A stretch of 64,000 nucleotides of DNA from Deferribacter autotrophicus. GTDB taxonomy: Bacteria; Chrysiogenota; Deferribacteres; Deferribacterales; Deferribacteraceae. The notes beneath the pieces were generated by a model. That model was not told the DNA's origin. It made no database searches and saw only the letters and a program-made list of their open reading frames with translations. A program made the position numbers and the translations under genes. Positions 1 through 64,000 of the stretch are shown here, one piece after another; within the stretch, counting starts at the first letter, position 1, and the number at the start of each line of letters is the position of its first letter. Location: contig NZ_VFJB01000003.1 of the NCBI RefSeq assembly GCF_008362905.1, positions 317,501 to 381,500 of the forward strand. Reading direction: 5' to 3'.

Positions 1-73
1 AGAATTGATAGAAAATATCGTGAGAGAAGCAAAAGAGATAATCAAAAATAGATTGGCAAATATAATAGATTAA
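1..73 (+). CDS. 3' end of an unidentified gene (cut by window edge)
   Basis: One frame is open from base 2 to a TAA at 71-73 and would encode a basic, helix-like tail ending in RLANIID. Only 23 codons are visible, so no family can be named. The stop codon lies directly against the left inverted repeat of the mobile-element-like repeat that begins at 74-75. It could also be a chance open frame. Confidence 0.4.
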   Translation, partial: ELIENIVREAKEIIKNRLANIID

Positions 74-533
74 ACTGGAGTCACCCAATTTTTTGTAAGC
101 AGTAGAATTAGTTGCCACTGAAAAGGTGGCAACTCCTATTAAACATTTTAATCTCAGCTATATTGTTTCGTCGTTTTCGCTCCTCACTAGTGACGACAAC
201 AAACCTGTCATTGCGAGTGTTAGCGAAGCAATCTCTTGCACGAAAGGGTAAAACATCAATAAAGAAAGATTGCTTCGGGCCTAAAAGCCCTCGCAATGAC
301 ATAAATAAGAGAGATCGCTTCGTCATTTTGTTCCTCGCGATGACGTAGCGGTGGGATTGCTTCGTCGCATCCGCTCCTTGCTGGTGACGCTATGATTTCC
401 GTCATTGCGAGCGTCAGCGAAGCAATCTCTTGCACGAAAGGGCAAGACATCAATAAAGAAAGATTGCTTCGGGCCTAAAAGCCATCGCTGGTGACATAAC
501 AAAACAATCTTCGAAAAATGGGGTGACTCCAGT
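74..533. mobile_element. Type B inverted-repeat element (copy B1) carrying REP-like units
   Basis: The left end reads ACTGGAGTCACCCAATTTTT and the right end, read in reverse, ACTGGAGTCACCCCATTTTT, giving inverted termini of about 20 bp. Inside are one AGTTGCCACT hairpin (110-134) and several REP-like units of the CATTGCGAG...GAAGCAATCTC type (about 210-500). There is no credible gene in it. I see no target duplication. The rest of the gap to 604 holds the promoter of the TetR gene. Confidence 0.75.
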
Positions 534-544
534 TTTGAACATCC

Positions 545-600
545 TTGACATCATTAAATAATTATTTTAAATATTTATTTGAAATAATTATTTAAGAGGA
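545..600 (+). promoter_or_regulatory. Probable promoter and operator of the TetR-efflux operon
   Basis: A TTGACA at 545-550 is followed by an AT-rich inverted repeat, AATTATTT (about 560-567) against AAATAATT (about 581-588), ending in an AAGAGGA ribosome binding site just before the TTG start. TetR regulators usually bind such a palindrome and repress their own operon; that is inferred here. The -10 box is not clear. Confidence 0.45.
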
Positions 601-604
601 TGTT

Positions 605-1228
605 TTGAAGGATACTAAAGAGGTAATTCTTGGTATTGCCTGTAGGCTTTTTGCGGAGAAAGGTTATAAGAAGACCACTATTGCTGAAATATGCAAGTTA
701 GCAAAAGTAAATATCGCATCGGTAAATTATTATTTTCAATCAAAGGATAATTTATATAGAAATTCATTACTGTTTGCATATCAACTAAGTGAAAAACAAG
801 CACCATTGAAAAAAATCATTTCTCAGGATTTACCACCTGAAAAAAAGCTTTATAATTTTATAAAAACAGTCTTGATTAGGAATTACAGTGATAGTGAAGC
901 CTCTTATATGCCCAAAATTTTTCTACATGAAATTACTAGTCCCACAGGCATATGCGATGATATTATTTCGAACATTAAAGATGAGTTTCGCACAATTATT
1001 ATTTCTATTTTAAAAGAGATTATAAACGTAGAAAATGAAATGTATCATCCGCTGGTTTACAGCATAATTAGCCAGTGTCTATTTTTGAATTTTAGTCCGG
1101 TAGCAAAGAAAGAAGCTCTTGAAAATAAAAGTAAAAATGAACTTATTTCATTTTTGACAAATCACATTTATAAATTCAGTATGGCTGCATTGAAAAACTA
1201 TAAGGATGTGGAATGTCCAGATATTTAA
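605..1228 (+). CDS. TetR/AcrR family transcriptional regulator of efflux operon
   Basis: This 207-residue protein has a classic TetR N-terminal helix-turn-helix (residues about 5-50, with the signature NYYFQSKDNLY). The C-terminal half resembles the CecR/YbiH-type ligand-binding domain (LHEITSPTG around residue 100). The start is a TTG at 605 with AAGAGGA just upstream. Its last 16 bases overlap the outer-membrane-factor gene, and the adaptor and RND pump follow with overlaps, so it most likely represses the whole four-gene operon in response to a toxic small molecule. Family assignment is firm; the ligand cannot be read from the sequence. Confidence 0.9.
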   Translation: MKDTKEVILGIACRLFAEKGYKKTTIAEICKLAKVNIASVNYYFQSKDNLYRNSLLFAYQLSEKQAPLKKIISQDLPPEKKLYNFIKTVLIRNYSDSEASYMPKIFLHEITSPTGICDDIISNIKDEFRTIIISILKEIINVENEMYHPLVYSIISQCLFLNFSPVAKKEALENKSKNELISFLTNHIYKFSMAALKNYKDVECPDI

Positions 1229-2607
1229 CATTGTTATTTATCATCTTGATAATGATTGGATGTGCCTCAAAAAACGAAACAAACGATATACAGGTATTGG
1301 CACAAAAAGAGTTTAGCAATAGAATAACATCTTCTGAAAAACATAAATATGACTGGTGGAAAAGTTTTAACAGCAAGGAGCTTGAAAACCTTATCAATCT
1401 GGCAATAAAGGATAATTTTAATATGCAAACAGCACTTTTGAAAATTAAAGAGGCTGATTTGCAATACAAAAAGGATAGAACAACACTTTTTCCGCATATT
1501 AATTTGACGGCAGATTATTCAAGAACTAAAACAAAACAAAAAGGATTTCCTACAATCACTACCAATCAATACAGTCTAGGGCTTAATACTTCATATGAAA
1601 TAGATTTATGGGGAAAAATCAGGGAAGGGATAAAAATTACAGAGTTGAATAAACTTGAGCAACTTGCAGCTTTTGATACTGCCACCATAACGGTTTCTTC
1701 AGAGGTAGCTAAAAACTGGCTTAATATATTGTCAATTAGGGAAAGAAGAAAAATTTTGAAGGAACAAATCCTTTTCACCGAACAAAAACTAAATGTTTTA
1801 AAGGCAAATTATGTTAATAATCTGGCAACATTAAATGATTATATTTCCACAAATCAACAGCTTATCAATTATAGAAATGAACTTGTTCAGCTTGATGCGG
1901 AAGAAAATATTTCGTTAAATCAGTTGAAATTGCTTGTAGGTAAAAGTAGCGCTGAAGATCTTAGAATAAAGAGCAGTTCTCTACCAAAAATACCACCTTT
2001 ACTTGATATAGGAATTCCTGCTGATCTTTTGAATAACCGTCCTGATGTAAAAACCGCACAAATTAAGCTTTTTGAGGCTTATTCGAATATAAAGCTGGCA
2101 AAAGCGGATAGACTTCCCAAATTAACCCTTTCAGCAAACTTTAATTATAATTCGAATAAAATTTCTACAATTTTTGATAACTGGCTTTTTAACCTTGCAG
2201 CAAATCTTGCATATCCACTTATTGATTATAGAAAAAGAGCTTTAACCGTGGAGATAGCAAAAATTCAAAAGGATGAGGCATTTTTAAATTATAAAAATAC
2301 GGTTTACACTGCAATAAAAGAGGTCGAGGATGCATTTATTAACCTTAGAAAAAGTAAAGAAATTTTGAATATGATTTCAGAGCAGATTGAAAGTGAGAAA
2401 AAGAAATTAAAGAATATTGAAAATGACTATTTAGCAGGGAAAACTAACTCTATATCTATATTGAGTACAAAAATATCGCTGTTGGGTTATCAAAAAAATT
2501 ATGAAGAAGCCAGATTAAACTATTTTTTAAATCTTATAAGTCTATATAAAGCTGCTGGCGGTAAATATTATGAAAAACTGTTTAACATTAAAGAGAGGAA
2601 AAAATGA
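1213..2607 (+). CDS. TolC/NodT-type outer membrane efflux lipoprotein
   Basis: The 464-residue product begins with a lipoprotein signal peptide whose lipobox ends IMIGC (Cys17), then has two outer membrane efflux protein repeats rich in long helices. The motif YEIDLWGKIR near residue 130 is typical of NodT-type outer membrane factors, and a second repeat follows PADLLNNRPDVK. It should form the trimeric outer-membrane channel of the tripartite pump encoded here. The start ATG lies inside the end of the TetR gene behind AAGGA; its stop overlaps the adaptor start in an ATGA arrangement, so translation is probably coupled. Confidence 0.93.
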   Translation: MSRYLTLLFIILIMIGCASKNETNDIQVLAQKEFSNRITSSEKHKYDWWKSFNSKELENLINLAIKDNFNMQTALLKIKEADLQYKKDRTTLFPHINLTADYSRTKTKQKGFPTITTNQYSLGLNTSYEIDLWGKIREGIKITELNKLEQLAAFDTATITVSSEVAKNWLNILSIRERRKILKEQILFTEQKLNVLKANYVNNLATLNDYISTNQQLINYRNELVQLDAEENISLNQLKLLVGKSSAEDLRIKSSSLPKIPPLLDIGIPADLLNNRPDVKTAQIKLFEAYSNIKLAKADRLPKLTLSANFNYNSNKISTIFDNWLFNLAANLAYPLIDYRKRALTVEIAKIQKDEAFLNYKNTVYTAIKEVEDAFINLRKSKEILNMISEQIESEKKKLKNIENDYLAGKTNSISILSTKISLLGYQKNYEEARLNYFLNLISLYKAAGGKYYEKLFNIKERKK

Positions 2608-3770
2608 AAAATAACAACGGTTACCACAAAAAGACGTGGTTGCAGCGTTTAATTTCCTTAATTGTTATCGTTTTGATTATATATGCAGGGTTATCGGTGT
2701 CGAAATATCTGATGAAAACAAGGAAAAAGATTTCCAGGAAAAAACCTAAAAAAATGGTTACTTACGTGGAGACTGTTAAAGGTAGGATTGTGGATACAAA
2801 TTATATAATTTATTCCTTTGGCAATATTTATCCTGCAAAAAGTGTGACGATTTATCCGGAAGTAAGCGGAAAGATTAAATATATAAATGACAAATTGTTG
2901 GAAGGAAACTATTTAAAAGCAAATGAATTAATTGCTAAAATAGATGATAGGGACTATCTGCTAAACTTAAAGATAAAAGAAGCAAATTTGAATGCTCTGT
3001 ATGAAGATTTAAAAATCGAGCTTGGCAAACAAAAATCGGCTGAAAAAGAGCTAAAAGCTGCTAAAAATATCATAAAAAATATCGATAATGAGTCTCTTTA
3101 TTTAATCCTTAGAAAACCTTACATCAACAAATTGAAAGAAAATATTGAAATTGCAAAAGCTGATCTTGAGCTTGCTAAGCTAAAATTAGAACGTACGAAA
3201 ATCAGGTCCCCTTTCAATGCGTTTGTTTTAAAAAAATATGTTGATGAAGGTAGTTATGTGACGCAGGGGACAAAAATTGCTGACTTAATTTATGCGGATG
3301 AGTTTTACCTAATCGCCCTTTTTCCGATCTCGGAGCTAAAATGGCTGGATTTAAAAGTCGTAAATTTTGCAAAAATAATTTTTGATGATGGTACTGTTAT
3401 AAATGGCAAAATTAAGAGCATAGAAAAAGCAGTGGATGAGAAAGGATTGATGGTAAAAGCAATTATTTCAATTAAGCCTGAGCTAGAAAAATTGTCGCCA
3501 GTAATGATTCATAATTATGCCAATGTGGAAATATTCGGTAAAACTTTACCTAAAATATTAATGTTTCCAAGAACTGCATTAAAAGAGAACAATATAGTAT
3601 GGATAAATAAAGATGGAAAACTGCTTATAAAAAAGATAGATGTGGTTTTTAAAAACAAAGATTATGTATTTACTTATGATTTGAGTGAAAATGATAAAAT
3701 AATAGTTTCCAATATAGCTGCCCCAGTTGAAAATATGCCATTAAAAGAAGTGGGTAAGGAAAGTGAATAA
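2604..3770 (+). CDS. Periplasmic adaptor (HlyD/MFP family) of RND pump
   Basis: The protein has 388 residues. One N-terminal membrane anchor (about residues 14-34) is followed by a lipoyl-like half-motif (GNIYPAKSVTIYPEVSGKI), a helical hairpin rich in Lys and Glu, the second lipoyl half (TKIRSPFNAFVLKKY) and a beta-barrel region. This is the domain order of membrane fusion proteins that join RND pumps to outer membrane factors. ATGA overlap with the upstream gene and an 8-base overlap with the pump gene support one operon. The RND subclass and substrates are not deducible. Confidence 0.92.
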   Translation: MKNNNGYHKKTWLQRLISLIVIVLIIYAGLSVSKYLMKTRKKISRKKPKKMVTYVETVKGRIVDTNYIIYSFGNIYPAKSVTIYPEVSGKIKYINDKLLEGNYLKANELIAKIDDRDYLLNLKIKEANLNALYEDLKIELGKQKSAEKELKAAKNIIKNIDNESLYLILRKPYINKLKENIEIAKADLELAKLKLERTKIRSPFNAFVLKKYVDEGSYVTQGTKIADLIYADEFYLIALFPISELKWLDLKVVNFAKIIFDDGTVINGKIKSIEKAVDEKGLMVKAIISIKPELEKLSPVMIHNYANVEIFGKTLPKILMFPRTALKENNIVWINKDGKLLIKKIDVVFKNKDYVFTYDLSENDKIIVSNIAAPVENMPLKEVGKESE

Positions 3771-6700
3771 TTTTACCAAAAAAGGTCCCATTGCCTGGTT
3801 TATCGAAAATCCTGTTGCAGCTAATATTTTAATGCTTTTTCTTATCGTTGGCGGTTTATACTGGAGTACTCAGATAAAACAGGAAGTCTTTCCTGAATTT
3901 ACGGTGGATCAGGTAATTGTGCAGGTAGCATATCCCGGAGCAAGCCCGGAAGAGATTGAGCGAGGGGTGATTCTGCCCATAGAAGAAGCTGTGAACGGTC
4001 TTGATGGCATAGATAAGATTACTTCCACCGCCAACGAAGGGGTTGGCACTGTAGTTATAGAAGCAACTAACGATGCAGATTTAAACCAGCTGTACCAAGA
4101 TGTAAAAAGTGAAATAGATAGAATCACATCATTTCCACAAGAGGCAGAAGAGCCTAAAGTTTATATACCCTCAAGCAGAAGAGAGGCAATAACTTTAATA
4201 CTTTTTGGAAATCAAAATAACCATGTTCTGCGTGAAACAGCAGAGATGATAAAAGATAGGCTTTTACAAAGCAAGCAGATTAGTTATGTGGAGCTTCTTG
4301 GAGAAAGGCCTTATGAAATTTCCATTGATGTTTCTGAGGATACATTAAAAAAGTATAATCTTACATTGTCTGAAATAGCCGGAAAAATTAGAGAATATAA
4401 CCAGGAAATTCCTGCGGGTAGGATAAAAACTTCTGGTGGAGATATTCTAATCAGGCTAAATGAGCGCAGAGATTACGGCAAAGAGATAGCAGATATTCCA
4501 ATCATAAAGACTGATTATGGCAGAGTCATCACTCTCGGTGATATTGCTGTCATAAAAGATAGTTTTGAAGATACTGACGCATATCTCAAATATAATGATA
4601 TGCCTGCTATCGGTATCAGGGTTTACAGAGTGGGAGACCAAAAACCGATAGAAATTGCTAATGAGGTGAAAAAATTTATAACACAGCTTAAAGCAGAGCT
4701 GCCCGAAGGGCTTTATGTGGATTATGTCAATGACAGATCACTGATTTTTAAACAAAGGATAGAACTGTTATTGAAAAACGCTAAATTAGGATTAATTCTT
4801 GTGTTTGCTCTTCTTGCCATTTTTCTCGAAATAAGATTGGCATTCTGGGTAATGCTTGGGATCCCTATTTCTTTCCTTGGTTCCATGCTTCTGTTTCCGC
4901 ACATGGATGTTTCCATCAATATGATTTCACTTTTTGCTTTTATCATTTGTCTTGGGATAGTGGTTGATGATGCTATTGTGGTGGGAGAAAATGTTTACAG
5001 GCATCATCAGGAAGGGAAACCGTTTAAAGAAGCCGCTTATTTTGGTACAAAGGAAGTGGCGGTTCCGGTAATTTTCAGCGTGCTTACCAATATGGTAGCT
5101 TTTTTGCCCATGTATTTCGTACCTGGAGTTTTGGGCAAAATATTCAGGATAATTCCTGTAATTGTTATTTCCGTATTTACTATATCTCTGTTAGAAAGTT
5201 TATTAATTTTACCGTCACATATTGGACATCAAAAAGATAAGCCTTTTAGGTTTCTTAAATATATAACTTTTGTTCAGCAGAAAATAAGTCTTTATATTCT
5301 AAAATTTATTCACTCTATTTACGGTCCGGTTTTGAAATTTGCCATTAAGTTTAGGTACGTAACCTTTACTCTTGCTATAATGGTATTACTTCTTGCTGTA
5401 ACTTATGTGAGAAGTGGTAGGGTGGGGATAGTCTTTTTTCCAAAAGTGGAATCTGATTTTGCCTATGTAAAATTTGTTTTGCCTGTGGAAAGTTCTGTAT
5501 TTGATACTTTAAGTGTTGCAGAAAAACTTGTAGAAAATGCAAAGAAGATAATCGATCAAAATGGTAAAGAGAAGCTTGCTCAGGGGATTTTGACAAATAT
5601 TAACAAAAACTCAGGATGGATACAGGTTTATTTGACGGATCCTGAAGTCAGACCTATAAGTACTATGGAATTTACACGCAAATGGAGAAAGTTGTCAGAA
5701 GGTTTAGCAGGTATTAAGACAATCAAGTTTTATTCTGATTTTGGCGGTCCGGGGCACGGTTCGTCCCTTACAGTGGAACTTCAACATAGAGATATCCCTA
5801 CTCTTCGAAAAGCAAGTAGTGAATTGGCGGACTACCTTGCCACTTTTTCAAATGTTTCTGACATTGATGATGGTTTTACCGAAGGAAAAATTCAATTTAA
5901 TTTGACTATAAATGAGAAAGGTAAAGCTTTGGGGTTAACATCAGATTTTATCGGAAGACAGCTTAGAAATGCATATTACGGAGCTGAAGCTAAAAGATTT
6001 TTAAGAGGAAACAACGAAGTAAAAATTATGGTACGATTAACGGATGAAGAGCGTAGTTTCGAGCATTTTTTTGATACTTTTATATTGACTTTAACAGATG
6101 GTACGAAAATTCCTTTGAAGGAAGTAGTAAATATTGATCGTGGTAGATCATATACCACAATAGAAAGAAGGAATTTCAGGAGAATAGTAAATGTAACGGC
6201 AAATGTGACACCTGAAAAGGAAACTACTAAAATAGTTGCCGCTTTAAAAGCTGAATTTTTGCCGAAGTTGAAAGCAAAATATCCGGGTTTAAATTTCAGT
6301 TTTGAAGGGAAACAATCGGAGTTGAGAAAAAGTATGTCAGCCCTTTTTAAAGGGTTGTTAATCGCAGTAATGGCAATTTATGTAATGCTTGCCATACCAT
6401 TTAAAAGTTATTTTCAACCTATTATAATCATGGTGGCAATCCCTTTTGGTATTATCGGTGCAATTATAGGTCATATGTTGCTTGGTTATAGCTTGAATCT
6501 TGTGAGTATGTTTGGGATAGTTGCCCTTTCTGGAGTTGTGGTAAATGATTCCCTTGTATTGATAGATTTTGCAAACAGAAAAAGAAGAGAGGAAGGTGAG
6601 ACATTTCATGATGCCATATATCAGGCAGGTTTAAAAAGATTTAGACCGATTCTTTTAACAACTCTAACAACATTTTTTGGACTTATGCCAATGATATTTG

Positions 6701-6849
6701 AAACTTCAAGGCAGGCGAAATTTCTTATCCCTATGGCCATTTCCCTCGGCTTTGGTATTCTTTTTTCCACTTTTATCATACTAATTCTTGTGCCCGGATT
6801 ATATGTTATAATTGAAGATATTCTTGGTTTTGCCAAAAAACTTTTTTAA
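3763..6849 (+). CDS. RND (HAE1-like) efflux pump inner membrane subunit
   Basis: At 1028 residues the length is standard for an RND transporter with 12 membrane helices and two large periplasmic loops. The two TM4 aspartates of proton-driven pumps are present in GIVVDDAIVVGENVYRH. The equivalent TM10 region reads GVVVNDSLVLIDFAN and lacks the lysine of AcrB, as in many non-AcrB members. The start is a GTG at 3763 behind AAGGA; the next possible start lies well inside the first membrane segment. It is the energy-coupled component of the tripartite exporter. Substrate is unknown. Confidence 0.94.
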   Translation: MNNFTKKGPIAWFIENPVAANILMLFLIVGGLYWSTQIKQEVFPEFTVDQVIVQVAYPGASPEEIERGVILPIEEAVNGLDGIDKITSTANEGVGTVVIEATNDADLNQLYQDVKSEIDRITSFPQEAEEPKVYIPSSRREAITLILFGNQNNHVLRETAEMIKDRLLQSKQISYVELLGERPYEISIDVSEDTLKKYNLTLSEIAGKIREYNQEIPAGRIKTSGGDILIRLNERRDYGKEIADIPIIKTDYGRVITLGDIAVIKDSFEDTDAYLKYNDMPAIGIRVYRVGDQKPIEIANEVKKFITQLKAELPEGLYVDYVNDRSLIFKQRIELLLKNAKLGLILVFALLAIFLEIRLAFWVMLGIPISFLGSMLLFPHMDVSINMISLFAFIICLGIVVDDAIVVGENVYRHHQEGKPFKEAAYFGTKEVAVPVIFSVLTNMVAFLPMYFVPGVLGKIFRIIPVIVISVFTISLLESLLILPSHIGHQKDKPFRFLKYITFVQQKISLYILKFIHSIYGPVLKFAIKFRYVTFTLAIMVLLLAVTYVRSGRVGIVFFPKVESDFAYVKFVLPVESSVFDTLSVAEKLVENAKKIIDQNGKEKLAQGILTNINKNSGWIQVYLTDPEVRPISTMEFTRKWRKLSEGLAGIKTIKFYSDFGGPGHGSSLTVELQHRDIPTLRKASSELADYLATFSNVSDIDDGFTEGKIQFNLTINEKGKALGLTSDFIGRQLRNAYYGAEAKRFLRGNNEVKIMVRLTDEERSFEHFFDTFILTLTDGTKIPLKEVVNIDRGRSYTTIERRNFRRIVNVTANVTPEKETTKIVAALKAEFLPKLKAKYPGLNFSFEGKQSELRKSMSALFKGLLIAVMAIYVMLAIPFKSYFQPIIIMVAIPFGIIGAIIGHMLLGYSLNLVSMFGIVALSGVVVNDSLVLIDFANRKRREEGETFHDAIYQAGLKRFRPILLTTLTTFFGLMPMIFETSRQAKFLIPMAISLGFGILFSTFIILILVPGLYVIIEDILGFAKKLF

Positions 6850-6893
6850 AATTTGAAAATTATTGAAATATGTAAGATTGTAATTCATAATAT

Positions 6894-7239
6894 AATTAGT
6901 TCTCACTGAAAAAGTGAGAACTAATTATTAATAATAACTTTATAGTTATTTAATTAGTTTTATAGCAAAAAGTTAAGAAGAATGCGCTATTTATGAAAAT
7001 CATGAAATATAAAGTAATATTATAAGTTTCATCTCTGAGTTTTTTATATAAATTATTAAAAAACTGGTGGAATTTTTATAGTAATACTGGTATAAATTAA
7101 ATATTATTAATTAGTTGCCACTGAACACGTGTAACAAAGCATTTGAGTAATATATTGCCTGTGAACAGTTCAAGCTTTATTGTTCAAAGTTAGAATGTGT
7201 ACAATATTATTACACGTGTTGAAAAAGTGGCAACTAATT
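6894..7239. mobile_element. Type A hairpin-bounded element, copy A1
   Basis: The left end is a 33-base hairpin (6894-6926) with 14-bp arms containing AGTTCTCACT around a GAAAA loop. The right end is an AGTTGCCACT hairpin (7109-7239) whose loop is split by the 95-bp element N1. The 180 bp between are AT-rich and non-coding, and match the interior of copy A2 at 21475-21720 nearly base for base. With C1 it fills the gap between the RND pump and the HIT gene. Confidence 0.85.
7125..7219. mobile_element. Nested 95-bp palindromic element, copy N1
   Basis: The segment begins ACACGTGTAA and ends TTACACGTGT. It is flanked on both sides by TGA (7122-7124 and 7220-7222). Removing it with one TGA restores the intact hairpin loop CACTGAAAAAGTG seen in other copies. 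The interior is also partly self-complementary. Identical-length copies in the same loop position occur at 14021-14115 and 31555-31649. Confidence 0.85.
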
Positions 7240-7302
7240 ATAATAATGATACATGCTGTGTCCGTCTGTTTTGCTTGTAGGCGGACAAGATACAGAAGAA
7301 TC

Positions 7303-7504
7303 AAGGATGTTGCACAACAAAAAATATTTCAAGCGTGCAACTTTATGATAAACAAGAGATTGCTTCGCTGACGCTCGCTGGTGACAAAAATAACAACGTC
7401 ATTGCGAGGACCGAGCACCTAACATCTTAGGTGCTCGGGACGAAGCAATCTTTAGTTTATCAATGAGTTATTGGAATATTAAGCTACTATTGTGCAACAT
7501 CCTT
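7303..7504. mobile_element. Type C inverted-repeat element with REP-like cargo, copy C1
   Basis: The ends AAGGATGTTGCACAA and TTGTGCAACATCCTT are perfect inverted repeats of 15 bp, flanked by GAATC on both sides (7298-7302, 7505-7509), which looks like a 5-bp target duplication. Inside are two REP-like units; the second has a loop replaced by the palindrome GAGCACCTAA-catc-TTAGGTGCTC. It is non-coding and ends about 40 bp before the HIT gene's ribosome binding site. Confidence 0.8.
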
Positions 7505-7558
7505 GAATCTTTTGGAATCATAATGTAATGTTGCTTAAATATATTGAAGGAGGATCTT

Positions 7559-7972
7559 ATGGATTGTATTTTTTGCAAAATTGTAAATGGTGATATTCCA
7601 TCTGCAAGAGTATATGAAGATGATGACTTTATTGCTATTCTTGATATTAGGCCGGTAAATCTCGGGCATACTTTGCTTATCCCAAAAAAACATTTCAGAA
7701 ATGTATTAGATACAGATGTTGAAATCGGTTCGAAAATTTATCCAGTGCTTACCAAGCTTTGTAATGCTATAAAAGATGCTTTAAATTGTGATGGGCTGAA
7801 TGTTATTCAAAATATTGAAGCTGCCGGTGGTCAAGAAGTATTCCATTCACATATTCACATTATTCCAAGATACAAAGATGATGGTTTAAGATTTACAAAA
7901 AAACATAAAGAATATAAATCCACAGATGAAATGCAAGAATTTGCCAAAAAAATCGCTGAGAAACTAAGTTAA
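7559..7972 (+). CDS. HIT family nucleotide hydrolase (HinT-like)
   Basis: The 137-residue protein starts MDCIFCKIVNGDIPSARVYE and carries the histidine triad FHSHIHIIP near residue 95, the catalytic signature of HinT-like phosphoramidase/nucleotidyl hydrolases. The CxxC near the N-terminus is common in bacterial HIT proteins and may bind zinc. The ATG at 7559 is preferred because GAAGGAGG lies just upstream; an in-frame TTG at 7544 would overlap that site. It is a single gene between repeat blocks, and its biological substrate is not shown. Confidence 0.92.
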   Translation: MDCIFCKIVNGDIPSARVYEDDDFIAILDIRPVNLGHTLLIPKKHFRNVLDTDVEIGSKIYPVLTKLCNAIKDALNCDGLNVIQNIEAAGGQEVFHSHIHIIPRYKDDGLRFTKKHKEYKSTDEMQEFAKKIAEKLS

Positions 7973-8018
7973 GTAGTGTCTATGCGTAGATTTTGATAGT
8001 TGTTGTTTATAGTAATTC

Positions 8019-8056
8019 GTTATTAATTTATTGTTATTAATTTATTGTTATTAATT
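8019..8056. repeat. Short AT-only tandem repeat
   Basis: The 14-base unit GTTATTAATTTATT occurs twice in a row followed by most of a third unit. It lies in the gene-free stretch after the HIT gene, where nothing else is recognisable before the type C element at about 8149. Confidence 0.7.
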
Positions 8057-8148
8057 GTAATTTATAGTTATTAGTAGTTAATTTATGGACTTTAATATGT
8101 TATCAATAGAGGTGTTTTGAGAGTTTTCAGTGAATAACCCATATGAGT

Positions 8149-8915
8149 GATTGTACAATAAAAACGTTTCAAGAGTGCAACTTTATGATAACAAAAGATT
8201 GCTTCGCTGACGCTCGCAATGACGATAATGATCTTGTCATCGCGAGGAACGAAGTGACGAAGCGATCTCATCAGTACGTCATTGCGAGGAGCGTAAGCGA
8301 CGAAGCAATCTTTTCCGTCAACAACTTTCATTTCTCACACAAAGAGATTGCTTCGCTTACGCTCAGGGTGACGACACGTTTACAGTCATCGCGAGGAACA
8401 AAGTGACGAAGCGATCTCATTAGTCGACTACTTTGCCTTTGCGCACAGGAGATTGCTTCGGGTCTTGCGACCCTCGCAATGACGCAAAGTGGCAGCTAAC
8501 TAATAGTTAATATGTTTTTCTTTTTTTTTCTGGGTGATTTAAAGGGGGGGTTACCCCAAATTAGTTTTATTTTCAGAAAACTAACTTTAACTAACAATAA
8601 CTAACTTTAACTAACTACTAACTAACAATAAACTAACTATAATTAACTATAAATAACAACTGATAACCATGAATAACTAATAATATACTTGTAATTTGAC
8701 AATTTTGTCATATCTATAACATTTATGTCAAAAATTGTAACTGTATTGCACAGTTATTTACTATTATGCTAACTCACTGATAGCATTGAGTTTAGTTTAC
8801 TAACACTCGTAATAACAACTATTTTCTACGTCATTGCGAGGAGCGTAAGCGACGAAGCAATCTCATATCTATCAAAAAGTTATAAACAAGTTATCTATTA
8901 TAGTGCAACATCTTT
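8149..8915. mobile_element. Large degenerate type C element with multiple REP-like units (C3)
   Basis: The left end (ATTGTACAATAAAAACG, then GTGCAACTTTATGATAA) and right end (AGTGCAACATCTTTAAA) are diverged versions of the type C termini. Between them are REP-like units at about 8190-8480 and 8830-8865, a GGGGGGGTTACCCC palindrome near 8545, and low-complexity DNA. No gene is supported in this 770-bp stretch; short open frames follow the REP units and look incidental. Confidence 0.6.
8578..8680. repeat. TAACTAA-type low-complexity tract
   Basis: The stretch consists of imperfect tandem copies of AACTAACTTTA, ACTAACAATA and similar words. It is flanked by an AAATTAGTTTT...AAAACTAAC inverted pair resembling the insert inside elements A3 and A5. 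It has no coding potential. Confidence 0.55.
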
Positions 8916-8937
8916 AAATTTATAATACAAGAAAAAC

Positions 8938-8955
8938 TTGGCATGCTTTTTTCTA
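8938..8955 (+). promoter_or_regulatory. Possible sigma54-type promoter of the pilin gene
   Basis: TTGGCATG with a GG at 8940-8941 is followed at sigma54 spacing by TTTCT, where the consensus is TTGCT. Five of the six most conserved positions agree, but the -12 G is T. Type IV pilin genes are commonly sigma54-dependent through PilS/PilR. No such pair is adjacent, and the kinase and activator at 23019-25578 are not an evident match. Confidence 0.35.
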
Positions 8956-8988
8956 ATAAACATTCAAAACCATCGAAGGAGGTAAAAT

Positions 8989-9186
8989 ATGAAGAAAACA
9001 AACAAAAAGGGTTTTACCCTTATCGAGCTTTTGGTCGTTGTCGCCATCATCGGTATCCTCGCAGCTATCGCAATACCTCAGTTCGCGAAGTACCGTCAGA
9101 GAGCTCAAGATTCTGCAGCTTTGAGTGATCTAAAAACTATTCAAACTACAGCTGAAGCATATTATTCTGAATATATGCATTATTAA
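8989..9186 (+). CDS. pilA: Short type IV major pilin (PilA-N type, aromatic-rich)
   Basis: The 65-residue protein has a short basic leader KKTNKKG, then the prepilin cleavage site [21 protein letters not shown] with Glu5. The mature form would be only 57 residues: essentially the long alpha-1 helix with no globular head. Aromatic residues fall at mature positions 1, 24, 27, 50, 51, 54 and 57, much as in the short Geobacter PilA linked to extracellular electron transfer. GAAGGAGG precedes the ATG. The next gene, 20 bases downstream, encodes a small exported partner, which recalls the Geobacter split pilin (PilA-N with PilA-C/Spc). Type IV pilin identity is firm; conductivity or a role in electron transfer is only inferred. 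Confidence 0.92.
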
Positions 9187-9206
9187 ATATAATTTGGAGG
9201 TATAGC

Positions 9207-9557
9207 ATGATGAAGAAAATGTATTTATTTATTATGATTATTATATTGTTAAGTACTTTTGTTTTTGCAGCAGCATGGGATACAGATGGAGTAATTACTA
9301 TTGGTTCGGGGACAACGGCTGATAATGTGACGTTGTCAAATAATGTGTATGGTATTTATGCTACTCCAACTGATAATACCACTTATTCAGCAGCTACAAT
9401 GAATACATTGGGAACAAAAAAATATGGTGGTGCGAGTGATTCTACTGTAATATATTATAGTGATTGTGCTAATACCCCTTGTGGTACTGGCGAAAATGCT
9501 CCAAATTTAACTGGTAGTTCAAGTGATTTTAGTGGTTGGACAGAATTAGGTAAGTGA
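9207..9557 (+). CDS. Small exported protein, probable pilin partner (PilA-C/Spc-like)
   Basis: A signal peptide of about 22 residues (MMKKMYLFIMIIILLSTFVFA) precedes about 95 residues rich in Thr, Ser, Gly and Asn, with features of beta structure. A cysteine pair in DCANTPCG near the C-terminus resembles the disulfide loop of pilin head domains. It follows the headless pilin by 20 bases with its own GGAGG site, so the two are probably co-expressed. By position, length and composition it may provide the missing head domain in trans or act as a pilin chaperone. I do not recognise its family from sequence alone. Confidence 0.8.
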   Translation: MMKKMYLFIMIIILLSTFVFAAAWDTDGVITIGSGTTADNVTLSNNVYGIYATPTDNTTYSAATMNTLGTKKYGGASDSTVIYYSDCANTPCGTGENAPNLTGSSSDFSGWTELGK

Positions 9558-9576
9558 TAACTAATCTATTTTAAAC

Positions 9577-9597
9577 AGGAAGGGTTATTCCCTTCCT
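9577..9597 (+). terminator. Stem-loop terminator after the pilin pair
   Basis: AGGAAGGG and CCCTTCCT form a perfect 8-bp stem around TTATT, 20 bp after the partner gene. There is no long T run directly behind it. The remaining gene-free DNA to 9914 is very AT-rich, and I see only a possible promoter for the toxin-antitoxin pair there. Confidence 0.6.
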
Positions 9598-9914
9598 ACA
9601 ACAATATTATTTATTATAGTATGTTTTTTTTCATTTTGGTAAATTTAAACAAAAATAATAAATAGGTACTTCTACCTTTTTAATTGAGTTTTTGTAATAT
9701 GTGATAAAAGTTATGAGAGTTTATTTTTTTTAGAAACCATTATAATTTTTATAAAATCTTAAAAATTTTATTTAGCATGTGTCTCACATTTGTTTATAAG
9801 AAATAAATATAAAACAAATCTGTGCGAAAGTGTCTTAATAAAAATTTCTAACAATGGAAAATATCTTGCTTTTTATACAAATTTGGAATATTGTAAAATG
9901 TAGGAGGTAATACA

Positions 9915-10319
9915 ATGCTGGCAAACAGGGAAGAATTTTTGCCTGAGCATATTGACCCTAAAAAGCTGAATCATGTTGCTTTAAAGTCTTTTTTTAATAT
10001 ATGTGAAAAATGGGGAATTAAATCTTATAAAGACCAAATGACACTTCTTGGACTAACATCAAAATCTACATTTTACGAATGGAAAAAGAATCTACAGGGG
10101 AATTTAAGTAAAGATACTCTTGAAAGAATTTCTTATATTCTTGGTATTTATAAAGCCTTACAAATATTGTTACCATATTCTGCAAATGAATGGATAAAAA
10201 CTAAAAATCCTATTTTTGATGATAGAACTCCATTGGAAATTATGTTAAAGGGAAGGGTTGCTGATTTGTATATAATCAAGAGATATTTAGATGCTGAAAG
10301 AGGAAGTCTTTATGACTGA
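9915..10319 (+). CDS. Xre/MbcA/ParS-type antitoxin
   Basis: The 134-residue protein has an N-terminal Xre-like helix-turn-helix region (LTSKSTFYEWKKN, residues about 48-60) and a C-terminal segment NPIFDDRTPLEIMLKGRVADLYIIKRYLDAERG that matches the toxin-binding domain of MbcA/ParS antitoxins (formerly DUF2384). The gene overlaps the following RES-domain toxin by 8 bases, the usual order for RES-Xre modules. It is expected to neutralise the toxin and autoregulate the operon. GTAGGAGG precedes the ATG. Confidence 0.9.
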   Translation: MLANREEFLPEHIDPKKLNHVALKSFFNICEKWGIKSYKDQMTLLGLTSKSTFYEWKKNLQGNLSKDTLERISYILGIYKALQILLPYSANEWIKTKNPIFDDRTPLEIMLKGRVADLYIIKRYLDAERGSLYD

Positions 10320-11052
10320 TATCCCTGTAATTCCGATAAATTGGGGAAAAAGCTTTAGAATTATTCCTACTCTGTATCCTGAGAGAACACTATTTGATTT
10401 CGTCGATTCAAGAGAAGAACTTGAATACATCTATTTTATAGAGAGTTTGACTAATGATAGAATAAAAAATGAGTTAGGTAATTTAGAACTTGTTCCAGAA
10501 GATGAATGGATTTTCGGTGAGGGGACTACACCCATTATGGCTGCCTTTACACATCCAAGTCCGGCAAGATTTAATACGGAATACTTTGGTGTATATTACG
10601 CAAGTAAAGAATTGGTAACTGCAATTAAGGAAACTGTTTATCACAGAGAAAAGTTTTATACTTATAATAAAGCACCAGCGAATGCTTATCACATGAGAGT
10701 CTATTGTGCTAAGATAAAAGGAAATTTATTTTATGATATTAGAAATGAAAAGATTTATCAAATCTATTATCACGAAAACGATTATACAGAATCACAAAAA
10801 CTTGGTGTTAAAGCTAAAAAAGAAAATAAAGATGGTATTGTCTATAAAAGTGTAAGGCATCCAAAAGGGACGAATATTGCTGTTTTAAGACCTAAAGTTA
10901 TTGTTTCTCCGTGTAATTTTGTAAAGTTGTTGTTATACTATTGGAATGGTGAAAAAATAGAAGCTGTTGTTGATTTAGGAGATGGTAAAATTTACTTGAT
11001 GAATAAGAGGGTATTGCATAATAAAAAACGATTCAAGAGGTTAACTTTATGA
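10312..11052 (+). CDS. RES-domain toxin (NAD-consuming toxin of a RES-Xre module)
   Basis: The 246-residue product carries RES-family segments: ARFNTEYFGVYYASKELVTAIKE (arginine and glutamate of the active site) and DGIVYKSVRHPKGTNIAVLRP near residue 180. RES toxins degrade NAD+ or ADP-ribosylate targets. I chose the ATG at 10312 behind AGAGGAAG rather than the upstream ATG at 10291. The last dozen codons and stop lie inside the repeat element that starts near 11008, so the native C-terminus has probably been replaced; the RES core is complete. Whether the toxin is active is unknown. Confidence 0.88.
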   Translation: MTDIPVIPINWGKSFRIIPTLYPERTLFDFVDSREELEYIYFIESLTNDRIKNELGNLELVPEDEWIFGEGTTPIMAAFTHPSPARFNTEYFGVYYASKELVTAIKETVYHREKFYTYNKAPANAYHMRVYCAKIKGNLFYDIRNEKIYQIYYHENDYTESQKLGVKAKKENKDGIVYKSVRHPKGTNIAVLRPKVIVSPCNFVKLLLYYWNGEKIEAVVDLGDGKIYLMNKRVLHNKKRFKRLTL

Positions 11053-11406
11053 TAAACAAGAGATTGCTTCGCTGACGCTCGCAATGACAGCCACCTTTTA
11101 CGTCACCAGCGAGGAGCGACAGCGACGAAGCAATCTCGCAACTACGTCATCGCGAGGAACGAAGTGACAAAGCGATCTCTTTTACTGATGTTTTCCCATT
11201 ACTCAAAAGAGATTGCTTCGGGTCTTGCGACCCTCGCAATGACGATGAATGTATTATGAGCGAGAAGAGTTTGCTTCGCTTTGCTCGCAATGACGGAAAA
11301 TCGAGAGCAGCCTTATTTGTCATTGTGAGGAACGGTAGTGACGAAGCAATCTCTTGTCTATCAAAAAGTTATAAAACAAGTTAGTTGTTACTGTACAACA
11401 TTTTTA
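11008..11406. mobile_element. Type C element with REP-like units, copy C4
   Basis: The left end GTATTGCATAATAAAAAACG lies inside the toxin gene; the right end is CTGTACAACATTTTTAA, a diverged inverted match. The body repeats the type C sequence AACTTTATGATAAACAAGAG and carries about five REP-like half-units (11060-11360). It fills the gap before the ABC transporter operon. No gene is seen in it beyond the borrowed toxin end. Confidence 0.7.
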
Positions 11407-11446
11407 ATTATGTAAAAGAATTTTTAATTTAAAATGAGGTAATTTT

Positions 11447-12235
11447 ATGGCATTTTTTATTTTGACTTTAAGAACCGTACTCAGGGATAGAATATTTTTT
11501 ATAATTTTTTCACTTATTTTAGTTTTTTGCTTTGTCCCTGTTTTTAGTTCATTTTCCATGCGTCAGGCTCAAGAAGTTTCTATTACAATGTCTTTAGCGT
11601 TTAATTCATTTATTATGTTATTTTTATCACTATTTGGAGGTGTTTCTACAATTTGGAGAGATATTGAAAGAAAATATACATACACTCTACTAAGTTATCC
11701 TGTAAAAAGGACAAGCTATTTAGTTGGTCGTTATCTTGGATTTGCTTTCATAATGCTTGTGATAAGCTTATTAAATCTTTTAGTATCTGCTGTTGTAATT
11801 AAAATATCTGCTGGTATGTATAAATCTCAATTACCAATTATGTGGCATAATATTTTTATTGCTAATATTTTTGCGTATCTAAAATATTGTTTGTTGATGG
11901 CTTTTGGCTTTTTATTTTCTACTTTTTCCACATCATTTTTTACTCCGTTTTTTGCAACTATTTCTATATTTATTATGGGTAATGCCTCTCAAGGTATTTA
12001 CGATTACATTATGAAAAATACAGCGGATACAATAAGTCCTATAATAAAAAAATTAATAGTTATAATTTACTATATTATCCCAAATTTCTCTGCATTTGAT
12101 TATACTGTCTATGCTGCTTATTCCATGCCTATTAAGATAAACTCAATTTTCATGAGTTTTGGATATTGGGGTTTATATCTTATAATAGTGATGATGTTTA
12201 CAATATTTATCTTTAATAAAAGAGATTTTATGTAA
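11447..12235 (+). CDS. ABC-2 type transporter permease
   Basis: The 262-residue protein has about six hydrophobic membrane segments and the feature WRDIERKYTYTLLSYPVKRTSYLVGRYLGF near residue 70, typical of ABC-2 exporter permeases of the NatB/GldF kind. The gene is one base from a TPR-protein gene and followed by the ATPase, forming a three-gene exporter operon. ATGAGGTAAT lies in front of the ATG. Its closeness to the pilin genes recalls the Geobacter region where an ABC exporter (xapD) lies near pilA; that parallel is from memory and unproven. Confidence 0.88.
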   Translation: MAFFILTLRTVLRDRIFFIIFSLILVFCFVPVFSSFSMRQAQEVSITMSLAFNSFIMLFLSLFGGVSTIWRDIERKYTYTLLSYPVKRTSYLVGRYLGFAFIMLVISLLNLLVSAVVIKISAGMYKSQLPIMWHNIFIANIFAYLKYCLLMAFGFLFSTFSTSFFTPFFATISIFIMGNASQGIYDYIMKNTADTISPIIKKLIVIIYYIIPNFSAFDYTVYAAYSMPIKINSIFMSFGYWGLYLIIVMMFTIFIFNKRDFM

Positions 12236-12236
12236 G

Positions 12237-13130
12237 ATGAAGAATAAGTTTGGCTATATATTGTTTTTGGTTTTGGTAGTGTGTTTTATAGTTTTTATGC
12301 CCTACTTTGTCGCTGACATGAAAAAACGCCCTCTTTATGAAAAACTTGGATATACTCCAAAAGGAAAATTATTTAAAGCAGCTTTGGGTGAATTTAGATG
12401 GTTTACAGGTGAATATCTTACATTTAAATCATTAATTTATTATGGTGGTAAAGTTGATTATCTTCTAAAAAGAAGGTTTGAAAAGATAGAATATTATAAT
12501 TTATTTAAAACAATAGAAACAGCAATCCTTTTAAATCCTTACCACGAAGATGCATATTATTTTGCTCAGGCTGCATTTACCTGGGATATAGGGAAAATAA
12601 AAGATGTAAATGCACTTTTAAAATATGTAATGAAGTATAGAACGTGGGATTTTAAAATTCCATTTTTCTTAGGATTCAATTACGCTTACTTTTTAAAAGA
12701 TTACAAATTGGCTGCTAAATATTTCAAAAAAGCATCTGAGCTTTCTAATTCTCCTCTTTTTACCTCACTTGCTGCACGATATTTTTATGAAGGTGGGGAA
12801 ACCGAGCTTGGGATTGCATATTTAAAGACGATGATAAAAATTACAAGAAAAGAGAGTATAAAAAAGTCATATGAAGTAAGATTGCAGGCTTTAGAAGCAA
12901 TCTATGCAATCGAAAAAGCAATAAAAAGATATAAGGAGAAAAACAACACATTACCTAAAGATATCAATGAGCTTGTAATAAAAGGTTTTCTTAGAGAAGT
13001 GCCCAAAGATCCTTATGGTGGAAAGTTTTATATTGATAAAGATGGAAAAGTGAGGACAACAAGCAAGCTTGCTTTCAAAAGACCAAAACATAAAAAGGGA
13101 AATGAAAATGGAAGTAATAAGAGTAAATAA
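12237..13130 (+). CDS. Membrane-anchored TPR protein of ABC exporter operon
   Basis: An N-terminal hydrophobic segment (residues 5-27) looks like a signal anchor. It is followed by helical repeats (ETAILLNPYHEDAYYFAQ; YKLAAKYFKKASELSNSP) typical of tetratricopeptides. The last 70 residues contain ENNTLPKDINEL-type spacing and VPKDPYGGKFYIDKDGKV, a pattern also found at the ends of type II secretion pseudopilin-like proteins. It sits between permease and ATPase and may be an accessory periplasmic factor of this exporter. Function unknown; the fold prediction is moderate. Confidence 0.8.
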   Translation: MKNKFGYILFLVLVVCFIVFMPYFVADMKKRPLYEKLGYTPKGKLFKAALGEFRWFTGEYLTFKSLIYYGGKVDYLLKRRFEKIEYYNLFKTIETAILLNPYHEDAYYFAQAAFTWDIGKIKDVNALLKYVMKYRTWDFKIPFFLGFNYAYFLKDYKLAAKYFKKASELSNSPLFTSLAARYFYEGGETELGIAYLKTMIKITRKESIKKSYEVRLQALEAIYAIEKAIKRYKEKNNTLPKDINELVIKGFLREVPKDPYGGKFYIDKDGKVRTTSKLAFKRPKHKKGNENGSNKSK

Positions 13131-14010
13131 CCTTTATAAAACTTTTAAAAGTAAAAGGAAAAAGGTAAACGCTTTAAACGGAATGTCTTTTACTGTTAAT
13201 AAAGGTGAAATCCTTGGATTTCTAGGTCCAAATGGTGCCGGTAAAAGTACCACAATTAAAATTATGATGGATTTAATAAGAGCAGATAGAGGATCAGCCA
13301 AGATATTAGGAATTGACTCATCTAGTCCTGTAGCGAGGCTAAAAGTGGGCTTTATGCCGGAAAATCCACAATACTACGATACATTGACAGGTTATGATCT
13401 GCTTATGTTTTCCGCAGCTATTTTTAAAGTGGATAAAAACGTGGCCAAAAAGAGGGCATGGGAACTCTTGGAAGAGTTTGAATTAAAGGATGCAGCTAAG
13501 CGCCCTATTAGAAAATATAGCAAAGGTATGATTCAGAGGATTGGATTTGCATCCACTTTGATACATGATCCAGAAATTTTAATACTGGATGAACCGATGA
13601 GTGGGCTTGATCCTATGGGCAGAGTATTATTTAAAAATAAAATGTTAGAGCTTAATAAAAAGGGGGTTACGATTTTTTTCAGCTCTCATATCATACCTGA
13701 TATTGAAGATATCTGTTCAAGAGTATTGATTGTAAATAGAGGGAAAGTGGTTAAATCTCTGGAAAAAACCGAAATAAAATATTTAACCACTACAGGTTTT
13801 AAAGTAATCATCGACAACCCAGTAAATATAGGCTTAAAACTTGAAAAAATTACAGATAACCTTTACAGTTTTTTATGTCCAAAAAATAACCTAATTGACA
13901 CTTTAGAAAAACTAAAAACACATAGTACTGAAATTATTGACATTGAGCCAGTCAAAAAGAGTTTAGAGGATATGTTTGTAGAAATTACTATGCAGGACAA
14001 AACCAATTAG
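13108..14010 (+). CDS. ABC transporter ATP-binding protein
   Basis: The 300-residue protein has a full nucleotide-binding domain: Walker A GPNGAGKSTT, a signature KYSKGMIQRIGFA, Walker B EILILDEPMSGLDP and a switch histidine in FFSSHI. The C-terminal 90 residues form the accessory domain common in NatA/CcmA-like ATPases. The ATG at 13108 is preferred, with AAAAAGGGA upstream; it overlaps the TPR gene by 23 bases. The TAG stop coincides with the first bases of the repeat element A3, so the original C-terminus may have been altered. It powers the ABC-2 permease encoded two genes upstream. Confidence 0.93.
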   Translation: MEVIRVNNLYKTFKSKRKKVNALNGMSFTVNKGEILGFLGPNGAGKSTTIKIMMDLIRADRGSAKILGIDSSSPVARLKVGFMPENPQYYDTLTGYDLLMFSAAIFKVDKNVAKKRAWELLEEFELKDAAKRPIRKYSKGMIQRIGFASTLIHDPEILILDEPMSGLDPMGRVLFKNKMLELNKKGVTIFFSSHIIPDIEDICSRVLIVNRGKVVKSLEKTEIKYLTTTGFKVIIDNPVNIGLKLEKITDNLYSFLCPKNNLIDTLEKLKTHSTEIIDIEPVKKSLEDMFVEITMQDKTN

Positions 14011-14451
14011 TTGCCACTGAACACGTGTAACAAAGTATTTGAGTAATATATTGACTGTGAACAATTCAAGCTTTATTGTTCAAAGTTAGAATGTGTACAA
14101 TATTATTACACGTGTTGAAAAAGTGGCAACTAATTTATAATAATTGATTTATTTAAATATTCCTATAAAAATTCCCCCAGTTTTTTTGATAATTTGTTCG
14201 TGACTTAAAGGGGGTAACCCCCCTTTAAATCCCCCAAAAAGAGGATAAAAATAAAAATTATTATTTTTAATAAATTAGTTTTTTAAAAAAACTAATTTAG
14301 GGGATGGAAATTATAATATTACCTTATTTCGTAGTTCTCAGGAAAGAAGCATTCTTCTTTAAACTCTTGTTAGAAAACTTATTTAAATATTAAAAATCAT
14401 AAAAATTATTTATTTAATAATTAGTTCTCACTTTTTCAGTGAGAAATAATT
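14005..14451. mobile_element. Type A hairpin-bounded element, copy A3 (inverted, with internal insert)
   Basis: The element runs from an AGTTGCCACT hairpin split by N2 (14005-14135) to an AGTTCTCACT hairpin (14419-14451, one mismatch). The interior is the reverse complement of A1/A2 with about 100 bp extra, including AAAGGGGGTAACCCCC (14213-14230) and a TTAGTTTT...AAAACTAA palindrome. It fills the whole gap between the ATPase and the leftward gene ending at 14450, and it touches both stop codons. Confidence 0.8.
14021..14115. mobile_element. Nested 95-bp palindromic element, copy N2
   Basis: It has the same ACACGTGTAA...TTACACGTGT ends, the same length and the same flanking TGA triplets (14018-14020, 14116-14118) as copy N1, with only a few substitutions. 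Confidence 0.85.
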
Positions 14452-15982
14452 AATGGATTAATTTTTCTATTAAAATATTATTAATGTTACGCTCATTCTT
14501 GTCAAATTCGATGCCTATCAAATAGATTTCTTTTTCTTCTGAAAGATACTTTTCGTAGTATTTTTTCTCTTTTATCTGATTAAGAGCTCCCTTGCCGTCT
14601 TCTTTAAATTCAATAATATAGATTACGTCATCGAATTTTAATGTGATATCAATTCTGCCCTTGTTTGTCACATCTTCTGCTATTAAATCCACTCCCAGCG
14701 CTTTCATGTAAGCATAAAATACACTCACATAATAACCTTCATACTCATAAAGCTTCTCACCTGTGAAATTATTGTAAGGAATAGATGCATATAATGATTT
14801 TAGCTCTTGCATAAACATATCTAAATTTTTATTTAAAAGTGAGAGATAAAGATTATTACTAATAATTGCGGAATTATGTGATTTTGTAATATAATCAGCA
14901 ATGCTTCCAAAAAGGGAAAGCTCAACTTCATAATTAGGTATATCAAGATAGTAAAACATTCCTCTAACTGTTTTTTCTTCTTTTGCAATTGTCAAATACC
15001 CTGTCTGCCACATTAGTACTTCAACATCGATGTTATCCACATCAAAGCTGTCAAGCATACGATAATCCTTCACTGCTCGCTCTAAATTTGGCAAATGATA
15101 ACGGTTTTTCTCTATCATCTTTAGTAAAAATGTGGGGGTAGCCGTGGAAAACCAATAATTGCCAAATTCACATCCTTTTGAGATAAATAAAAGTATATCA
15201 AAGGGATTATATACAGACTCACCAAGCCAGCGATAACCGTTGTACCACTTTTTTATTTTCTCAAAATCTTGCCCTTTCAAATGCTCTGCAAATTCTGTTT
15301 CCAGATCTTTCTGCGTATATCCGCAAATTGTGGCATATTTTTTATCTATTGTAATATCATTCAAATTGTTTAGCCCAGAAAATAAACTTACTTTGGAAAA
15401 CTTACTTACTCCTGTGATAAATACAAACTCAATATATGGATCACTGTCCTTTATCACAGAGTAAAAGTTTTTTAATTCTTCTCTTATCTCTTTTGCTCTC
15501 TTGCTATCTTCAATGTTATCTAAAATTGGCTTGTCATACTCATCAATTAAAATTACTACTCGTTCACCATGTCGTTTCATTGCTTGTAAAATAACTTTTT
15601 TAAACAACCCGCCAATTGTTTCACTCGTTGGCATATCGATTGATAGCAAAAGGCAATTTTCCTCTAATATTTCTTTGATTCTGCTATTTAACGTAGTTGC
15701 ATCTTTTATTCCACCACTTCCAAAAGATATGTGAATTACAGGATACTTTTTGAAGTCGTGTTTATCGTAAATATAAAGCCCTTTGAAAAGCTCTTTGTTA
15801 CCTGAGAAAATCTCTTTTAATGTATCAAGGAATAAAGTTTTACCAAACCTCCTTGGGCGAGAAAGAAAATAGTATGAGCCATTTTCAATCAATTTTAATG
15901 CAATTTTCGTTTTATCAATATAAACGCAGTTATTTTCCTTTATTTTACGTAAAGTTGAAATTCCAATGGGCAATTTTTTCAT
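14450..15982 (-). CDS. AAA-ATPase-like / PD-(D/E)XK nuclease family protein
   Basis: The 510-residue protein begins LPIGISTLRKIKENNCVYIDKT and has a variant Walker A SRPRRFGKT and Walker B VVILIDEYDKP, the hallmarks of the AAA-ATPase-like family (Pfam AAA-ATPase_like). The C-terminal 100 residues contain GRIDIT...YIIEFK, a PD-(D/E)XK nuclease core. Such proteins are common, multi-copy and of unknown function in many anaerobes, possibly linked to DNA exchange or defence. Both domains look complete. It is a lone gene; its stop codon lies at the very edge of element A3. Confidence 0.85.
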   Translation of the reverse strand: MKKLPIGISTLRKIKENNCVYIDKTKIALKLIENGSYYFLSRPRRFGKTLFLDTLKEIFSGNKELFKGLYIYDKHDFKKYPVIHISFGSGGIKDATTLNSRIKEILEENCLLLSIDMPTSETIGGLFKKVILQAMKRHGERVVILIDEYDKPILDNIEDSKRAKEIREELKNFYSVIKDSDPYIEFVFITGVSKFSKVSLFSGLNNLNDITIDKKYATICGYTQKDLETEFAEHLKGQDFEKIKKWYNGYRWLGESVYNPFDILLFISKGCEFGNYWFSTATPTFLLKMIEKNRYHLPNLERAVKDYRMLDSFDVDNIDVEVLMWQTGYLTIAKEEKTVRGMFYYLDIPNYEVELSLFGSIADYITKSHNSAIISNNLYLSLLNKNLDMFMQELKSLYASIPYNNFTGEKLYEYEGYYVSVFYAYMKALGVDLIAEDVTNKGRIDITLKFDDVIYIIEFKEDGKGALNQIKEKKYYEKYLSEEKEIYLIGIEFDKNERNINNILIEKLIH

Positions 15983-16185
15983 AATTTACTCCTGCTAATA
16001 CACTCTTGTATCCTAATTATAATAAATTTTTATGTAATTTAAAATAAAAAGTGCAGGTAGAGATTAACCCAAGTTTGTCAAAACATTTGACAAACTCAGG
16101 TTAAGCTTTTGGTTGCTTTTTTCATTACTTTTATTATAGTCATAGCCAACTGTTTAGAAATTTGGTGTCAATTTTGGAGGGAAGG

Positions 16186-16530
16186 ATGATAGTGAGATTG
16201 AGTGAAATTGAGCCGAAAGAAGTGGTAAAACCACGTGATGGTAGAGGAAGTTTGATAAATTTTGGTTATGAAGCTGCTACAAAGTTTGGTGGTAAGATAA
16301 AAATGTTTTCGGTGGTGGAATTAAAGCCAGACTCAAAGGTTGGTTATCATGTGCATGAAAATGATATGGAGATTTATTTAATTCTTGATGGAAAGGCTGT
16401 TGTGAGTGATAATGGAAATGAGGATTTGTTAGGTCCTGGAGATATGCTGATTACTCCAAAGGGAGAGGGGCACGCAATCGAAAATAAAACAAATGAACCA
16501 ATAACATTTTTAGCAGTGATAATAGAGTAG
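16186..16530 (+). CDS. Small single-domain cupin protein
   Basis: The 114-residue protein has both cupin motifs: GYHVHENDMEIYLILDG (metal-binding histidines and glutamate) and GDMLITPKGEGHAIEN. It should bind a divalent metal. The ATG at 16186 is preferred because TTGGAGGGAAGG lies directly upstream; an in-frame TTG at 16162 has no such site. It is three bases from the DUF72 gene and probably cotranscribed with it. Substrate unknown. Confidence 0.85.
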   Translation: MIVRLSEIEPKEVVKPRDGRGSLINFGYEAATKFGGKIKMFSVVELKPDSKVGYHVHENDMEIYLILDGKAVVSDNGNEDLLGPGDMLITPKGEGHAIENKTNEPITFLAVIIE

Positions 16531-16533
16531 CCT

Positions 16534-17328
16534 ATGATTACAATTAACGAGACACCTGTTTTAGTTGGAACAAGCGGTTATAAGTACGATGACTGGAAGG
16601 GGAGTTTTTACCCTAAAAGTATTTCTAACTTTCATATGCTTTCATATTATGGGAAAAAAGATTATTTAAATCTGCTTGAAATAACATTTACATTCTACAA
16701 TATCCCTTATCAAAATACTGTTAAAAGCATTGTGGATAGAGGGGAAAATCTTTCTTTTTCAGTAAGATTAAATAAAAGGTTTTTAAAGGGTAGATATAAT
16801 AAACAGGATGTAAGGGATTTTTATGCTGGTTTAAAACCTATGATTGATAAAGGAAAGCTTGAAGCTTTGTTTGCAGATTTTAATTTTTCTTTTTCTGCCT
16901 CTAAGGAAAATTTTGAGCATATATTAAGGCTTTCAGAAGAATTTAAAGAGTTTCCACTCTTTTTTGAGTTGCCCAATCGCACATGGTACAAGGACAGGTT
17001 TTTAGAGTTGTTTCGTGAACACAGAATAGGTATCATAGTGTTGGATATGCCAAAGATTAAAGGACTTGCACCTTATTATCCGTTTTCTTCAAATAATTTT
17101 ACTTATTACAGGTTGTATGGACGTAGCAAATTGTGGCTTACTCCAGAAGATAAATATCTTGATTATAAATATAGTAAAGAGGAATTGACTGAGTTTATTG
17201 ATGATATAAAAACTCTTTCATTAATAAGTAAAAAGGTGTTTGTAAGTTTTTGTAATGTGGTAAATGCATCAGCCTGCAAAAATGCCGAAGAGTTTGTACA
17301 GCTAATAAAAGAAAATGAAGAGGTTTAA
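16534..17328 (+). CDS. DUF72 (YecE) family protein
   Basis: The 264-residue protein opens with VLVGTSGYKYDDWKGSFYP, the signature of the DUF72/YecE TIM-barrel family, and continues with the typical EITFTFYNIP and FCNVVNA segments (the latter a variant of the FNN motif). No catalytic role is established for the family. It overlaps the next gene by 14 bases. Confidence 0.9.
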   Translation: MITINETPVLVGTSGYKYDDWKGSFYPKSISNFHMLSYYGKKDYLNLLEITFTFYNIPYQNTVKSIVDRGENLSFSVRLNKRFLKGRYNKQDVRDFYAGLKPMIDKGKLEALFADFNFSFSASKENFEHILRLSEEFKEFPLFFELPNRTWYKDRFLELFREHRIGIIVLDMPKIKGLAPYYPFSSNNFTYYRLYGRSKLWLTPEDKYLDYKYSKEELTEFIDDIKTLSLISKKVFVSFCNVVNASACKNAEEFVQLIKENEEV

Positions 17329-17578
17329 AAAAGCTGCTGCTCTAAAATATAAGCCAAATAGCGATAAAGCGCCAAAGCTTGTAGCCAAAGGGCAGGGAGT
17401 TATAGCAGAAAAAATTATTGAGAAGGCTAAAGAGCATGGTGTATTTATTCAGAAGGATGCTGATCTTGTAGAGGCGCTTACCACTTTAGATCTGTATGAG
17501 GAGATACCTGAAACTTTATATAAAGCGGTAGCTGAAATTCTTGCCGAACTATACAAGATTAATAAAAATCTTACCTAA
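17315..17578 (+). CDS. Orphan FlhB-type cytoplasmic C-terminal domain protein
   Basis: The 87-residue protein matches the cytoplasmic domain of the flagellar/type III export switch FlhB after its cleavage site: AAALKYKP...APKLVAKGQGVIAEKIIEKAKEHGVFI. It lacks the membrane domain and the NPTH autocleavage sequence. Such stand-alone FlhB-like proteins (FlhX/YlqH type) occur in many flagellated bacteria. It may replace or modulate the FlhB C-terminal part during export switching. No flagellar genes are nearby. Confidence 0.88.
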   Translation: MKRFKKAAALKYKPNSDKAPKLVAKGQGVIAEKIIEKAKEHGVFIQKDADLVEALTTLDLYEEIPETLYKAVAEILAELYKINKNLT

Positions 17579-17616
17579 AGTTTTATTGAATCATAAGAAA
17601 AAAGTTAAAAAACTGC

Positions 17617-17644
17617 TTGACATAAATTGACTCAACTTTATATT
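17617..17644 (+). promoter_or_regulatory. Sigma70-type promoter of the hrcA operon
   Basis: TTGACA at 17617-17622 and TATATT at 17639-17644 are 16 bp apart, and the CIRCE operator begins five bases later. Confidence 0.8.
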
Positions 17645-17648
17645 AATA

Positions 17649-17675
17649 TTAGCACTCGGTAGATGAGAGTGCTAG
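17649..17675 (+). promoter_or_regulatory. CIRCE operator (HrcA binding site)
   Basis: TTAGCACTC, nine bases, GAGTGCTAG: the CIRCE inverted repeat with a single departure from the consensus in the last base. It lies between the promoter and hrcA, so HrcA should repress its own operon, with release on heat stress. Confidence 0.95.
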
Positions 17676-17689
17676 TAAAGAGGTAAAAA

Positions 17690-18730
17690 ATGGTGAAGCT
17701 TACTGAAAGAGAAGAAACTGTATTAAAAATAATTGTTGATGAGTATATTAACAGTAGTGAGCCGGTAGGTTCCCGTTTTGTGTCAAAAGTGGGACCTTTG
17801 AAGTTGAGTCCTGCTTCTATTAGGAATATCATGAGTGATTTGGAGGAGAAAGGGTATATTTATCAGCCTCATACATCTGCAGGACGTGTGCCTACGGATT
17901 TGGGGTATAGGTACTACATTGATAAATTTGTAACAATTTCACCTATTTATTCAGAAGAAATAAAAAAACTTTCAGAAAAACTTAATGCCACCAATTTAAG
18001 GACTCTTTTCAAAGAGGCCACAAAACAATTGAGCAGACTTACTCATTCTGTGGGTTTTGTGGTGACTCCAAAATCAAATATGCTATACTTAAAGCATATA
18101 GAGTTTTTGAAGTTAAATAAGTTTGATGTGTTGGCAATTCTGGTAACAAAAACAGGGATCGTGCAAAATGTAATCTTACATTTAGATATAGATATCCCTG
18201 ATAATGTTTTAACTCAGATCAGCAATTATTTGAATGATCATTTTAGCGGTTATTCGTTGATGGAAGTAAGAGAGAGACTTTTTAAAGAGATAGAAAAAGA
18301 TAAGCAGTTATTTGATAATTTTATGGATTCATTTCAAGACTTTTTACCAAGAATTTTTGAGATGGATGAGGTGGAAGGCGAGCTTTACTATGATGGTACA
18401 AGTAACATACTGGATATGCCGGAATTTAATGATGTGAACAAACTTAAGGAGTTCCTTAGAGCTTTTGAGGAAAAAACATTAATTTATAAAATAATAGATA
18501 AATGTGCTGAGGCTGATAGTGTACAGATATTTATTGGATCTGAAATTGATGAGAATGTTGATGATTTTGGCCTTGTGATTAAACCTTATTCAAAAGGGAA
18601 TAAAATTTTGGGTACATTGGGCATTATAGGTCCAAAAAGGATGAGGTATCCTCACGTTGTTCCTATAGTTGATTATACAGCTGATTTACTAAGTGAAGTA
18701 ATTGAACGGTTAGGAGGTAGCGATGAGTAA
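17690..18730 (+). CDS. hrcA: Heat-inducible transcription repressor HrcA
   Basis: The 346-residue protein has the HrcA winged helix (LTEREETVLKIIVDEYINSSEPVGSRFVSK) and the family motif SPASIRNIMSDLEEKGYIYQPHTSAGRVPTDLGYRYY, with a C-terminal HrcA domain. It binds the CIRCE element immediately upstream. It overlaps grpE by 8 bases and starts the hrcA-grpE-dnaK operon. Confidence 0.97.
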   Translation: MVKLTEREETVLKIIVDEYINSSEPVGSRFVSKVGPLKLSPASIRNIMSDLEEKGYIYQPHTSAGRVPTDLGYRYYIDKFVTISPIYSEEIKKLSEKLNATNLRTLFKEATKQLSRLTHSVGFVVTPKSNMLYLKHIEFLKLNKFDVLAILVTKTGIVQNVILHLDIDIPDNVLTQISNYLNDHFSGYSLMEVRERLFKEIEKDKQLFDNFMDSFQDFLPRIFEMDEVEGELYYDGTSNILDMPEFNDVNKLKEFLRAFEEKTLIYKIIDKCAEADSVQIFIGSEIDENVDDFGLVIKPYSKGNKILGTLGIIGPKRMRYPHVVPIVDYTADLLSEVIERLGGSDE

Positions 18731-19370
18731 AAAAATAAAAATTAATAGGGAAGAAGAGTTGGTAAAAGATGAAACAGAGCAAGAAAAGAAAAAAACTTCT
18801 CAGGAAAATATAAAGGATAAAGGAAGTAAGCAGGAAGAGATTGAAAAGCAAGAGGATGATGTTTTGAAAAAGTTAGAAAATGAAAATAAAGAGTTAAAAA
18901 AGCAGTTACAGGAAAAAGAGGATGCTATTTTAAGATTGTCTGCTGAGCTTGATAATTTCAGGAAAAGACTTTTAAGAGAAACAGAAGAAAAGCTTAAATA
19001 TGCTAATCAGGTGTTGCTTGAAAGTCTGTTGCCTGTAATAGATCATCTGGAGATGGCGCTTAGCCACATAAAGCCGGATTCTCCTGTGGAGTCATTGAAG
19101 CAGGGAGTGGATCTTACTTTGAAGCAGATGAAAGATATTTTGGCTAAATTTGGTTTGAAAGAAATCGAATTAAATGTGGGAGATGATTTTGATCCTAATT
19201 TCCATGAAGCTTTGATGCTGGATTATAAAGAGGATTTTGATAATAATAAGGTTACTCAGATCTTGCAAAAAGGTTACACCCTTAATGGCAGGGTGATAAG
19301 GCCTTCAAAGGTCTCTGTAAATAAAAAAGAAGAAAAAAATAATGATAATAAGGAGGATAAAAATGAGTAA
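18723..19370 (+). CDS. grpE: Nucleotide exchange factor GrpE
   Basis: The 215-residue protein has a long, charged N-terminal coiled coil (residues about 1-90, Lys/Glu-rich) and the GrpE head with [21 protein letters not shown] and the C-terminal signature [13 protein letters not shown]. It releases ADP from DnaK. GGAGGTAGCG precedes the ATG. It overlaps hrcA and dnaK by 8 bases each. Confidence 0.96.
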
Positions 19371-21300
19371 AGGTAAAGTAATAGGTATCGACCTCGGTAC
19401 AACTAACTCTGTTGTGGCTATAATGGAGGGAGGTCAGCCTAAGGTAATTGTTAATGCCGAAGGTATGACTACTACTCCATCTGTTGTGGCTTTCACTGAT
19501 AATGGTGAAAGACTTGTTGGATTGCTTGCAAAAAGACAGGCTGTAACTAACCCTGAAAACACAATTTTTTCTGTAAAAAGATTGATTGGTAGAAAAATCG
19601 ATGACCCTCAAGTAGAAAAGGCTAAAAGGATTTTACCTTATAAAATAGTTCCATCCGATAATCAGGACGCATGGGTTGAAGTAAAAGGTAAAAAGTATGC
19701 TCCACCTGAAATTTCTGCGATGGTATTACAGAGATTGAAAAAGACTGCTGAAGACTATCTTGGTGAAGAGGTAACTGAAGCAGTAATTACTGTTCCAGCA
19801 TACTTTAACGATGCTCAGCGTCAGGCTACAAAGGATGCTGGTAAGATTGCAGGGTTGAATGTTTTAAGAATTATAAACGAGCCAACTGCAGCTGCCCTTG
19901 CTTATGGACTTGACAAAAAGAAAGATGAAAAGATTGCTGTATATGACCTAGGTGGTGGTACATTTGACATCTCTATACTTGAGTTAGGGGATGGTGTATT
20001 TGAAGTAAAAGCTACAAATGGTGATACTTTTCTTGGTGGAGATGATTTTGATAACAGAATAGTAGAATGGTTAATTGATGAATTTAAAAAGGAGACAGGC
20101 ATAGATTTATCTCAGGATAAAATGGCTCTTCAAAGATTAAAAGAGGCGGCAGAAAAGGCTAAGCATGAGCTTTCCACTGCTCTTGAAACAGAAATCAACT
20201 TGCCATTCATTACAGCTGATGCTACTGGGCCAAAACACTTGATTAAGAAGCTGAGTAGGGCAAAACTTGAGCACCTGGTAATGGATCTGGTTGAAAGAAC
20301 TCTTGAGCCTTGTAAAAGAGCATTAGAAGATGCAGGTTTGACTCCATCAGATATTGATGAAGTCATACTCGTAGGTGGTATGACAAGGATGCCACTTGTA
20401 CAGCAAAAGGTTAAAGAATTTTTTGGTAAAGAGCCTCACAAAGGGATTAACCCTGATGAAGTTGTGGCAATAGGTGCTGCAATCCAGGGGGCAGTGTTAA
20501 AAGGTGATATTAAGGATGTGTTGTTATTGGACGTTACACCACTTTCATTAGGTATTGAAACACTTGGTGGTGTAATGACAAAAATTATTCCAAGGAATAC
20601 AACTATTCCAACAAAGAAAAGTCAGGTATTTACAACTGCTGCTGATAACCAGACATCAGTTACAATACATGTATTGCAGGGAGAACGTGAATTAGCAAAA
20701 GACAACAAATCAATAGGTAGATTTGAGCTCGTTGGTATTCCTCCTGCACCAAGGGGAGTGCCACAGATTGAGGTAACTTTTGATATTGATGCAAATGGTA
20801 TATTGAGTGTATCTGCAAAAGACCTTGGTACAGGTAAAGAGCAGTCTATCAGAATTACTCCAAGTAGTGGTTTGACTGAAGAAGAGATTGAAAAAATGGT
20901 TAAAGAAGCTGAATTACATGCTGAAGAAGATAAGAAGAAAAGAGAGCTTGTGGAGCTTAGAAACCAGGCTGATACACTTATCTACTCCACAGAAAAATCT
21001 CTTAAAGAACATGGCGATAAAGTAGATGCTGCTACAAAAGAGGAAATTGAGAAGGCTCTTGATGAATTGAAGAAGGTTCAGGCTGGAGAGGATGCAGCCG
21101 CTATTAGAGCAGCTATTGATAAGTTAACATCAGTATCACATAAACTTGCTGAAGCTATCTATAAAGCTACTGCTAGCGCATCTGGAGCTGATACAGGAGC
21201 AAGTGCAGGAGAAGCTGAAACAGGCAGCGGTTCCCAAGAGACAAAACAGGAAGATGTGGTAGATGCTGATTACGAAGAGGTAAAGGAAGATAATAAGTAG
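19363..21300 (+). CDS. dnaK: Molecular chaperone DnaK (Hsp70)
   Basis: The 645-residue protein starts [20 protein letters not shown] and contains the Hsp70 signatures [14 protein letters not shown] and [14 protein letters not shown], the substrate-binding domain ([17 protein letters not shown]) and an acidic C-terminal tail ending [11 protein letters not shown] at 19363 behind AAGGAGG is the start; an in-frame ATG at 19342 lies before that site. It works with GrpE and DnaJ in protein folding. A strong terminator follows at 21341. Confidence 0.98.
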
Positions 21301-21340
21301 ATTTTTATGGTAAAAAGTGATAATTAGTAGAGGTTGCTTA

Positions 21341-21381
21341 ATGAGCAGTTGGCCATTTATTGGCTAGCTGCTCATTTTTTA
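21341..21381 (+). terminator. Rho-independent terminator of hrcA-grpE-dnaK
   Basis: ATGAGCAGTTGGCCA and TGGCTAGCTGCTCAT form a 15-bp stem with G-T pairs around a five-base loop, followed by six T. It separates dnaJ from the CIRCE operon. Confidence 0.88.
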
Positions 21382-21474
21382 ATATTTAGAAGGAATATTT
21401 TCAGTTGCTCTGGTTGTATTGCAAAGGCTGATAAATGGAAGCGTTGAGCAAAACAAATTTAAAAAACAATATGT

Positions 21475-21720
21475 AATTAGTTCTCACTGAAAAAGTGAGA
21501 ACTAATTATTAATAATAACTTTATAGTTATTTAATTAGTTTTATAGCAAAGAGTTAAGAAGAATGCGCTATTTATGAAAACCATGAAATAAAGTAATATT
21601 ATAAGTTTCATCCCTCAGTTTTTTATATAAATTATTAAAAAACTGGTAGAATTTTTATAGTAATACTGGTAGAAATTAAATATTATAAATTAGTTGCCAC
21701 TTTTTCAGTGGCAACTAATT
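21475..21720. mobile_element. Type A hairpin-bounded element, copy A2 (without nested insert)
   Basis: The 246-bp element begins with the AGTTCTCACT hairpin (21475-21507) and ends with an intact AGTTGCCACT hairpin (21688-21720). Its interior matches A1 closely, so A1 equals this element plus the 95-bp insert and its 3-bp duplication. In the right hairpin the loop reads CTTTTTCA rather than TGAAAAAG. It lies between dnaK's terminator and dnaJ. Confidence 0.88.
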
Positions 21721-21847
21721 AAAAAAAAGTGAAACTTCTTTGTGTGAGAAGTTTCAGCTTAGTAATAGGTATAACCTCTAAATTATTTGAAGGAATTTTT
21801 ATGATTGCTGAATAATAGCTGTTTTTTTATATTGATGGAGGTTAGGA

Positions 21848-22951
21848 TTGGCAAAAGATTATTATGAAATTTTGGGTGTTCACAGAAACGCTACTGAGAT
21901 AGAAATAAAAAAAGCTTATAGAAAGCTTGCTCTAAAATATCACCCTGATAGAAATCCAGGGGACAAAGAAGCTGAAGAGAAGTTTAGGGAAATAACAGAA
22001 GCGTATCAGGTATTAATAGATCCACAGAAAAGGGCTCAATATGACCAGTTTGGTCGTGTTTTTGATGACGTTGGAGGAGCTCAGGATTTTTCTTCTACCA
22101 TTTTTGATGACTTCTTTGATGATATTTTTGAAGGATTTTTTGGTTTTAGCAGAGGTGGGAGAAGAAGAGAGCGACCAACCAGAGGAAGTGATATAGAGAC
22201 TGACATTGAAATAGAGTTTGAAGAGGCTGTTTTTGGTGTATCAAAGAAAATTACCATAGAAAAGGAAGATCTCTGTCCAAGATGTGATGGCTCAGGTGCT
22301 GAACCAGGTGGTAAGCAGACATGCCCCACTTGTCATGGGAAAGGGCAGTTTGTTCAAAGACAAGGTTTTTTTACTGTATCAACCACTTGTCCTACATGTC
22401 ATGGTAGCGGACAAATTATAAGGGAGACATGTAAAGAATGTCGTGGTCGTGGCTTTAAATATAGCAAAAAGACTATTGAAGTAAAAATCCCTCCTGGTAT
22501 TGATGCTGGCATGACATTAAGAGTTTCTGGAGAAGGGAATTCTGGAAGATATGGTGGTCCATCAGGTGACTTGTTTGTAAATATTAGAGTAAGACCACAT
22601 AAGTACTTCAAAAGAAAAGGGAACGATATTTATCTAGAATTGCCTATACCTTTTACCGATGCTATTTTAGGAACAACTGTTTCAATTCCAACATTAAAAG
22701 GGGAAAAGACATTGGAAATTAAGCCTGGGACTCAACCTGGAGATAGAATTGTTTTAAAAGGTTATGGTGTACCTGAAGTGAAAGGATACGGAATAGGTAA
22801 TATGTATGTTAATATTAGAGTTGTGTTACCTAAAAAGCTCAGTAAAGAAGAGAGAAAATTGATTAATGAATTTAAAAAAGTATCTGGAAACGGTTATATG
22901 AAAGAAGACAAATCATTGTGGGATAAATTTAGAAGATTTTTTAAAAAGTAG
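21848..22951 (+). CDS. dnaJ: Chaperone DnaJ (Hsp40)
   Basis: The 367-residue protein has a J domain with YHPDRNPG (HPD motif, residues about 32-34), a short Gly/Phe/Asp-rich linker ([18 protein letters not shown]), four CxxCxGxG zinc repeats ([32 protein letters not shown]) and the two C-terminal substrate domains. The start is a TTG at 21848 behind GGAGGTTAGG. It stimulates DnaK ATPase activity. It is cut off from dnaK by a terminator and element A2 and has no CIRCE of its own that I can see. Confidence 0.96.
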
Positions 22952-23018
22952 GGGTGTGTTGTCATACACCCACATTATCTATGGATTTTAAGAAAAGATT
23001 TTTTAGTGGCGATTGAAA

Positions 23019-24272
23019 ATGGAATATTTAAAAAGATTTAAGATTCTTGTTATAATTGGTATAATATTAAGTGTAGCAATTTTTACACTTCATTTAGTAT
23101 CTTCTTTCAATTCTTTGAAATATATGAAAAAAAATCTAATAGAACTTGGTAAGTTTATCACATATTCTTTTGAGGTTAGTAATAGGTTTCTATTTTTAAA
23201 CAGCCGGGTTGGATCAAAACGTTTTCAAGAGTTTTCCAAAGAGTTTTTATCCAATGAGGCTATTTATAATCTTATAATATATGATAAAAGTGGGAAAATA
23301 CTTTTAAATGGGAAAAATAAAGTTGTAAAATTTAAGAAAATTTATCCTAAAGCTGAAAGTATAATTGAAACGGATGATTATATCATCATTGTTCGAAAAG
23401 TTGAGAGACGGTTTGGAATGGGTATGATGGGGATGATGCGTCATATGCAAGAAAGAACTAACCAAGAATTTTATGTGGCGCTATTCCTTGATAAATGTAG
23501 TTATAACTATTTTAAAAAGAAAATGCTTTCAGACTTATTACAGATGATTGTTCTTTATCTTTTTATGGTTATAATTTTGCTGTATTCATATAGATTGTTT
23601 AGACTCTATGCTGTATTGACAAACAAATTAAAAAGAATTGAGAGAAATGCAGAGCTAGGTAAATTTGCGAGTTTATTAGCCCATGAGATAAAAAATCCTC
23701 TCAGTTCGATGAAAGGTTTGTTGGAATTTACTTTGGATAAAGAAACAGATTTGAAACAGAAGGAGATATTGTCAAAGGTCAAAGATGAGATGGAGAGGTT
23801 AAATAGTCTTGTAAATGATTTTTTGACTTTTGGTAGAGAAGTGTCTTTAAGAAAAAATGATTGTAATATCTTACAGCTAATAGATGAAACTATAAATCTG
23901 CTGAGATATGATATAGATAACAAGAAATTAAAGATATCAATAGAGAAAGAACCATTTGTTATAAATGTAGATAAAAATAGGATGATTCAGGTTTTGATGA
24001 ATCTTATACTAAATGCAATAGATGCATCAAAAGTAGGTGATAAGATAAAAATTATTGTGAAAGACAAAAAGGTCATTATTATTAATAACGTTTATAATAA
24101 TGATGATATAAATAAGGAGAAAATTTTTGAGCCGTTTTATACCACCAGATCTAAGGGAAGTGGTTTGGGGCTTGCTATTGTAAAGAAAATTATGGAAATG
24201 CATGGATATAGAGTATATGTTGAAAGTGTTAACCCTTTTAAAATAGTATTGGATTTTGGAAATGGAAGATAA
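23019..24272 (+). CDS. Membrane sensor histidine kinase (NtrB/ZraS-like)
   Basis: Two membrane helices (near residues 10-30 and 170-190) enclose a sensor region of about 140 residues. A HisKA box with ASLLAHEIKNPLSSMKG and an ATPase domain with LNAIDAS and GSGLGLAIVK follow. The outer loop contains the unusual stretch GMGMMGMMRHM, rich in Met. The gene overlaps the sigma54 activator downstream by 11 bases, so the two form a two-component system. ATG 23019 is chosen; a TTG six bases earlier is possible. The signal is unknown. Confidence 0.9.
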   Translation: MEYLKRFKILVIIGIILSVAIFTLHLVSSFNSLKYMKKNLIELGKFITYSFEVSNRFLFLNSRVGSKRFQEFSKEFLSNEAIYNLIIYDKSGKILLNGKNKVVKFKKIYPKAESIIETDDYIIIVRKVERRFGMGMMGMMRHMQERTNQEFYVALFLDKCSYNYFKKKMLSDLLQMIVLYLFMVIILLYSYRLFRLYAVLTNKLKRIERNAELGKFASLLAHEIKNPLSSMKGLLEFTLDKETDLKQKEILSKVKDEMERLNSLVNDFLTFGREVSLRKNDCNILQLIDETINLLRYDIDNKKLKISIEKEPFVINVDKNRMIQVLMNLILNAIDASKVGDKIKIIVKDKKVIIINNVYNNDDINKEKIFEPFYTTRSKGSGLGLAIVKKIMEMHGYRVYVESVNPFKIVLDFGNGR

Positions 24273-25578
24273 GAAGAAGATTTTAATTGTTGATGATGAA
24301 GAAAATCACCGTTTTATGTTAAAGCTTCATCTTGAAGATGAATATGTTGTGGATGAAGCGTCTAACGGTGTCGAAGCTTTAAGTAGTGTAGAGTCAAATC
24401 ATTACGATTTGATCCTTCTTGATATCAAGATGGATCTTATGGACGGATTGACCTTTTTAAGTCATTTGAGAAGAAAGGGGATGAATACGCCCGTTATTGT
24501 TATATCAGCCTTCAACAATGTGAGAACAGCAGTGGAAGCTATGAAGCTTGGTGCTGTGGATTATATCACTAAACCGGTGGATGTGAAAGTCTTGAAAAAG
24601 CAGATTGAAGAACTATTGAGTAGTAAATCCGGCGAGGAAGAAGTAAAAATTGTTGATGATTATTATTATGAAGGTGTTTATTCTGAAAATGGTCTTGGAA
24701 AGATTATTGATCTTTTAAAAATGGTTGCTCCCACAGATGCCACAGTTTTGATTATGGGAGAATCTGGAACCGGGAAAGAACTGATTGCAAGATCCATCCA
24801 TAATAATTCTCCGAGAAAAGGCAAGCCGTTTCTTGCTGTAAATTGTGCTGCATTAAATGAGAACTTGATAGAGAGTGAGCTGTTTGGTCACGAAAAAGGT
24901 GCGTTTACAGGTGCCGATAAAGCTAAGCCTGGTAAGTTTGAACTTGCTGATGGAGGAACAATATTTCTTGATGAAATAGGTGAACTACCGTTGCAGACTC
25001 AAGCTAAACTCTTAAGAGTATTGCAAGATAAAACCTTTGAGCGTGTGGGTGGTTTGAAAACATTAAAAACAGATGCAAGAATAGTGGCTGCTACAAATAG
25101 AAATTTGGAAGAGATGGTGAAAGAGGGCAAATTTAGAGAAGACCTTTATTTTAGGCTTAATGTATTTCCCGTTTTTGTTCCACCTTTAAGGGAAAGGAAG
25201 AATGAAATACCGCTGTTACTTAATTTTTTTATAAAAAAGTATAGTGAAAAATTTCAAAAAATTATCAAAGGGTATTCAGATGATTATTTGAAAGTCTTGA
25301 TGAAATATAATTTTCCGGGAAATATCAGAGAACTTGAGAATATTGTTGAAAGAAGCATAATTCTTTGCAGAGGGGAAATGTTAACACGTGATCTTTTACC
25401 ACCTTTAAAGATGGAAAATAGCAGTAGTAAAAAAAGTAGCATGAAAGAACATGAAAAGATTTTGATAGAAAAGGCATTGAAAGAAACAAACGGAAATAAA
25501 AGCAAAGCTGCAGAATTACTTGGGATATCAAGGAAAACATTACATAATAAAATTAAAGAATATAATATCGAGGTGTGA
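24262..25578 (+). CDS. NtrC-family sigma54-dependent response regulator
   Basis: The 438-residue protein has a receiver domain (ILIVDDEEN, phosphoacceptor Asp in LILLDIKMD), an AAA+ domain with Walker A GESGTGKE, the sigma54-contacting GAFTGA loop and Walker [14 protein letters not shown], and a C-terminal Fis-type helix-turn-helix ([20 protein letters not shown]). It is the partner of the overlapping histidine kinase gene. It activates sigma54 promoters; its targets are not evident, though the possible sigma54 site before the pilin is one to consider. Confidence 0.95.
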
Positions 25579-25579
25579 T

Positions 25580-26962
25580 GTGTCAGATAAGTTATGGGGT
25601 GGACGTTTTGAATTACCTACAGATAAGTTTGTGGATGAGTTTAATGCATCAATCCATTTCGATAAAAGACTTTACAGATACGATATAAAAGGGAGCCTTG
25701 CACATGTGGAGATGCTTGCGAAACAAGGTATAATTAAGCCTTTAGAGGCTGAAAAGATAAAAGAAGGGTTGCTGCAAATATTGGATGAAATTGAAAGAGG
25801 AGATTTTGAATTTAGAACTGAAGATGAAGATATACACATGGCAATTGAGAAAAGGTTAAAAGAAATAGTTGGAGATGTAGGTGGAAAGCTGCATACGGCT
25901 AGAAGTAGGAATGATCAGGTGGCTGTGGATGTGAGGATGTATTTACGTGATGTGGTGGAGGATGTAAAAAAATACATAAAAGCTTTTTTAGAAGTGTTGG
26001 TGAAAAAAGCTGAGGATAATATTAATGTGATAATGCCAGGTTTTACACATTTGCAGACAGCTCAGCCTATTCTTTTTTCTCATTATTTATTGGCTTATTT
26101 TCAGATGTTTAAAAGAGATTTTGAGCGATTTGATGATTCTTTAAAGAGATTGAACAAAAATCCTCTTGGTTCATGTGCTCTTGCAGGTACTACTTTTCCG
26201 ATTGATAGATTTTTTACTTCAGAGCTTTTAGGGTTTGATAATCCTACTGAAAACAGTCTCGATTCTGTAAGTGATAGGGATTTTGTTTTGGAGTTTTTAA
26301 CCAATGCTTCCATATGTCAGATGCATCTTAGTAGACTTTGTGAAGAGTTGATTATTTATGCTACAAGTGAGTTCAATTTTATAGAGTTTTCAGATGATTA
26401 TTGTACCGGTAGCAGTATTATGCCACAGAAAAAAAATCCTGATGTGGCAGAACTTATCAGGGGGAAAACGGGAGCAGTTTATGGTAGCATGATTGGTTTA
26501 TTTACAACAATGAAGGGGTTACCTCTAGCATATAATAAAGATATGCAGGAGGATAAGATACCTCTATTTAATGCTGCTGACAATTTGCTTGGCAGTCTGA
26601 AAATAATTTCACCAATGATAGAGAAAATGAAAATTAATAGAGAGAAAATGTACGAGGCAGCATCAAAAGGGTATTCCACAGCCACTGAGCTTGCAGATTA
26701 TCTTGTTAGGAAAGGTTTACCTTTTAGGGATGCCCATTTTGTCGTAGGAAAAACGGTGAAATATGCTATTGATAAAGAGAAGAAACTTGATGAGCTTTCT
26801 ATTGATGAATTGAGACAGTTTTCAGAGTTGATAGATAGTGATGTGTATGAATATATCAGTGTGGAGAATGCAGCCAAAAATAAGAACAGTTATGGTGGTA
26901 CAGGGCTGAAATCTGTGATGGAGCAAATTAAGAATGCGAAACAATTTCTACAGGCTATTTAA
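25580..26962 (+). CDS. argH: Argininosuccinate lyase
   Basis: The 460-residue protein starts with [23 protein letters not shown] and contains the fumarase/lyase signature [12 protein letters not shown] near residue 280. It cleaves argininosuccinate to arginine and fumarate, the last step of arginine synthesis. The start is a GTG at 25580, right after the regulator's stop and behind GAGGTG; upstream in-frame starts would overlap the regulator. The following lipoprotein gene overlaps its end by 29 bases. Confidence 0.96.
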
Positions 26963-27779
26963 TTTATTTATTATAGTAACAGTTCTTTTTTTGGGTTGTG
27001 GGAAAAAGACAGATCCTATTTCAAAGAGCGTTTTTAAAATTGAGCCTCCCTCAAAGGATGCTGTGAAGTTAGTTGATAATGGTTTTAAAATAGTTAACAG
27101 CTCAAAGGATTATATTTTAGAGGTTTACAAAAAGGCAGATGAAAGCTGTACTAAATATAACCTCATTGCTAAAGTAGAGCCTAGAAAAAGTATTATTGAT
27201 GAGGATGTGAAATCTGGGCAGAGAGTTATTTATAAACTTGTACGCAAACACCCTGAATATAGGGTATATTCAGAACCTGTTTATATTGAAAAGGTTTTTG
27301 CCAAAAAAGCATTTGTCAAGGTTGATAGAATTGTAAAATATGGTGATATTTTTGAAATTCGATTGAATTTTTCTAAAAATACTAAATTTGTTTTGTATGG
27401 TTTTGAAAAAAGTAGTCTTGATAAAATTTCAACAAAACCTCTGATTAAAGTAAAAACTGATAAGCCGATGAAAATATTTATATTACCTTACAATGATTAT
27501 AATTTTGAGGGGGATTTGATTAGCGTAGAGATAATTCCTGCTTATTTTGAAAAATTAAATCCAGTAAAAAATATAAAGGTGATAAAAAGGAAAGACGGAT
27601 ATCTGATTTCTTGGGAAAGTGATGCCCCTAAAACAAAAATTATTGATGAGGACACAGGTAAAGTAATTTTATTGACCGATACAAATTTTGTAGAGGTTGA
27701 AAGGTGTTCTAAATATATTTTAATTGCCACAAATGGTGTTGTGGATTCTGATGGTGTAACAGTTAATCCTTGTGATTAG
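26934..27779 (+). CDS. Exported lipoprotein of unknown function
   Basis: The 281-residue protein begins with a lipoprotein signal peptide ending VLFLGC (Cys at about residue 22), followed by segments that look like beta-sandwich (fibronectin-like) repeats: [20 protein letters not shown] and [16 protein letters not shown]. It overlaps argH. A lipoprotein gene after argH is common in related lineages. No catalytic motif is visible. Confidence 0.8.
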
Positions 27780-27805
27780 ATTTTGGTGAGCTAATGGTTG
27801 TATAA

Positions 27806-28043
27806 CTGGAGTCACCCCATTTTTTTGAAATAATAACAATAAAATATTATTAATTTCAATAAGTTATGAGAAAAAATCCAGAGATAAAATATCTTCCTCA
27901 TTCTCGTGGCACATCCAGTGCCACTTGCGAGGTAAATCCCTCTAAAACCGCCGTCCGTGGCTCATTTTTGGGATTTAAACCCGGAAGATATTTTATCTCT
28001 GGCGTATATAAACAAGGTTTTGCAAAAAATGGGGTGACACCAG
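27806..28043. mobile_element. Type B inverted-repeat element, copy B2, with 8-bp target duplication
   Basis: The termini CTGGAGTCACCCCATTTTTT and its inverted match (one mismatch over the first 20) are flanked on both sides by TTGTATAA (27798-27805 and 28044-28051). The interior holds an 18-bp inverted pair, AGAGATAAAATATCTTCC near 27880 and its complement near 27980, so the element can fold into a long hairpin. It contains no REP-like units and no credible gene. It fills the gap between the lipoprotein and the TPR gene. Confidence 0.85.
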
Positions 28044-28126
28044 TTGTATAAGTGTTGAAAATTTTTTATTTGTAGTTATAATCTTCAAGTCTTAAAAATA
28101 GGAATCCAAAAGGGAGAGGTTGATAT

Positions 28127-28846
28127 ATGTTAACTTTACTCATTTCTTTGTCAGTTTCCCTGCTTGCAGCACTGGGACTTTATTTTGTCACTTATAATTA
28201 TATTTGGTCATTAATGCTGATGGTTGTGTTAATTCTTGCGTTAAACTTTTTTATCGGGAGACATTTTTTAAAGAAATTGACAACAGTTTTTCAAGAAATT
28301 GAAAAGGATTTAAAAAATAATCGCTTTGAAAAGGCGATAAACAGGCTGAAAAATGCTTATTCTTTTTCAAAATGGCAGTTTTTTGTTAAAGAGCAGATAA
28401 ATTCTCAAATCGGTATTATACTTTATATGCAGAAGAAATTTAATGAGGCTAAGGATTATCTTGAAAAAGGGTTTGCAAAAAACTGGATGGGTATGGCTAT
28501 GCTTGCTACCCTTTATTTTAAAGAGAAGAATTATGAAAAAGTAAAATCAACAATGGAAAAGGCTATAAAAAATGCTCCTAAGGAAGGTTTTCTTTACAGC
28601 TTGTATGCATATTTCTTAACCGAAATGGGTGAAAAGGATAAAGCCATTGAGATTCTTGTTAAAGGTAGCAAAAAGGCACCTCTTGATGAAAAGCTTGAGT
28701 CTAATTTAGAAGCGTTGAAAAATGGTAAGAAAATGAAAATGAGAAATTATGGTACATTATGGTTACAATTGAATATTGAAAAGATGCCGCAAGGTTTTAA
28801 ACCGTATCAGATGGTTCTTGCTAGGCAAAAAATTAGAAGAAGATAG
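28127..28846 (+). CDS. Membrane-anchored TPR protein
   Basis: Two hydrophobic segments at residues about 2-20 and 27-46 anchor a region of tetratricopeptide-like helices (KFNEAKDYLEKGFAKNW; NYEKVKSTMEKAIKNAP; DKAIEILVKGSKKAP). The protein has 239 residues and probably acts as a scaffold at the membrane. It touches the folE2 start directly (stop at 28846). No specific partner is evident. Confidence 0.82.
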   Translation: MLTLLISLSVSLLAALGLYFVTYNYIWSLMLMVVLILALNFFIGRHFLKKLTTVFQEIEKDLKNNRFEKAINRLKNAYSFSKWQFFVKEQINSQIGIILYMQKKFNEAKDYLEKGFAKNWMGMAMLATLYFKEKNYEKVKSTMEKAIKNAPKEGFLYSLYAYFLTEMGEKDKAIEILVKGSKKAPLDEKLESNLEALKNGKKMKMRNYGTLWLQLNIEKMPQGFKPYQMVLARQKIRRR

Positions 28847-29629
28847 ATGTTAAAAGACATTCAAAGTCAGTTTGACGATAGAAATCTCGCAATAGATAAG
28901 GTCGGAATTAAGGGAATTAAGTATCCGATTATTTTAAGAGATAAGAGAAAAGGGAGTCAGCATACCATTGCCACTATAAATATGTTTGTTAAACTCCCTC
29001 ACAATTTTAAAGGAACACACATGTCTCGCTTTGTGGAGATACTTAATAAATACAGGGAAAATATAAGCATATCCTCTTTTAAAGAGATATTGGAAGAGAT
29101 GAGGATAAGGCTTAATTCAGAAGAGGCTCATTTTGATATGGAATTTACTTATTTTCTTGAGAAAGAGGCTCCTGTTTCTAAACAAACTTCCTTAATGGAT
29201 TATTTATGTAGGTTTAGTGGCAATGTTTCTGATGAAAAAATGGATTTTATCCTTTCTGTTACTGTTCCAGTTATTAGCGTTTGTCCCTGTTCGAAAGAGA
29301 TAAGCGCTTATGGTGCACATAATCAAAGAAGTTATGTTACAATTTCTGTACGTTATAATCGTATGGTGTGGATTGAAGACCTGATAGAGATTGCAGAAAA
29401 GTCAGGTAGCTCTCCAATTTTCTCGTTATTAAAGCGTGAGGATGAAAAATTTATTACTGAATGCTCTTATGATAATCCGGTTTTTGTGGAAGATATTGTA
29501 AGGAATGCTGCGCAGTATTTGCTGGAAGATGATAGAATCGATTGGTTTGAAGTCTCAAGTGAGAATTTTGAAAGTATTCACAACCATTCTGCTTTTGCAT
29601 CTATAACTATAGATAAAAAGAAAAAATAA
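28847..29629 (+). CDS. folE2: GTP cyclohydrolase I type 2 (GCYH-IB)
   Basis: The 260-residue protein has the FolE2 pattern: DIQSQFDDRNLAIDKVGIKG, FVKLPHNFKGTHMSRFVEIL and the active-site region VCPCSKEISAYGAHNQRS with its metal-binding cysteine. It converts GTP to dihydroneopterin triphosphate for folate or queuosine synthesis, using metals other than zinc. It directly follows the TPR gene. Confidence 0.95.
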   Translation: MLKDIQSQFDDRNLAIDKVGIKGIKYPIILRDKRKGSQHTIATINMFVKLPHNFKGTHMSRFVEILNKYRENISISSFKEILEEMRIRLNSEEAHFDMEFTYFLEKEAPVSKQTSLMDYLCRFSGNVSDEKMDFILSVTVPVISVCPCSKEISAYGAHNQRSYVTISVRYNRMVWIEDLIEIAEKSGSSPIFSLLKREDEKFITECSYDNPVFVEDIVRNAAQYLLEDDRIDWFEVSSENFESIHNHSAFASITIDKKKK

Positions 29630-29716
29630 TAAAAGTAATAATTAGTTCTTACTTAAAAAGTATATTTTATTTTATTAATTGTGGAATAAAAAATAGTAAA
29701 ATCATAAAAAATATTG

Positions 29717-29901
29717 AAGGTATTGCACAATAAAAATGCTTCAGAGATACAACTTATTGGTAAACAAGAGATTGCTTCGGGACTTACGTCCCTCGCAATG
29801 ACGATAACATTAACGTCATTGCGAGGAGCGGTAGCGACGAAGCAATCTTTAATTTATCAGTGAGTTATAAGAACATTAAGGTAATATTGTGCAACATCCT
29901 T
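29717..29901. mobile_element. Type C element with one REP-like pair, copy C2
   Basis: The ends AAGGTATTGCACAAT and ATTGTGCAACATCCTT are inverted repeats with one mismatch. The body is colinear with C1 (AACTTATTGGTAAACAAGAG, then two facing REP-like units), here with simple loops. A degenerate AGTTCTTACT end of a type A element lies just upstream at about 29642. No gene is present from 29630 to 30047. Confidence 0.8.
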
Positions 29902-30015
29902 AAATGTATTTATTGCTACTCGATTGTTCAAACATGCGTTAATACACTATTACTTTTAAAAGAAGCATTTCTTTGGTTGGAGTGGGATAAGATCTTGTCT
30001 AAAGATAAAATATGA

Positions 30016-30036
30016 AAGCCCCTGAGATAGGGGCTT
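30016..30036 (-). terminator. Stem-loop at the end of the IclR gene
   Basis: AAGCCCCT and AGGGGCTT form a perfect 8-bp stem around GAGAT, 11 bases after the stop of the leftward IclR gene. The T run is weak. Confidence 0.6.
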
Positions 30037-30047
30037 GAGAGTGTTTT

Positions 30048-30830
30048 TTATGCGTTAGGTTTATAACCGTATTTAATGGAAAGTTTTTGAGCACCTTCAA
30101 TTATTACCGGGATAATCTCTCTTTTTATTCTTTCATCATCCATTCTTTCAACAGGAGCAGAGATGCTTATGCCTGCAATTACTTTTCCCATAAAGTTGAA
30201 AACTGGAGCTCCAACGCACTTTACTCCCACTTCAAATTCTTCATTATCTATAGCATACCCTTTTTTGCGAACATCTTCAAGCTCATCTAATAAATCATCT
30301 ATGTTATCAATTGTATTATCAGTCATTTTAACGAGTTTATCTGAATAATATTCTTTTATTTTATCAAGTTTTAGATATGCAAGTTGTGCCTTACCTGTGG
30401 CAGTGGCATATGCGGGGCCAATATTTCCTATCCTTGGTACTACTCTTACTGCATGATCAGTTTCGATTGCATTGAGATATACTATATTGCCTTTTCGCAA
30501 TACACTGATATGAACTGTTTCATTTACCTTCTGTTTTATCTCAAGGAGAATTTGTTTTGAAGCATCGATTAAGTTTAATTTATTGAGGTAAGCTTGTGAT
30601 ATCTGGAAAGCTTTAACATCCATTCTGAAGTTACCAGTTCTTTTGTTGTATTCCACATATCCAAAGTTTTCAAGGGTTGCTAACAGCTTGTTAACATTGC
30701 TTCTTGTGAGACCAAGCTTTGCACCAATTTCACTGATGCTAAGCTCTTGTTCACTTCTTCCTAAAAGTTCTAAAATGTCCAATGCATTATTAACTGCTTG
30801 AACAGCATATTCAGATTTGTCTCTACGCAC
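30048..30830 (-). CDS. IclR family transcriptional regulator
   Basis: The 260-residue protein has the N-terminal winged helix (AVNNALDILELLGRSEQELSISEIGAKLGLTRSNVNKLLATLENFGYVEY) and the C-terminal effector domain with GNIGPAYATATGKAQLAYL and GVKCVGAPVFNFMGKVIAGISISAP. It probably controls a catabolic pathway, but no such genes are adjacent. A strong leftward promoter with an overlapping palindrome lies upstream, which suggests autoregulation. Confidence 0.93.
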   Translation of the reverse strand: MRRDKSEYAVQAVNNALDILELLGRSEQELSISEIGAKLGLTRSNVNKLLATLENFGYVEYNKRTGNFRMDVKAFQISQAYLNKLNLIDASKQILLEIKQKVNETVHISVLRKGNIVYLNAIETDHAVRVVPRIGNIGPAYATATGKAQLAYLKLDKIKEYYSDKLVKMTDNTIDNIDDLLDELEDVRKKGYAIDNEEFEVGVKCVGAPVFNFMGKVIAGISISAPVERMDDERIKREIIPVIIEGAQKLSIKYGYKPNA

Positions 30831-30867
30831 TTCTAACTCCTTTAAAATAGTGTTTAAACTGTAACTC

Positions 30868-30906
30868 GTTATAAGAAAATTATAACTTACAAATAAAAAA
30901 TGTCAA
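30868..30906 (-). promoter_or_regulatory. Promoter and probable operator of the IclR gene
   Basis: Reading leftward, TTGACA (30901-30906) and TATAAT (30879-30884) are 16 bp apart. A perfect inverted repeat, GTTATAA-GAAAA-TTATAAC (30868-30886), covers the -10 box and is a plausible IclR binding site. Confidence 0.75.
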
Positions 30907-31228
30907 TAGGAACAAAATAAAACTATGTTAACAATGTATTTATCAATTTATATTATAATAATATTTATTTTTGTCAATGACAATATAAATCTGGAGTGAC
31001 TCCAGAATTAAATTCTAATATGTATTTATTGTTGACTATGAGATTGCTTCCCGAGCATCTAATTTGAAAAATGATGATGTTGAGCTGGTTTTGTTTAGAA
31101 ATGGGATATGGTATTTGCGGAATGAGTCCTCATGTTAGGTGCTCGGTCGCTGGTGACGACATCATTACCGTCATTGCGAGGACCGAGCACCTAACATCTT
31201 AGGTGCTCGGGACGAAGCAATCTCTTTT

Positions 31229-31665
31229 AATTAGTTACTGCTGAAAAAGTGTATTTTATTGATAAATGGAAAATTATTCATTTGTGATATTTATAAAAAT
31301 GATACTTAAAGGGGGTAACCCCCTTTAAAACCCCCTATAAAGAAAATAAAATGGATAAGAATTTATTTATTATTTTTTACATAAATTAGTTTTCTAACGA
31401 AAACTAATTTAGGGGGTAAGTCCCCTTTAGAACCCCCGAAGAGGTTTAGAGTTTACAATAAATTATATAAGATAACAGATTTTAGTAATTGATGGATAAC
31501 AATCAGTATAATAAGGAAAAACATATTAACTATTAATTAGTTGCCACTTTTTCAACACGTGTAATAATATTGTACACATTCTAACTTTGAACAATAAAGC
31601 TTGAATTGTTCACAGTCAATATATTACTCAAATGCTTTGTTACACGTGTTCAGTGGCAACTAATT
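31229..31665. mobile_element. Type A element, copy A5 (degenerate left end, nested insert at right)
   Basis: The left end AATTAGTTACTGCTGAAAAAG is a decayed hairpin. The right end (31535-31665) is an AGTTGCCACT hairpin split by element N3. The interior carries AAAGGGGGTAACCCCC and a TTAGTTTTC...GAAAACTAA palindrome, like copy A3. Confidence 0.65.
31555..31649. mobile_element. Nested 95-bp palindromic element, copy N3
   Basis: It is the reverse-complement copy, again 95 bp long with ACACGTGT ends, flanked by TCA on both sides (31552-31554 and 31650-31652), the complement of the TGA seen at the other copies. Confidence 0.85.
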
Positions 31666-31782
31666 AGTTCCTGCTTTTTAGGAAATTAGTTTTAGAGCGA
31701 AAACTACGAAAAAATGTTTTTACGCAAACTAATAAAACTCAAATTTTTGTAAAAAATGGAGTGACTCCAAGTAAAATTTTTA

Positions 31783-31811
31783 TTGACAAAATAGAACATT
31801 GCATATATTAA
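31783..31811 (+). promoter_or_regulatory. Promoter of the tRNA-Gly/tRNA-Cys genes
   Basis: TTGACA at 31783-31788 and TATTAA at 31806-31811 are 17 bp apart, ending 27 bp before the tRNA-Gly gene. Confidence 0.65.
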
Positions 31812-31838
31812 ATAAGTCCCCAATATGTTTATGTTTAA

Positions 31839-31911
31839 GCGGGTGTAGCTCAGTTGGTAGAGCGTGACCTTGCCAAGGTTGAGGTCGCGGGTTCGAGTCC
31901 CGTCACCCGCT
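31839..31911 (+). tRNA. tRNA-Gly (anticodon GCC)
   Basis: A complete cloverleaf: acceptor GCGGGTG with CACCCGC and discriminator T, D arm GCTCAGTTGGTAGAGC, anticodon loop TTGCCAA with anticodon GCC, and T arm GCGGGTTCGAGTCCCGT. The 3' CCA is not encoded. Confidence 0.96.
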
Positions 31912-31923
31912 TTTTCTTTTTAA

Positions 31924-31994
31924 GGCGACGTGGCCGAGTGGTTAGGCAGCGGTCTGCAAAATCGCGTACCCCGGTTCGATTCCGGGCGTCGCCT
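31924..31994 (+). tRNA. tRNA-Cys (anticodon GCA)
   Basis: Acceptor GGCGACG pairs with CGTCGCC, the discriminator is T as expected for Cys, the anticodon loop CTGCAAA carries GCA, and the T arm contains CCGGTTCGATTCCGG. No CCA is encoded. Its last base is directly followed by the stop codon of the leftward ThiE-like gene. Confidence 0.96.
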
Positions 31995-32546
31995 TCAACC
32001 TTTCAAGATATCCTTAAGTTTTTCTAATTCTTTGTAAAAGCTTATTCCTGCAATTCCGTAAAATCCGTTATCTTTGAGCAAAGATACATTTTCAGAATTT
32101 ATCCCTCCAAGCGCATATACTTTTTTCCCTGATGGGATATGAACGGAATGACCTATTGGAGTGATGGGGTAGTCTTTTTTTGTAAAAAATATAGGGCTTA
32201 GTGTGTAGTAATCGGCATCAATTCTGGATATTTCTTCCAAAGAGTGGGCGGAGTAGCCAATGGTTAGATAGGGGAATTTATTTTTGATCACTTCAGGAGG
32301 TATAGAATTTTTATTTAAGTGAACACCTCTTAAGGATAAAATATTGGCAATATCTACATGTTCGGAAATTATTAGTTTTTCTCTATCTATAAATTTTATT
32401 AGTTGTAGAGTTTTTTCATAAACAAAGTTTAAATCATTTTCTTTTATCCGAAACCAGATAAAATCTACATAATTATTAACTGATTTTGCGACTGCTATAT
32501 AATCATTTAAAAATGTATTGTAGTCGAGAACTTGAAGGATTTTCAT
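31995..32546 (-). CDS. ThiE/TenI-like thiamine phosphate synthase family protein
   Basis: The 183-residue protein shows the TIM-barrel landmarks of the ThiE/TenI family: GVHLNKNSIPP, IGYSAHSLEEI, DYYTLSPIFFTK and YALGGINSENV. It is shorter than typical ThiE (about 210) and N-terminal phosphate-binding features are weak, so a TenI-like aminohydrolase-associated or degenerate role is as likely as true synthase. It overlaps the glnE gene by four bases. Confidence 0.8.
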   Translation of the reverse strand: MKILQVLDYNTFLNDYIAVAKSVNNYVDFIWFRIKENDLNFVYEKTLQLIKFIDREKLIISEHVDIANILSLRGVHLNKNSIPPEVIKNKFPYLTIGYSAHSLEEISRIDADYYTLSPIFFTKKDYPITPIGHSVHIPSGKKVYALGGINSENVSLLKDNGFYGIAGISFYKELEKLKDILKG

Positions 32547-35389
32547 TCTTTTAATAACTCGGCAAATAAACGATTGAATGCTCCTCTTACAGTATTTCTG
32601 ACGTTTTGAAAATCGGAGACGATTTTTTCATGGGCATTTTTTTTGTAACCGAAAAAGTGTCCGATCTGTGCTAACAGATTATCATCATTGGGAAGTTTAG
32701 AAGTAGATAAATTTTGATAAACCCTAGTCAAATTTTCAATATGTCTTAGAAAAAGATAAGAATTGTGAAGTGCATAGAAATTTCTGTTTGTAATCAGGCC
32801 TAAATCCCTTAAAAAATGTAGTATATAGTGAGTATTGGTCCCTTTTAAAAGTTCTGAAGTATAACCATATCTTAATTGAAATGATTGAGCAATGAATTCA
32901 ATATCTATTAGGCCTCCATAACCTGCTTTGAAATCATTTTTACTAGGAGGAGAGCCTTTATCTTTCTCTATTCTTATTCTCATATTGTATATTTCTTGCA
33001 ATTGTTCTCTTGTAATTTCTTTTGTGAAAAGTATTCTGTTTTTTATCTTAAAAAAAGTTTGAGTAAGTGAAGATTGCTCATTAATAACATCTGCTCTTAA
33101 GAGTGCTTGTTTTTCCCATGTCATTGATTCTTTTTTGTGGTATTCGTCAAAGGATTTTATTGTGGTGACAAGAGTTCCGCTTGATCCACTAGGTCTTAAT
33201 CTCATATCAACTTTATAAAGAAATCCGTTGTAAGTCATCGTTGATAGATAATGTATTGCTTTTTGGACTAGTTTTGAGAAGAATTCCCGGTTTGTAATTT
33301 TTTTCAAACCATCTGTGAATCCATTATCTTCGTATAAAATTATTAAATCGAGATCGGATCCAAAACTGATTTCAAAACTCCCAAGTTTACCTAAACCTAC
33401 AACAAGATAGTCAGAAACATTTTTATCAACGGTGATTGGGGTTCCATATTTTTCTTTCAATTTATCAAAACTTCTTTCAAAGGCTAAAATAGTGAATGCT
33501 CTTGCAATATTAGTGAGGGAATACATAGTTTGTACAATGTTTATGCTTTTGTTAAGATAAAGATATCCTATATTAAAAATAAATTCTTTTTGTTTTAGCC
33601 TTAAAAGTTCATATTCTAGCTCTTCATCAATATTTTTCTTGCTAATAGTATCCTTAAGTAAAGAAAGTATTTTTTCTACGGTATAATCAGGGGAAATAGG
33701 ATCGTATAAAAATTCTAACGTATTTGGATTATTTAAGACAATTTCTGATAGATGTTTACTCATTGCAAAAAGGTTAGTTAACTTTTGCAAAAAATGAGGA
33801 GATTCTAAACTTAAATCATATATCAAATAAAGGTTAGATCTTCTTAAAAAAAGTTTTTCATAGAAACTCAAAATTTCATCAGGATTTTCATATTGGTAAA
33901 GATTTGGGATAATTGTTTTGAAAAAAAGTTTTAATAGTTTCTTTTCATCCTTTTGTCTTGGAGTGTATTTGTTACCCCTTATTATCTGTTTTATAATTTT
34001 TGCACACTTTTCAGGATTTTTTATATTCTTACTTTTTAGGAATAAAGTTATGTCTTCTGTATCTAGCTCTTCATCAAACAGAACAGAGGTCTCATCATAA
34101 TTTTTATTCTCTAAAAGCTTGGAGAAGATTTCATTAACTGAAGAGGTGATTTTATTATATTTTTCTTCAAATTCCTCTTTAGTCTTAAATCCACATCTTT
34201 CAAGGTATAAATGAAATGTTGCGCTGTTTTCTGGAATTGTGTGGGTTTGCAATTCATTTTCAACTTGGGCCATGTGCTCGAGTTTTCTTAAAAATTTATA
34301 GGCTTCTGTTAATATCTCAGCATCTTTTTCGTCTAACAATTTTTTATCAGCTAACTTTTTTAGCCCCTTCAACGTATTTCTGTGAAATATTTCAGGATGT
34401 TTTGGGTAATTTAGTATTTGAAGAGTTTGAACAATAAATTCTATTTCTCTAATACCACCAAATCCAAGTTTTACATTTTTTTCATTTTTTGATTTTAAAT
34501 CTACCCGATGTTGAATTTTTCCTTTAATTTCTATTAAGTCATTGATTAATTTAGTATCAAGAGTTCTACGAAAAACAAAAGGTCTTACTGTCTCAAGAAA
34601 TTGATGTCCAAGATCAATATTTCCGGCAACAGGATTTGCCTTTAAAAGCATCATCCTTTCCCAGCTTTGACCATAAGTTTCATAATAAATTTCATAACTT
34701 CTTAAAGGCAAAGCTAATGCTCCCTTTTCTCCATCTGGTCTAAGTCGTAAATCAACTCTAAAAACGATACCTATATCGTCTCTATCAGAGAGATAATGAA
34801 AAATTTTCTCACCTAGTTTTACAAAAAATTCGTGGTTGGATATTTTTTTATATCCATCTGTTATTCCTTTTTCCGTACCATACACATACATTATATCGAT
34901 GTCCGAACTGAAATTTAATTCTTCACCACCTAGTTTACCTAATCCTATAATAGTGAAAGGAACTTCATCCCCATTATGATCTCTTGGGATACCAAAGTCT
35001 TTCTTTAATTGGTTGTAAGCATATTTATAAGTGACTTCTAAGACTGCAGAGGCAAAAGAAGAGAGATGGAAAGTGGTTTCTGATACATCAAAATTTTTAA
35101 TAAGGTCATTATAAGTGATGATAATATATTCTTCCATTTTTTTATGTCGTAAAAATGTGCAAAATTGTTGTGGAGTAAAATTCAAAAAATCGAATTTTGA
35201 AATATCTGCAAGTATTGCTTGTTTGTCTCTAGGTTTTCCTAATAATTGTTTAACATTTAAAATTGATTCTGGAAATTTTAGAATGTAATTTTTTAAAAAT
35301 AAGGAGTGCTTACATAAATAAGTTATTTCTTCTATAATATTTTTCTCTTTTATATTTGATAACAGTATTTCTTTTAGGTTCTTAAACAT
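32543..35389 (-). CDS. glnE: Bifunctional glutamine synthetase adenylyltransferase/adenylyl-removing enzyme
   Basis: The 948-residue protein has two nucleotidyltransferase domains, each with the family motif: GLGKLGGEELNFSSDIDIMYVY (about residue 150) and GLGKLGSFEISFGSDLDLIILY (about residue 660). Each is followed by a helical GlnD-type domain (GFGGIREIEFIVQ and GYGGLIDIEFIAQS). It adjusts glutamine synthetase activity to nitrogen supply. It ends with a four-base overlap into the ThiE-like gene and starts two bases after the kinase gene's end. Confidence 0.96.
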   Translation of the reverse strand: MFKNLKEILLSNIKEKNIIEEITYLCKHSLFLKNYILKFPESILNVKQLLGKPRDKQAILADISKFDFLNFTPQQFCTFLRHKKMEEYIIITYNDLIKNFDVSETTFHLSSFASAVLEVTYKYAYNQLKKDFGIPRDHNGDEVPFTIIGLGKLGGEELNFSSDIDIMYVYGTEKGITDGYKKISNHEFFVKLGEKIFHYLSDRDDIGIVFRVDLRLRPDGEKGALALPLRSYEIYYETYGQSWERMMLLKANPVAGNIDLGHQFLETVRPFVFRRTLDTKLINDLIEIKGKIQHRVDLKSKNEKNVKLGFGGIREIEFIVQTLQILNYPKHPEIFHRNTLKGLKKLADKKLLDEKDAEILTEAYKFLRKLEHMAQVENELQTHTIPENSATFHLYLERCGFKTKEEFEEKYNKITSSVNEIFSKLLENKNYDETSVLFDEELDTEDITLFLKSKNIKNPEKCAKIIKQIIRGNKYTPRQKDEKKLLKLFFKTIIPNLYQYENPDEILSFYEKLFLRRSNLYLIYDLSLESPHFLQKLTNLFAMSKHLSEIVLNNPNTLEFLYDPISPDYTVEKILSLLKDTISKKNIDEELEYELLRLKQKEFIFNIGYLYLNKSINIVQTMYSLTNIARAFTILAFERSFDKLKEKYGTPITVDKNVSDYLVVGLGKLGSFEISFGSDLDLIILYEDNGFTDGLKKITNREFFSKLVQKAIHYLSTMTYNGFLYKVDMRLRPSGSSGTLVTTIKSFDEYHKKESMTWEKQALLRADVINEQSSLTQTFFKIKNRILFTKEITREQLQEIYNMRIRIEKDKGSPPSKNDFKAGYGGLIDIEFIAQSFQLRYGYTSELLKGTNTHYILHFLRDLGLITNRNFYALHNSYLFLRHIENLTRVYQNLSTSKLPNDDNLLAQIGHFFGYKKNAHEKIVSDFQNVRNTVRGAFNRLFAELLKE

Positions 35390-35391
35390 TG

Positions 35392-37260
35392 TTAAACTTC
35401 CGGTAAATATATTCTTACTATAGTTCCTTCACCAAAAGTACTTTCGATATTCATAAATCCACCTGATTCTTTAATTACTCTATTTACTAAAGTAAGTCCT
35501 AAGCCACAACCATTTTCTTTGGTAGTATAAAAAGGTTTAAAAATATTTTTTAAGATATCATTTCTGATACCAGGACCATTATCATTAAAAGTTATTTTTA
35601 TAAAGCTTTGTTTATTAATTTGTTCTTTATCAATTATAATACTTATTGTGCCTTCTTTTTCGCCGATTGCTTCTACAGAATTTATTATAATATTTAAAAA
35701 TGCTTGAATAATACTTCCTTTAGCAATTCTCAGTCTAGACTGTGGAATCAAATTGATATATGTGATATAGATATTTTTAGGAATATAATTATTAACAAGT
35801 TGAATGAAATTTTTCATCAGTTCTTCAGAGGTTAATTCTACAGTTTTAGGTTTTCTTTGATGAGAAATAGTTAATAAATTTTCAATATGTTCTTTAGCTG
35901 AGATAATTATAGACTTCAAAGTGTTTATGTAGTGTTGTGAGTTTTCTTTGTCTTTTTCAATTAATGATAAATAAATCTGTATATTATTGATTGTATTTTT
36001 AAAATCATGAGAGATGCCTGATGTGATTGTGCTTATGATTTCATGTTTTTGAGCTTGTTGAAGCTTTTCTTCTATAGATTTTTGTTCAGTTATATCATTG
36101 ATTATTGATAACGCTTTATTTCCATTTGTAAGTTTTATTGTATGAAGTTCAAAAATTCTCTTGTCAGAGGTATAGATGACAGATGAGTTGTGTCCTTCTT
36201 TTTCAACAATTGCAAGATGTTCTTGGAGTGATTTTTCATTATTAATTAATTTGTTTAAATTATCTCCCATGTTAATCCCTAAATTTGTTGCATTATCATT
36301 GAATTCTGAAATTTGAAGATTTTTCAGGTTATAAACAATGGCTGCTAATGGAAGATAGTTAAAGAAAAGTCTGTAACGTTCTTTTTCAATGCTTAATTCT
36401 CCTGTTCTTTCTTCAACTAATTTTTCAAGTTTTTTATGAGAGGCGAATAAATTAAAGATAATAAAAGTACCCATTAAGAAAGAGATGGAAGCTAAGAGGA
36501 TTATCAGAAAATTTATTTTTCTGAAATGGATTTTAAGACTTCTAGCTGTAGGATCATGAATTTCTTTAACAACAATAAAATATTTTAGTCCTTTGATGTT
36601 GTATTCAAAAATATTATTTTTCTTTGTAACTGCAGGCTTATCTTTTAAATATATTACAACAGATTCACCCAAAACATTTTTAAATTTTTTTAATACGTTA
36701 TCGAAAAAGATGTTGTATGGTACAAATTTTATTAAATAAAAATTGTTATTGTTACTGATTTTTGCAGTAATTCCTATGCTTATAAACGTTTTATTTACAA
36801 TATCCAACTTTTTATTATCAAAGTATTTTACATATAGAAATGAAATTTGTTCCGTATTAGTTTTTTTTAATCTGATAAAAAAATTTGCAATATCTGGAAA
36901 TGATAAAATAGAAAAACCAACAAAACTTTTTCTTAATGGATGTGTAAAAACTATATTTCCTTCGTGTGAAATTAGCATGATGAAAGATTCTGTATTATTA
37001 TCTATAATTATCTCACTGTATTGTGGAAAATTGTTAATATCATGGGTGATGAGTTTTGATAAGATGTGAAGCTTTTCTATTTCAGAATTTATATTTGATT
37101 CAATTTTATTATTAAGTTCAGTAATTAACATGTTAATCTGTTTTGTATTCGATTCTTTGATTATATTATATTCTTTTTTTTGTAATTGAAGTATAATGAA
37201 AAAGGAAAATATAAAGATAAAAATTAGAATAAAACCGGAAAAAGCAATTTTTTTTAACAT
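35392..37260 (-). CDS. PAS-domain sensor histidine kinase, membrane bound
   Basis: The protein has about 622 residues. Membrane helices near residues 4-27 and 250-270 flank a periplasmic sensor; then follow a PAS-like domain (YRLFFNYLPLAAIVYNLKNLQISEFND), a HisKA-like box with SGISHDFKNTINNIQIYL and an ATPase domain (NIIINSVEAIGE, GCGLGLTLVNRV). ATG 37260 is used: upstream in-frame codons are translated from repeat A4. A periplasmic binding-protein gene lies upstream on the same strand, separated by A4, and may feed it a signal. No response regulator is next to it. Confidence 0.9.
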   Translation of the reverse strand: MLKKIAFSGFILIFIFIFSFFIILQLQKKEYNIIKESNTKQINMLITELNNKIESNINSEIEKLHILSKLITHDINNFPQYSEIIIDNNTESFIMLISHEGNIVFTHPLRKSFVGFSILSFPDIANFFIRLKKTNTEQISFLYVKYFDNKKLDIVNKTFISIGITAKISNNNNFYLIKFVPYNIFFDNVLKKFKNVLGESVVIYLKDKPAVTKKNNIFEYNIKGLKYFIVVKEIHDPTARSLKIHFRKINFLIILLASISFLMGTFIIFNLFASHKKLEKLVEERTGELSIEKERYRLFFNYLPLAAIVYNLKNLQISEFNDNATNLGINMGDNLNKLINNEKSLQEHLAIVEKEGHNSSVIYTSDKRIFELHTIKLTNGNKALSIINDITEQKSIEEKLQQAQKHEIISTITSGISHDFKNTINNIQIYLSLIEKDKENSQHYINTLKSIIISAKEHIENLLTISHQRKPKTVELTSEELMKNFIQLVNNYIPKNIYITYINLIPQSRLRIAKGSIIQAFLNIIINSVEAIGEKEGTISIIIDKEQINKQSFIKITFNDNGPGIRNDILKNIFKPFYTTKENGCGLGLTLVNRVIKESGGFMNIESTFGEGTIVRIYLPEV

Positions 37261-37296
37261 ATTTACTATCCAAATATTAGTTTTGTTTATAATACT

Positions 37297-37530
37297 AATT
37301 AGTTGCCACTGAAAAAGTGGCAACTAATTTATTATAATTGATTTATTTCAATATTCCTATAAAAATTCCCCCAGCTTTTGAATAATTTTTACAAAAAAAT
37401 GGGGGATGTAACCCACTTTTAAGTATTTATAAAATAAATTTTATAAAATGAAAACTTATTTAAAATTAATAAAATCATAAAAAATTTTCTATTTACTAAT
37501 TAGTTCTCACTTTTTCAGTGAGAACTAATT
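37297..37530. mobile_element. Type A hairpin-bounded element, copy A4
   Basis: The 234-bp element has an intact AGTTGCCACT hairpin at 37297-37329 and an intact AGTTCTCACT hairpin at 37498-37530, with AT-rich DNA between. Its orientation is opposite to A1/A2. It separates the binding-protein gene from its probable partner kinase, so the two are less likely to share one undisturbed transcript. Confidence 0.85.
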
Positions 37531-37562
37531 AGTGAGAGCTCTAAATTTAATAACTTTATATG

Positions 37563-38519
37563 CTAATTAATAGTATTTGCAAACATTAAAATACCAATAG
37601 GTAATTGAATATTTAATTCTTTTGCTCTTTTTAAATTTACAGTAAGTTCAGCTTTGGTATATTTGATATATGGTATTTTGGATATGGGGAATCCTTTTAA
37701 TAGTTTTTTAACAATGACTCCAGCTTCAATTCCATGATTGTAACCTGATATAGTAACACCCATGAGGGCTCCATTTTTTACCATCCAGCTTAATAGAGTA
37801 ATTTCAGGAAGTTTGTTATTTCTTAATGTCCACTTTAAGACGTCAGTATTGTGTAAGTAATTACCTTTATTATCTTTTATCTTTGCACATGTTAGAATGA
37901 TTAAAATATCATAATTGTCTTGTGCTTCTTTTATTTCTTTTTGCCAATCTGTAAAAAATTCAATATTTTTTATAGTTATTTGCATACTTTTATAGGTTTT
38001 TGGACATTTTTCTAGAGCTGATAAGGAACTGATGCTTTTGTCAGATAAAAGTAAAATTTTCTTTGCAGTGGGGAATGCTTCTTGAATTATTTCAAAAGTT
38101 TGTTCAAAATAAATATGCTCAAAAACTCCTGTTACATTGTTTACTTTTTCAAGCTTGTAGTAAGATTTATCTCTGTTTATGCCAGCAAATACTATTTTCT
38201 TGTCAGTATTGAAGTATTTTTTACACACAAACTCTAAAGCATTATCATCAAGACATACTAAAATTTGAGGATTTTCTTTCTTTATGATTTCTTCTGCTTT
38301 AAATATATTTTGGGTTATTTCATAACTTGAACCGTGTTTGGAATTAAGATAAACTTTATCTGTCTTTTCTTCTGGAATTATTTCAAAAAAGCCTTTTTCG
38401 AAATCTATTACCCAAGGGAAATCTTTATGATAACTTATTACTAGAAGTACTTCTTTGGAATAGGCTGTTTGAGCAAATATTAAAAAAATGAGTAAACATA
38501 GTTTGATATTGTAATTCAT
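37563..38519 (-). CDS. Periplasmic ABC-type substrate-binding-like protein (sensor partner)
   Basis: A signal peptide (residues 1-21, ending TAYS) is followed by VLLVISYHKDFPWVIDFEKGFFE, the start of the ABC substrate-binding family PF04392. The two-lobed fold is complete at 318 residues (GVFEHIYFEQTFEIIQEAFPTAKKILLL; GVTISGYNHGIEAGVIVKKLL). No permease or ATPase is nearby; the next gene downstream is a membrane sensor kinase. Such pairs usually serve ligand sensing rather than import. The ligand is unknown. Confidence 0.85.
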   Translation of the reverse strand: MNYNIKLCLLIFLIFAQTAYSKEVLLVISYHKDFPWVIDFEKGFFEIIPEEKTDKVYLNSKHGSSYEITQNIFKAEEIIKKENPQILVCLDDNALEFVCKKYFNTDKKIVFAGINRDKSYYKLEKVNNVTGVFEHIYFEQTFEIIQEAFPTAKKILLLSDKSISSLSALEKCPKTYKSMQITIKNIEFFTDWQKEIKEAQDNYDILIILTCAKIKDNKGNYLHNTDVLKWTLRNNKLPEITLLSWMVKNGALMGVTISGYNHGIEAGVIVKKLLKGFPISKIPYIKYTKAELTVNLKRAKELNIQLPIGILMFANTIN

Positions 38520-38573
38520 TTAACTTTTTTAAATAAAAATTGATCATTTGTCAACAGCTGATAAAACTAGGTT

Positions 38574-39524
38574 TTAATTTAAGGCGTTTTTCGGTTTTTT
38601 ACCAAATTTTAGCACGGATATGATACTGTCTGCGCAAAGTTTTGCCATTTCAGCTCTTGTTTTTACAGAAGCGCTCCCTATGTGAGGTAAAAGAATAACA
38701 TTTTTCAGGTTAAATAGCTCTGGATGTATTTTTGGTTCAAATTCATAAACATCAAGTCCTGCACCTTTTATTAATCCTTCTTTGAGTGCTGTTACAAGAT
38801 CATCCTCTTTTACAATGGGGCCTCTGCCTATATTTATCAAGTAGGCACTGTTTTTCATTTTTTTAAAGGCATTGATGGTAAATTTGTGATAACTTTCATC
38901 ATTTAATGGTGCAATAATTACAATAAAATCAGATTTCTCAAGCAGTTCATCAAAAGATACATATTTTGCACCTGTTAATATCTCTGCTTGAAGATTTCTA
39001 TTTCTTGTATGGTAAATGATATCCATTTCAAAACCTTTGCAGCATCTTGCAAAGGCTTGACCTATTCTTCCAAAACCATATAGTCCTACAGTTTTTTTGA
39101 AAAGGTCGGTGCCAAGGTATAACTCGGGACTCCATCCTGTGAATTTGCCTTCTCGTGTGAAATTATCAGCTTCTACAATTCTTCTTGCAATTGAAATCAT
39201 AAGAGCAAAAGCTAGTTCTGCAGTGGTTTCTGTTAAAACATCGGGTGTGTTGCATACCACAATTCCTTTTTGAGTGGCAAAAGCTACGTCGATGTTATTG
39301 TAACCTACGGCATAGTTGGCTACGACTTTTAAGTTTGGACAGTTTTCAAGTAAGTTTTTATCTATTTTATCTGAAAGCATGGATATGATTCCGTGAGCGC
39401 TTTTTCCTCTTTCATATAGTTCCTCATAGGGGATGGGGGTAGATTCTTTGCGATAATCTAATTCAAAATCTTTTAGGTATTCTTCCACATTAAAAGGGAG
39501 TTTTTGGGTTATAAGTACCTTCAT
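38574..39524 (-). CDS. D-2-hydroxyacid dehydrogenase (glyoxylate/hydroxypyruvate reductase-like)
   Basis: The 316-residue protein has the NAD-binding motif VGLYGFGRIGQAFA and catalytic elements of the family: INIGRGPIV (Arg), DVYEFEP (Glu) and LLPHIGSAS (His). It reduces or oxidises small 2-keto or 2-hydroxy acids; glyoxylate or hydroxypyruvate is the most likely substrate by similarity. It overlaps def by four bases in a four-gene leftward operon. Confidence 0.92.
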   Translation of the reverse strand: MKVLITQKLPFNVEEYLKDFELDYRKESTPIPYEELYERGKSAHGIISMLSDKIDKNLLENCPNLKVVANYAVGYNNIDVAFATQKGIVVCNTPDVLTETTAELAFALMISIARRIVEADNFTREGKFTGWSPELYLGTDLFKKTVGLYGFGRIGQAFARCCKGFEMDIIYHTRNRNLQAEILTGAKYVSFDELLEKSDFIVIIAPLNDESYHKFTINAFKKMKNSAYLINIGRGPIVKEDDLVTALKEGLIKGAGLDVYEFEPKIHPELFNLKNVILLPHIGSASVKTRAEMAKLCADSIISVLKFGKKPKNALN

Positions 39525-40024
39525 TTGTATTTTTTCCTCCTGAAAAGGTCTGTTCTTTTAGAAATAATTCTATCAATAAACAGTATTCCATCAAGATGGT
39601 CAATTTCGTGCTGAATCAATATAGCTTCAAATCCTTCTGTTTCAAAAACGTGCTGTTTCATGTTTTCATCGAAAAATTGGACCACAATTTTTTCGGCACG
39701 ATTTACATTACCAGTAAAATCAGGCACACTCATGCACCCCTCACGGGATTGAATAAGACCTTCCCATTTAATTATTTCAGGATTTATCATTACTCTTTTG
39801 CCATGATGATTTTTACATTTTTTATTTTTACCAGGATCTATAGCTATAATTCTGACCAATTCACCTATTTGAGGAGCTGCAATCCCTGTGGAATGACTTG
39901 TGGCATCCATTGTATCTATCAAGTCTTCAATTACATTTTTTATTTTTTCATCAATATCATTAACCTCTTTACTTATTTCTTTCAAAAGAGGGTTGGGATA
40001 GACTAAAACTTCTCTGACAGCCAT
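39521..40024 (-). CDS. def: Peptide deformylase
   Basis: The 167-residue protein has the three deformylase motifs GIAAPQIG, EGCMSVPDF and HEIDHLDGILF, which hold the catalytic Glu and the metal ligands (Cys, two His). It removes the formyl group from nascent proteins. It is adjacent to the ACT-domain gene and overlaps the dehydrogenase. Confidence 0.97.
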   Translation of the reverse strand: MAVREVLVYPNPLLKEISKEVNDIDEKIKNVIEDLIDTMDATSHSTGIAAPQIGELVRIIAIDPGKNKKCKNHHGKRVMINPEIIKWEGLIQSREGCMSVPDFTGNVNRAEKIVVQFFDENMKQHVFETEGFEAILIQHEIDHLDGILFIDRIISKRTDLFRRKKYK

Positions 40025-40564
40025 TTACAACTCGTATGTTTCAATATGACGAATACTTATATCAGTGTTTATATTTTTTGCAATTTCTTTTAATTCTTCA
40101 GACCAGTTTTTATTTTTAAAATCTTCTGGGATAATAACTTCTAGTACCATAATATAAACAGGTTTTTCATCACTACCCGCAACTTTTGTCTGTAAATCTA
40201 CGATATTGATTTCATTATTAGCTAAAAAATCAGCCACTTTAAAAACAATTCCAGGTTTGTCAGCACCATACACTGAGATGACGTATGTTTCACCAGATGG
40301 AAGAGTCTTTAATTTGTCAATTTTCCTTACACTTATGGCCATACCAAGTTCTTTAACTAGAGGTGCAAATTTTTTCTTAATTTTATTTATTTTATAATCT
40401 TCCGAGCAACTTACAATCAAGATCATTGAGAAAAAGCCTCTTAAAAGTGTAGAGGACGAGTCTTCAATATTAAAATTGTTTTCATAAAGAATTTTTGATA
40501 CTTTGGCCACAATGCCAGGTCTATCTTCGCTGATAAAAGTTAGAGCATAATAGTTTTTTTTCAT
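40025..40564 (-). CDS. Tandem ACT-domain protein (GcvR-like)
   Basis: The 179-residue protein consists of two ACT domains (YALTFISEDRPGIVAKVSKIL and YVISVYGADKPGIVFKVADFLA), the layout of GcvR-type regulators. It probably senses an amino acid, such as glycine, by ligand binding. It abuts def and overlaps the HD-GYP gene by four bases. No glycine cleavage genes are in view. Confidence 0.88.
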   Translation of the reverse strand: MKKNYYALTFISEDRPGIVAKVSKILYENNFNIEDSSSTLLRGFFSMILIVSCSEDYKINKIKKKFAPLVKELGMAISVRKIDKLKTLPSGETYVISVYGADKPGIVFKVADFLANNEINIVDLQTKVAGSDEKPVYIMVLEVIIPEDFKNKNWSEELKEIAKNINTDISIRHIETYEL

Positions 40565-41790
40565 ATCGATACTCCCTGTTTTGCCTTTAAAAGGAATTTA
40601 TCCATTATTTTATTTGTATCAATATTTAACTTTTTTGGATCAAGTGGTGCTATGATAGATTTGTAAGGTTTTTGGGTCAAAAGATTGTATTTTTCAAGGT
40701 CAAAAAGATAAGGTTCTGTAGTTTTTTTTCTTTCATCAGTTATTACAAGCACTTTGGGTCTTGTGGGATCTTCCTTGTTTTGTTCAAAAACAATTGCTAG
40801 TTCTCCAGTATCCAGTAAGACGAGAGTTCCTACGGGGTAGATGCCAACTACCTCCATAAAGAATTTTACTAGGATTTTGTTAAAATGCTTTTCCGACCAG
40901 CTAAATATTGTTTGTAAAGCCTTTGGTGGAAGCATAGCATCGTGGTAAACCCTTCTGGATGTGATTGCATCATATACGTCAACGATTGAGACAATTTTGG
41001 CATACAGATGTATTTGTGGTTCTTTCAGTCCTAAAGGGTATCCACTGCCATCTGCTCTTTCATGATGTAAGTAGACTGCATGAAGTGCTTCTTCTGTCAT
41101 GTTTGGATCGTTTTTTAAGAGTTCAAATCCATAAACAGGGTGTTTTTTCATTATAGCAAATTCTTCATCAGTCAGTTTGCCAGGTTTATTTAAGATTTTA
41201 TCTGATATTTTCATTTTACCAATATCATGTAATAATGCACCTAGTCCCAAGTTTTTAAGTCCTGGAACGTCGAAACCATACCTTTTACCAAGTACGATAG
41301 ATAAAATTCCAACATTTAAGCTATGAACAAAAGTATATTCATCAAAACTTTTTAACCTTGAAAGGGTAACAACAAGATGTGGTTTTTTAAAGCAAGAGTC
41401 TACAAAGGTTTCCACAACTTTTTTGGCAGTTTCTGTATCAATCGATTTTCCTGTTCTTACATCTAAATATAACTGTTTGGTGATTTTTTTAGCGCGTTCA
41501 TGCAAAGATTTTAACTCATCAATTTCTTTGAGTGTTGTGGTGTATTTTGTTATATCGAGTCTTTCGGCTTGTTTAATTAATTCTTTTTTGAAAGATTTTT
41601 CTAAACCATAGAGATCTTCAGTAATTTCATCTTTTTTTATGTAAACTTCTTTTACTCCATAATTTTTGAGGATATCGATAATGTCAAGACTTGTTACAGG
41701 TTTATTCATAAAAGATAAATTCAACCATGGTTTATCAGTTTTTACAATAGTTACACCAAGTCTAACTTGGTCAATAGGAATTTTAATCAA
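40561..41790 (-). CDS. HD-GYP domain protein (DUF3391 type)
   Basis: The 409-residue protein starts with a DUF3391-like domain (IDQVRLGVTIVKTDKPWLNLSF) and has an HD-GYP core: LLHDIGKM, HHERADGSGYPLG and KIVSIVDVYDAITSRR. All metal-binding and GYP residues are present, so it probably hydrolyses cyclic di-GMP. It heads the operon with the ACT protein, def and the dehydrogenase. Confidence 0.94.
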   Translation of the reverse strand: MIKIPIDQVRLGVTIVKTDKPWLNLSFMNKPVTSLDIIDILKNYGVKEVYIKKDEITEDLYGLEKSFKKELIKQAERLDITKYTTTLKEIDELKSLHERAKKITKQLYLDVRTGKSIDTETAKKVVETFVDSCFKKPHLVVTLSRLKSFDEYTFVHSLNVGILSIVLGKRYGFDVPGLKNLGLGALLHDIGKMKISDKILNKPGKLTDEEFAIMKKHPVYGFELLKNDPNMTEEALHAVYLHHERADGSGYPLGLKEPQIHLYAKIVSIVDVYDAITSRRVYHDAMLPPKALQTIFSWSEKHFNKILVKFFMEVVGIYPVGTLVLLDTGELAIVFEQNKEDPTRPKVLVITDERKKTTEPYLFDLEKYNLLTQKPYKSIIAPLDPKKLNIDTNKIMDKFLLKAKQGVSI

Positions 41791-41933
41791 CTGATGCTCC
41801 TTCTAATTTTAAGTCATCAATTCTTGACATAGCCTTGCTATAGTTTATTATAATCAATAAAGTTTATATTTGCAAATAGTACTTGGTTAAATTAAGTTGT
41901 AGCGGTTATAATTTAAGAAAAAAAGAGGATATT

Positions 41934-44333
41934 ATGTTTGAATATTTTTCAGAAAGAGCAAGACGGGTAATTTTGTTTTCAAGGGAAGAAGCTGAAAAGC
42001 TGATGAATTCATACATTGATACGGAACATCTTTTAATTGGGCTTTTAAAGGATAAAAATAGTGTTCCAACTGAAATTTTTAACAGGAGAGGGTTCAATAC
42101 CACGACTTTAATAAAAGAGATTGAAAATCTCACTGGGGACGGGAAGAATTTAATGATAAAGGGGAGCATCCCGTTTAGCCCTCTTGCAAGAAAAGTCCTT
42201 GAGTATGCAGTGGAAGAAGCAAATCTATTGAATCATAAGTATATAAATCCTGAACATATTTTATTAGGGTTAATGAAAGAAAAAAGAGGAAAGGCATTTT
42301 CTATACTCAAAAAACTTGGTTTTGACCTTATTACATTAAGAGATGAGGTGAGGATTCTTACAAAAAATTACAACAAACAGTCTCCTGTGGCTACTCCAAC
42401 AATAGATGAGTTTGGTAAAGATTTAACTGAGATGGCAATGAAAGGTTATTTAGATCCAGTTATTGGAAGGGAACTGGAGATAGATAGACTGATTCAGATA
42501 CTTGGTCGAAGGATTAAGAACAATGCTATATTGATAGGTTTTCCTGGTGTTGGGAAAACGGCTATAGTAGAAGGGCTTGCTATTAGGATGGCAAAGGGTG
42601 AAATTCCTGAGATATTAAAAGGGAAGAGGCTTATTTCTCTTGACCTTGGGACAATTGTAGCAGGGACAAAGTATAGAGGCCAGTTTGAAGAAAGGATGAA
42701 AAATATCATTAAAGAGATTGAAAATGCTGGGAATATAATAATTTTTATTGATGAAATTCACACAATAATTGGAGCGGGTGCTGCAGAGGGTTCAATAGAT
42801 GCTTCTAATATGTTGAAGCCTGCCCTTGCAAGGGGAAAATTTCAATGTATAGGTGCTACCACATTTAAGGAATATCGAAAATATTTTGAAAAGGATGGAG
42901 CATTAGAGAGAAGGTTTCAAACTATAACTGTGGAGCCACCAACAGCTGAAGAAACAGAAAAAATACTTAAGGGGCTAAGGAAATATTATGAAGACTTTCA
43001 TAAAGTTTTCATCCCTGATGATGTGATAAAAGAGACCATCTATCTAACAGATAGATACATCACCGATAGATATCAGCCTGATAAAAGTATAGATGTTATT
43101 GATGAAGCAGCGAGTAAATTAAAACTGAAAAAAAATACATTGCCTAAAGAGCTGATTAAGTTAAAAGAAGAGATTGAACGGTTAAAACAGGAAAGAGCAT
43201 CTTATTTTGGCACAAGTAATTTTTCTGAAATTGAAAAATATTCAGATAAAATTGATAAAAAATTAAGAGAATACAATGAAAAGTACAACAATTGGAAAGA
43301 ACATCTAGATGATAATTGGCCTGTAATGACTGTGGATGATGTGGCAGAAGTTGTATCAGGGATTTCTGGTATTCCTGTGAAAAAATTAAGACAAGAGGAT
43401 TCTGAGAAGGCAGCAATTATAGATAAGGTACTTAAAAAATATGTGGTTGGACAGGATGAGGCAATAGATTTGGTATCAAAAGCTATCAAGAGAAGTTTTG
43501 CCGGTTTAAATAATCCTAATAGGCCTTTAGGTTCATTTATTTTTTTAGGTCCTACTGGTGTGGGTAAAACCGAGCTTTCAAAGCGGCTTGCTGAGATCAT
43601 TTTTGGTTCACAGGATGCTCTAATTAGAATAGATATGAGTGAGTATATGGAAAAGTTTAATGTTTCAAGATTGATTGGAGCGCCTCCAGGTTATGTGGGG
43701 TATGACGAGGGTGGTAAGCTCACTGAAGAGGTTAGAAGAAGACCTTATGCTGTAGTTCTTTTTGATGAGATAGAGAAGGCTCATCCTGATGTGTTAAATA
43801 TTTTGCTTCAAATAATGGATGAAGGGTTTGTTACTGACAGCCATGGGTACAAGGTGAATTTTAAAAATACCATAATAATTATGACCTCAAATCTAGGTAC
43901 GAAGAGCTCCATTACAGGGAAAAAGCTTGGGTTTGGAAATGTTAAAAACAATTATCTGGAATATGAGGCTTTCAAGAGAAATGCTTTGAAAGAATTGCAG
44001 GATAGATTCCCTCCTGAATTTATAAACAGGGTTGATGATGTGATAGTTTTTAAACCTTTGACTAAAGAGGAGATATGTAAAATTATTGATCTTCAGCTTG
44101 AAGAGATAAATAAAAGATTGGTGAAGATTGGAAAACGTATAGAAATGGATGATAGAGCAAAAGAAATCTTGCTTGAAAAAGATTATAATTTTATGTATGG
44201 AGCAAGGCCCATAAAAAGAATATTACAAAAATATGTAGAAGATGTGTTGAGTGATTTGCTTCTTGCGGGAAAATTTAAGAGAAGGAGAAATATTAAGGTT
44301 CGGGAGAAGGATGGTGAGCTTGTTTTCAAATAA
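41934..44333 (+). CDS. clpC: ClpC-type AAA+ protease ATPase subunit
   Basis: The 799-residue protein has the duplicated Clp N domain (MFEYFSERARRVILFSREEAE and FSPLARKVLEYAVEEANLL), two AAA+ modules with Walker A GFPGVGKTA and GPTGVGKTE, a middle coiled segment and the loop GKKLGFGN, a probable ClpP-binding site. The first Walker A has Phe in place of the usual Glu. ATG 41934 is chosen with AAAAAGAGGA upstream. It unfolds proteins for ClpP. ClpA cannot be fully excluded. Confidence 0.92.
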   Translation: MFEYFSERARRVILFSREEAEKLMNSYIDTEHLLIGLLKDKNSVPTEIFNRRGFNTTTLIKEIENLTGDGKNLMIKGSIPFSPLARKVLEYAVEEANLLNHKYINPEHILLGLMKEKRGKAFSILKKLGFDLITLRDEVRILTKNYNKQSPVATPTIDEFGKDLTEMAMKGYLDPVIGRELEIDRLIQILGRRIKNNAILIGFPGVGKTAIVEGLAIRMAKGEIPEILKGKRLISLDLGTIVAGTKYRGQFEERMKNIIKEIENAGNIIIFIDEIHTIIGAGAAEGSIDASNMLKPALARGKFQCIGATTFKEYRKYFEKDGALERRFQTITVEPPTAEETEKILKGLRKYYEDFHKVFIPDDVIKETIYLTDRYITDRYQPDKSIDVIDEAASKLKLKKNTLPKELIKLKEEIERLKQERASYFGTSNFSEIEKYSDKIDKKLREYNEKYNNWKEHLDDNWPVMTVDDVAEVVSGISGIPVKKLRQEDSEKAAIIDKVLKKYVVGQDEAIDLVSKAIKRSFAGLNNPNRPLGSFIFLGPTGVGKTELSKRLAEIIFGSQDALIRIDMSEYMEKFNVSRLIGAPPGYVGYDEGGKLTEEVRRRPYAVVLFDEIEKAHPDVLNILLQIMDEGFVTDSHGYKVNFKNTIIIMTSNLGTKSSITGKKLGFGNVKNNYLEYEAFKRNALKELQDRFPPEFINRVDDVIVFKPLTKEEICKIIDLQLEEINKRLVKIGKRIEMDDRAKEILLEKDYNFMYGARPIKRILQKYVEDVLSDLLLAGKFKRRRNIKVREKDGELVFK

Positions 44334-45630
44334 AAAAATTGTGGTTGTGGGGGCAGGTGCCATCGGTTCTTTTTATGGGGGATTGCTTAAAGAGGCTGGG
44401 TTTGATGTAACTTTAATATGTAGAGGAAAACACTTAGAAGCTATCAAAAGAAATGGTTTGAAGATTAAAAGTTTCAAGCTAGGAGAAAAGGATATTGATA
44501 TTAAGGCGTCAGATAAACTGGATGGAAAATACGATATCGGTATAATTTCAGTGAAGTCTCAAGATACTGAGACTGCATGCTTGATGTTGCAAAATCACCT
44601 AAGTGATGATGGTTTTGTGGTATCTTTTCAGAATGGTGTAGATAATAAGGAAATTATTAAAAGGTATTTTCCGGAAAATAAAATACTTCTTGCTACCCTT
44701 TTTGTCGGGTTACACATTGATCCTCCAGGAGTTGTTAATCATTCTGCTGCTGGAAACATTACTTTTGGTGCAGCTACAGCAGATGGTAAAAAGTATATTG
44801 ATGTATTAGAAGAGATTTTCAAAGTAGCAGGGTTTGAGTATAAAATTGATGACAATATTGAAAAGGTTTTATGGAAAAAGCTACTTTGGAACATTGCCTT
44901 TAATCCTTTATCGGCTTTGCTAGAAAGCACCTGTGGTAAAATGGTTGCCGATCCACAGATAAAGGATTTGATGAATAGGATGGTGTTAGAAGGGGTAAAA
45001 GCTGCATCTTTTGATGGTGTGAAGATTGAAAAAGAGTATTATGAAAATGTAATAAATATGACTAAAAATCTTGAAAATTATAAGACAAGCATGCTCCAGG
45101 ATATTGAGAAAGGGAAAAATCCTGAGGTAGATGGGATTTTAATGCCAATCATAAGAAGGCACAGTGAGCATGGTAAGGAAGCTCCCTACTGTGATACAGT
45201 TTACAGAGCATTGAAGTTTAAATATGGAAGTAAATTTATTTATACTCCAAAACTTACTGTGGATGTAATAGTGGAAAACAGTAAAGGGGAGATTTTGTTG
45301 ATTGAAAGGAAAAATCCTCCTTATGGTTGGGCTCTACCTGGTGGTTTTGTGGATTATGGAGAAAGGGTGGAGGATGCTGCTAAAAGGGAATTGCTTGAGG
45401 AAACTAGTATTACTGTAGATGAGATTAAATTGTTGGGTGTTTATTCTGATCCAAAACGAGATCCTCGAGGTCACACTGTAAGTGTGGTTTATTATACTAA
45501 ATTTGATGGTGGTTTTAAGGCAGGTGATGATGCAAAAAGTGCAAAATTTTTCCCAAAGGATAAACTACCATCCTTAATAGCTTTTGATCATGGAGAGATT
45601 CTTAATGATTATTTAGCATTAGAAAAATAG
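44311..45630 (+). CDS. Fusion of ketopantoate reductase (PanE/ApbA) and Nudix hydrolase
   Basis: The roughly 439-residue protein has an N-terminal NADP-binding PanE/ApbA reductase (VVVGAGAIGSFYGGLL, KSQDTETA, FQNGVDN; residues about 1-300) joined to a complete Nudix domain with GGFVDYGERVEDAAKRELLEE (G-x5-E-x7-REL-x-EE) and SDPKRDPRGHTVS, similar to ADP-ribose pyrophosphatases. No stop or frameshift separates them. The start is unclear: ATG 44311, GTG 44314 or TTG 44320 behind GGGAGAAGG; all overlap clpC. Ketopantoate reductase serves pantothenate and CoA synthesis; the Nudix substrate is unknown. Confidence 0.9.
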   Translation: MVSLFSNKKIVVVGAGAIGSFYGGLLKEAGFDVTLICRGKHLEAIKRNGLKIKSFKLGEKDIDIKASDKLDGKYDIGIISVKSQDTETACLMLQNHLSDDGFVVSFQNGVDNKEIIKRYFPENKILLATLFVGLHIDPPGVVNHSAAGNITFGAATADGKKYIDVLEEIFKVAGFEYKIDDNIEKVLWKKLLWNIAFNPLSALLESTCGKMVADPQIKDLMNRMVLEGVKAASFDGVKIEKEYYENVINMTKNLENYKTSMLQDIEKGKNPEVDGILMPIIRRHSEHGKEAPYCDTVYRALKFKYGSKFIYTPKLTVDVIVENSKGEILLIERKNPPYGWALPGGFVDYGERVEDAAKRELLEETSITVDEIKLLGVYSDPKRDPRGHTVSVVYYTKFDGGFKAGDDAKSAKFFPKDKLPSLIAFDHGEILNDYLALEK

Positions 45631-45750
45631 TCGTATTTGCTAATCATAGTTATAGAAAAATCTTGCCTTTTCTTTTATAAAGTTTTACAACTTTGGGGTA
45701 ATTTGTAGAATGTTAGTACTAGTTGAAATTTCTGTGTCAAGGGGAAGAAG

Positions 45751-46392
45751 ATGATAGTTGCTCCATCTATATTAAGTGCTGACTTTTCAAAGCTTGGTGA
45801 GGAAATTAAAGCTGTTGAAATGGCAGGGGCTGATTGGATCCATATAGATGTTATGGATGGTCATTTTGTGCCTAATATTACAATAGGTCCTGTTGTAATA
45901 AAATCGTTGAGAAAAGTTACAAAACTACCGTTTGATGTACATTTGATGATATCAGAACCTGAAAAGTATGTGGAAGAATTTGTTAAAGCTGGAGCAGATA
46001 TCTTGACAGTGCATGCCGAGGCGTCGATTCATTTACATAGACTCATTACACAGATTAAGGATTTAGGTGTAAAAGCAGGCGTTTCCATAAATCCTGCGAC
46101 ACCTTTATCAATGCTCGAAGAGATTTTACCTTTTGTAGATTTGGTACTAATTATGAGTGTAAATCCCGGTTTTGGAGGGCAGCAGTTTATAGAAACTTCA
46201 TTGGCTAAAATAAGACGTTTAAAAGAAATGGTATCAAAACTTGAAAAGGATATCATTATTGAAGTGGATGGCGGAGTAAATGGTAAGAATGCCGCCAGTT
46301 TGAAAGAAGCAGGTTGCGATGTTCTTGTAGCTGGAAGCTATATTTTTAACTCAACAGATTATAAAGAAAAGATAAAATCACTAAAGGTATAA
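45751..46392 (+). CDS. rpe: Ribulose-phosphate 3-epimerase
   Basis: The 213-residue TIM-barrel protein has the family motifs [33 protein letters not shown] and [12 protein letters not shown] with its metal-binding His and Asp residues. It interconverts ribulose 5-phosphate and xylulose 5-phosphate. AGGGGAAGAAG precedes the ATG. It begins a run of closely spaced genes through purA. Confidence 0.96.
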
Positions 46393-46406
46393 TAGGGGAG
46401 ATTAGT

Positions 46407-47560
46407 ATGATTAAGAAGTATTTGCTTGCACCTGGTCCTACTATGGTACCTGAATCAGTTTTGCTTGAAATGGCAAAACCTATGATGCATCATAGAACTT
46501 CAGAATTTTCAAATATTTTTGCTGATGTCAGAGAAAAGCTTAAACCTATATTTGGGACTAAAAACGATTGTTTACTGATTTCTGGTAGTGGTACAGCTGC
46601 TATGGAGGCTGCGGTTGTTAATACTTTGTCTCCAGGTGACAAGGTATTGGTTGTAAATGCTGGTAAATTTGGTAAAAGATGGGCTGAGATTTGTTCAAAA
46701 TTTCAGTTAGATGTTATGACTATAGATTTAGAATGGGGGCGTTCTGTAAAAGTTGAGCAAGTAGAGTCTGCGCTGATTGCAAACCCTGATACAAAAGCTG
46801 TGTTTATTCAGGCAAGTGAGACTTCCACTACTGCCTATCACCCCGTTGATAAAATAGGAAATCTTTTGAAATTGTTTGATAATACACTTTTTGTGGTGGA
46901 TGGGATTACATCTGTGGGAGTGGTAGAAACAAAAATGGATGAATGGGGGATTGATATTCTTGTTACAGGCTCGCAAAAAGCATTTATGCTTCCTCCTGGA
47001 TTATCCATCATTGCTATGAGTGAAAAGGCATGGAGATTTGTAGAAAAATCTAAGATGCCTAAATATTATTTGGATTTAATAAAGGAAAGAAAAGCTCAGA
47101 ATAACAATACTACAGCTTATACACCAGCTGTGTCTCTGATAATTGGGCTAAATAAAGTGCTTGATTTAATGCATGAAGAGGGGTTGGAAAACGTTTATTT
47201 GAGACACAGTGTTTGTGCAGATGCAACAAGGGAGGCTGTGAAAGCTCTTGGGTTACAGATTTTAGCAAAAGACATCCCTTCAAATGCGGCAACAGGTTTT
47301 TATCTACCTGATGGGATTGATGGTGGTAAATTTGTAAAATTTTTACGAGAAAGGATGGGTGTTACTTTTGCTGGTGGGCAAGATCATCTAAAAGGTAAAA
47401 TTGTGAGAATTTCTCATTTAGGGTATCATGATGTCTTTGATACAGTTGTGGCTATTTCTGCCCTTGAGTTGGGTCTCAAAAAGTTTGGATATGAATTTGA
47501 AATGGGGGCTGGTGTAAAGGCTGCTGAGGAAGTGATTTATAAAAGCAGGATCAAAGGGTT

Positions 47561-47564
<4 letters not shown>
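46407..47564 (+). CDS. Class V aminotransferase (serine/alanine-glyoxylate type)
   Basis: The 385-residue PLP enzyme has GSGTAAMEAAVVN (cofactor phosphate binding), VDGITSVGVVE and the lysine region TGSQKAFMLPPG. It belongs to the alanine/serine-glyoxylate aminotransferase group, whose members in many anaerobes serve as phosphoserine-type transaminases. It overlaps hisZ by four bases. Exact substrate uncertain. Confidence 0.92.
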
Positions 47565-49955
<2,391 letters not shown>

Positions 49956-50280
49956 TTAGCATTTCAAACTGTTAACTAGTTTGGATTAGAAGTTTTTTAG
50001 TTTTAGTAGTAAGGGTTGTAAAGGTATTAATGGGGGTATTAAGGGTAGTAAAGGTTGTAAGGGTTGAAGGAGTGATGCTTGAAACTTATTCCCTCAACCT
50101 TAACCTAAGCCTTAACCTTGAACGTTGAACGTTGAACCTTTCCTACCCCCCCCCTGCTACTTTTCCTCAACCTAAACTTAAACCTTAATTAAACCACAAC
50201 CAGTTTTAGCTTTACTACCTTTTTTCTTTTGTTAATTTTTCCCAGGTGAATATCATTATTTCTATCTAAAATTACTTTGC
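49956..50280. repeat. Gene-free tract with GGTTGTAAGGG-type direct and facing repeats
   Basis: The first half has repeated words such as GGTTGTAAAGG, GGGTATTAAGGG and GGTTGTAAGGG; the second half has complementary CCTCAACCTTAACC, CCTTAACCTTGAACG and tandem GAACGTT copies, ending in a run of eight C. The halves could pair into a long imperfect hairpin. I see no gene here. Confidence 0.5.
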
Positions 50281-50289
50281 AAAAAATAG

Positions 50290-50318
50290 TTGACAAAGAA
50301 AAACAATATTGCTATATA
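50290..50318 (+). promoter_or_regulatory. Promoter of tRNA-Asn
   Basis: TTGACA at 50290-50295 and TATATA at 50313-50318 are separated by 17 bp, placed 17 bp before the tRNA. Confidence 0.8.
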
Positions 50319-50335
50319 CACATTCGCTTTGATGC

Positions 50336-50411
50336 TCCCCGGTAGCTCAATCGGCAGAGCGGGTGGCTGTTAACCACTAGGTTGGCGGTTCGAGTCCGTC
50401 CCGGGGAGCCA
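50336..50411 (+). tRNA. tRNA-Asn (anticodon GTT), island integration site
   Basis: Acceptor TCCCCGG pairs with CCGGGGA, discriminator G, then encoded CCA. The D arm is GCTCAATCGGCAGAGC, the anticodon loop is CTGTTAA with GTT, and the T arm is GGCGGTTCGAGTCCGTC. A tyrosine integrase gene starts 277 bp downstream in the same direction, as at tRNA attachment sites. The att core is probably the T arm and 3' end; its second copy would lie beyond the window. Confidence 0.96.
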
Positions 50412-50525
50412 TTTAAATTTCCAAACACATCCAAAGAAGTCCTAATATTTTATTATTACCAACGAATTATCTTCATATATTTGTATTGCAAAGTCCAGCG
50501 AAATCCATCTATATCCACTCTCAAA

Positions 50526-50562
50526 ATGAGTAACGAAATGAGTAACAAAAATAGTTACTCAT
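50526..50562. repeat. Probable integrase arm-type sites
   Basis: ATGAGTAAC occurs twice in direct orientation (50526-50534, 50538-50546) and once inverted as GTTACTCAT (50554-50562). Such short repeats between a tRNA attachment site and its integrase are typical recombinase arm sites. The rest of 50412-50687 is AT-rich without genes. Confidence 0.6.
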
Positions 50563-50637
50563 CTAATCGTAATATTATTAAACTAATAATGAAATTTCTT
50601 TTTTAAAACTTTGCATCCAAAATATCTCAATTTTACA

Positions 50638-50666
50638 TTGACCATTTCCTTTATTGATTTTGTAAA
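50638..50666 (+). promoter_or_regulatory. Promoter of the integrase gene
   Basis: TTGACC at 50638-50643 and TGTAAA at 50661-50666 are 17 bp apart, followed by AAAGGAGG before the ATG. Confidence 0.6.
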
Positions 50667-50687
50667 AAATTAAAGGAGGTACAAATT

Positions 50688-51926
50688 ATGAAAAAAATAA
50701 CGGATGCAAAGATAAGATCACTAAAACCAAAAAGCAAAAATTATAGAATCAATGTTGCAGAAAGACTTTTTTTAGAAGTAAGAAAAAATGGAAAAAAATT
50801 TTGGCGGTATAGATATAAAAAAAATAATGGTAAGTATACAATGAAGTCATTGGGAGAATATCCTCATATTTTACTGGCTGATGCTAAGAAAAAAGCTGGT
50901 GAATTAACTGAAAGATTAGAAAAAGGCTTACCAATTGATGGTATTAACAGTTCATTTGGAAATTTGTTTTACGAATGGCTGGAAAAACAAGACTATGAGG
51001 AAACAACTAAAGAAAGTAAGATCAGAATATTTGAAAAAGATATTGCACCTTATCTTGGTAAAATTGATGTAAATGATATAACACCTCAATTGTTAATAGC
51101 CTGTTTTAAAAGAATTGAGAACCGTAAGGCATACGAAATAATCAAGAAAGCAAAAATAATTTGTAACAAAGTATTTGAATACGCCATAGCTTTGGGTATC
51201 ACTGATAGAAATCCAGTATCCTTAATTGGCGGTGCTTTACCATCCCGTGCAGAGAGAAATTTTCCTGCAATCACTAACCCTACCGACCTCAAACGATTAA
51301 TTGAACTAATTGATAATTATCATGGAACTTATATTGTAAAATTAGCTTTAAAATTTCTGTTGTATACTTTTGGGCGTCCGGGAATGGTTCGCTTTGTAGA
51401 ATGGGATGAAATAGATTTTGAAAATAAAGTATGGAATGTCCCCGCTGAAAAGATGAAAGGTAGAAAAGGTAAAAAAAGACCGCATATTGTTCCATTATCA
51501 GATCAAGTTGTTGAAATTTTGAAAAAAGCTCATGCGATTTCCGGACATATTAGCAAATATGTTTTCCCATCACCTATAAACATGAATAAACCTTTAAGTG
51601 AGAATACACTTAACACTGCTTTAAGAAGAATGGGAATTTCCAATAAAGAATTGGTTAGCCACGGTTTTCGTCATATAGCATCAACCTTTTTACACGAAAT
51701 GGGATTTCCATCTTTAGTTATTGAGAAGCAACTTGCTCACACTGATAAAAACAAAGTTCGTCAAGTATATAATAAAGCGGAATATTTAAGCATGAGAAAA
51801 GAATTAATGCAGTTTTGGGCAGATTATTTGGATGAACTTAAATTTTCTGACAGACCATTTATTAAAAGGATTAAAAATTCTTTCATATTGTCAAACAATA
51901 TAGAAAAGGTGTACGTATCCGCATAA
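50688..51926 (+). CDS. P4-type tyrosine integrase
   Basis: The 412-residue protein has an N-terminal DUF4102-type arm-binding domain (MKKITDAKIRSLKPKSKNYRINVAERLFLEVRKNG), a central SAM-like core-binding region and a catalytic domain with Arg in TFGRPGMVRFVEW, HGFRH, LAHTD and Tyr in VRQVYNKAEY. It should insert and excise the island at tRNA-Asn. Its stop codon lies in the loop of a 10-bp stem-loop at 51913-51936. Confidence 0.95.
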   Translation: MKKITDAKIRSLKPKSKNYRINVAERLFLEVRKNGKKFWRYRYKKNNGKYTMKSLGEYPHILLADAKKKAGELTERLEKGLPIDGINSSFGNLFYEWLEKQDYEETTKESKIRIFEKDIAPYLGKIDVNDITPQLLIACFKRIENRKAYEIIKKAKIICNKVFEYAIALGITDRNPVSLIGGALPSRAERNFPAITNPTDLKRLIELIDNYHGTYIVKLALKFLLYTFGRPGMVRFVEWDEIDFENKVWNVPAEKMKGRKGKKRPHIVPLSDQVVEILKKAHAISGHISKYVFPSPINMNKPLSENTLNTALRRMGISNKELVSHGFRHIASTFLHEMGFPSLVIEKQLAHTDKNKVRQVYNKAEYLSMRKELMQFWADYLDELKFSDRPFIKRIKNSFILSNNIEKVYVSA

Positions 51927-51936
51927 GCGGATACGT
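51913..51936. terminator. Stem-loop spanning the integrase stop codon
   Basis: ACGTATCCGC and GCGGATACGT form a perfect 10-bp stem around ATAA, which contains the integrase TAA. It lies between two convergent genes and may end transcription from both sides, though T runs are short. Confidence 0.55.
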
Positions 51937-51957
51937 TCATGAAAAACAAATATTAAT

Positions 51958-52143
51958 TTAGATAGCAGCACGAGGTGCTTCTTCAATAAGTTTTAAAATA
52001 TCACTTGATTTCCAAAAACTGCTCCTACCAAGTTTAATAGGTGGTGGGAAAACACCTTTCTTAATACCTTCATACCATGTTGATTTTGAAACAGGAATAA
52101 TCTTAAGTACTTCTGAAAGTTTTAAAAGTTTCTCTTGAAACAT
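51958..52143 (-). CDS. AlpA-like excisionase/regulator
   Basis: This 61-residue protein matches small AlpA/HTH_17 phage regulators: LLKLSEVLKIIPVSKSTWYEGIKKGVFPPPIKLGRSSFWKSSDI. It has a strong GGAGGGG site before its ATG. Beside a P4-type integrase such proteins usually act as excisionase or activate excision. Confidence 0.9.
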   Translation of the reverse strand: MFQEKLLKLSEVLKIIPVSKSTWYEGIKKGVFPPPIKLGRSSFWKSSDILKLIEEAPRAAI

Positions 52144-52273
52144 ACTCCCCTCCTACAAAATTTTTTCCCCCTCAAAAAGAGAGGACAATAAGAGTAAGGA
52201 GAGGAGTCAATATAATTTTTAATAATTTCGGTGAAAAAAATGAAAATTTCTTGATAAAGTGATTAACTGAAAA

Positions 52274-52305
52274 AAGGCATGTATCAAAATTCTGACACAT
52301 GCCTT
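52274..52305 (-). terminator. Rho-independent terminator of the LAGLIDADG gene
   Basis: AAGGCATGTGTCA and TGATACATGCCTT form a 13-bp stem with one mismatch, followed leftward by six T. It starts 11 bases after the stop codon at 52316. Confidence 0.85.
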
Positions 52306-52315
52306 AAGACAGTAA

Positions 52316-53596
52316 TCAATTATTAAATCTGTACAGCCAACTGTATTTCGGAAAATGGGCTGGATAAAGTTTCTTCCTATTTACAATATAATCAATTACT
52401 TGATTATACTGTTTTTCTGTAAACTTAATTCTCTTTCCATCCCTATAACAATCAATTTTTTCCTCTTTTATTAGTTTGATGATATAAGACACAGACACTC
52501 CACAGGCATCAGCAACATCCCGTACCGTATAATATATTTTTATATCATAAGCTTTATTCCGTTTTCTTTGTAAAAAGATTTTCGCATCTTCATAAATCCA
52601 ATCCCTTATTTTTATTGTTGATATAGGTGAATATTCAATTTTACAAAAGGTTTTCATATTACCTTTTTCGGGATAATATAAAGATGTTGGTGTTATCCCA
52701 AGTATTTTATCGATTACTTTGGTTATACCAAAAAGCAGTTTATCATTACTACAAAATGACAAATTCAAACTACCATTATGCATGTACCAACTGCCATCGC
52801 CATCGAGAACACCTCTGATGAAATGTTTATGTAAGTTGTCATCTTCTATATAGGGATAATTAGCATAGTAAGTTTTTCTTTCTCCACAACCGAGACATTG
52901 AAGATCGTGATAAAGATACCAGCTGTATACTCTTAATATATAAATACTTTTTTTGTTTTCAAAATGTGTTACTTTAATCGGATATTTAGAATCTATTAAC
53001 TTAGAAATAAGCTTTACAAGATCTTCATCAGCAAGACCAATTCTAATATAGTAAGAAGTATTTGTTCTGCCAATACTTCCATCTGATAAAAATAATCCAA
53101 ACAAATAAGCAGTTTTTTCATCTACAATTCCTTTTTGAAAAAAGAAATGGTTAATCTTATCCCTGTTAACAAATTGTTTCCTTCGAAAACCAGTTATTGA
53201 TGTATAATCACCTAACTCCGGTAACGGCTTGGTAAATTCATATTTGGTAATATCAAATCTAAACTTCTTATAAGAAAAGGTTTTTCGATTAGCATCAATA
53301 CGGCACTTTATAGAACAGTAGATATTCCTGCTATCTTTTTCTCTGTGTTTATAGTTATAAAAAGTTTTACCGCAATACTGACAGACATATTCTTTTCTTG
53401 CGTTTGACAACTCCGTATAAGGCACAATACCATGCCTTCTCATATTGCGTATTGTCATATCAATGCTAAGGCCAACAAGCTTAGCCACATCCTCAAGTTT
53501 TAACTTATTCATTTGTATGTAACCTTGAAAGGCTTTAACATCCCCTTCAAACTGATCTTTTACAAATAAAAATATTTTATCTTTATAATTTTTCAT
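52316..53596 (-). CDS. LAGLIDADG homing-endonuclease-like protein with zinc finger and HTH ends
   Basis: The 426-residue protein has an N-terminal helix-turn-helix-like region (EDVAKLVGLSIDMTIRNMRRHG), a zinc-finger-like segment (YVCQYCGKTFYNYKH...IYCSIKC, residues about 70-95), and a central part with two LAGLIDADG helices, YLFGLFLSDGSIG and FIRGVLDGDGSW, each with its acidic residue. The C-terminus has a second HTH, RDVADACGVSVSYIIKLIKEEKIDCYRDGKRIKF. It is free-standing, not in an intron or intein I can see. It could be an island-spreading nuclease or a regulator derived from one. Confidence 0.85.
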   Translation of the reverse strand: MKNYKDKIFLFVKDQFEGDVKAFQGYIQMNKLKLEDVAKLVGLSIDMTIRNMRRHGIVPYTELSNARKEYVCQYCGKTFYNYKHREKDSRNIYCSIKCRIDANRKTFSYKKFRFDITKYEFTKPLPELGDYTSITGFRRKQFVNRDKINHFFFQKGIVDEKTAYLFGLFLSDGSIGRTNTSYYIRIGLADEDLVKLISKLIDSKYPIKVTHFENKKSIYILRVYSWYLYHDLQCLGCGERKTYYANYPYIEDDNLHKHFIRGVLDGDGSWYMHNGSLNLSFCSNDKLLFGITKVIDKILGITPTSLYYPEKGNMKTFCKIEYSPISTIKIRDWIYEDAKIFLQRKRNKAYDIKIYYTVRDVADACGVSVSYIIKLIKEEKIDCYRDGKRIKFTEKQYNQVIDYIVNRKKLYPAHFPKYSWLYRFNN

Positions 53597-53688
53597 TACT
53601 TGCCTCCATATTGTTCAAATTAGCATTGACATTTGCATTATAATTCTAATAATTTGTTTATTCTTATTGTTACCCAGTCTCCATACTC

Positions 53689-53718
53689 AGGGCTATGAGG
53701 CATTAGCCGCATAGCCCT
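53689..53718 (-). terminator. Stem-loop at the end of the gene 53717-54037
   Basis: AGGGCTATG and CATAGCCCT form a 9-bp stem with an inner GGC/GCC pair; it overlaps the TAG stop of the leftward gene. Confidence 0.5.
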
Positions 53719-54037
53719 ACACATTCTCCATAGTTGCAAGGTTTTCATATGCTTCTGCCAGATGAAGTAGAAGAAAATGAGCAAGTTCCTTTTTTCCCTC
53801 ATCGTAAGCTTTCATAATGAAGCCAATGAGCTCATGAACTGTAAATGGCGATGTTATTTTCGTTACATTAAGTTCTGGTGTAGATACATAAAGCATAAAT
53901 TTGTTTTCAGCAGTTTTTGCAAAATGCAGGTAGCCTTCATTATCAAGCTCCTCAAACAATAAAGTTTCAGGTCCCGTAAATGTTGCTTCCTTAAAAGAGT
54001 AACCCTTGATTTCAAATCCCAATTCTTTTTCTGTCAT
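53717..54037 (-). CDS. Hypothetical island protein
   Basis: The 106-residue protein is acidic, with an N-terminal part of likely beta strands (ATFTGPETLLFEELDNEGYLHFAKTA) and a helical C-terminus (HELIGFIMKAYDEGKKELAHFLLLHLAEAYENL). I do not recognise a family. AAGGAGGTAAC precedes the ATG, and a strong TTGACA/TATTAT promoter with a GTTCT word lies upstream (54085-54109), so it is probably expressed. Confidence 0.65.
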   Translation of the reverse strand: MTEKELGFEIKGYSFKEATFTGPETLLFEELDNEGYLHFAKTAENKFMLYVSTPELNVTKITSPFTVHELIGFIMKAYDEGKKELAHFLLLHLAEAYENLATMENV

Positions 54038-54080
54038 AGTTACCTCCTTTTTTTTGTTTTACATCCCAATTTATAGGGAG

Positions 54081-54109
54081 ATAATAGCGCAATTAATGAG
54101 AACTGTCAA
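54081..54109 (-). promoter_or_regulatory. Promoter of 53717-54037 with variant island motif
   Basis: Reading leftward, TTGACA (54104-54109) and TATTAT (about 54081-54086) are 17 bp apart. The -35 runs directly into GTTCT, giving TTGACAGTTCT, one base shorter than the TTGACC-N-GTTCT motif of other island genes. Confidence 0.65.
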
Positions 54110-54142
54110 TAAAAAATTGAAATTTTTAAATATAATTGTAAG

Positions 54143-54445
54143 ATGAATATACAAATTAAGGGTTGTATAATGGGAAGACGGAAAAACTTTTTTACAGAAA
54201 AGTTGGAAGAAATAAAAAAACAGAAAATAAGCATTAAATTAAGCCCTGATGTATTATCAGAAATTAATGAACGATACACCCTTTATCAATTAGAAAAAGT
54301 ATTTGGCAAAAAGATAGCTGCTCAACTTAAAAAAGGTGATGATTTAAATATCACATTAAAGACAATGTATAAGCTTTGCAGAATTATGAATTGGCCCTTT
54401 CCCAGCTGGTTTATTGTCAATGTCGAGACTGAAAATAAAGATTAA
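54143..54445 (+). CDS. Small putative DNA-binding protein
   Basis: The protein has 100 residues from ATG 54143 or 91 from ATG 54170 (MGRRKNFF). The C-terminal half, YTLYQLEKVFGKKIAAQLKKGDDLNITLKTMYKLCRIMNWPF, resembles an Xre-type helix-turn-helix of phage repressors. It is divergent from the gene at 53717-54037. A regulator of the island is a reasonable guess but not shown. Confidence 0.6.
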   Translation: MNIQIKGCIMGRRKNFFTEKLEEIKKQKISIKLSPDVLSEINERYTLYQLEKVFGKKIAAQLKKGDDLNITLKTMYKLCRIMNWPFPSWFIVNVETENKD

Positions 54446-54502
54446 TTGATATTACTGTTTTTTATTATTTTCTTTTATCTTCAATTAAAAATGGAACAGA
54501 AA

Positions 54503-54521
54503 CACTACCTCACAGGTAGTG
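54503..54521. terminator. Stem-loop at the end of the second recombinase gene
   Basis: CACTACCT and AGGTAGTG form a perfect 8-bp stem around CAC, covering the last codons and stop of the leftward gene, between convergent genes. It may be a terminator or a recombinase site. Confidence 0.45.
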
Positions 54522-55427
54522 CTTTGTAATTTCAGGGCGGTTGTGTCCCAAGTCCTCAGATACAAGCTGTCTTGCTTCGTCAGGAGAGTACCCTTCGTTT
54601 ATATATTCCATCAATCTGTTTTGGGCATAATTGTACCTGAAACCGTGGCTGGCATGATATTCTTCACCTATGATTTCACATGCCCTTTTTAAATCTTTAA
54701 GAAACTCCTGATAATCTACTTCAAAACCTACTTTTCCTTCATTTACAGCTTTTTCAACATTACTTTTCAGTTTATCATATAAAGCACTATCCAGCACTTT
54801 TTCCATCATCTTTCCACCTTTACCAACATATTCAATTTTGTTATCCTCTTTTAACTGTTCTGGAGAAAATCTTGATGCTTCTATAACCCTTAAACCATGA
54901 TTCAGTTGAAGCTCCGCTACAAGTTTATGTTCAGGGGCTGATAAATTAGCAATGATCTTTTCTGGATTTGAATATGCCCTGTTTTGATGTATATTTTTTA
55001 CCGCATGCTGCTTAGCTTCTTGGCGCACTTCTTTCAAAAATTCTCTTGAAAATGCTTTATATTCTTTCCCTTTTTCCTCAGCAATCTTCTCCAGGCCAAT
55101 AGCAACCTTTGATAAATGCGCAATGTAAGTTGATATGGTTCTATAGGTCAGTCCATCCTCAATTTTGTAATCTACATAAGCTTTAACCACATCATCCCTT
55201 ATCTTTTCCATATCTTTTATTCCAAAATTTTCCCTCGCAAATTGTGCCAATTCTCTTGCTGTTCTCAGAACCTCGTCTTTATAACGGTAACTGTGAACCT
55301 TATCACTCACCTTTTGATTGTGAGCACCAGTTTTACCACTGACATTTCTACTTTCTCTTTTAGAAGTCCCAATGCCGTCAAGTTTCATCCAAACATAATT
55401 AACTTGTTTAGTAATACTGCCTTTCAT
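54510..55427 (-). CDS. Second tyrosine recombinase (XerC/D-like, plasmid or transposon type)
   Basis: The 305-residue protein has a SAM-like N-terminal region and the tyrosine recombinase residues in order: Arg in NHGLRVIEASRF, Lys in EYVGKGGK, HGFRYNY, DLGHNRPE and Tyr in ITKHYL, only two residues from the end. GAGGAGGTG precedes the ATG. It is unlike the tRNA-Asn integrase and may resolve or invert DNA within the island, perhaps at the nearby stem-loops or palindromes. Confidence 0.82.
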   Translation of the reverse strand: MKGSITKQVNYVWMKLDGIGTSKRESRNVSGKTGAHNQKVSDKVHSYRYKDEVLRTARELAQFARENFGIKDMEKIRDDVVKAYVDYKIEDGLTYRTISTYIAHLSKVAIGLEKIAEEKGKEYKAFSREFLKEVRQEAKQHAVKNIHQNRAYSNPEKIIANLSAPEHKLVAELQLNHGLRVIEASRFSPEQLKEDNKIEYVGKGGKMMEKVLDSALYDKLKSNVEKAVNEGKVGFEVDYQEFLKDLKRACEIIGEEYHASHGFRYNYAQNRLMEYINEGYSPDEARQLVSEDLGHNRPEITKHYL

Positions 55428-55499
55428 AAAACACCTCCTCTACCAACAAACCTGCCAATCAAACAACAAAATAAAGTGTTAAACTCCAAACCAAGCTTT

Positions 55500-55690
55500 T
55501 TAAGGCACTTGGTTATGAGACCTTACACAGGTCAGCCTTAAAAAATATATAATAAACCGTCCGGAAAACCTCCCGAGACGGATTGCAAAGGGGAAAAAGA
55601 AAACTCCGGTTGCAGGTTAGCCTGCGTTGACCAGCTTGAGAGGCTGGTGACCTCGGCCTCCTGCTGGGTTGAATAAATCAACCTGAACTC
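55500..55690. other. Structured, GC-richer non-coding segment
   Basis: At least five adjacent stem-loops can be drawn: AAGGC...GCCTT enclosing GACCT-TACAC-AGGTC (about 55501-55540), CCGTC...GACGG (about 55559-55583), GCAGG-TTAG-CCTGC (55613-55626), ACCAGC-TTGAGA-GGCTGGT (about 55630-55650) and GGTTGA-ATAAA-TCAACC (about 55667-55684). No open frame of note crosses it. It might be a non-coding RNA or a replication/transfer origin. Confidence 0.55.
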
Positions 55691-55823
55691 CAGATACTCC
55701 AATACTGTCCTTGTATATGTTTTTTAGTCCGCACATGCGGTAGAGAAAAAGCCTGCTAAATTTATCTTAAATTCTTATTTTTGCTCTCACTTATATATAA
55801 GATACGTGGTCAATATTTCGTTT

Positions 55824-55862
55824 GTTAGTTGCGTCAAGTTTTTCAAACTTAACGCAACTAAC
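55824..55862. promoter_or_regulatory. Long near-perfect palindrome
   Basis: GTTAGTTGCGTCAAGTTT and AAACTTAACGCAACTAAC form an 18-bp stem with one mismatch around three bases. It lies between the structured segment and the promoter of the next gene. It could be a terminator for the segment, a recombination site or an operator. Confidence 0.55.
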
Positions 55863-55892
55863 ATCCAGTTTTTTCAATGTGACAACAAAAGG

Positions 55893-55904
55893 TTGACCTG
55901 TTCT
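55893..55904 (+). promoter_or_regulatory. Island motif TTGACC-N-GTTCT (copy 1)
   Basis: TTGACCTGTTCT sits where a -35 box would be, 52 bp before the ATG at 55956. CTGTAACA follows at the -10 distance, itself part of a near-duplicate TGTAACAG pair (55918-55936). Confidence 0.6.
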
Positions 55905-55955
55905 TTTTCTATTTTCTGTAACAGTGGAGTGTAACAGAGTCTTTGGAGGTGTTTT

Positions 55956-56357
55956 ATGAAGAAAGCGTTGTTGAGTATGTGTGAAAAAATGAGGGAGATG
56001 AGTGAGGCCGAGGCTAAAGCGTATATGCGGCAAATTCTGCAGTCGTTTCAATTGCAAGTTTTTATGGGGATCGATGCGCTTGAAGCCTTTTTAAATTCGC
56101 TTAACAGACCAACTTCGAAGGAATCAAAAAAACTGAAGGCGCTGAAGAACAAAGAAAAGTTGAACAAGCTGAAGAGGAAAAATTCAAAAATAGCCAAACT
56201 GTTAAAATACAGAGACGAGATTCTTTATTATCACCAGCAAGGCCTAAGCCTCAGAAAGATTGCTGAAATTATGGCTAAAGATCATCGTGTAAAAGTTTCA
56301 TATCAAACAATAAGAAGGGTTTTAAAAATGCTAAAAAATGAAAGCAAATTAAAGTAA
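55956..56357 (+). CDS. Helix-turn-helix protein, probable plasmid/island maintenance factor
   Basis: The 133-residue protein is strongly basic in its middle (KLKALKNKEKLNKLKRKNSKIAKL) and ends in a helix-turn-helix: ILYYHQQGLSLRKIAEIMAKDHRVKVSYQTIRRVLKML. The pattern resembles DNA-binding accessory proteins of conjugative plasmids. GGAGGTGTTTTATG at the start matches the leaders of the second recombinase and the ParM-like gene almost exactly. Its role is not established. Confidence 0.7.
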   Translation: MKKALLSMCEKMREMSEAEAKAYMRQILQSFQLQVFMGIDALEAFLNSLNRPTSKESKKLKALKNKEKLNKLKRKNSKIAKLLKYRDEILYYHQQGLSLRKIAEIMAKDHRVKVSYQTIRRVLKMLKNESKLK

Positions 56358-56372
56358 TTTTAAAGTTATTTC

Positions 56373-56394
56373 AAAAGCACTTTAAAGTGCTTTT
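56373..56394 (+). terminator. 22-bp palindrome, probable terminator
   Basis: AAAAGCACTTTAAAGTGCTTTT is a perfect palindrome 16 bases after the stop of the HTH gene. Confidence 0.6.
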
Positions 56395-56397
56395 AGA

Positions 56398-56409
56398 TTG
56401 ACCGGTTCT
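56398..56409 (+). promoter_or_regulatory. Island motif TTGACC-N-GTTCT (copy 2)
   Basis: TTGACCGGTTCT lies 30 bp before the ATG at 56439, followed by an imperfect TCTTA...TAAGA inverted pair. Confidence 0.6.
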
Positions 56410-56438
56410 CTTAATATTATTGAATAAGAGGTGTTATT

Positions 56439-56765
56439 ATGAAAAGATTTTGTTTTTATGTAGATGAAAATGATGAGATTACCATTTTCCTATTAAGTAT
56501 CCCATCAAAAGCTGTAAGAGGAGAAATAATGAGAGGGATTATTCGGGAATGGATGGAGAATGTTAAAACTGGTAATATCAAAAGCAATTATTCAAAATAT
56601 TTGAATTGTGTTTTTGAAAAGCTGGAAAATAAAGCCAATGTTCTTATTGGAAAAAAAACAGTCTTTAATCATCAAAATGTATCGAAAAATCCTGATAATA
56701 ATATTAACGTTGAAAATCCAATTGAAGCTGTTTTAGAAGATTTTGGTATTGATGGATTGGAGTAG
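56439..56765 (+). CDS. Hypothetical protein, possible ParR-like partner of ParM
   Basis: The 108-residue protein has an N-terminal part compatible with a ribbon-helix-helix fold (FCFYVDENDEITIFLLSIPSKAVRGEIMRGIIREWM) and an acidic tail (AVLEDFGIDGLE), the general layout of ParR adaptors: DNA-binding head, acidic tail that contacts ParM filaments. It is convergent with the ParM-like gene instead of in one operon, which is unusual. The call rests on layout only. Confidence 0.55.
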   Translation: MKRFCFYVDENDEITIFLLSIPSKAVRGEIMRGIIREWMENVKTGNIKSNYSKYLNCVFEKLENKANVLIGKKTVFNHQNVSKNPDNNINVENPIEAVLEDFGIDGLE

Positions 56766-56797
56766 CGGCAGACGGACTGCCGCTTGTTACTTTTTTT
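56764..56797. terminator. Terminator between convergent genes
   Basis: AGCGGCAG and CTGCCGCT form a perfect 8-bp stem around ACGGA, followed on the plus strand by TGTTAC and seven T. Confidence 0.8.
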
Positions 56798-57737
56798 CAA
56801 GCTGATATTTCAATGCAAAATAGTAACCTAATGCATTTGCAAATTCAGCATCAGGTAAGATTTCTGCCAGACCATTGTATTCTTCAGGTAAATGATCACC
56901 AATATGGTATGCTCCACCACCGCATAAAAGAAGCCTATCTGCACTTCTTAAATTATCATCATACATCGCATAAATTTCTTTCAATAATTGATCAGAATAC
57001 ATACGTTTTACTTCTGTCACAATATCAGATAAATCAAATTTTTTGCCATATATTGTGATAGACTTATTAATTAGTATATCAATTGCTTCCTGATAACTTA
57101 GATTAATTTTCTTTCTTTCAAGAAGTAGCCGTTTAAGCAAACCTGCGATTTGCATTATACCGTTTTTTGCAAGCATGGTAGATTCAGTTTTTACAATTCG
57201 ACCATTTCTTAACAGAATAATTTCAACAGTGTTAAATCCAATATCAAGTATGAGAGCATTTTGAATCTCTTGTTTGTGATAAAGTGTATAAGCAAAATAA
57301 CAGCCAACTCCCTGGGGATAAATATGGACAAAATATCCTTGTTTTTTATAGTCAACTTCGAAATCTGCAAGCTTGGCTTTCAAACGCTGTTTATTCTTTT
57401 GGGTATATTCATACAAAGGTAGTCCCAATGCAAAGATAGTATTTTCAGTTTCCAATTGGTAATCGATAATAGCTTTGTAAATCAGTAATGGTGTAAATTC
57501 AACTAAGCTGTTTACAGTAGACTGATTTAAAGAGTTGTTCTTTGCATTTTCACCTATTACATAGTATCGTGAATTGTAGTAATATTCCTTTTCAGATGAC
57601 GATGTTGAGAAATCAATTCTTGTCGGTAAGACTTCCTTAATAGCAGTAGGGAATTTTTTAAAAACTAGATTACCAGCTCTTTCATAAACAACTTTCACAT
57701 CACCAAAGCCTACATCAATTGAAACAACTTTTTTCAT
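56787..57737 (-). CDS. ParM/StbA-like actin-family protein
   Basis: The 316-residue protein starts KKVVSIDVGFGDVKVVYE (actin phosphate 1 motif) and has LILDIGFNTVEIILLRNG (phosphate 2) and DRLLLCGGGAYHIGDHL (adenosine motif), as in plasmid-segregating actins. Such proteins form ATP-driven filaments that push plasmid copies apart. ATG 57737 behind GGAGGTG is the start. In an integrated island it suggests a plasmid-like phase or ancestry. Confidence 0.88.
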   Translation of the reverse strand: MKKVVSIDVGFGDVKVVYERAGNLVFKKFPTAIKEVLPTRIDFSTSSSEKEYYYNSRYYVIGENAKNNSLNQSTVNSLVEFTPLLIYKAIIDYQLETENTIFALGLPLYEYTQKNKQRLKAKLADFEVDYKKQGYFVHIYPQGVGCYFAYTLYHKQEIQNALILDIGFNTVEIILLRNGRIVKTESTMLAKNGIMQIAGLLKRLLLERKKINLSYQEAIDILINKSITIYGKKFDLSDIVTEVKRMYSDQLLKEIYAMYDDNLRSADRLLLCGGGAYHIGDHLPEEYNGLAEILPDAEFANALGYYFALKYQLEKK

Positions 57738-57783
57738 AAAACACCTCCATGAATATAAACCAATCACACTTGTAATTAGTAAA

Positions 57784-57795
57784 AGAACGGGTCAA
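57784..57795 (-). promoter_or_regulatory. Island motif TTGACC-N-GTTCT (copy 3)
   Basis: Reading leftward, TTGACCCGTTCT lies 47 bp before the ParM-like gene. A clear -10 box is not evident. Confidence 0.6.
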
Positions 57796-57919
57796 TGAGA
57801 AACTTTCTTTTTCCCAAGAATTTTTCTTTCTAAACTAAAAAAAATAGAATTATATCTTAATAAATGATGTAATATGTGAAATTTATGGTAAAATAAAAAT
57901 TGGTTAGGGAGGTTTAGTT

Positions 57920-59467
57920 ATGGCAAAAAAGAAGAATAATACAGAATCTTTTGAGCAGCAACTCTGGAAAGCGGCAGACAAATTAAGAAAAAACATTGAT
58001 GCAGCAGAATATAAACATATTGTTTTAGGTCTTATTTTCTTGAGATATATTTCAGATGCGTTTGAGGATTTATATGAAAAGCTTAAAAAAGGCGAAGGAG
58101 AGTATGCAGGAGCTGACCCTGAAGATGTTGATGAATATAGAGCTGAAAATGTGTTTTTTGTGCCGCAGAAATCAAGATGGGAATTTTTAAAATCTAATGC
58201 AAAAAATCCTGAAATTGGAAAAATCATTGACGATGCAATGGAGTTAATTGAAAGAGAAAATCCTTCATTAAAAGGAGTTTTACCAAAAGGTTATGCCAGA
58301 GCCAATATAGACCCAATAAACCTTGGCAGGTTAATAGACCTTTTCAGTAATATTGCTTTTGATAAAGCAAAGGAAAGAAGCGCTGATATTTTAGGCCATG
58401 TCTTTGAGTATTTTTTAGGACAGTTTGCACTTGCAGAAGGTAAAAAGGGAGGGCAGTTCTACACTCCAAGAAGTGTTGTTGAGCTTTTGGTTGAAATGCT
58501 TGAGCCTTACAAAGGCAGGGTTTTTGACCCATGTTGTGGTTCTGGTGGAATGTTTGTGCAGTCTGAAAAGTTTGTAAAAGAACATCAGGGGAAAATCAAT
58601 GATATTTCAATTTATGGACAGGAAAGCAACTACACAACATGGCGACTTTGTAAAATGAATCTTTCCATTAGAGGAATAGACTCTTCGCAGGTTAAGTGGA
58701 ATTCTGAAGGCTCATTTTTAAACGATGCCCACAAAGACTTAAAGGCTGATTTTGTTATTGCCAATCCACCGTTTAACGACAGTGATTGGAGCGGTGATTT
58801 GTTGCGAAAAGATGTCAGATGGAAGTATGGGGTGCCCCCTGTTGGAAATGCCAATTATGCCTGGATACAGCACTTTGTTTTTCACCTTGCACCACACGGA
58901 AAAGCCGGTTTTGTCCTTGCAAAAGGTGCTCTTACCACAAAGCAAACAGCAGAATACGAAATTAGAAAAAATATGATAGAAGATGATATTATTGATTGTA
59001 TTGTCAATTTGCCACCTAAACTTTTTTTAAATACTCAAATTCCAGCCTCTTTATGGTTTATCCGTAAAAATAAAACTACCCGTAAAGGGGAAATTCTTTT
59101 CATAGATGCCAGAGATATGGGAAAACTCATAAATAGAAGAACAAGAGTTTTAACAGAAAAAGATATAAAAAAGATTGCAGATACCTATCACAAATGGCAG
59201 AAAGAAGATGAAACTTATGAAGATATAAGAGGCTTTTGTAAATCAGCAAAAATTGAAGAAGTAAGAGACCTTGACTATGTATTAACACCCGGTCGGTATG
59301 TTGGCCTTCCTGAAGAAGATGATGACTTTGATTTTGAAGAAAGACTTACAAAACTAAAAGCAGAATTTATGGAGCAGTTAAAAGAAGAAGAGAGGCTGAA
59401 TAAACTAATTCTGGAAAATTTAGAAAAAATAGAGATTCCGCAGAAGGAGCAGGATAGTGAAACTTGA
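57920..59467 (+). CDS. hsdM: Type I restriction-modification methyltransferase subunit HsdM
   Basis: The 515-residue protein has the HsdM N-terminal helical domain (FEQQLWKAADKLRKNIDAAEYKHIVLGLIFLRYISDAF) and an N6-adenine methyltransferase domain with FDPCCGSGGMFVQSEKF (SAM binding) and FVIANPPFND (catalytic NPPF). With HsdS it modifies the host's recognition sites. GGGAGGT precedes the ATG. Two restriction-linked genes separate it from hsdS; hsdR is not in the window. Confidence 0.96.
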   Translation: MAKKKNNTESFEQQLWKAADKLRKNIDAAEYKHIVLGLIFLRYISDAFEDLYEKLKKGEGEYAGADPEDVDEYRAENVFFVPQKSRWEFLKSNAKNPEIGKIIDDAMELIERENPSLKGVLPKGYARANIDPINLGRLIDLFSNIAFDKAKERSADILGHVFEYFLGQFALAEGKKGGQFYTPRSVVELLVEMLEPYKGRVFDPCCGSGGMFVQSEKFVKEHQGKINDISIYGQESNYTTWRLCKMNLSIRGIDSSQVKWNSEGSFLNDAHKDLKADFVIANPPFNDSDWSGDLLRKDVRWKYGVPPVGNANYAWIQHFVFHLAPHGKAGFVLAKGALTTKQTAEYEIRKNMIEDDIIDCIVNLPPKLFLNTQIPASLWFIRKNKTTRKGEILFIDARDMGKLINRRTRVLTEKDIKKIADTYHKWQKEDETYEDIRGFCKSAKIEEVRDLDYVLTPGRYVGLPEEDDDFDFEERLTKLKAEFMEQLKEEERLNKLILENLEKIEIPQKEQDSET

Positions 59468-59906
59468 AGAAATTTTAAAGCAACCTGAAGAACTCAAAAA
59501 ATATCCAGAAATAAAAATGGAATGGTCTGATCCCGGTTTTGCTTTTAGAGTTACATTTAAAAAAGTTAATTATGAAAAAACTGAGAAAGAAAAAAATATT
59601 GCGAACGATTACGACCGATTAAACCGGCAACAAACCGGCAATAAACCGGCAACAAAGAGGCAGCAAACCGGCAGTGAACTTAAATTAATCTCAATGGGGC
59701 TTAATAATAGACAGATTAAAGCTATAGTTTATGTTCAAGAGCACGGGAGAATAACAAACAAAGAATATAGGCAAATTTTCAATGTTTCTGAGAGAACTGC
59801 CAGAAATGATTTAAAGGAATTATGCGAAAAAGAAATTTTTCAAAAAATAGGGGAAACAGGTAGAAGCACCTATTATATTTTGAAGGAGAAAGATAGTGAC
59901 CGATAA
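59457..59906 (+). CDS. Winged-helix fragment like the C-terminus of AlbA_2/RecG-like proteins
   Basis: The 149-residue protein matches the last part of the restriction-linked AlbA_2 (Schlafen-like) family: GFAFRVTFKK, a low-complexity linker coded by three ACCGGCAA-type DNA repeats (59621-59675), and a winged helix LNNRQIKAIVYVQEHGRITNKEYRQIFNVSERTARNDLKELCEKEIFQKIGETGRSTYYIL. The AlbA_2 domain itself is missing, so it is either a remnant or an independent regulator. GTG 59457 behind AAGGAG overlaps hsdM by 11 bases, and the frame is intact. Confidence 0.75.
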   Translation: MKLEEILKQPEELKKYPEIKMEWSDPGFAFRVTFKKVNYEKTEKEKNIANDYDRLNRQQTGNKPATKRQQTGSELKLISMGLNNRQIKAIVYVQEHGRITNKEYRQIFNVSERTARNDLKELCEKEIFQKIGETGRSTYYILKEKDSDR

Positions 59907-59926
59907 AGTGCCAAAAGGTTGGAAAA
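59885..59926 (+). repeat. 42-bp direct repeat, left copy, before the DUF1016 gene
   Basis: This stretch matches 60957-60998 at 36 of 42 bases. It covers the ribosome binding site and the first ten codons (MTDKVPKGWK) of the DUF1016 gene; the right copy does the same for hsdS. Confidence 0.9.
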
Positions 59927-60975
59927 ATGATAAAAAATACAATGAATGGATAAAGAGTTTAAAAGAAAAATTCAGACAGGTTCAATTAAAAGCTGCTGTT
60001 AAGGTAAACAGTGAATTACTAAATTTTTACTGGGAGCTTGGAAAAGAGATTGCAGAGAAACAAAAAGAGGCAAAATGGGGAGATAAGTTAATTGAAAAAT
60101 TAAGTAAAGATTTGATGGCGGAGTTCCCTGATGTGAAAGGGTTTTCAAAAAGAAATCTTGAACAAATAAGAAGATGGTTTCTTTTCTGGAATGGCTATTT
60201 CCCAATTGCGCAGCAACCTGCTTCGCAAATTATACATTTATTAACCTCAATCCCATGGTGGCATAATGTGGTGATTATCTCTAAATGCAAAACACCTGAA
60301 GAAGCATTGTTTTATGTTCAAAAAACAATAGAAAACAGCTGGTCAAGGTCAGTTTTAACCCATCAAATAGAGAGTGGACTATACGAACGAGCAGGAAAAT
60401 CCATAACAAACTTTGATAAAACATTACCTAAACCGCAATCAGATCTGGCAAAAGAGATGTTAAAAGATCCATACTGTTTTGATTTTCTTGCAATAAGAGA
60501 TGATTATACGGAAAAAGAACTTGAGAATGACTTACTAACAAATTTAACAAAATTTCTCCTTGAACTTGGAGCTGGTTTTTCCTTTTTAGGAAAGCAATAT
60601 AAGATTGAAGTTGGTGAAGAAGAATTTTACATAGATTTGTTGTTTTACCATGTAAAATTACATTGTTATGTTGTTATAGAATTAAAAACCGGGAAATTTA
60701 AACCTGAATATGCAGGGAAACTAAATTTTTACATATCAGCAGTTGATTCATTATTTAAAACAGAAAAGGACAATCCAACAATAGGGATTTTGATTTGTAA
60801 GGAAAAGAATAAAACAATTGTAGAATATTCTCTGCGTGATATTTCAAAACCAATTGGAGTTAGTGAATATAAAATTACCAGAGAATTACCAGAGGAGTTA
60901 AAATCCTCTTTGCCAGATATTAAAGATATTGAAGCAAGTTTAAATGAAGTTAAAGAGGAGAAAGACAATGACTGA
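59896..60975 (+). CDS. DUF1016/YhcG-type PD-(D/E)XK nuclease, restriction-linked
   Basis: The 359-residue protein has the DUF1016 N-terminal helical domain (VNSELLNFYWELGKEIAEKQ; FPDVKGFSKRNLEQIRRWFLFW) and a C-terminal PD-(D/E)XK nuclease domain (EEFYIDLLFYHVKLHCYVVIELKTGKFKPEYAGKLNFYISAVD). The first ten residues, MTDKVPKGWK, are copied from the start of HsdS. The start is a GTG at 59896, and the stop overlaps hsdS by eight bases. Such nucleases are frequent in hsd loci and are suspected defence or anti-mobile-element factors. Confidence 0.9.
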   Translation: MTDKVPKGWKNDKKYNEWIKSLKEKFRQVQLKAAVKVNSELLNFYWELGKEIAEKQKEAKWGDKLIEKLSKDLMAEFPDVKGFSKRNLEQIRRWFLFWNGYFPIAQQPASQIIHLLTSIPWWHNVVIISKCKTPEEALFYVQKTIENSWSRSVLTHQIESGLYERAGKSITNFDKTLPKPQSDLAKEMLKDPYCFDFLAIRDDYTEKELENDLLTNLTKFLLELGAGFSFLGKQYKIEVGEEEFYIDLLFYHVKLHCYVVIELKTGKFKPEYAGKLNFYISAVDSLFKTEKDNPTIGILICKEKNKTIVEYSLRDISKPIGVSEYKITRELPEELKSSLPDIKDIEASLNEVKEEKDND

Positions 60976-60998
60976 TAAAGTGCCGAAGGGATGGAAAA
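60957..60998 (+). repeat. 42-bp direct repeat, right copy, at the start of hsdS
   Basis: It pairs with 59885-59926. The two copies bracket the DUF1016 gene exactly at gene junctions. Confidence 0.9.
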
Positions 60999-62149
60999 GA
61001 GTGAAGTTGGGGGAGGTGGCGGAGATTATTGGTGGAGGGACTCCTAAAACTAAAGTACCTGAATATTGGAATGGCAATATCCCATGGTTAACTCCAAAAG
61101 ATTTATCAAATTTTAAAGGCATATATATTTCTCATGGTGAAAGATTTATTACAAAATTAGGATTGCAAGAATCAAGTGCTAAGTTACTTCCTAAAGGTTC
61201 TATATTATTAACTTCAAGAGCTCCTGTAGGTTATTTAGCTATTGCAAAAAATGAAATAGCTACTAATCAAGGATTTAGAAGTCTTGTAGTAAAAAATGGA
61301 TATGATAATTTATTTGTTTTTTATTTATTAAAGAATAATATTGAATATTTAAAATCTCAAGCTACAGGGACAACTTTTGGGGAAATATCTGGTTCAACTT
61401 TAAAATTATTAGAATTTTCTTTCCCCCCTCTCCCGGAGCAAAAAGCCATTGCATCGGTGCTTTCATCATTGGATGATAAAATTGATCTTCTCCACCGCCA
61501 GAACAAAACCCTTGAAAAAATGGCAGAAACCCTCTTTCGCCAGTGGTTCATTGAAGAGGCAAAAGAGGATTGGGAGGAGGTTTCTTTAGGTGATAGCGAA
61601 CTTGCCAAAATAATTAAAAGTGGAATTAAGAAATTTGACGGTATAAAAATTTATCTTGCTACAGGTGATGTCAATGATACTGAAATTCAAGGCGGTGAAT
61701 ACATTACCTATGATAAAAGACCTTCAAGAGCAAATATGCAACCAATAGAATTTTCAGTTTGGTTTGCTAAAAAAGGTGGTGTAAAGAAACTACTTATGTT
61801 TGATGATTATTCAGATATTGATAATATTATTCTATCAACTGGATTTACTGGATTAAAAACGACTGAATTAAGTCATTATTATATTTGGTGTTTTATATTA
61901 TCAGAAGAGTTTCAGGAAATAAAAGATTCTTTTGTTAGCGGAACAGTTCAACCTGATATAAATAATGAAGGGGTAAAACAAATAATGATATTAAAGCCTG
62001 ATAAAGAGACTTTGGAGAGATTTAATAAAATCGTTAAGCCTTATTTTATGAAAATTCAATCAAACAAAAACCAAATCCTTACATTGGAAAAACTGCGGGA
62101 TACACTCCTGCCAAAACTAATGAGCGGAGAAGTGAGGGTGAGTATATGA
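60968..62149 (+). CDS. hsdS: Type I restriction-modification specificity subunit HsdS
   Basis: The 393-residue protein has two target recognition domains. The first opens with WKRVKLGEVAEIIGGGTPKT and ends with the conserved helix PPLPEQKAIASVLSSLDDKIDLLHRQNKTLEKMAETLFRQWF; the second ends IQSNKNQILTLEKLRDTLLPKLMSGEVRV. It sets the DNA sequence recognised by the complex. ATG 60968 behind GAGGAG is the start. Confidence 0.95.
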   Translation: MTDKVPKGWKRVKLGEVAEIIGGGTPKTKVPEYWNGNIPWLTPKDLSNFKGIYISHGERFITKLGLQESSAKLLPKGSILLTSRAPVGYLAIAKNEIATNQGFRSLVVKNGYDNLFVFYLLKNNIEYLKSQATGTTFGEISGSTLKLLEFSFPPLPEQKAIASVLSSLDDKIDLLHRQNKTLEKMAETLFRQWFIEEAKEDWEEVSLGDSELAKIIKSGIKKFDGIKIYLATGDVNDTEIQGGEYITYDKRPSRANMQPIEFSVWFAKKGGVKKLLMFDDYSDIDNIILSTGFTGLKTTELSHYYIWCFILSEEFQEIKDSFVSGTVQPDINNEGVKQIMILKPDKETLERFNKIVKPYFMKIQSNKNQILTLEKLRDTLLPKLMSGEVRVSI

Positions 62150-62215
62150 AAAAATTTTAATTTTATACTTTTGTTTCAATTCCTTAATGAGGGAATAATT
62201 AAAGAGGAGATGGAA

Positions 62216-64000
62216 ATGAATAGATACAATAATTTTTCAAGAGGTTCTGAATGGAGAAAATGGGATTTGCATGTGCATACGCCATATTCCTGCTTAAATA
62301 ATCAATTCGGGGAGGATTTTGACAATTATGTAAAGCAGCTATTTAAAAACGCAATTGAAAAAGAAATAGCAGTTATCGGAATAACAGATTATTTCTCTAT
62401 AGAAGGTTATAAAAGGATTAAAGAGGAATATTTGGATAAAGATGATAAACTATCTACTTTATTTACTGACGAAGAGATAGCTAAGATAAAAAAAATTTTA
62501 ATATTATCTAATATAGAATTCCGGTTAAATAAATTAGTAGGGAAGAATAGGATAAATTTTCATGTTATTTTTTCTAACAAAGTTTCTATTAAAGATATTG
62601 AAGAAAATTTTTTAAGAGAGTTGAAATTTGTCTATGAGGGAACACCTCAACAAGAAGATGAAAGAAGAGCATTGACAATAAGTAATTTAGAGGAATTAGG
62701 AAAAAGATTAAAAGAAGAGCATGAAAAATTTAAAGATAAAAGTGACATAGAAGTTGGGATGATGAATGCAGTAGTTGATGATAGTGATATTACAAAAATT
62801 TTATCAAATAAGAAATCTATTTTTGAAGGAAAGTATTTACTGTTTGTTCCATCCGACGAAGATTTGAGTAAAATTTCATGGGATAGTCAAGATCATAATG
62901 TTAGGAAAATTATTATTCAAAAATCAGATGGTCTTTTAGCTTCAAATCCCAATACCATAAAATGGGCATTAGGAGAATTTTATAAAGATCCTAAAGAATA
63001 TGAAAAAGAGTTTAAATCCTTTAAACCATGTGTATGGGGTTCTGATGCTCATTCTTTTGACAGACTATTTGAACCTGATGAAAGAAGATATACTTGGATT
63101 AAAGCAGATCCAACTTTTGAAGGATTGAAACAGATTAAATATGAGCCCAAAGAGAGAGTTTTTATTGGTGAAAAACCTGAATTGCTAAAAAGAGTAAGAG
63201 AAAATAAAACAAAATTTATTAAAAGTTTAGCTATTACTCAAGTGTCAGGTTATGATGAAAAACAAGGAATTTGGTTTAAAGATATTGAAATACCTTTTAA
63301 CTCAGGGCTTGTAGCTATCATAGGTAATAAAGGTAGTGGGAAAAGTGCTATTGTTGATATTTTAGGATTGTGTGGAAATTCGCATCAGTATAAAGATTTT
63401 TCTTTTTTAAAAAAAGACCGATTTCTTGCAAAAGGATTAGCACAAAATTTTGAAGCTACTTTAGAATGGGAAGATAAAACTAAAATAATTAAAAACCTTT
63501 CAGATAAACCAGATACTACTGCACCTGAGCGTGTAAGATATTTACCTCAGAATTTTTTTGAAAAGCTAACGAACGAAATAGAGGAAAGAGAATTTCCTAA
63601 CACATTGGAAAATATTGTTTTTAGTTATTTACCTGATGAGCAAAAATTAGGTAAAAGTTCATTTCAAGAATTGATAGATTATAAGAAACAATCCATTCAA
63701 AATGATATAAATCAAATTATTAATGAAATAGATGTACTAAACAAACAAATTATTGAGTTAGAGAAGAAACAGCATCCTACTTATTTACAGGAATTAGAAA
63801 ATAAATTATCTTTAAAAAAGGAAGAATTAAAAGAACATGAAAAGAATAAACCGAAAGAGGTTAAGAATCCCAAAGATGATGAGAAATTAAGTAAGGAACA
63901 AAGGGAATTGTTTGAAAAATTAGAAGCATTAAATAAGGAATTAGATAATATAGAAACAGAAATTAAAGAAAAGCAGAAGGAACTTGAGGTTTTAACACTA
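62216..64000 (+). CDS. PHP-domain SMC-like ATPase (TrlF-like), cut by window end
   Basis: The frame is open for 595 codons to the edge. The N-terminus has a PHP phosphoesterase domain: WDLHVHTPYSC, IGITDYFSIEGY and VWGSDAHSFDR carry the metal-binding histidines and aspartates. An SMC/Rad50-like ATPase follows with Walker A AIIGNKGSGKSAIVDI (about residue 370) and then a long charged coiled coil. This is the layout of proteins annotated as TrlF-family ATPases, found in defence loci. ATG 62216 behind AAAGAGGAG is preferred; ATG 62210 is possible. Walker B is beyond the edge. Confidence 0.85.
   Translation, partial: MNRYNNFSRGSEWRKWDLHVHTPYSCLNNQFGEDFDNYVKQLFKNAIEKEIAVIGITDYFSIEGYKRIKEEYLDKDDKLSTLFTDEEIAKIKKILILSNIEFRLNKLVGKNRINFHVIFSNKVSIKDIEENFLRELKFVYEGTPQQEDERRALTISNLEELGKRLKEEHEKFKDKSDIEVGMMNAVVDDSDITKILSNKKSIFEGKYLLFVPSDEDLSKISWDSQDHNVRKIIIQKSDGLLASNPNTIKWALGEFYKDPKEYEKEFKSFKPCVWGSDAHSFDRLFEPDERRYTWIKADPTFEGLKQIKYEPKERVFIGEKPELLKRVRENKTKFIKSLAITQVSGYDEKQGIWFKDIEIPFNSGLVAIIGNKGSGKSAIVDILGLCGNSHQYKDFSFLKKDRFLAKGLAQNFEATLEWEDKTKIIKNLSDKPDTTAPERVRYLPQNFFEKLTNEIEEREFPNTLENIVFSYLPDEQKLGKSSFQELIDYKKQSIQNDINQIINEIDVLNKQIIELEKKQHPTYLQELENKLSLKKEELKEHEKNKPKEVKNPKDDEKLSKEQRELFEKLEALNKELDNIETEIKEKQKELEVLTL

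Follow-up and report, generated by a model that had tools for sequence, protein, structure and literature searches.

The 2.535-Mb draft assembly of Deferribacter autotrophicus SL50, a thermophile of deep-sea vent origin (PMC13186404), comprises 10 contigs, and the 64,000-nucleotide stretch analysed here, which we refer to as the window, contains three copies (A1, A2 and A3) of a 95-bp palindromic element, each lodged in the loop of a hairpin (Table 1). As proposed in the initial annotation, the three copies are of the same length and have inverted ends and a TGA duplication: their termini read ACACGTGTAA and TTACACGTGT, 11 of the 12 end bases are paired, TGA is present on either side, and the copies differ from one another at 1-3 of 95 positions. 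The further proposal that removing the element together with one TGA restores the loop is borne out exactly, since this operation yields AATTAGTTGCCACTGAAAAAGTGGCAACTAATT in A1, A2 and A3, and the empty loop is likewise regenerated at a fourth occupied hairpin located outside the window (C1:156197-156291). Structures of the size of the element with paired ends and a TCA/TGA repeat occur 22 times in 377 kb of sequence, 18 of these being family members, whereas the reversed control gave one, and hence the palindrome is not a product of chance. As single-stranded DNA the 95-bp element folds with a z-score of about -4, which derives chiefly from its ends.

Table 1. Element copies, their junctions and associated hairpins in the window
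Feature	Position	Strand	Basis or remark
Copy A1, 95-bp element	7125-7219	-	strand convention: TCA precedes the element
TGA duplication, left of A1	7122-7124	.	junction read
TGA duplication, right of A1	7220-7222	.	junction read
Host hairpin of A1, left arm AATTAGTTGCCACT	7109-7122	+	sequence
Host hairpin of A1, right arm AGTGGCAACTAATT	7226-7239	+	sequence
Hairpin-ended host repeat of A1, from CTCAC hairpin (6898-6922) to occupied GCCAC hairpin	6890-7239	+	
Copy A2, 95-bp element	14021-14115	-	similarity search and junction read
Host hairpin of A2, two arms plus element	14005-14135	+	
Empty CTCAC-type hairpin, opposite end of A2 host repeat	14423-14447	-	
Copy A3, 95-bp element	31555-31649	+	inverted relative to A1 and A2
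Host hairpin of A3, two arms plus element	31535-31665	+	
Empty paralogue of A1 host repeat, both hairpins unoccupied	21471-21721	+	96-98% identical to A1 host repeat
Empty hairpin-ended repeat, paralogue of A2 right flank	37289-37542	-	
Empty GCCAC-type hairpin, one loop-side mismatch	110-134	+	

The stems of the host hairpins are of the GCCAC or CTCAC type, with a few of the AGCAC type, and the loop is identical across stem types. Most hairpins form opposite-orientation CTCAC/GCCAC pairs separated by 75-430 bp. The unoccupied state that the initial annotation described is visible in the window, where empty cores with the same loop lie at 6898-6922, 14423-14447, 21479-21503, 21692-21716, 37301-37325 and 37502-37526, with a variant at 110-134, and a census of the whole genome gave 71 empty hairpins versus four occupied ones. 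The arrangement resembles that of REPINs and BIMEs (PMC3116915, PMC2817692) in having inverted hairpin pairs around a short spacer, many copies and species specificity, but differs in that the spacers are mostly 140-430 bp long and there is no GTAG-type motif at the foot of the hairpin. The hairpin was absent from the 20 related genomes searched. A Y1-type (RAYT) transposase was sought as PF01797, which gave no match in this genome while the control search was positive in 5 of 14 genomes, and mobilisation of the hairpin by a RAYT/IS200 enzyme was rejected on this basis. The left arm of the A2 host hairpin includes the TAG stop codon (14008-14010) of an ABC-transporter ATPase reading frame (13069-14010). 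An unrelated second family of intergenic repeats (GTCATTGCGAGGAGCG..GACGAAGCAATCT) is also present in many direct and inverted copies, which in the window include 8278-8334, 8830-8886, 11103-11159, 11319-11375 and 29815-29871, among others.

The short hairpin might conceivably be the derived form, with the occupied state ancestral and the empty loops left behind by precise deletion of the element and one TGA. Inverted arms would permit such a deletion and the empty and occupied states differ exactly; however, the census, with its CTCAC-type hairpins that are never occupied, and the existence of the element family independently of the hairpin make this order of events very improbable.

The initial annotation suggested a search for copies outside the loop, and these were found. 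A DNA search revealed eight extra copies of about 80% identity, in which the match covers the element and the flanking TGAs and none of the stem, and searches with the ends added further subfamilies, so that 12 of the non-loop copies are more remote than this set. A family profile, built from 23 members and given the end pairing as its only structure, identified 24 members in the D. autotrophicus genome, all 95-99 bp in length with 12-bp inverted ends (ACMCGTGKAAYA), which we assigned to subfamilies A (n=4, in the loops), B (n=8), C (n=4), D (n=6) and E (n=2). Between 10 and 12 of the 12 end bases pair in all 24 copies, and two end positions covary between subfamilies (A-T/C-G at 3/98 and T-A/G-C at 8/93). 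A conserved interior RNA or DNA structure was considered and rejected: pairing common to the subfamilies is limited to the 12-bp ends, the interiors fold differently, and in two subfamilies folding is no stronger than in shuffled sequences. An integron attC site, with its R boxes and attC-like fold, was dismissed as well because the right-hand box departs from GTTRRRY and the interior lacks a conserved structure. At E≤0.01 the profile recovered no members from 29 other genomes of the order, a set that includes a genome of the same genus and lies apart from D. abyssi and D. thermophilus, and none of the viral contigs searched carries the element. Exact end-pair matches were found in three of 84,980 genomes (a Bacteroidetes MAG, a Saprospiraceae MAG and a Mollicutes MAG), where we estimate a chance expectation of a few or fewer; these matches have neither the TCA/TGA junction nor interior similarity, and are read as chance or convergent rather than as members. 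Between a B and a D copy, following TTCA, lies a 94-bp element that looks unrelated and has the ends ACCACCGCCTATA/TATAGGCGGGGT (L094:9217-9310); L086:5533-5593 holds a degenerate relative.

Every one of the 20 copies outside the hairpin is embedded in an array of GTTCAAN heptamers and shares its ends and TCA junction with the loop copies; deletion of the element together with 3 bp brings the array back into its 7-bp register. Copies elsewhere with other boundaries, which the initial annotation held would tell against its reading, are therefore not what the non-loop members represent. In 23 of the 24 copies the three bases on the left side are TCA. As to whether the duplication is always TGA, it nearly always is, read as TGA or TCA, and it is exact in 19 of the 24; the five inexact cases (TCA/TCG, TTA/TAA, TCA/TTA and, twice, TCA/TGA) look like later changes, partly toward a perfect palindrome. 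Judged from its junctions, the element inserts at TCA/TGA and duplicates these three bases. A 5-bp TTCAA duplication would suit the heptamer sites but misfits the loop copies, in which the right side reads TTCAG, and the 3-bp duplication was accordingly retained. The suggestion that the loop is a highly specific target thus does not hold for the family, in which 20 relatives lie outside it and the constant feature is the TCA/TGA core.

The flanks adjoining the elements in 14 heptamer-array stretches are unrelated beyond the arrays themselves, with scattered matches to other repeats farther out. Heptamer arrays free of the element were found in several other genera of the order, which makes the arrays the older of the two partners; on the same grounds the idea that they are a by-product of the element was rejected. 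Degenerate GTTCAAN arrays are common in the D. autotrophicus genome (for example C3:394235-394301, C4:52918-52998 and C5:80377-80443), often just 3' of genes, and occur also in genomes G002, G003, G008, G010 and G015; in another genus of the order, two of them (L160:1502-1540 and L159:1501-1725, from G008 and G015) seemingly lie inside an aminotransferase-like coding region.

It is mainly when the copies are aligned in the direction given by TCA that homology between subfamilies reaches significance (z of 12.4 for A-B, 3.8 for B-D and 3.2 for D-E, as against z≤1.8 in reverse), from which it follows that the copies of A, B, D and E, 20 in total, all point the same way relative to TCA. The four C copies share one direction among themselves; their orientation versus the other subfamilies is weakly scored, and one A-C pair scores slightly better reversed. 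Such uniform direction is unexpected for an ordinary transposon with near-identical ends. It could reflect polar site-specific recombination in place of DDE transposition, whereby a circle joint of the form CACGTG-TTCAA-CACGTG would recombine with the TTCA cores of heptamer arrays and, on rare occasions, with that of the loop. The fixed core is also in keeping with this mechanism, as are the B and D copies that stand adjacent in constant order at four loci with unrelated outer flanks; this fixed order, together with the pairing of the divergent B4 with the likewise outlying D2 at one locus, indicates that the pairs were copied together. However, homologous recombination between heptamer arrays could also maintain orientation, no recombinase was identified, and the one candidate enzyme class searched for, the Y1 transposase, is absent from the genome, so that we regard polar recombination as improbable. 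We attach equally little weight to the proposal that the 96-bp elements are minimal site-specific 'cassettes', in which inverted arms surround an asymmetric TCA core; these would integrate one way into heptamer arrays, singly or as ordered pairs, and now and then reach TTCA sites of other kinds, hairpin loops among them. If true, it would define a recombination system in which arrays of a 7-bp repeat act as landing pads for a mobile unit without a gene.

How the element came to occupy four loops can be approached by comparing its relationships with those of its hosts. Clade A is split from the other subfamilies with support of 89 and 0.93, and it is found in loops in 4 of 4 cases, compared with 0 of 20 for the other subfamilies (Fisher p 9e-5, for copies that share ancestry). 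The four occupied loops thus hold a single clade, always in the same element orientation within the loop. The A1 element is 97-98% identical to the A2 and A3 elements, although the host flanks of the latter differ from its own much more. Between A1 and A2, the element differs at 3 of 95 positions versus about 10 of 59 in the flank (p 0.005); between A3 and A4, it is the element that is more divergent, with 12 of 95 differences (87% identity) versus 11 of 235 in the flank (about 95% identity; p 0.016). These tests on the loop copies are small, with n=4, three of them within one 25-kb stretch, and the copies are not fully independent. Elements and host repeats thus differ in how far they have diverged. 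Amplification of the entire host repeat, as one form of the initial annotation's suggestion that the composite was amplified, would therefore be insufficient and is not supported by the sequence comparison; the A1 host repeat, moreover, is 96-98% identical to an empty repeat at 21471-21701, and near-identical empty twins exist for the host repeats of both A1 and A3 (21471-21721 and L106). What moved is smaller than the host repeat: either just the element or else the hairpin, or loop, that it occupies. Of these, exchange of the hairpin or loop is favoured.

Loop orientation provides a further discriminant. In the outward direction, starting from the repeat, the sequence of the empty loop is TTTTTC for 17 of the 18 classified flanks, which fall into three classes, and for 8 of 8 in class 1. 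The loop of A1, which has a class-1 flank, reads opposite to all eight of these. Exchange or inversion via the inverted stems would produce such a flipped loop in one step. Were a transposase with a preference for the hairpin loop, or for a cruciform, to have placed clade A in four loops independently, in the manner of IS1397 in the palindromic units of E. coli, an extra inversion of the loop would be required at A1. Independent targeting of this kind would account for the identical position in four differing host contexts and for the empty twins of A1 and A3, and insertion sequence families that aim at REP palindromes are well documented (PMC1525189). However, the other subfamilies are never found in the loop and clade A is found nowhere else, all four copies share one orientation within the loop, and none of the CTCAC-type hairpins, which are equally abundant and carry an identical loop, is occupied (0 of ~33, as compared with 4 of ~39), although this last difference is not significant (p 0.12). 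Repeated targeted insertion is accordingly rather unlikely, although it ranks first among the alternatives.

The loop restriction of the clade and the flipped A1 loop together favour exchange of the hairpin or loop after one entry over four separate targeted insertions. The same reading is supported by the exact regeneration of the loop, the large excess of empty over occupied hairpins, the 20 family members that reside elsewhere and the confinement of clade A to the loop. On balance we therefore lean towards a non-autonomous MITE-like element of approximately 96 bp that entered a loop once, after which the occupied hairpin or loop was exchanged among hairpin-ended repeats. The family mostly occupies GTTCAAN heptamer arrays. 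On this account, one clade-A ancestor would have invaded a TTTTTCA loop belonging to a hairpin at the end of small repeats of a separate family, and the occupied hairpin, or the loop alone, may then have passed between hairpin-ended repeats by recombination through their shared inverted stems. Exchange of this kind would give rise to the same position and near-identical elements in non-identical host repeats, with one inverted loop. Against this reading, the searches turned up no donor transposase, loop inversion could likewise follow an ordinary insertion, and a highly specific enzyme that hit one loop sequence four times independently would leave a closely similar picture.

The element shares with prokaryotic MITEs its small size (95-99 bp in 24 copies without coding capacity), near-perfect or perfect terminal inverted repeats, a short target duplication, an intergenic location and dispersal in multiple copies with unrelated flanks. 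Unlike these, it has no autonomous relative in the assembly, uses a single fixed core, TCA, has uniform orientation, and each of its subfamilies is confined to one repeat context. Neither a search of the genome with the ends, allowing up to one mismatch, nor a long-range end-pair scan of 514 kb recovered anything other than short elements, and no long, autonomous element with these ends was detected by either. Many published MITEs lack an autonomous partner. The enzyme behind the original insertions is probably no longer recognisable in the assembly, and a lost or diverged partner is possible. The 3-bp duplication is of the form TNA and in this resembles that of the IS1031 group of the IS5 family, but nothing else ties the element to that group: its ends are unlike those known for the group, no such transposase with these ends was found, and polarity is not expected of it. 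Site-specific recombination, or copying from array to array, would account for the polarity no less well than transposition of the IS1031 type.

Mobile elements at a defined position in a repeated extragenic palindrome are known from IS1397 and ISKpn1 (IS3 family) in REP/palindromic units and from ISNm1106 (IS5) in the REPs of Neisseria (PMC1525189). Those are full insertion sequences with a transposase for which targeting has been demonstrated, whereas the element described here is 95 bp long and most of its relatives lie in heptamer arrays. The D. autotrophicus hairpins are also associated with a larger element. An IS110-family-like element, which encodes a 395-aa recombinase that is identical in three translated copies and whose family was judged by sequence, is located in the 3' arm of the same hairpin family as that at 6898-6922 in the window (L186:7385-8830; L187, on the reverse strand; L188:4632-6080; L192; L084; L085). 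All six left junctions fall in the hairpin 3' arm, AGTG(AG/GC)AACT being joined to CCTACG, the five right ends that were read have ATAGTTGACT joined to AATT, and the hairpin loop always reads TTTTTC toward the left end of the element. A CT-type core has been described for IS621 in the REPs of E. coli (PMC11208160; PMC1525189), and the two are alike in having such a core in a repeated hairpin. Going by these junctions, one hairpin is a site for two unrelated mobile elements.

The family represents a compact case of gene-less elements that multiply without a visible transposase, in which one family occupies two repeat backgrounds, the background is specific to the clade and one orientation is maintained. 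In this case, spread through fresh insertions can be told apart from spread through recombination among repeats, a distinction usually left open for REP-like and MITE-like sequences, and, as the same hairpin is hit by an IS110-family element, one repeat may be compared as the target of two unrelated mobile elements.
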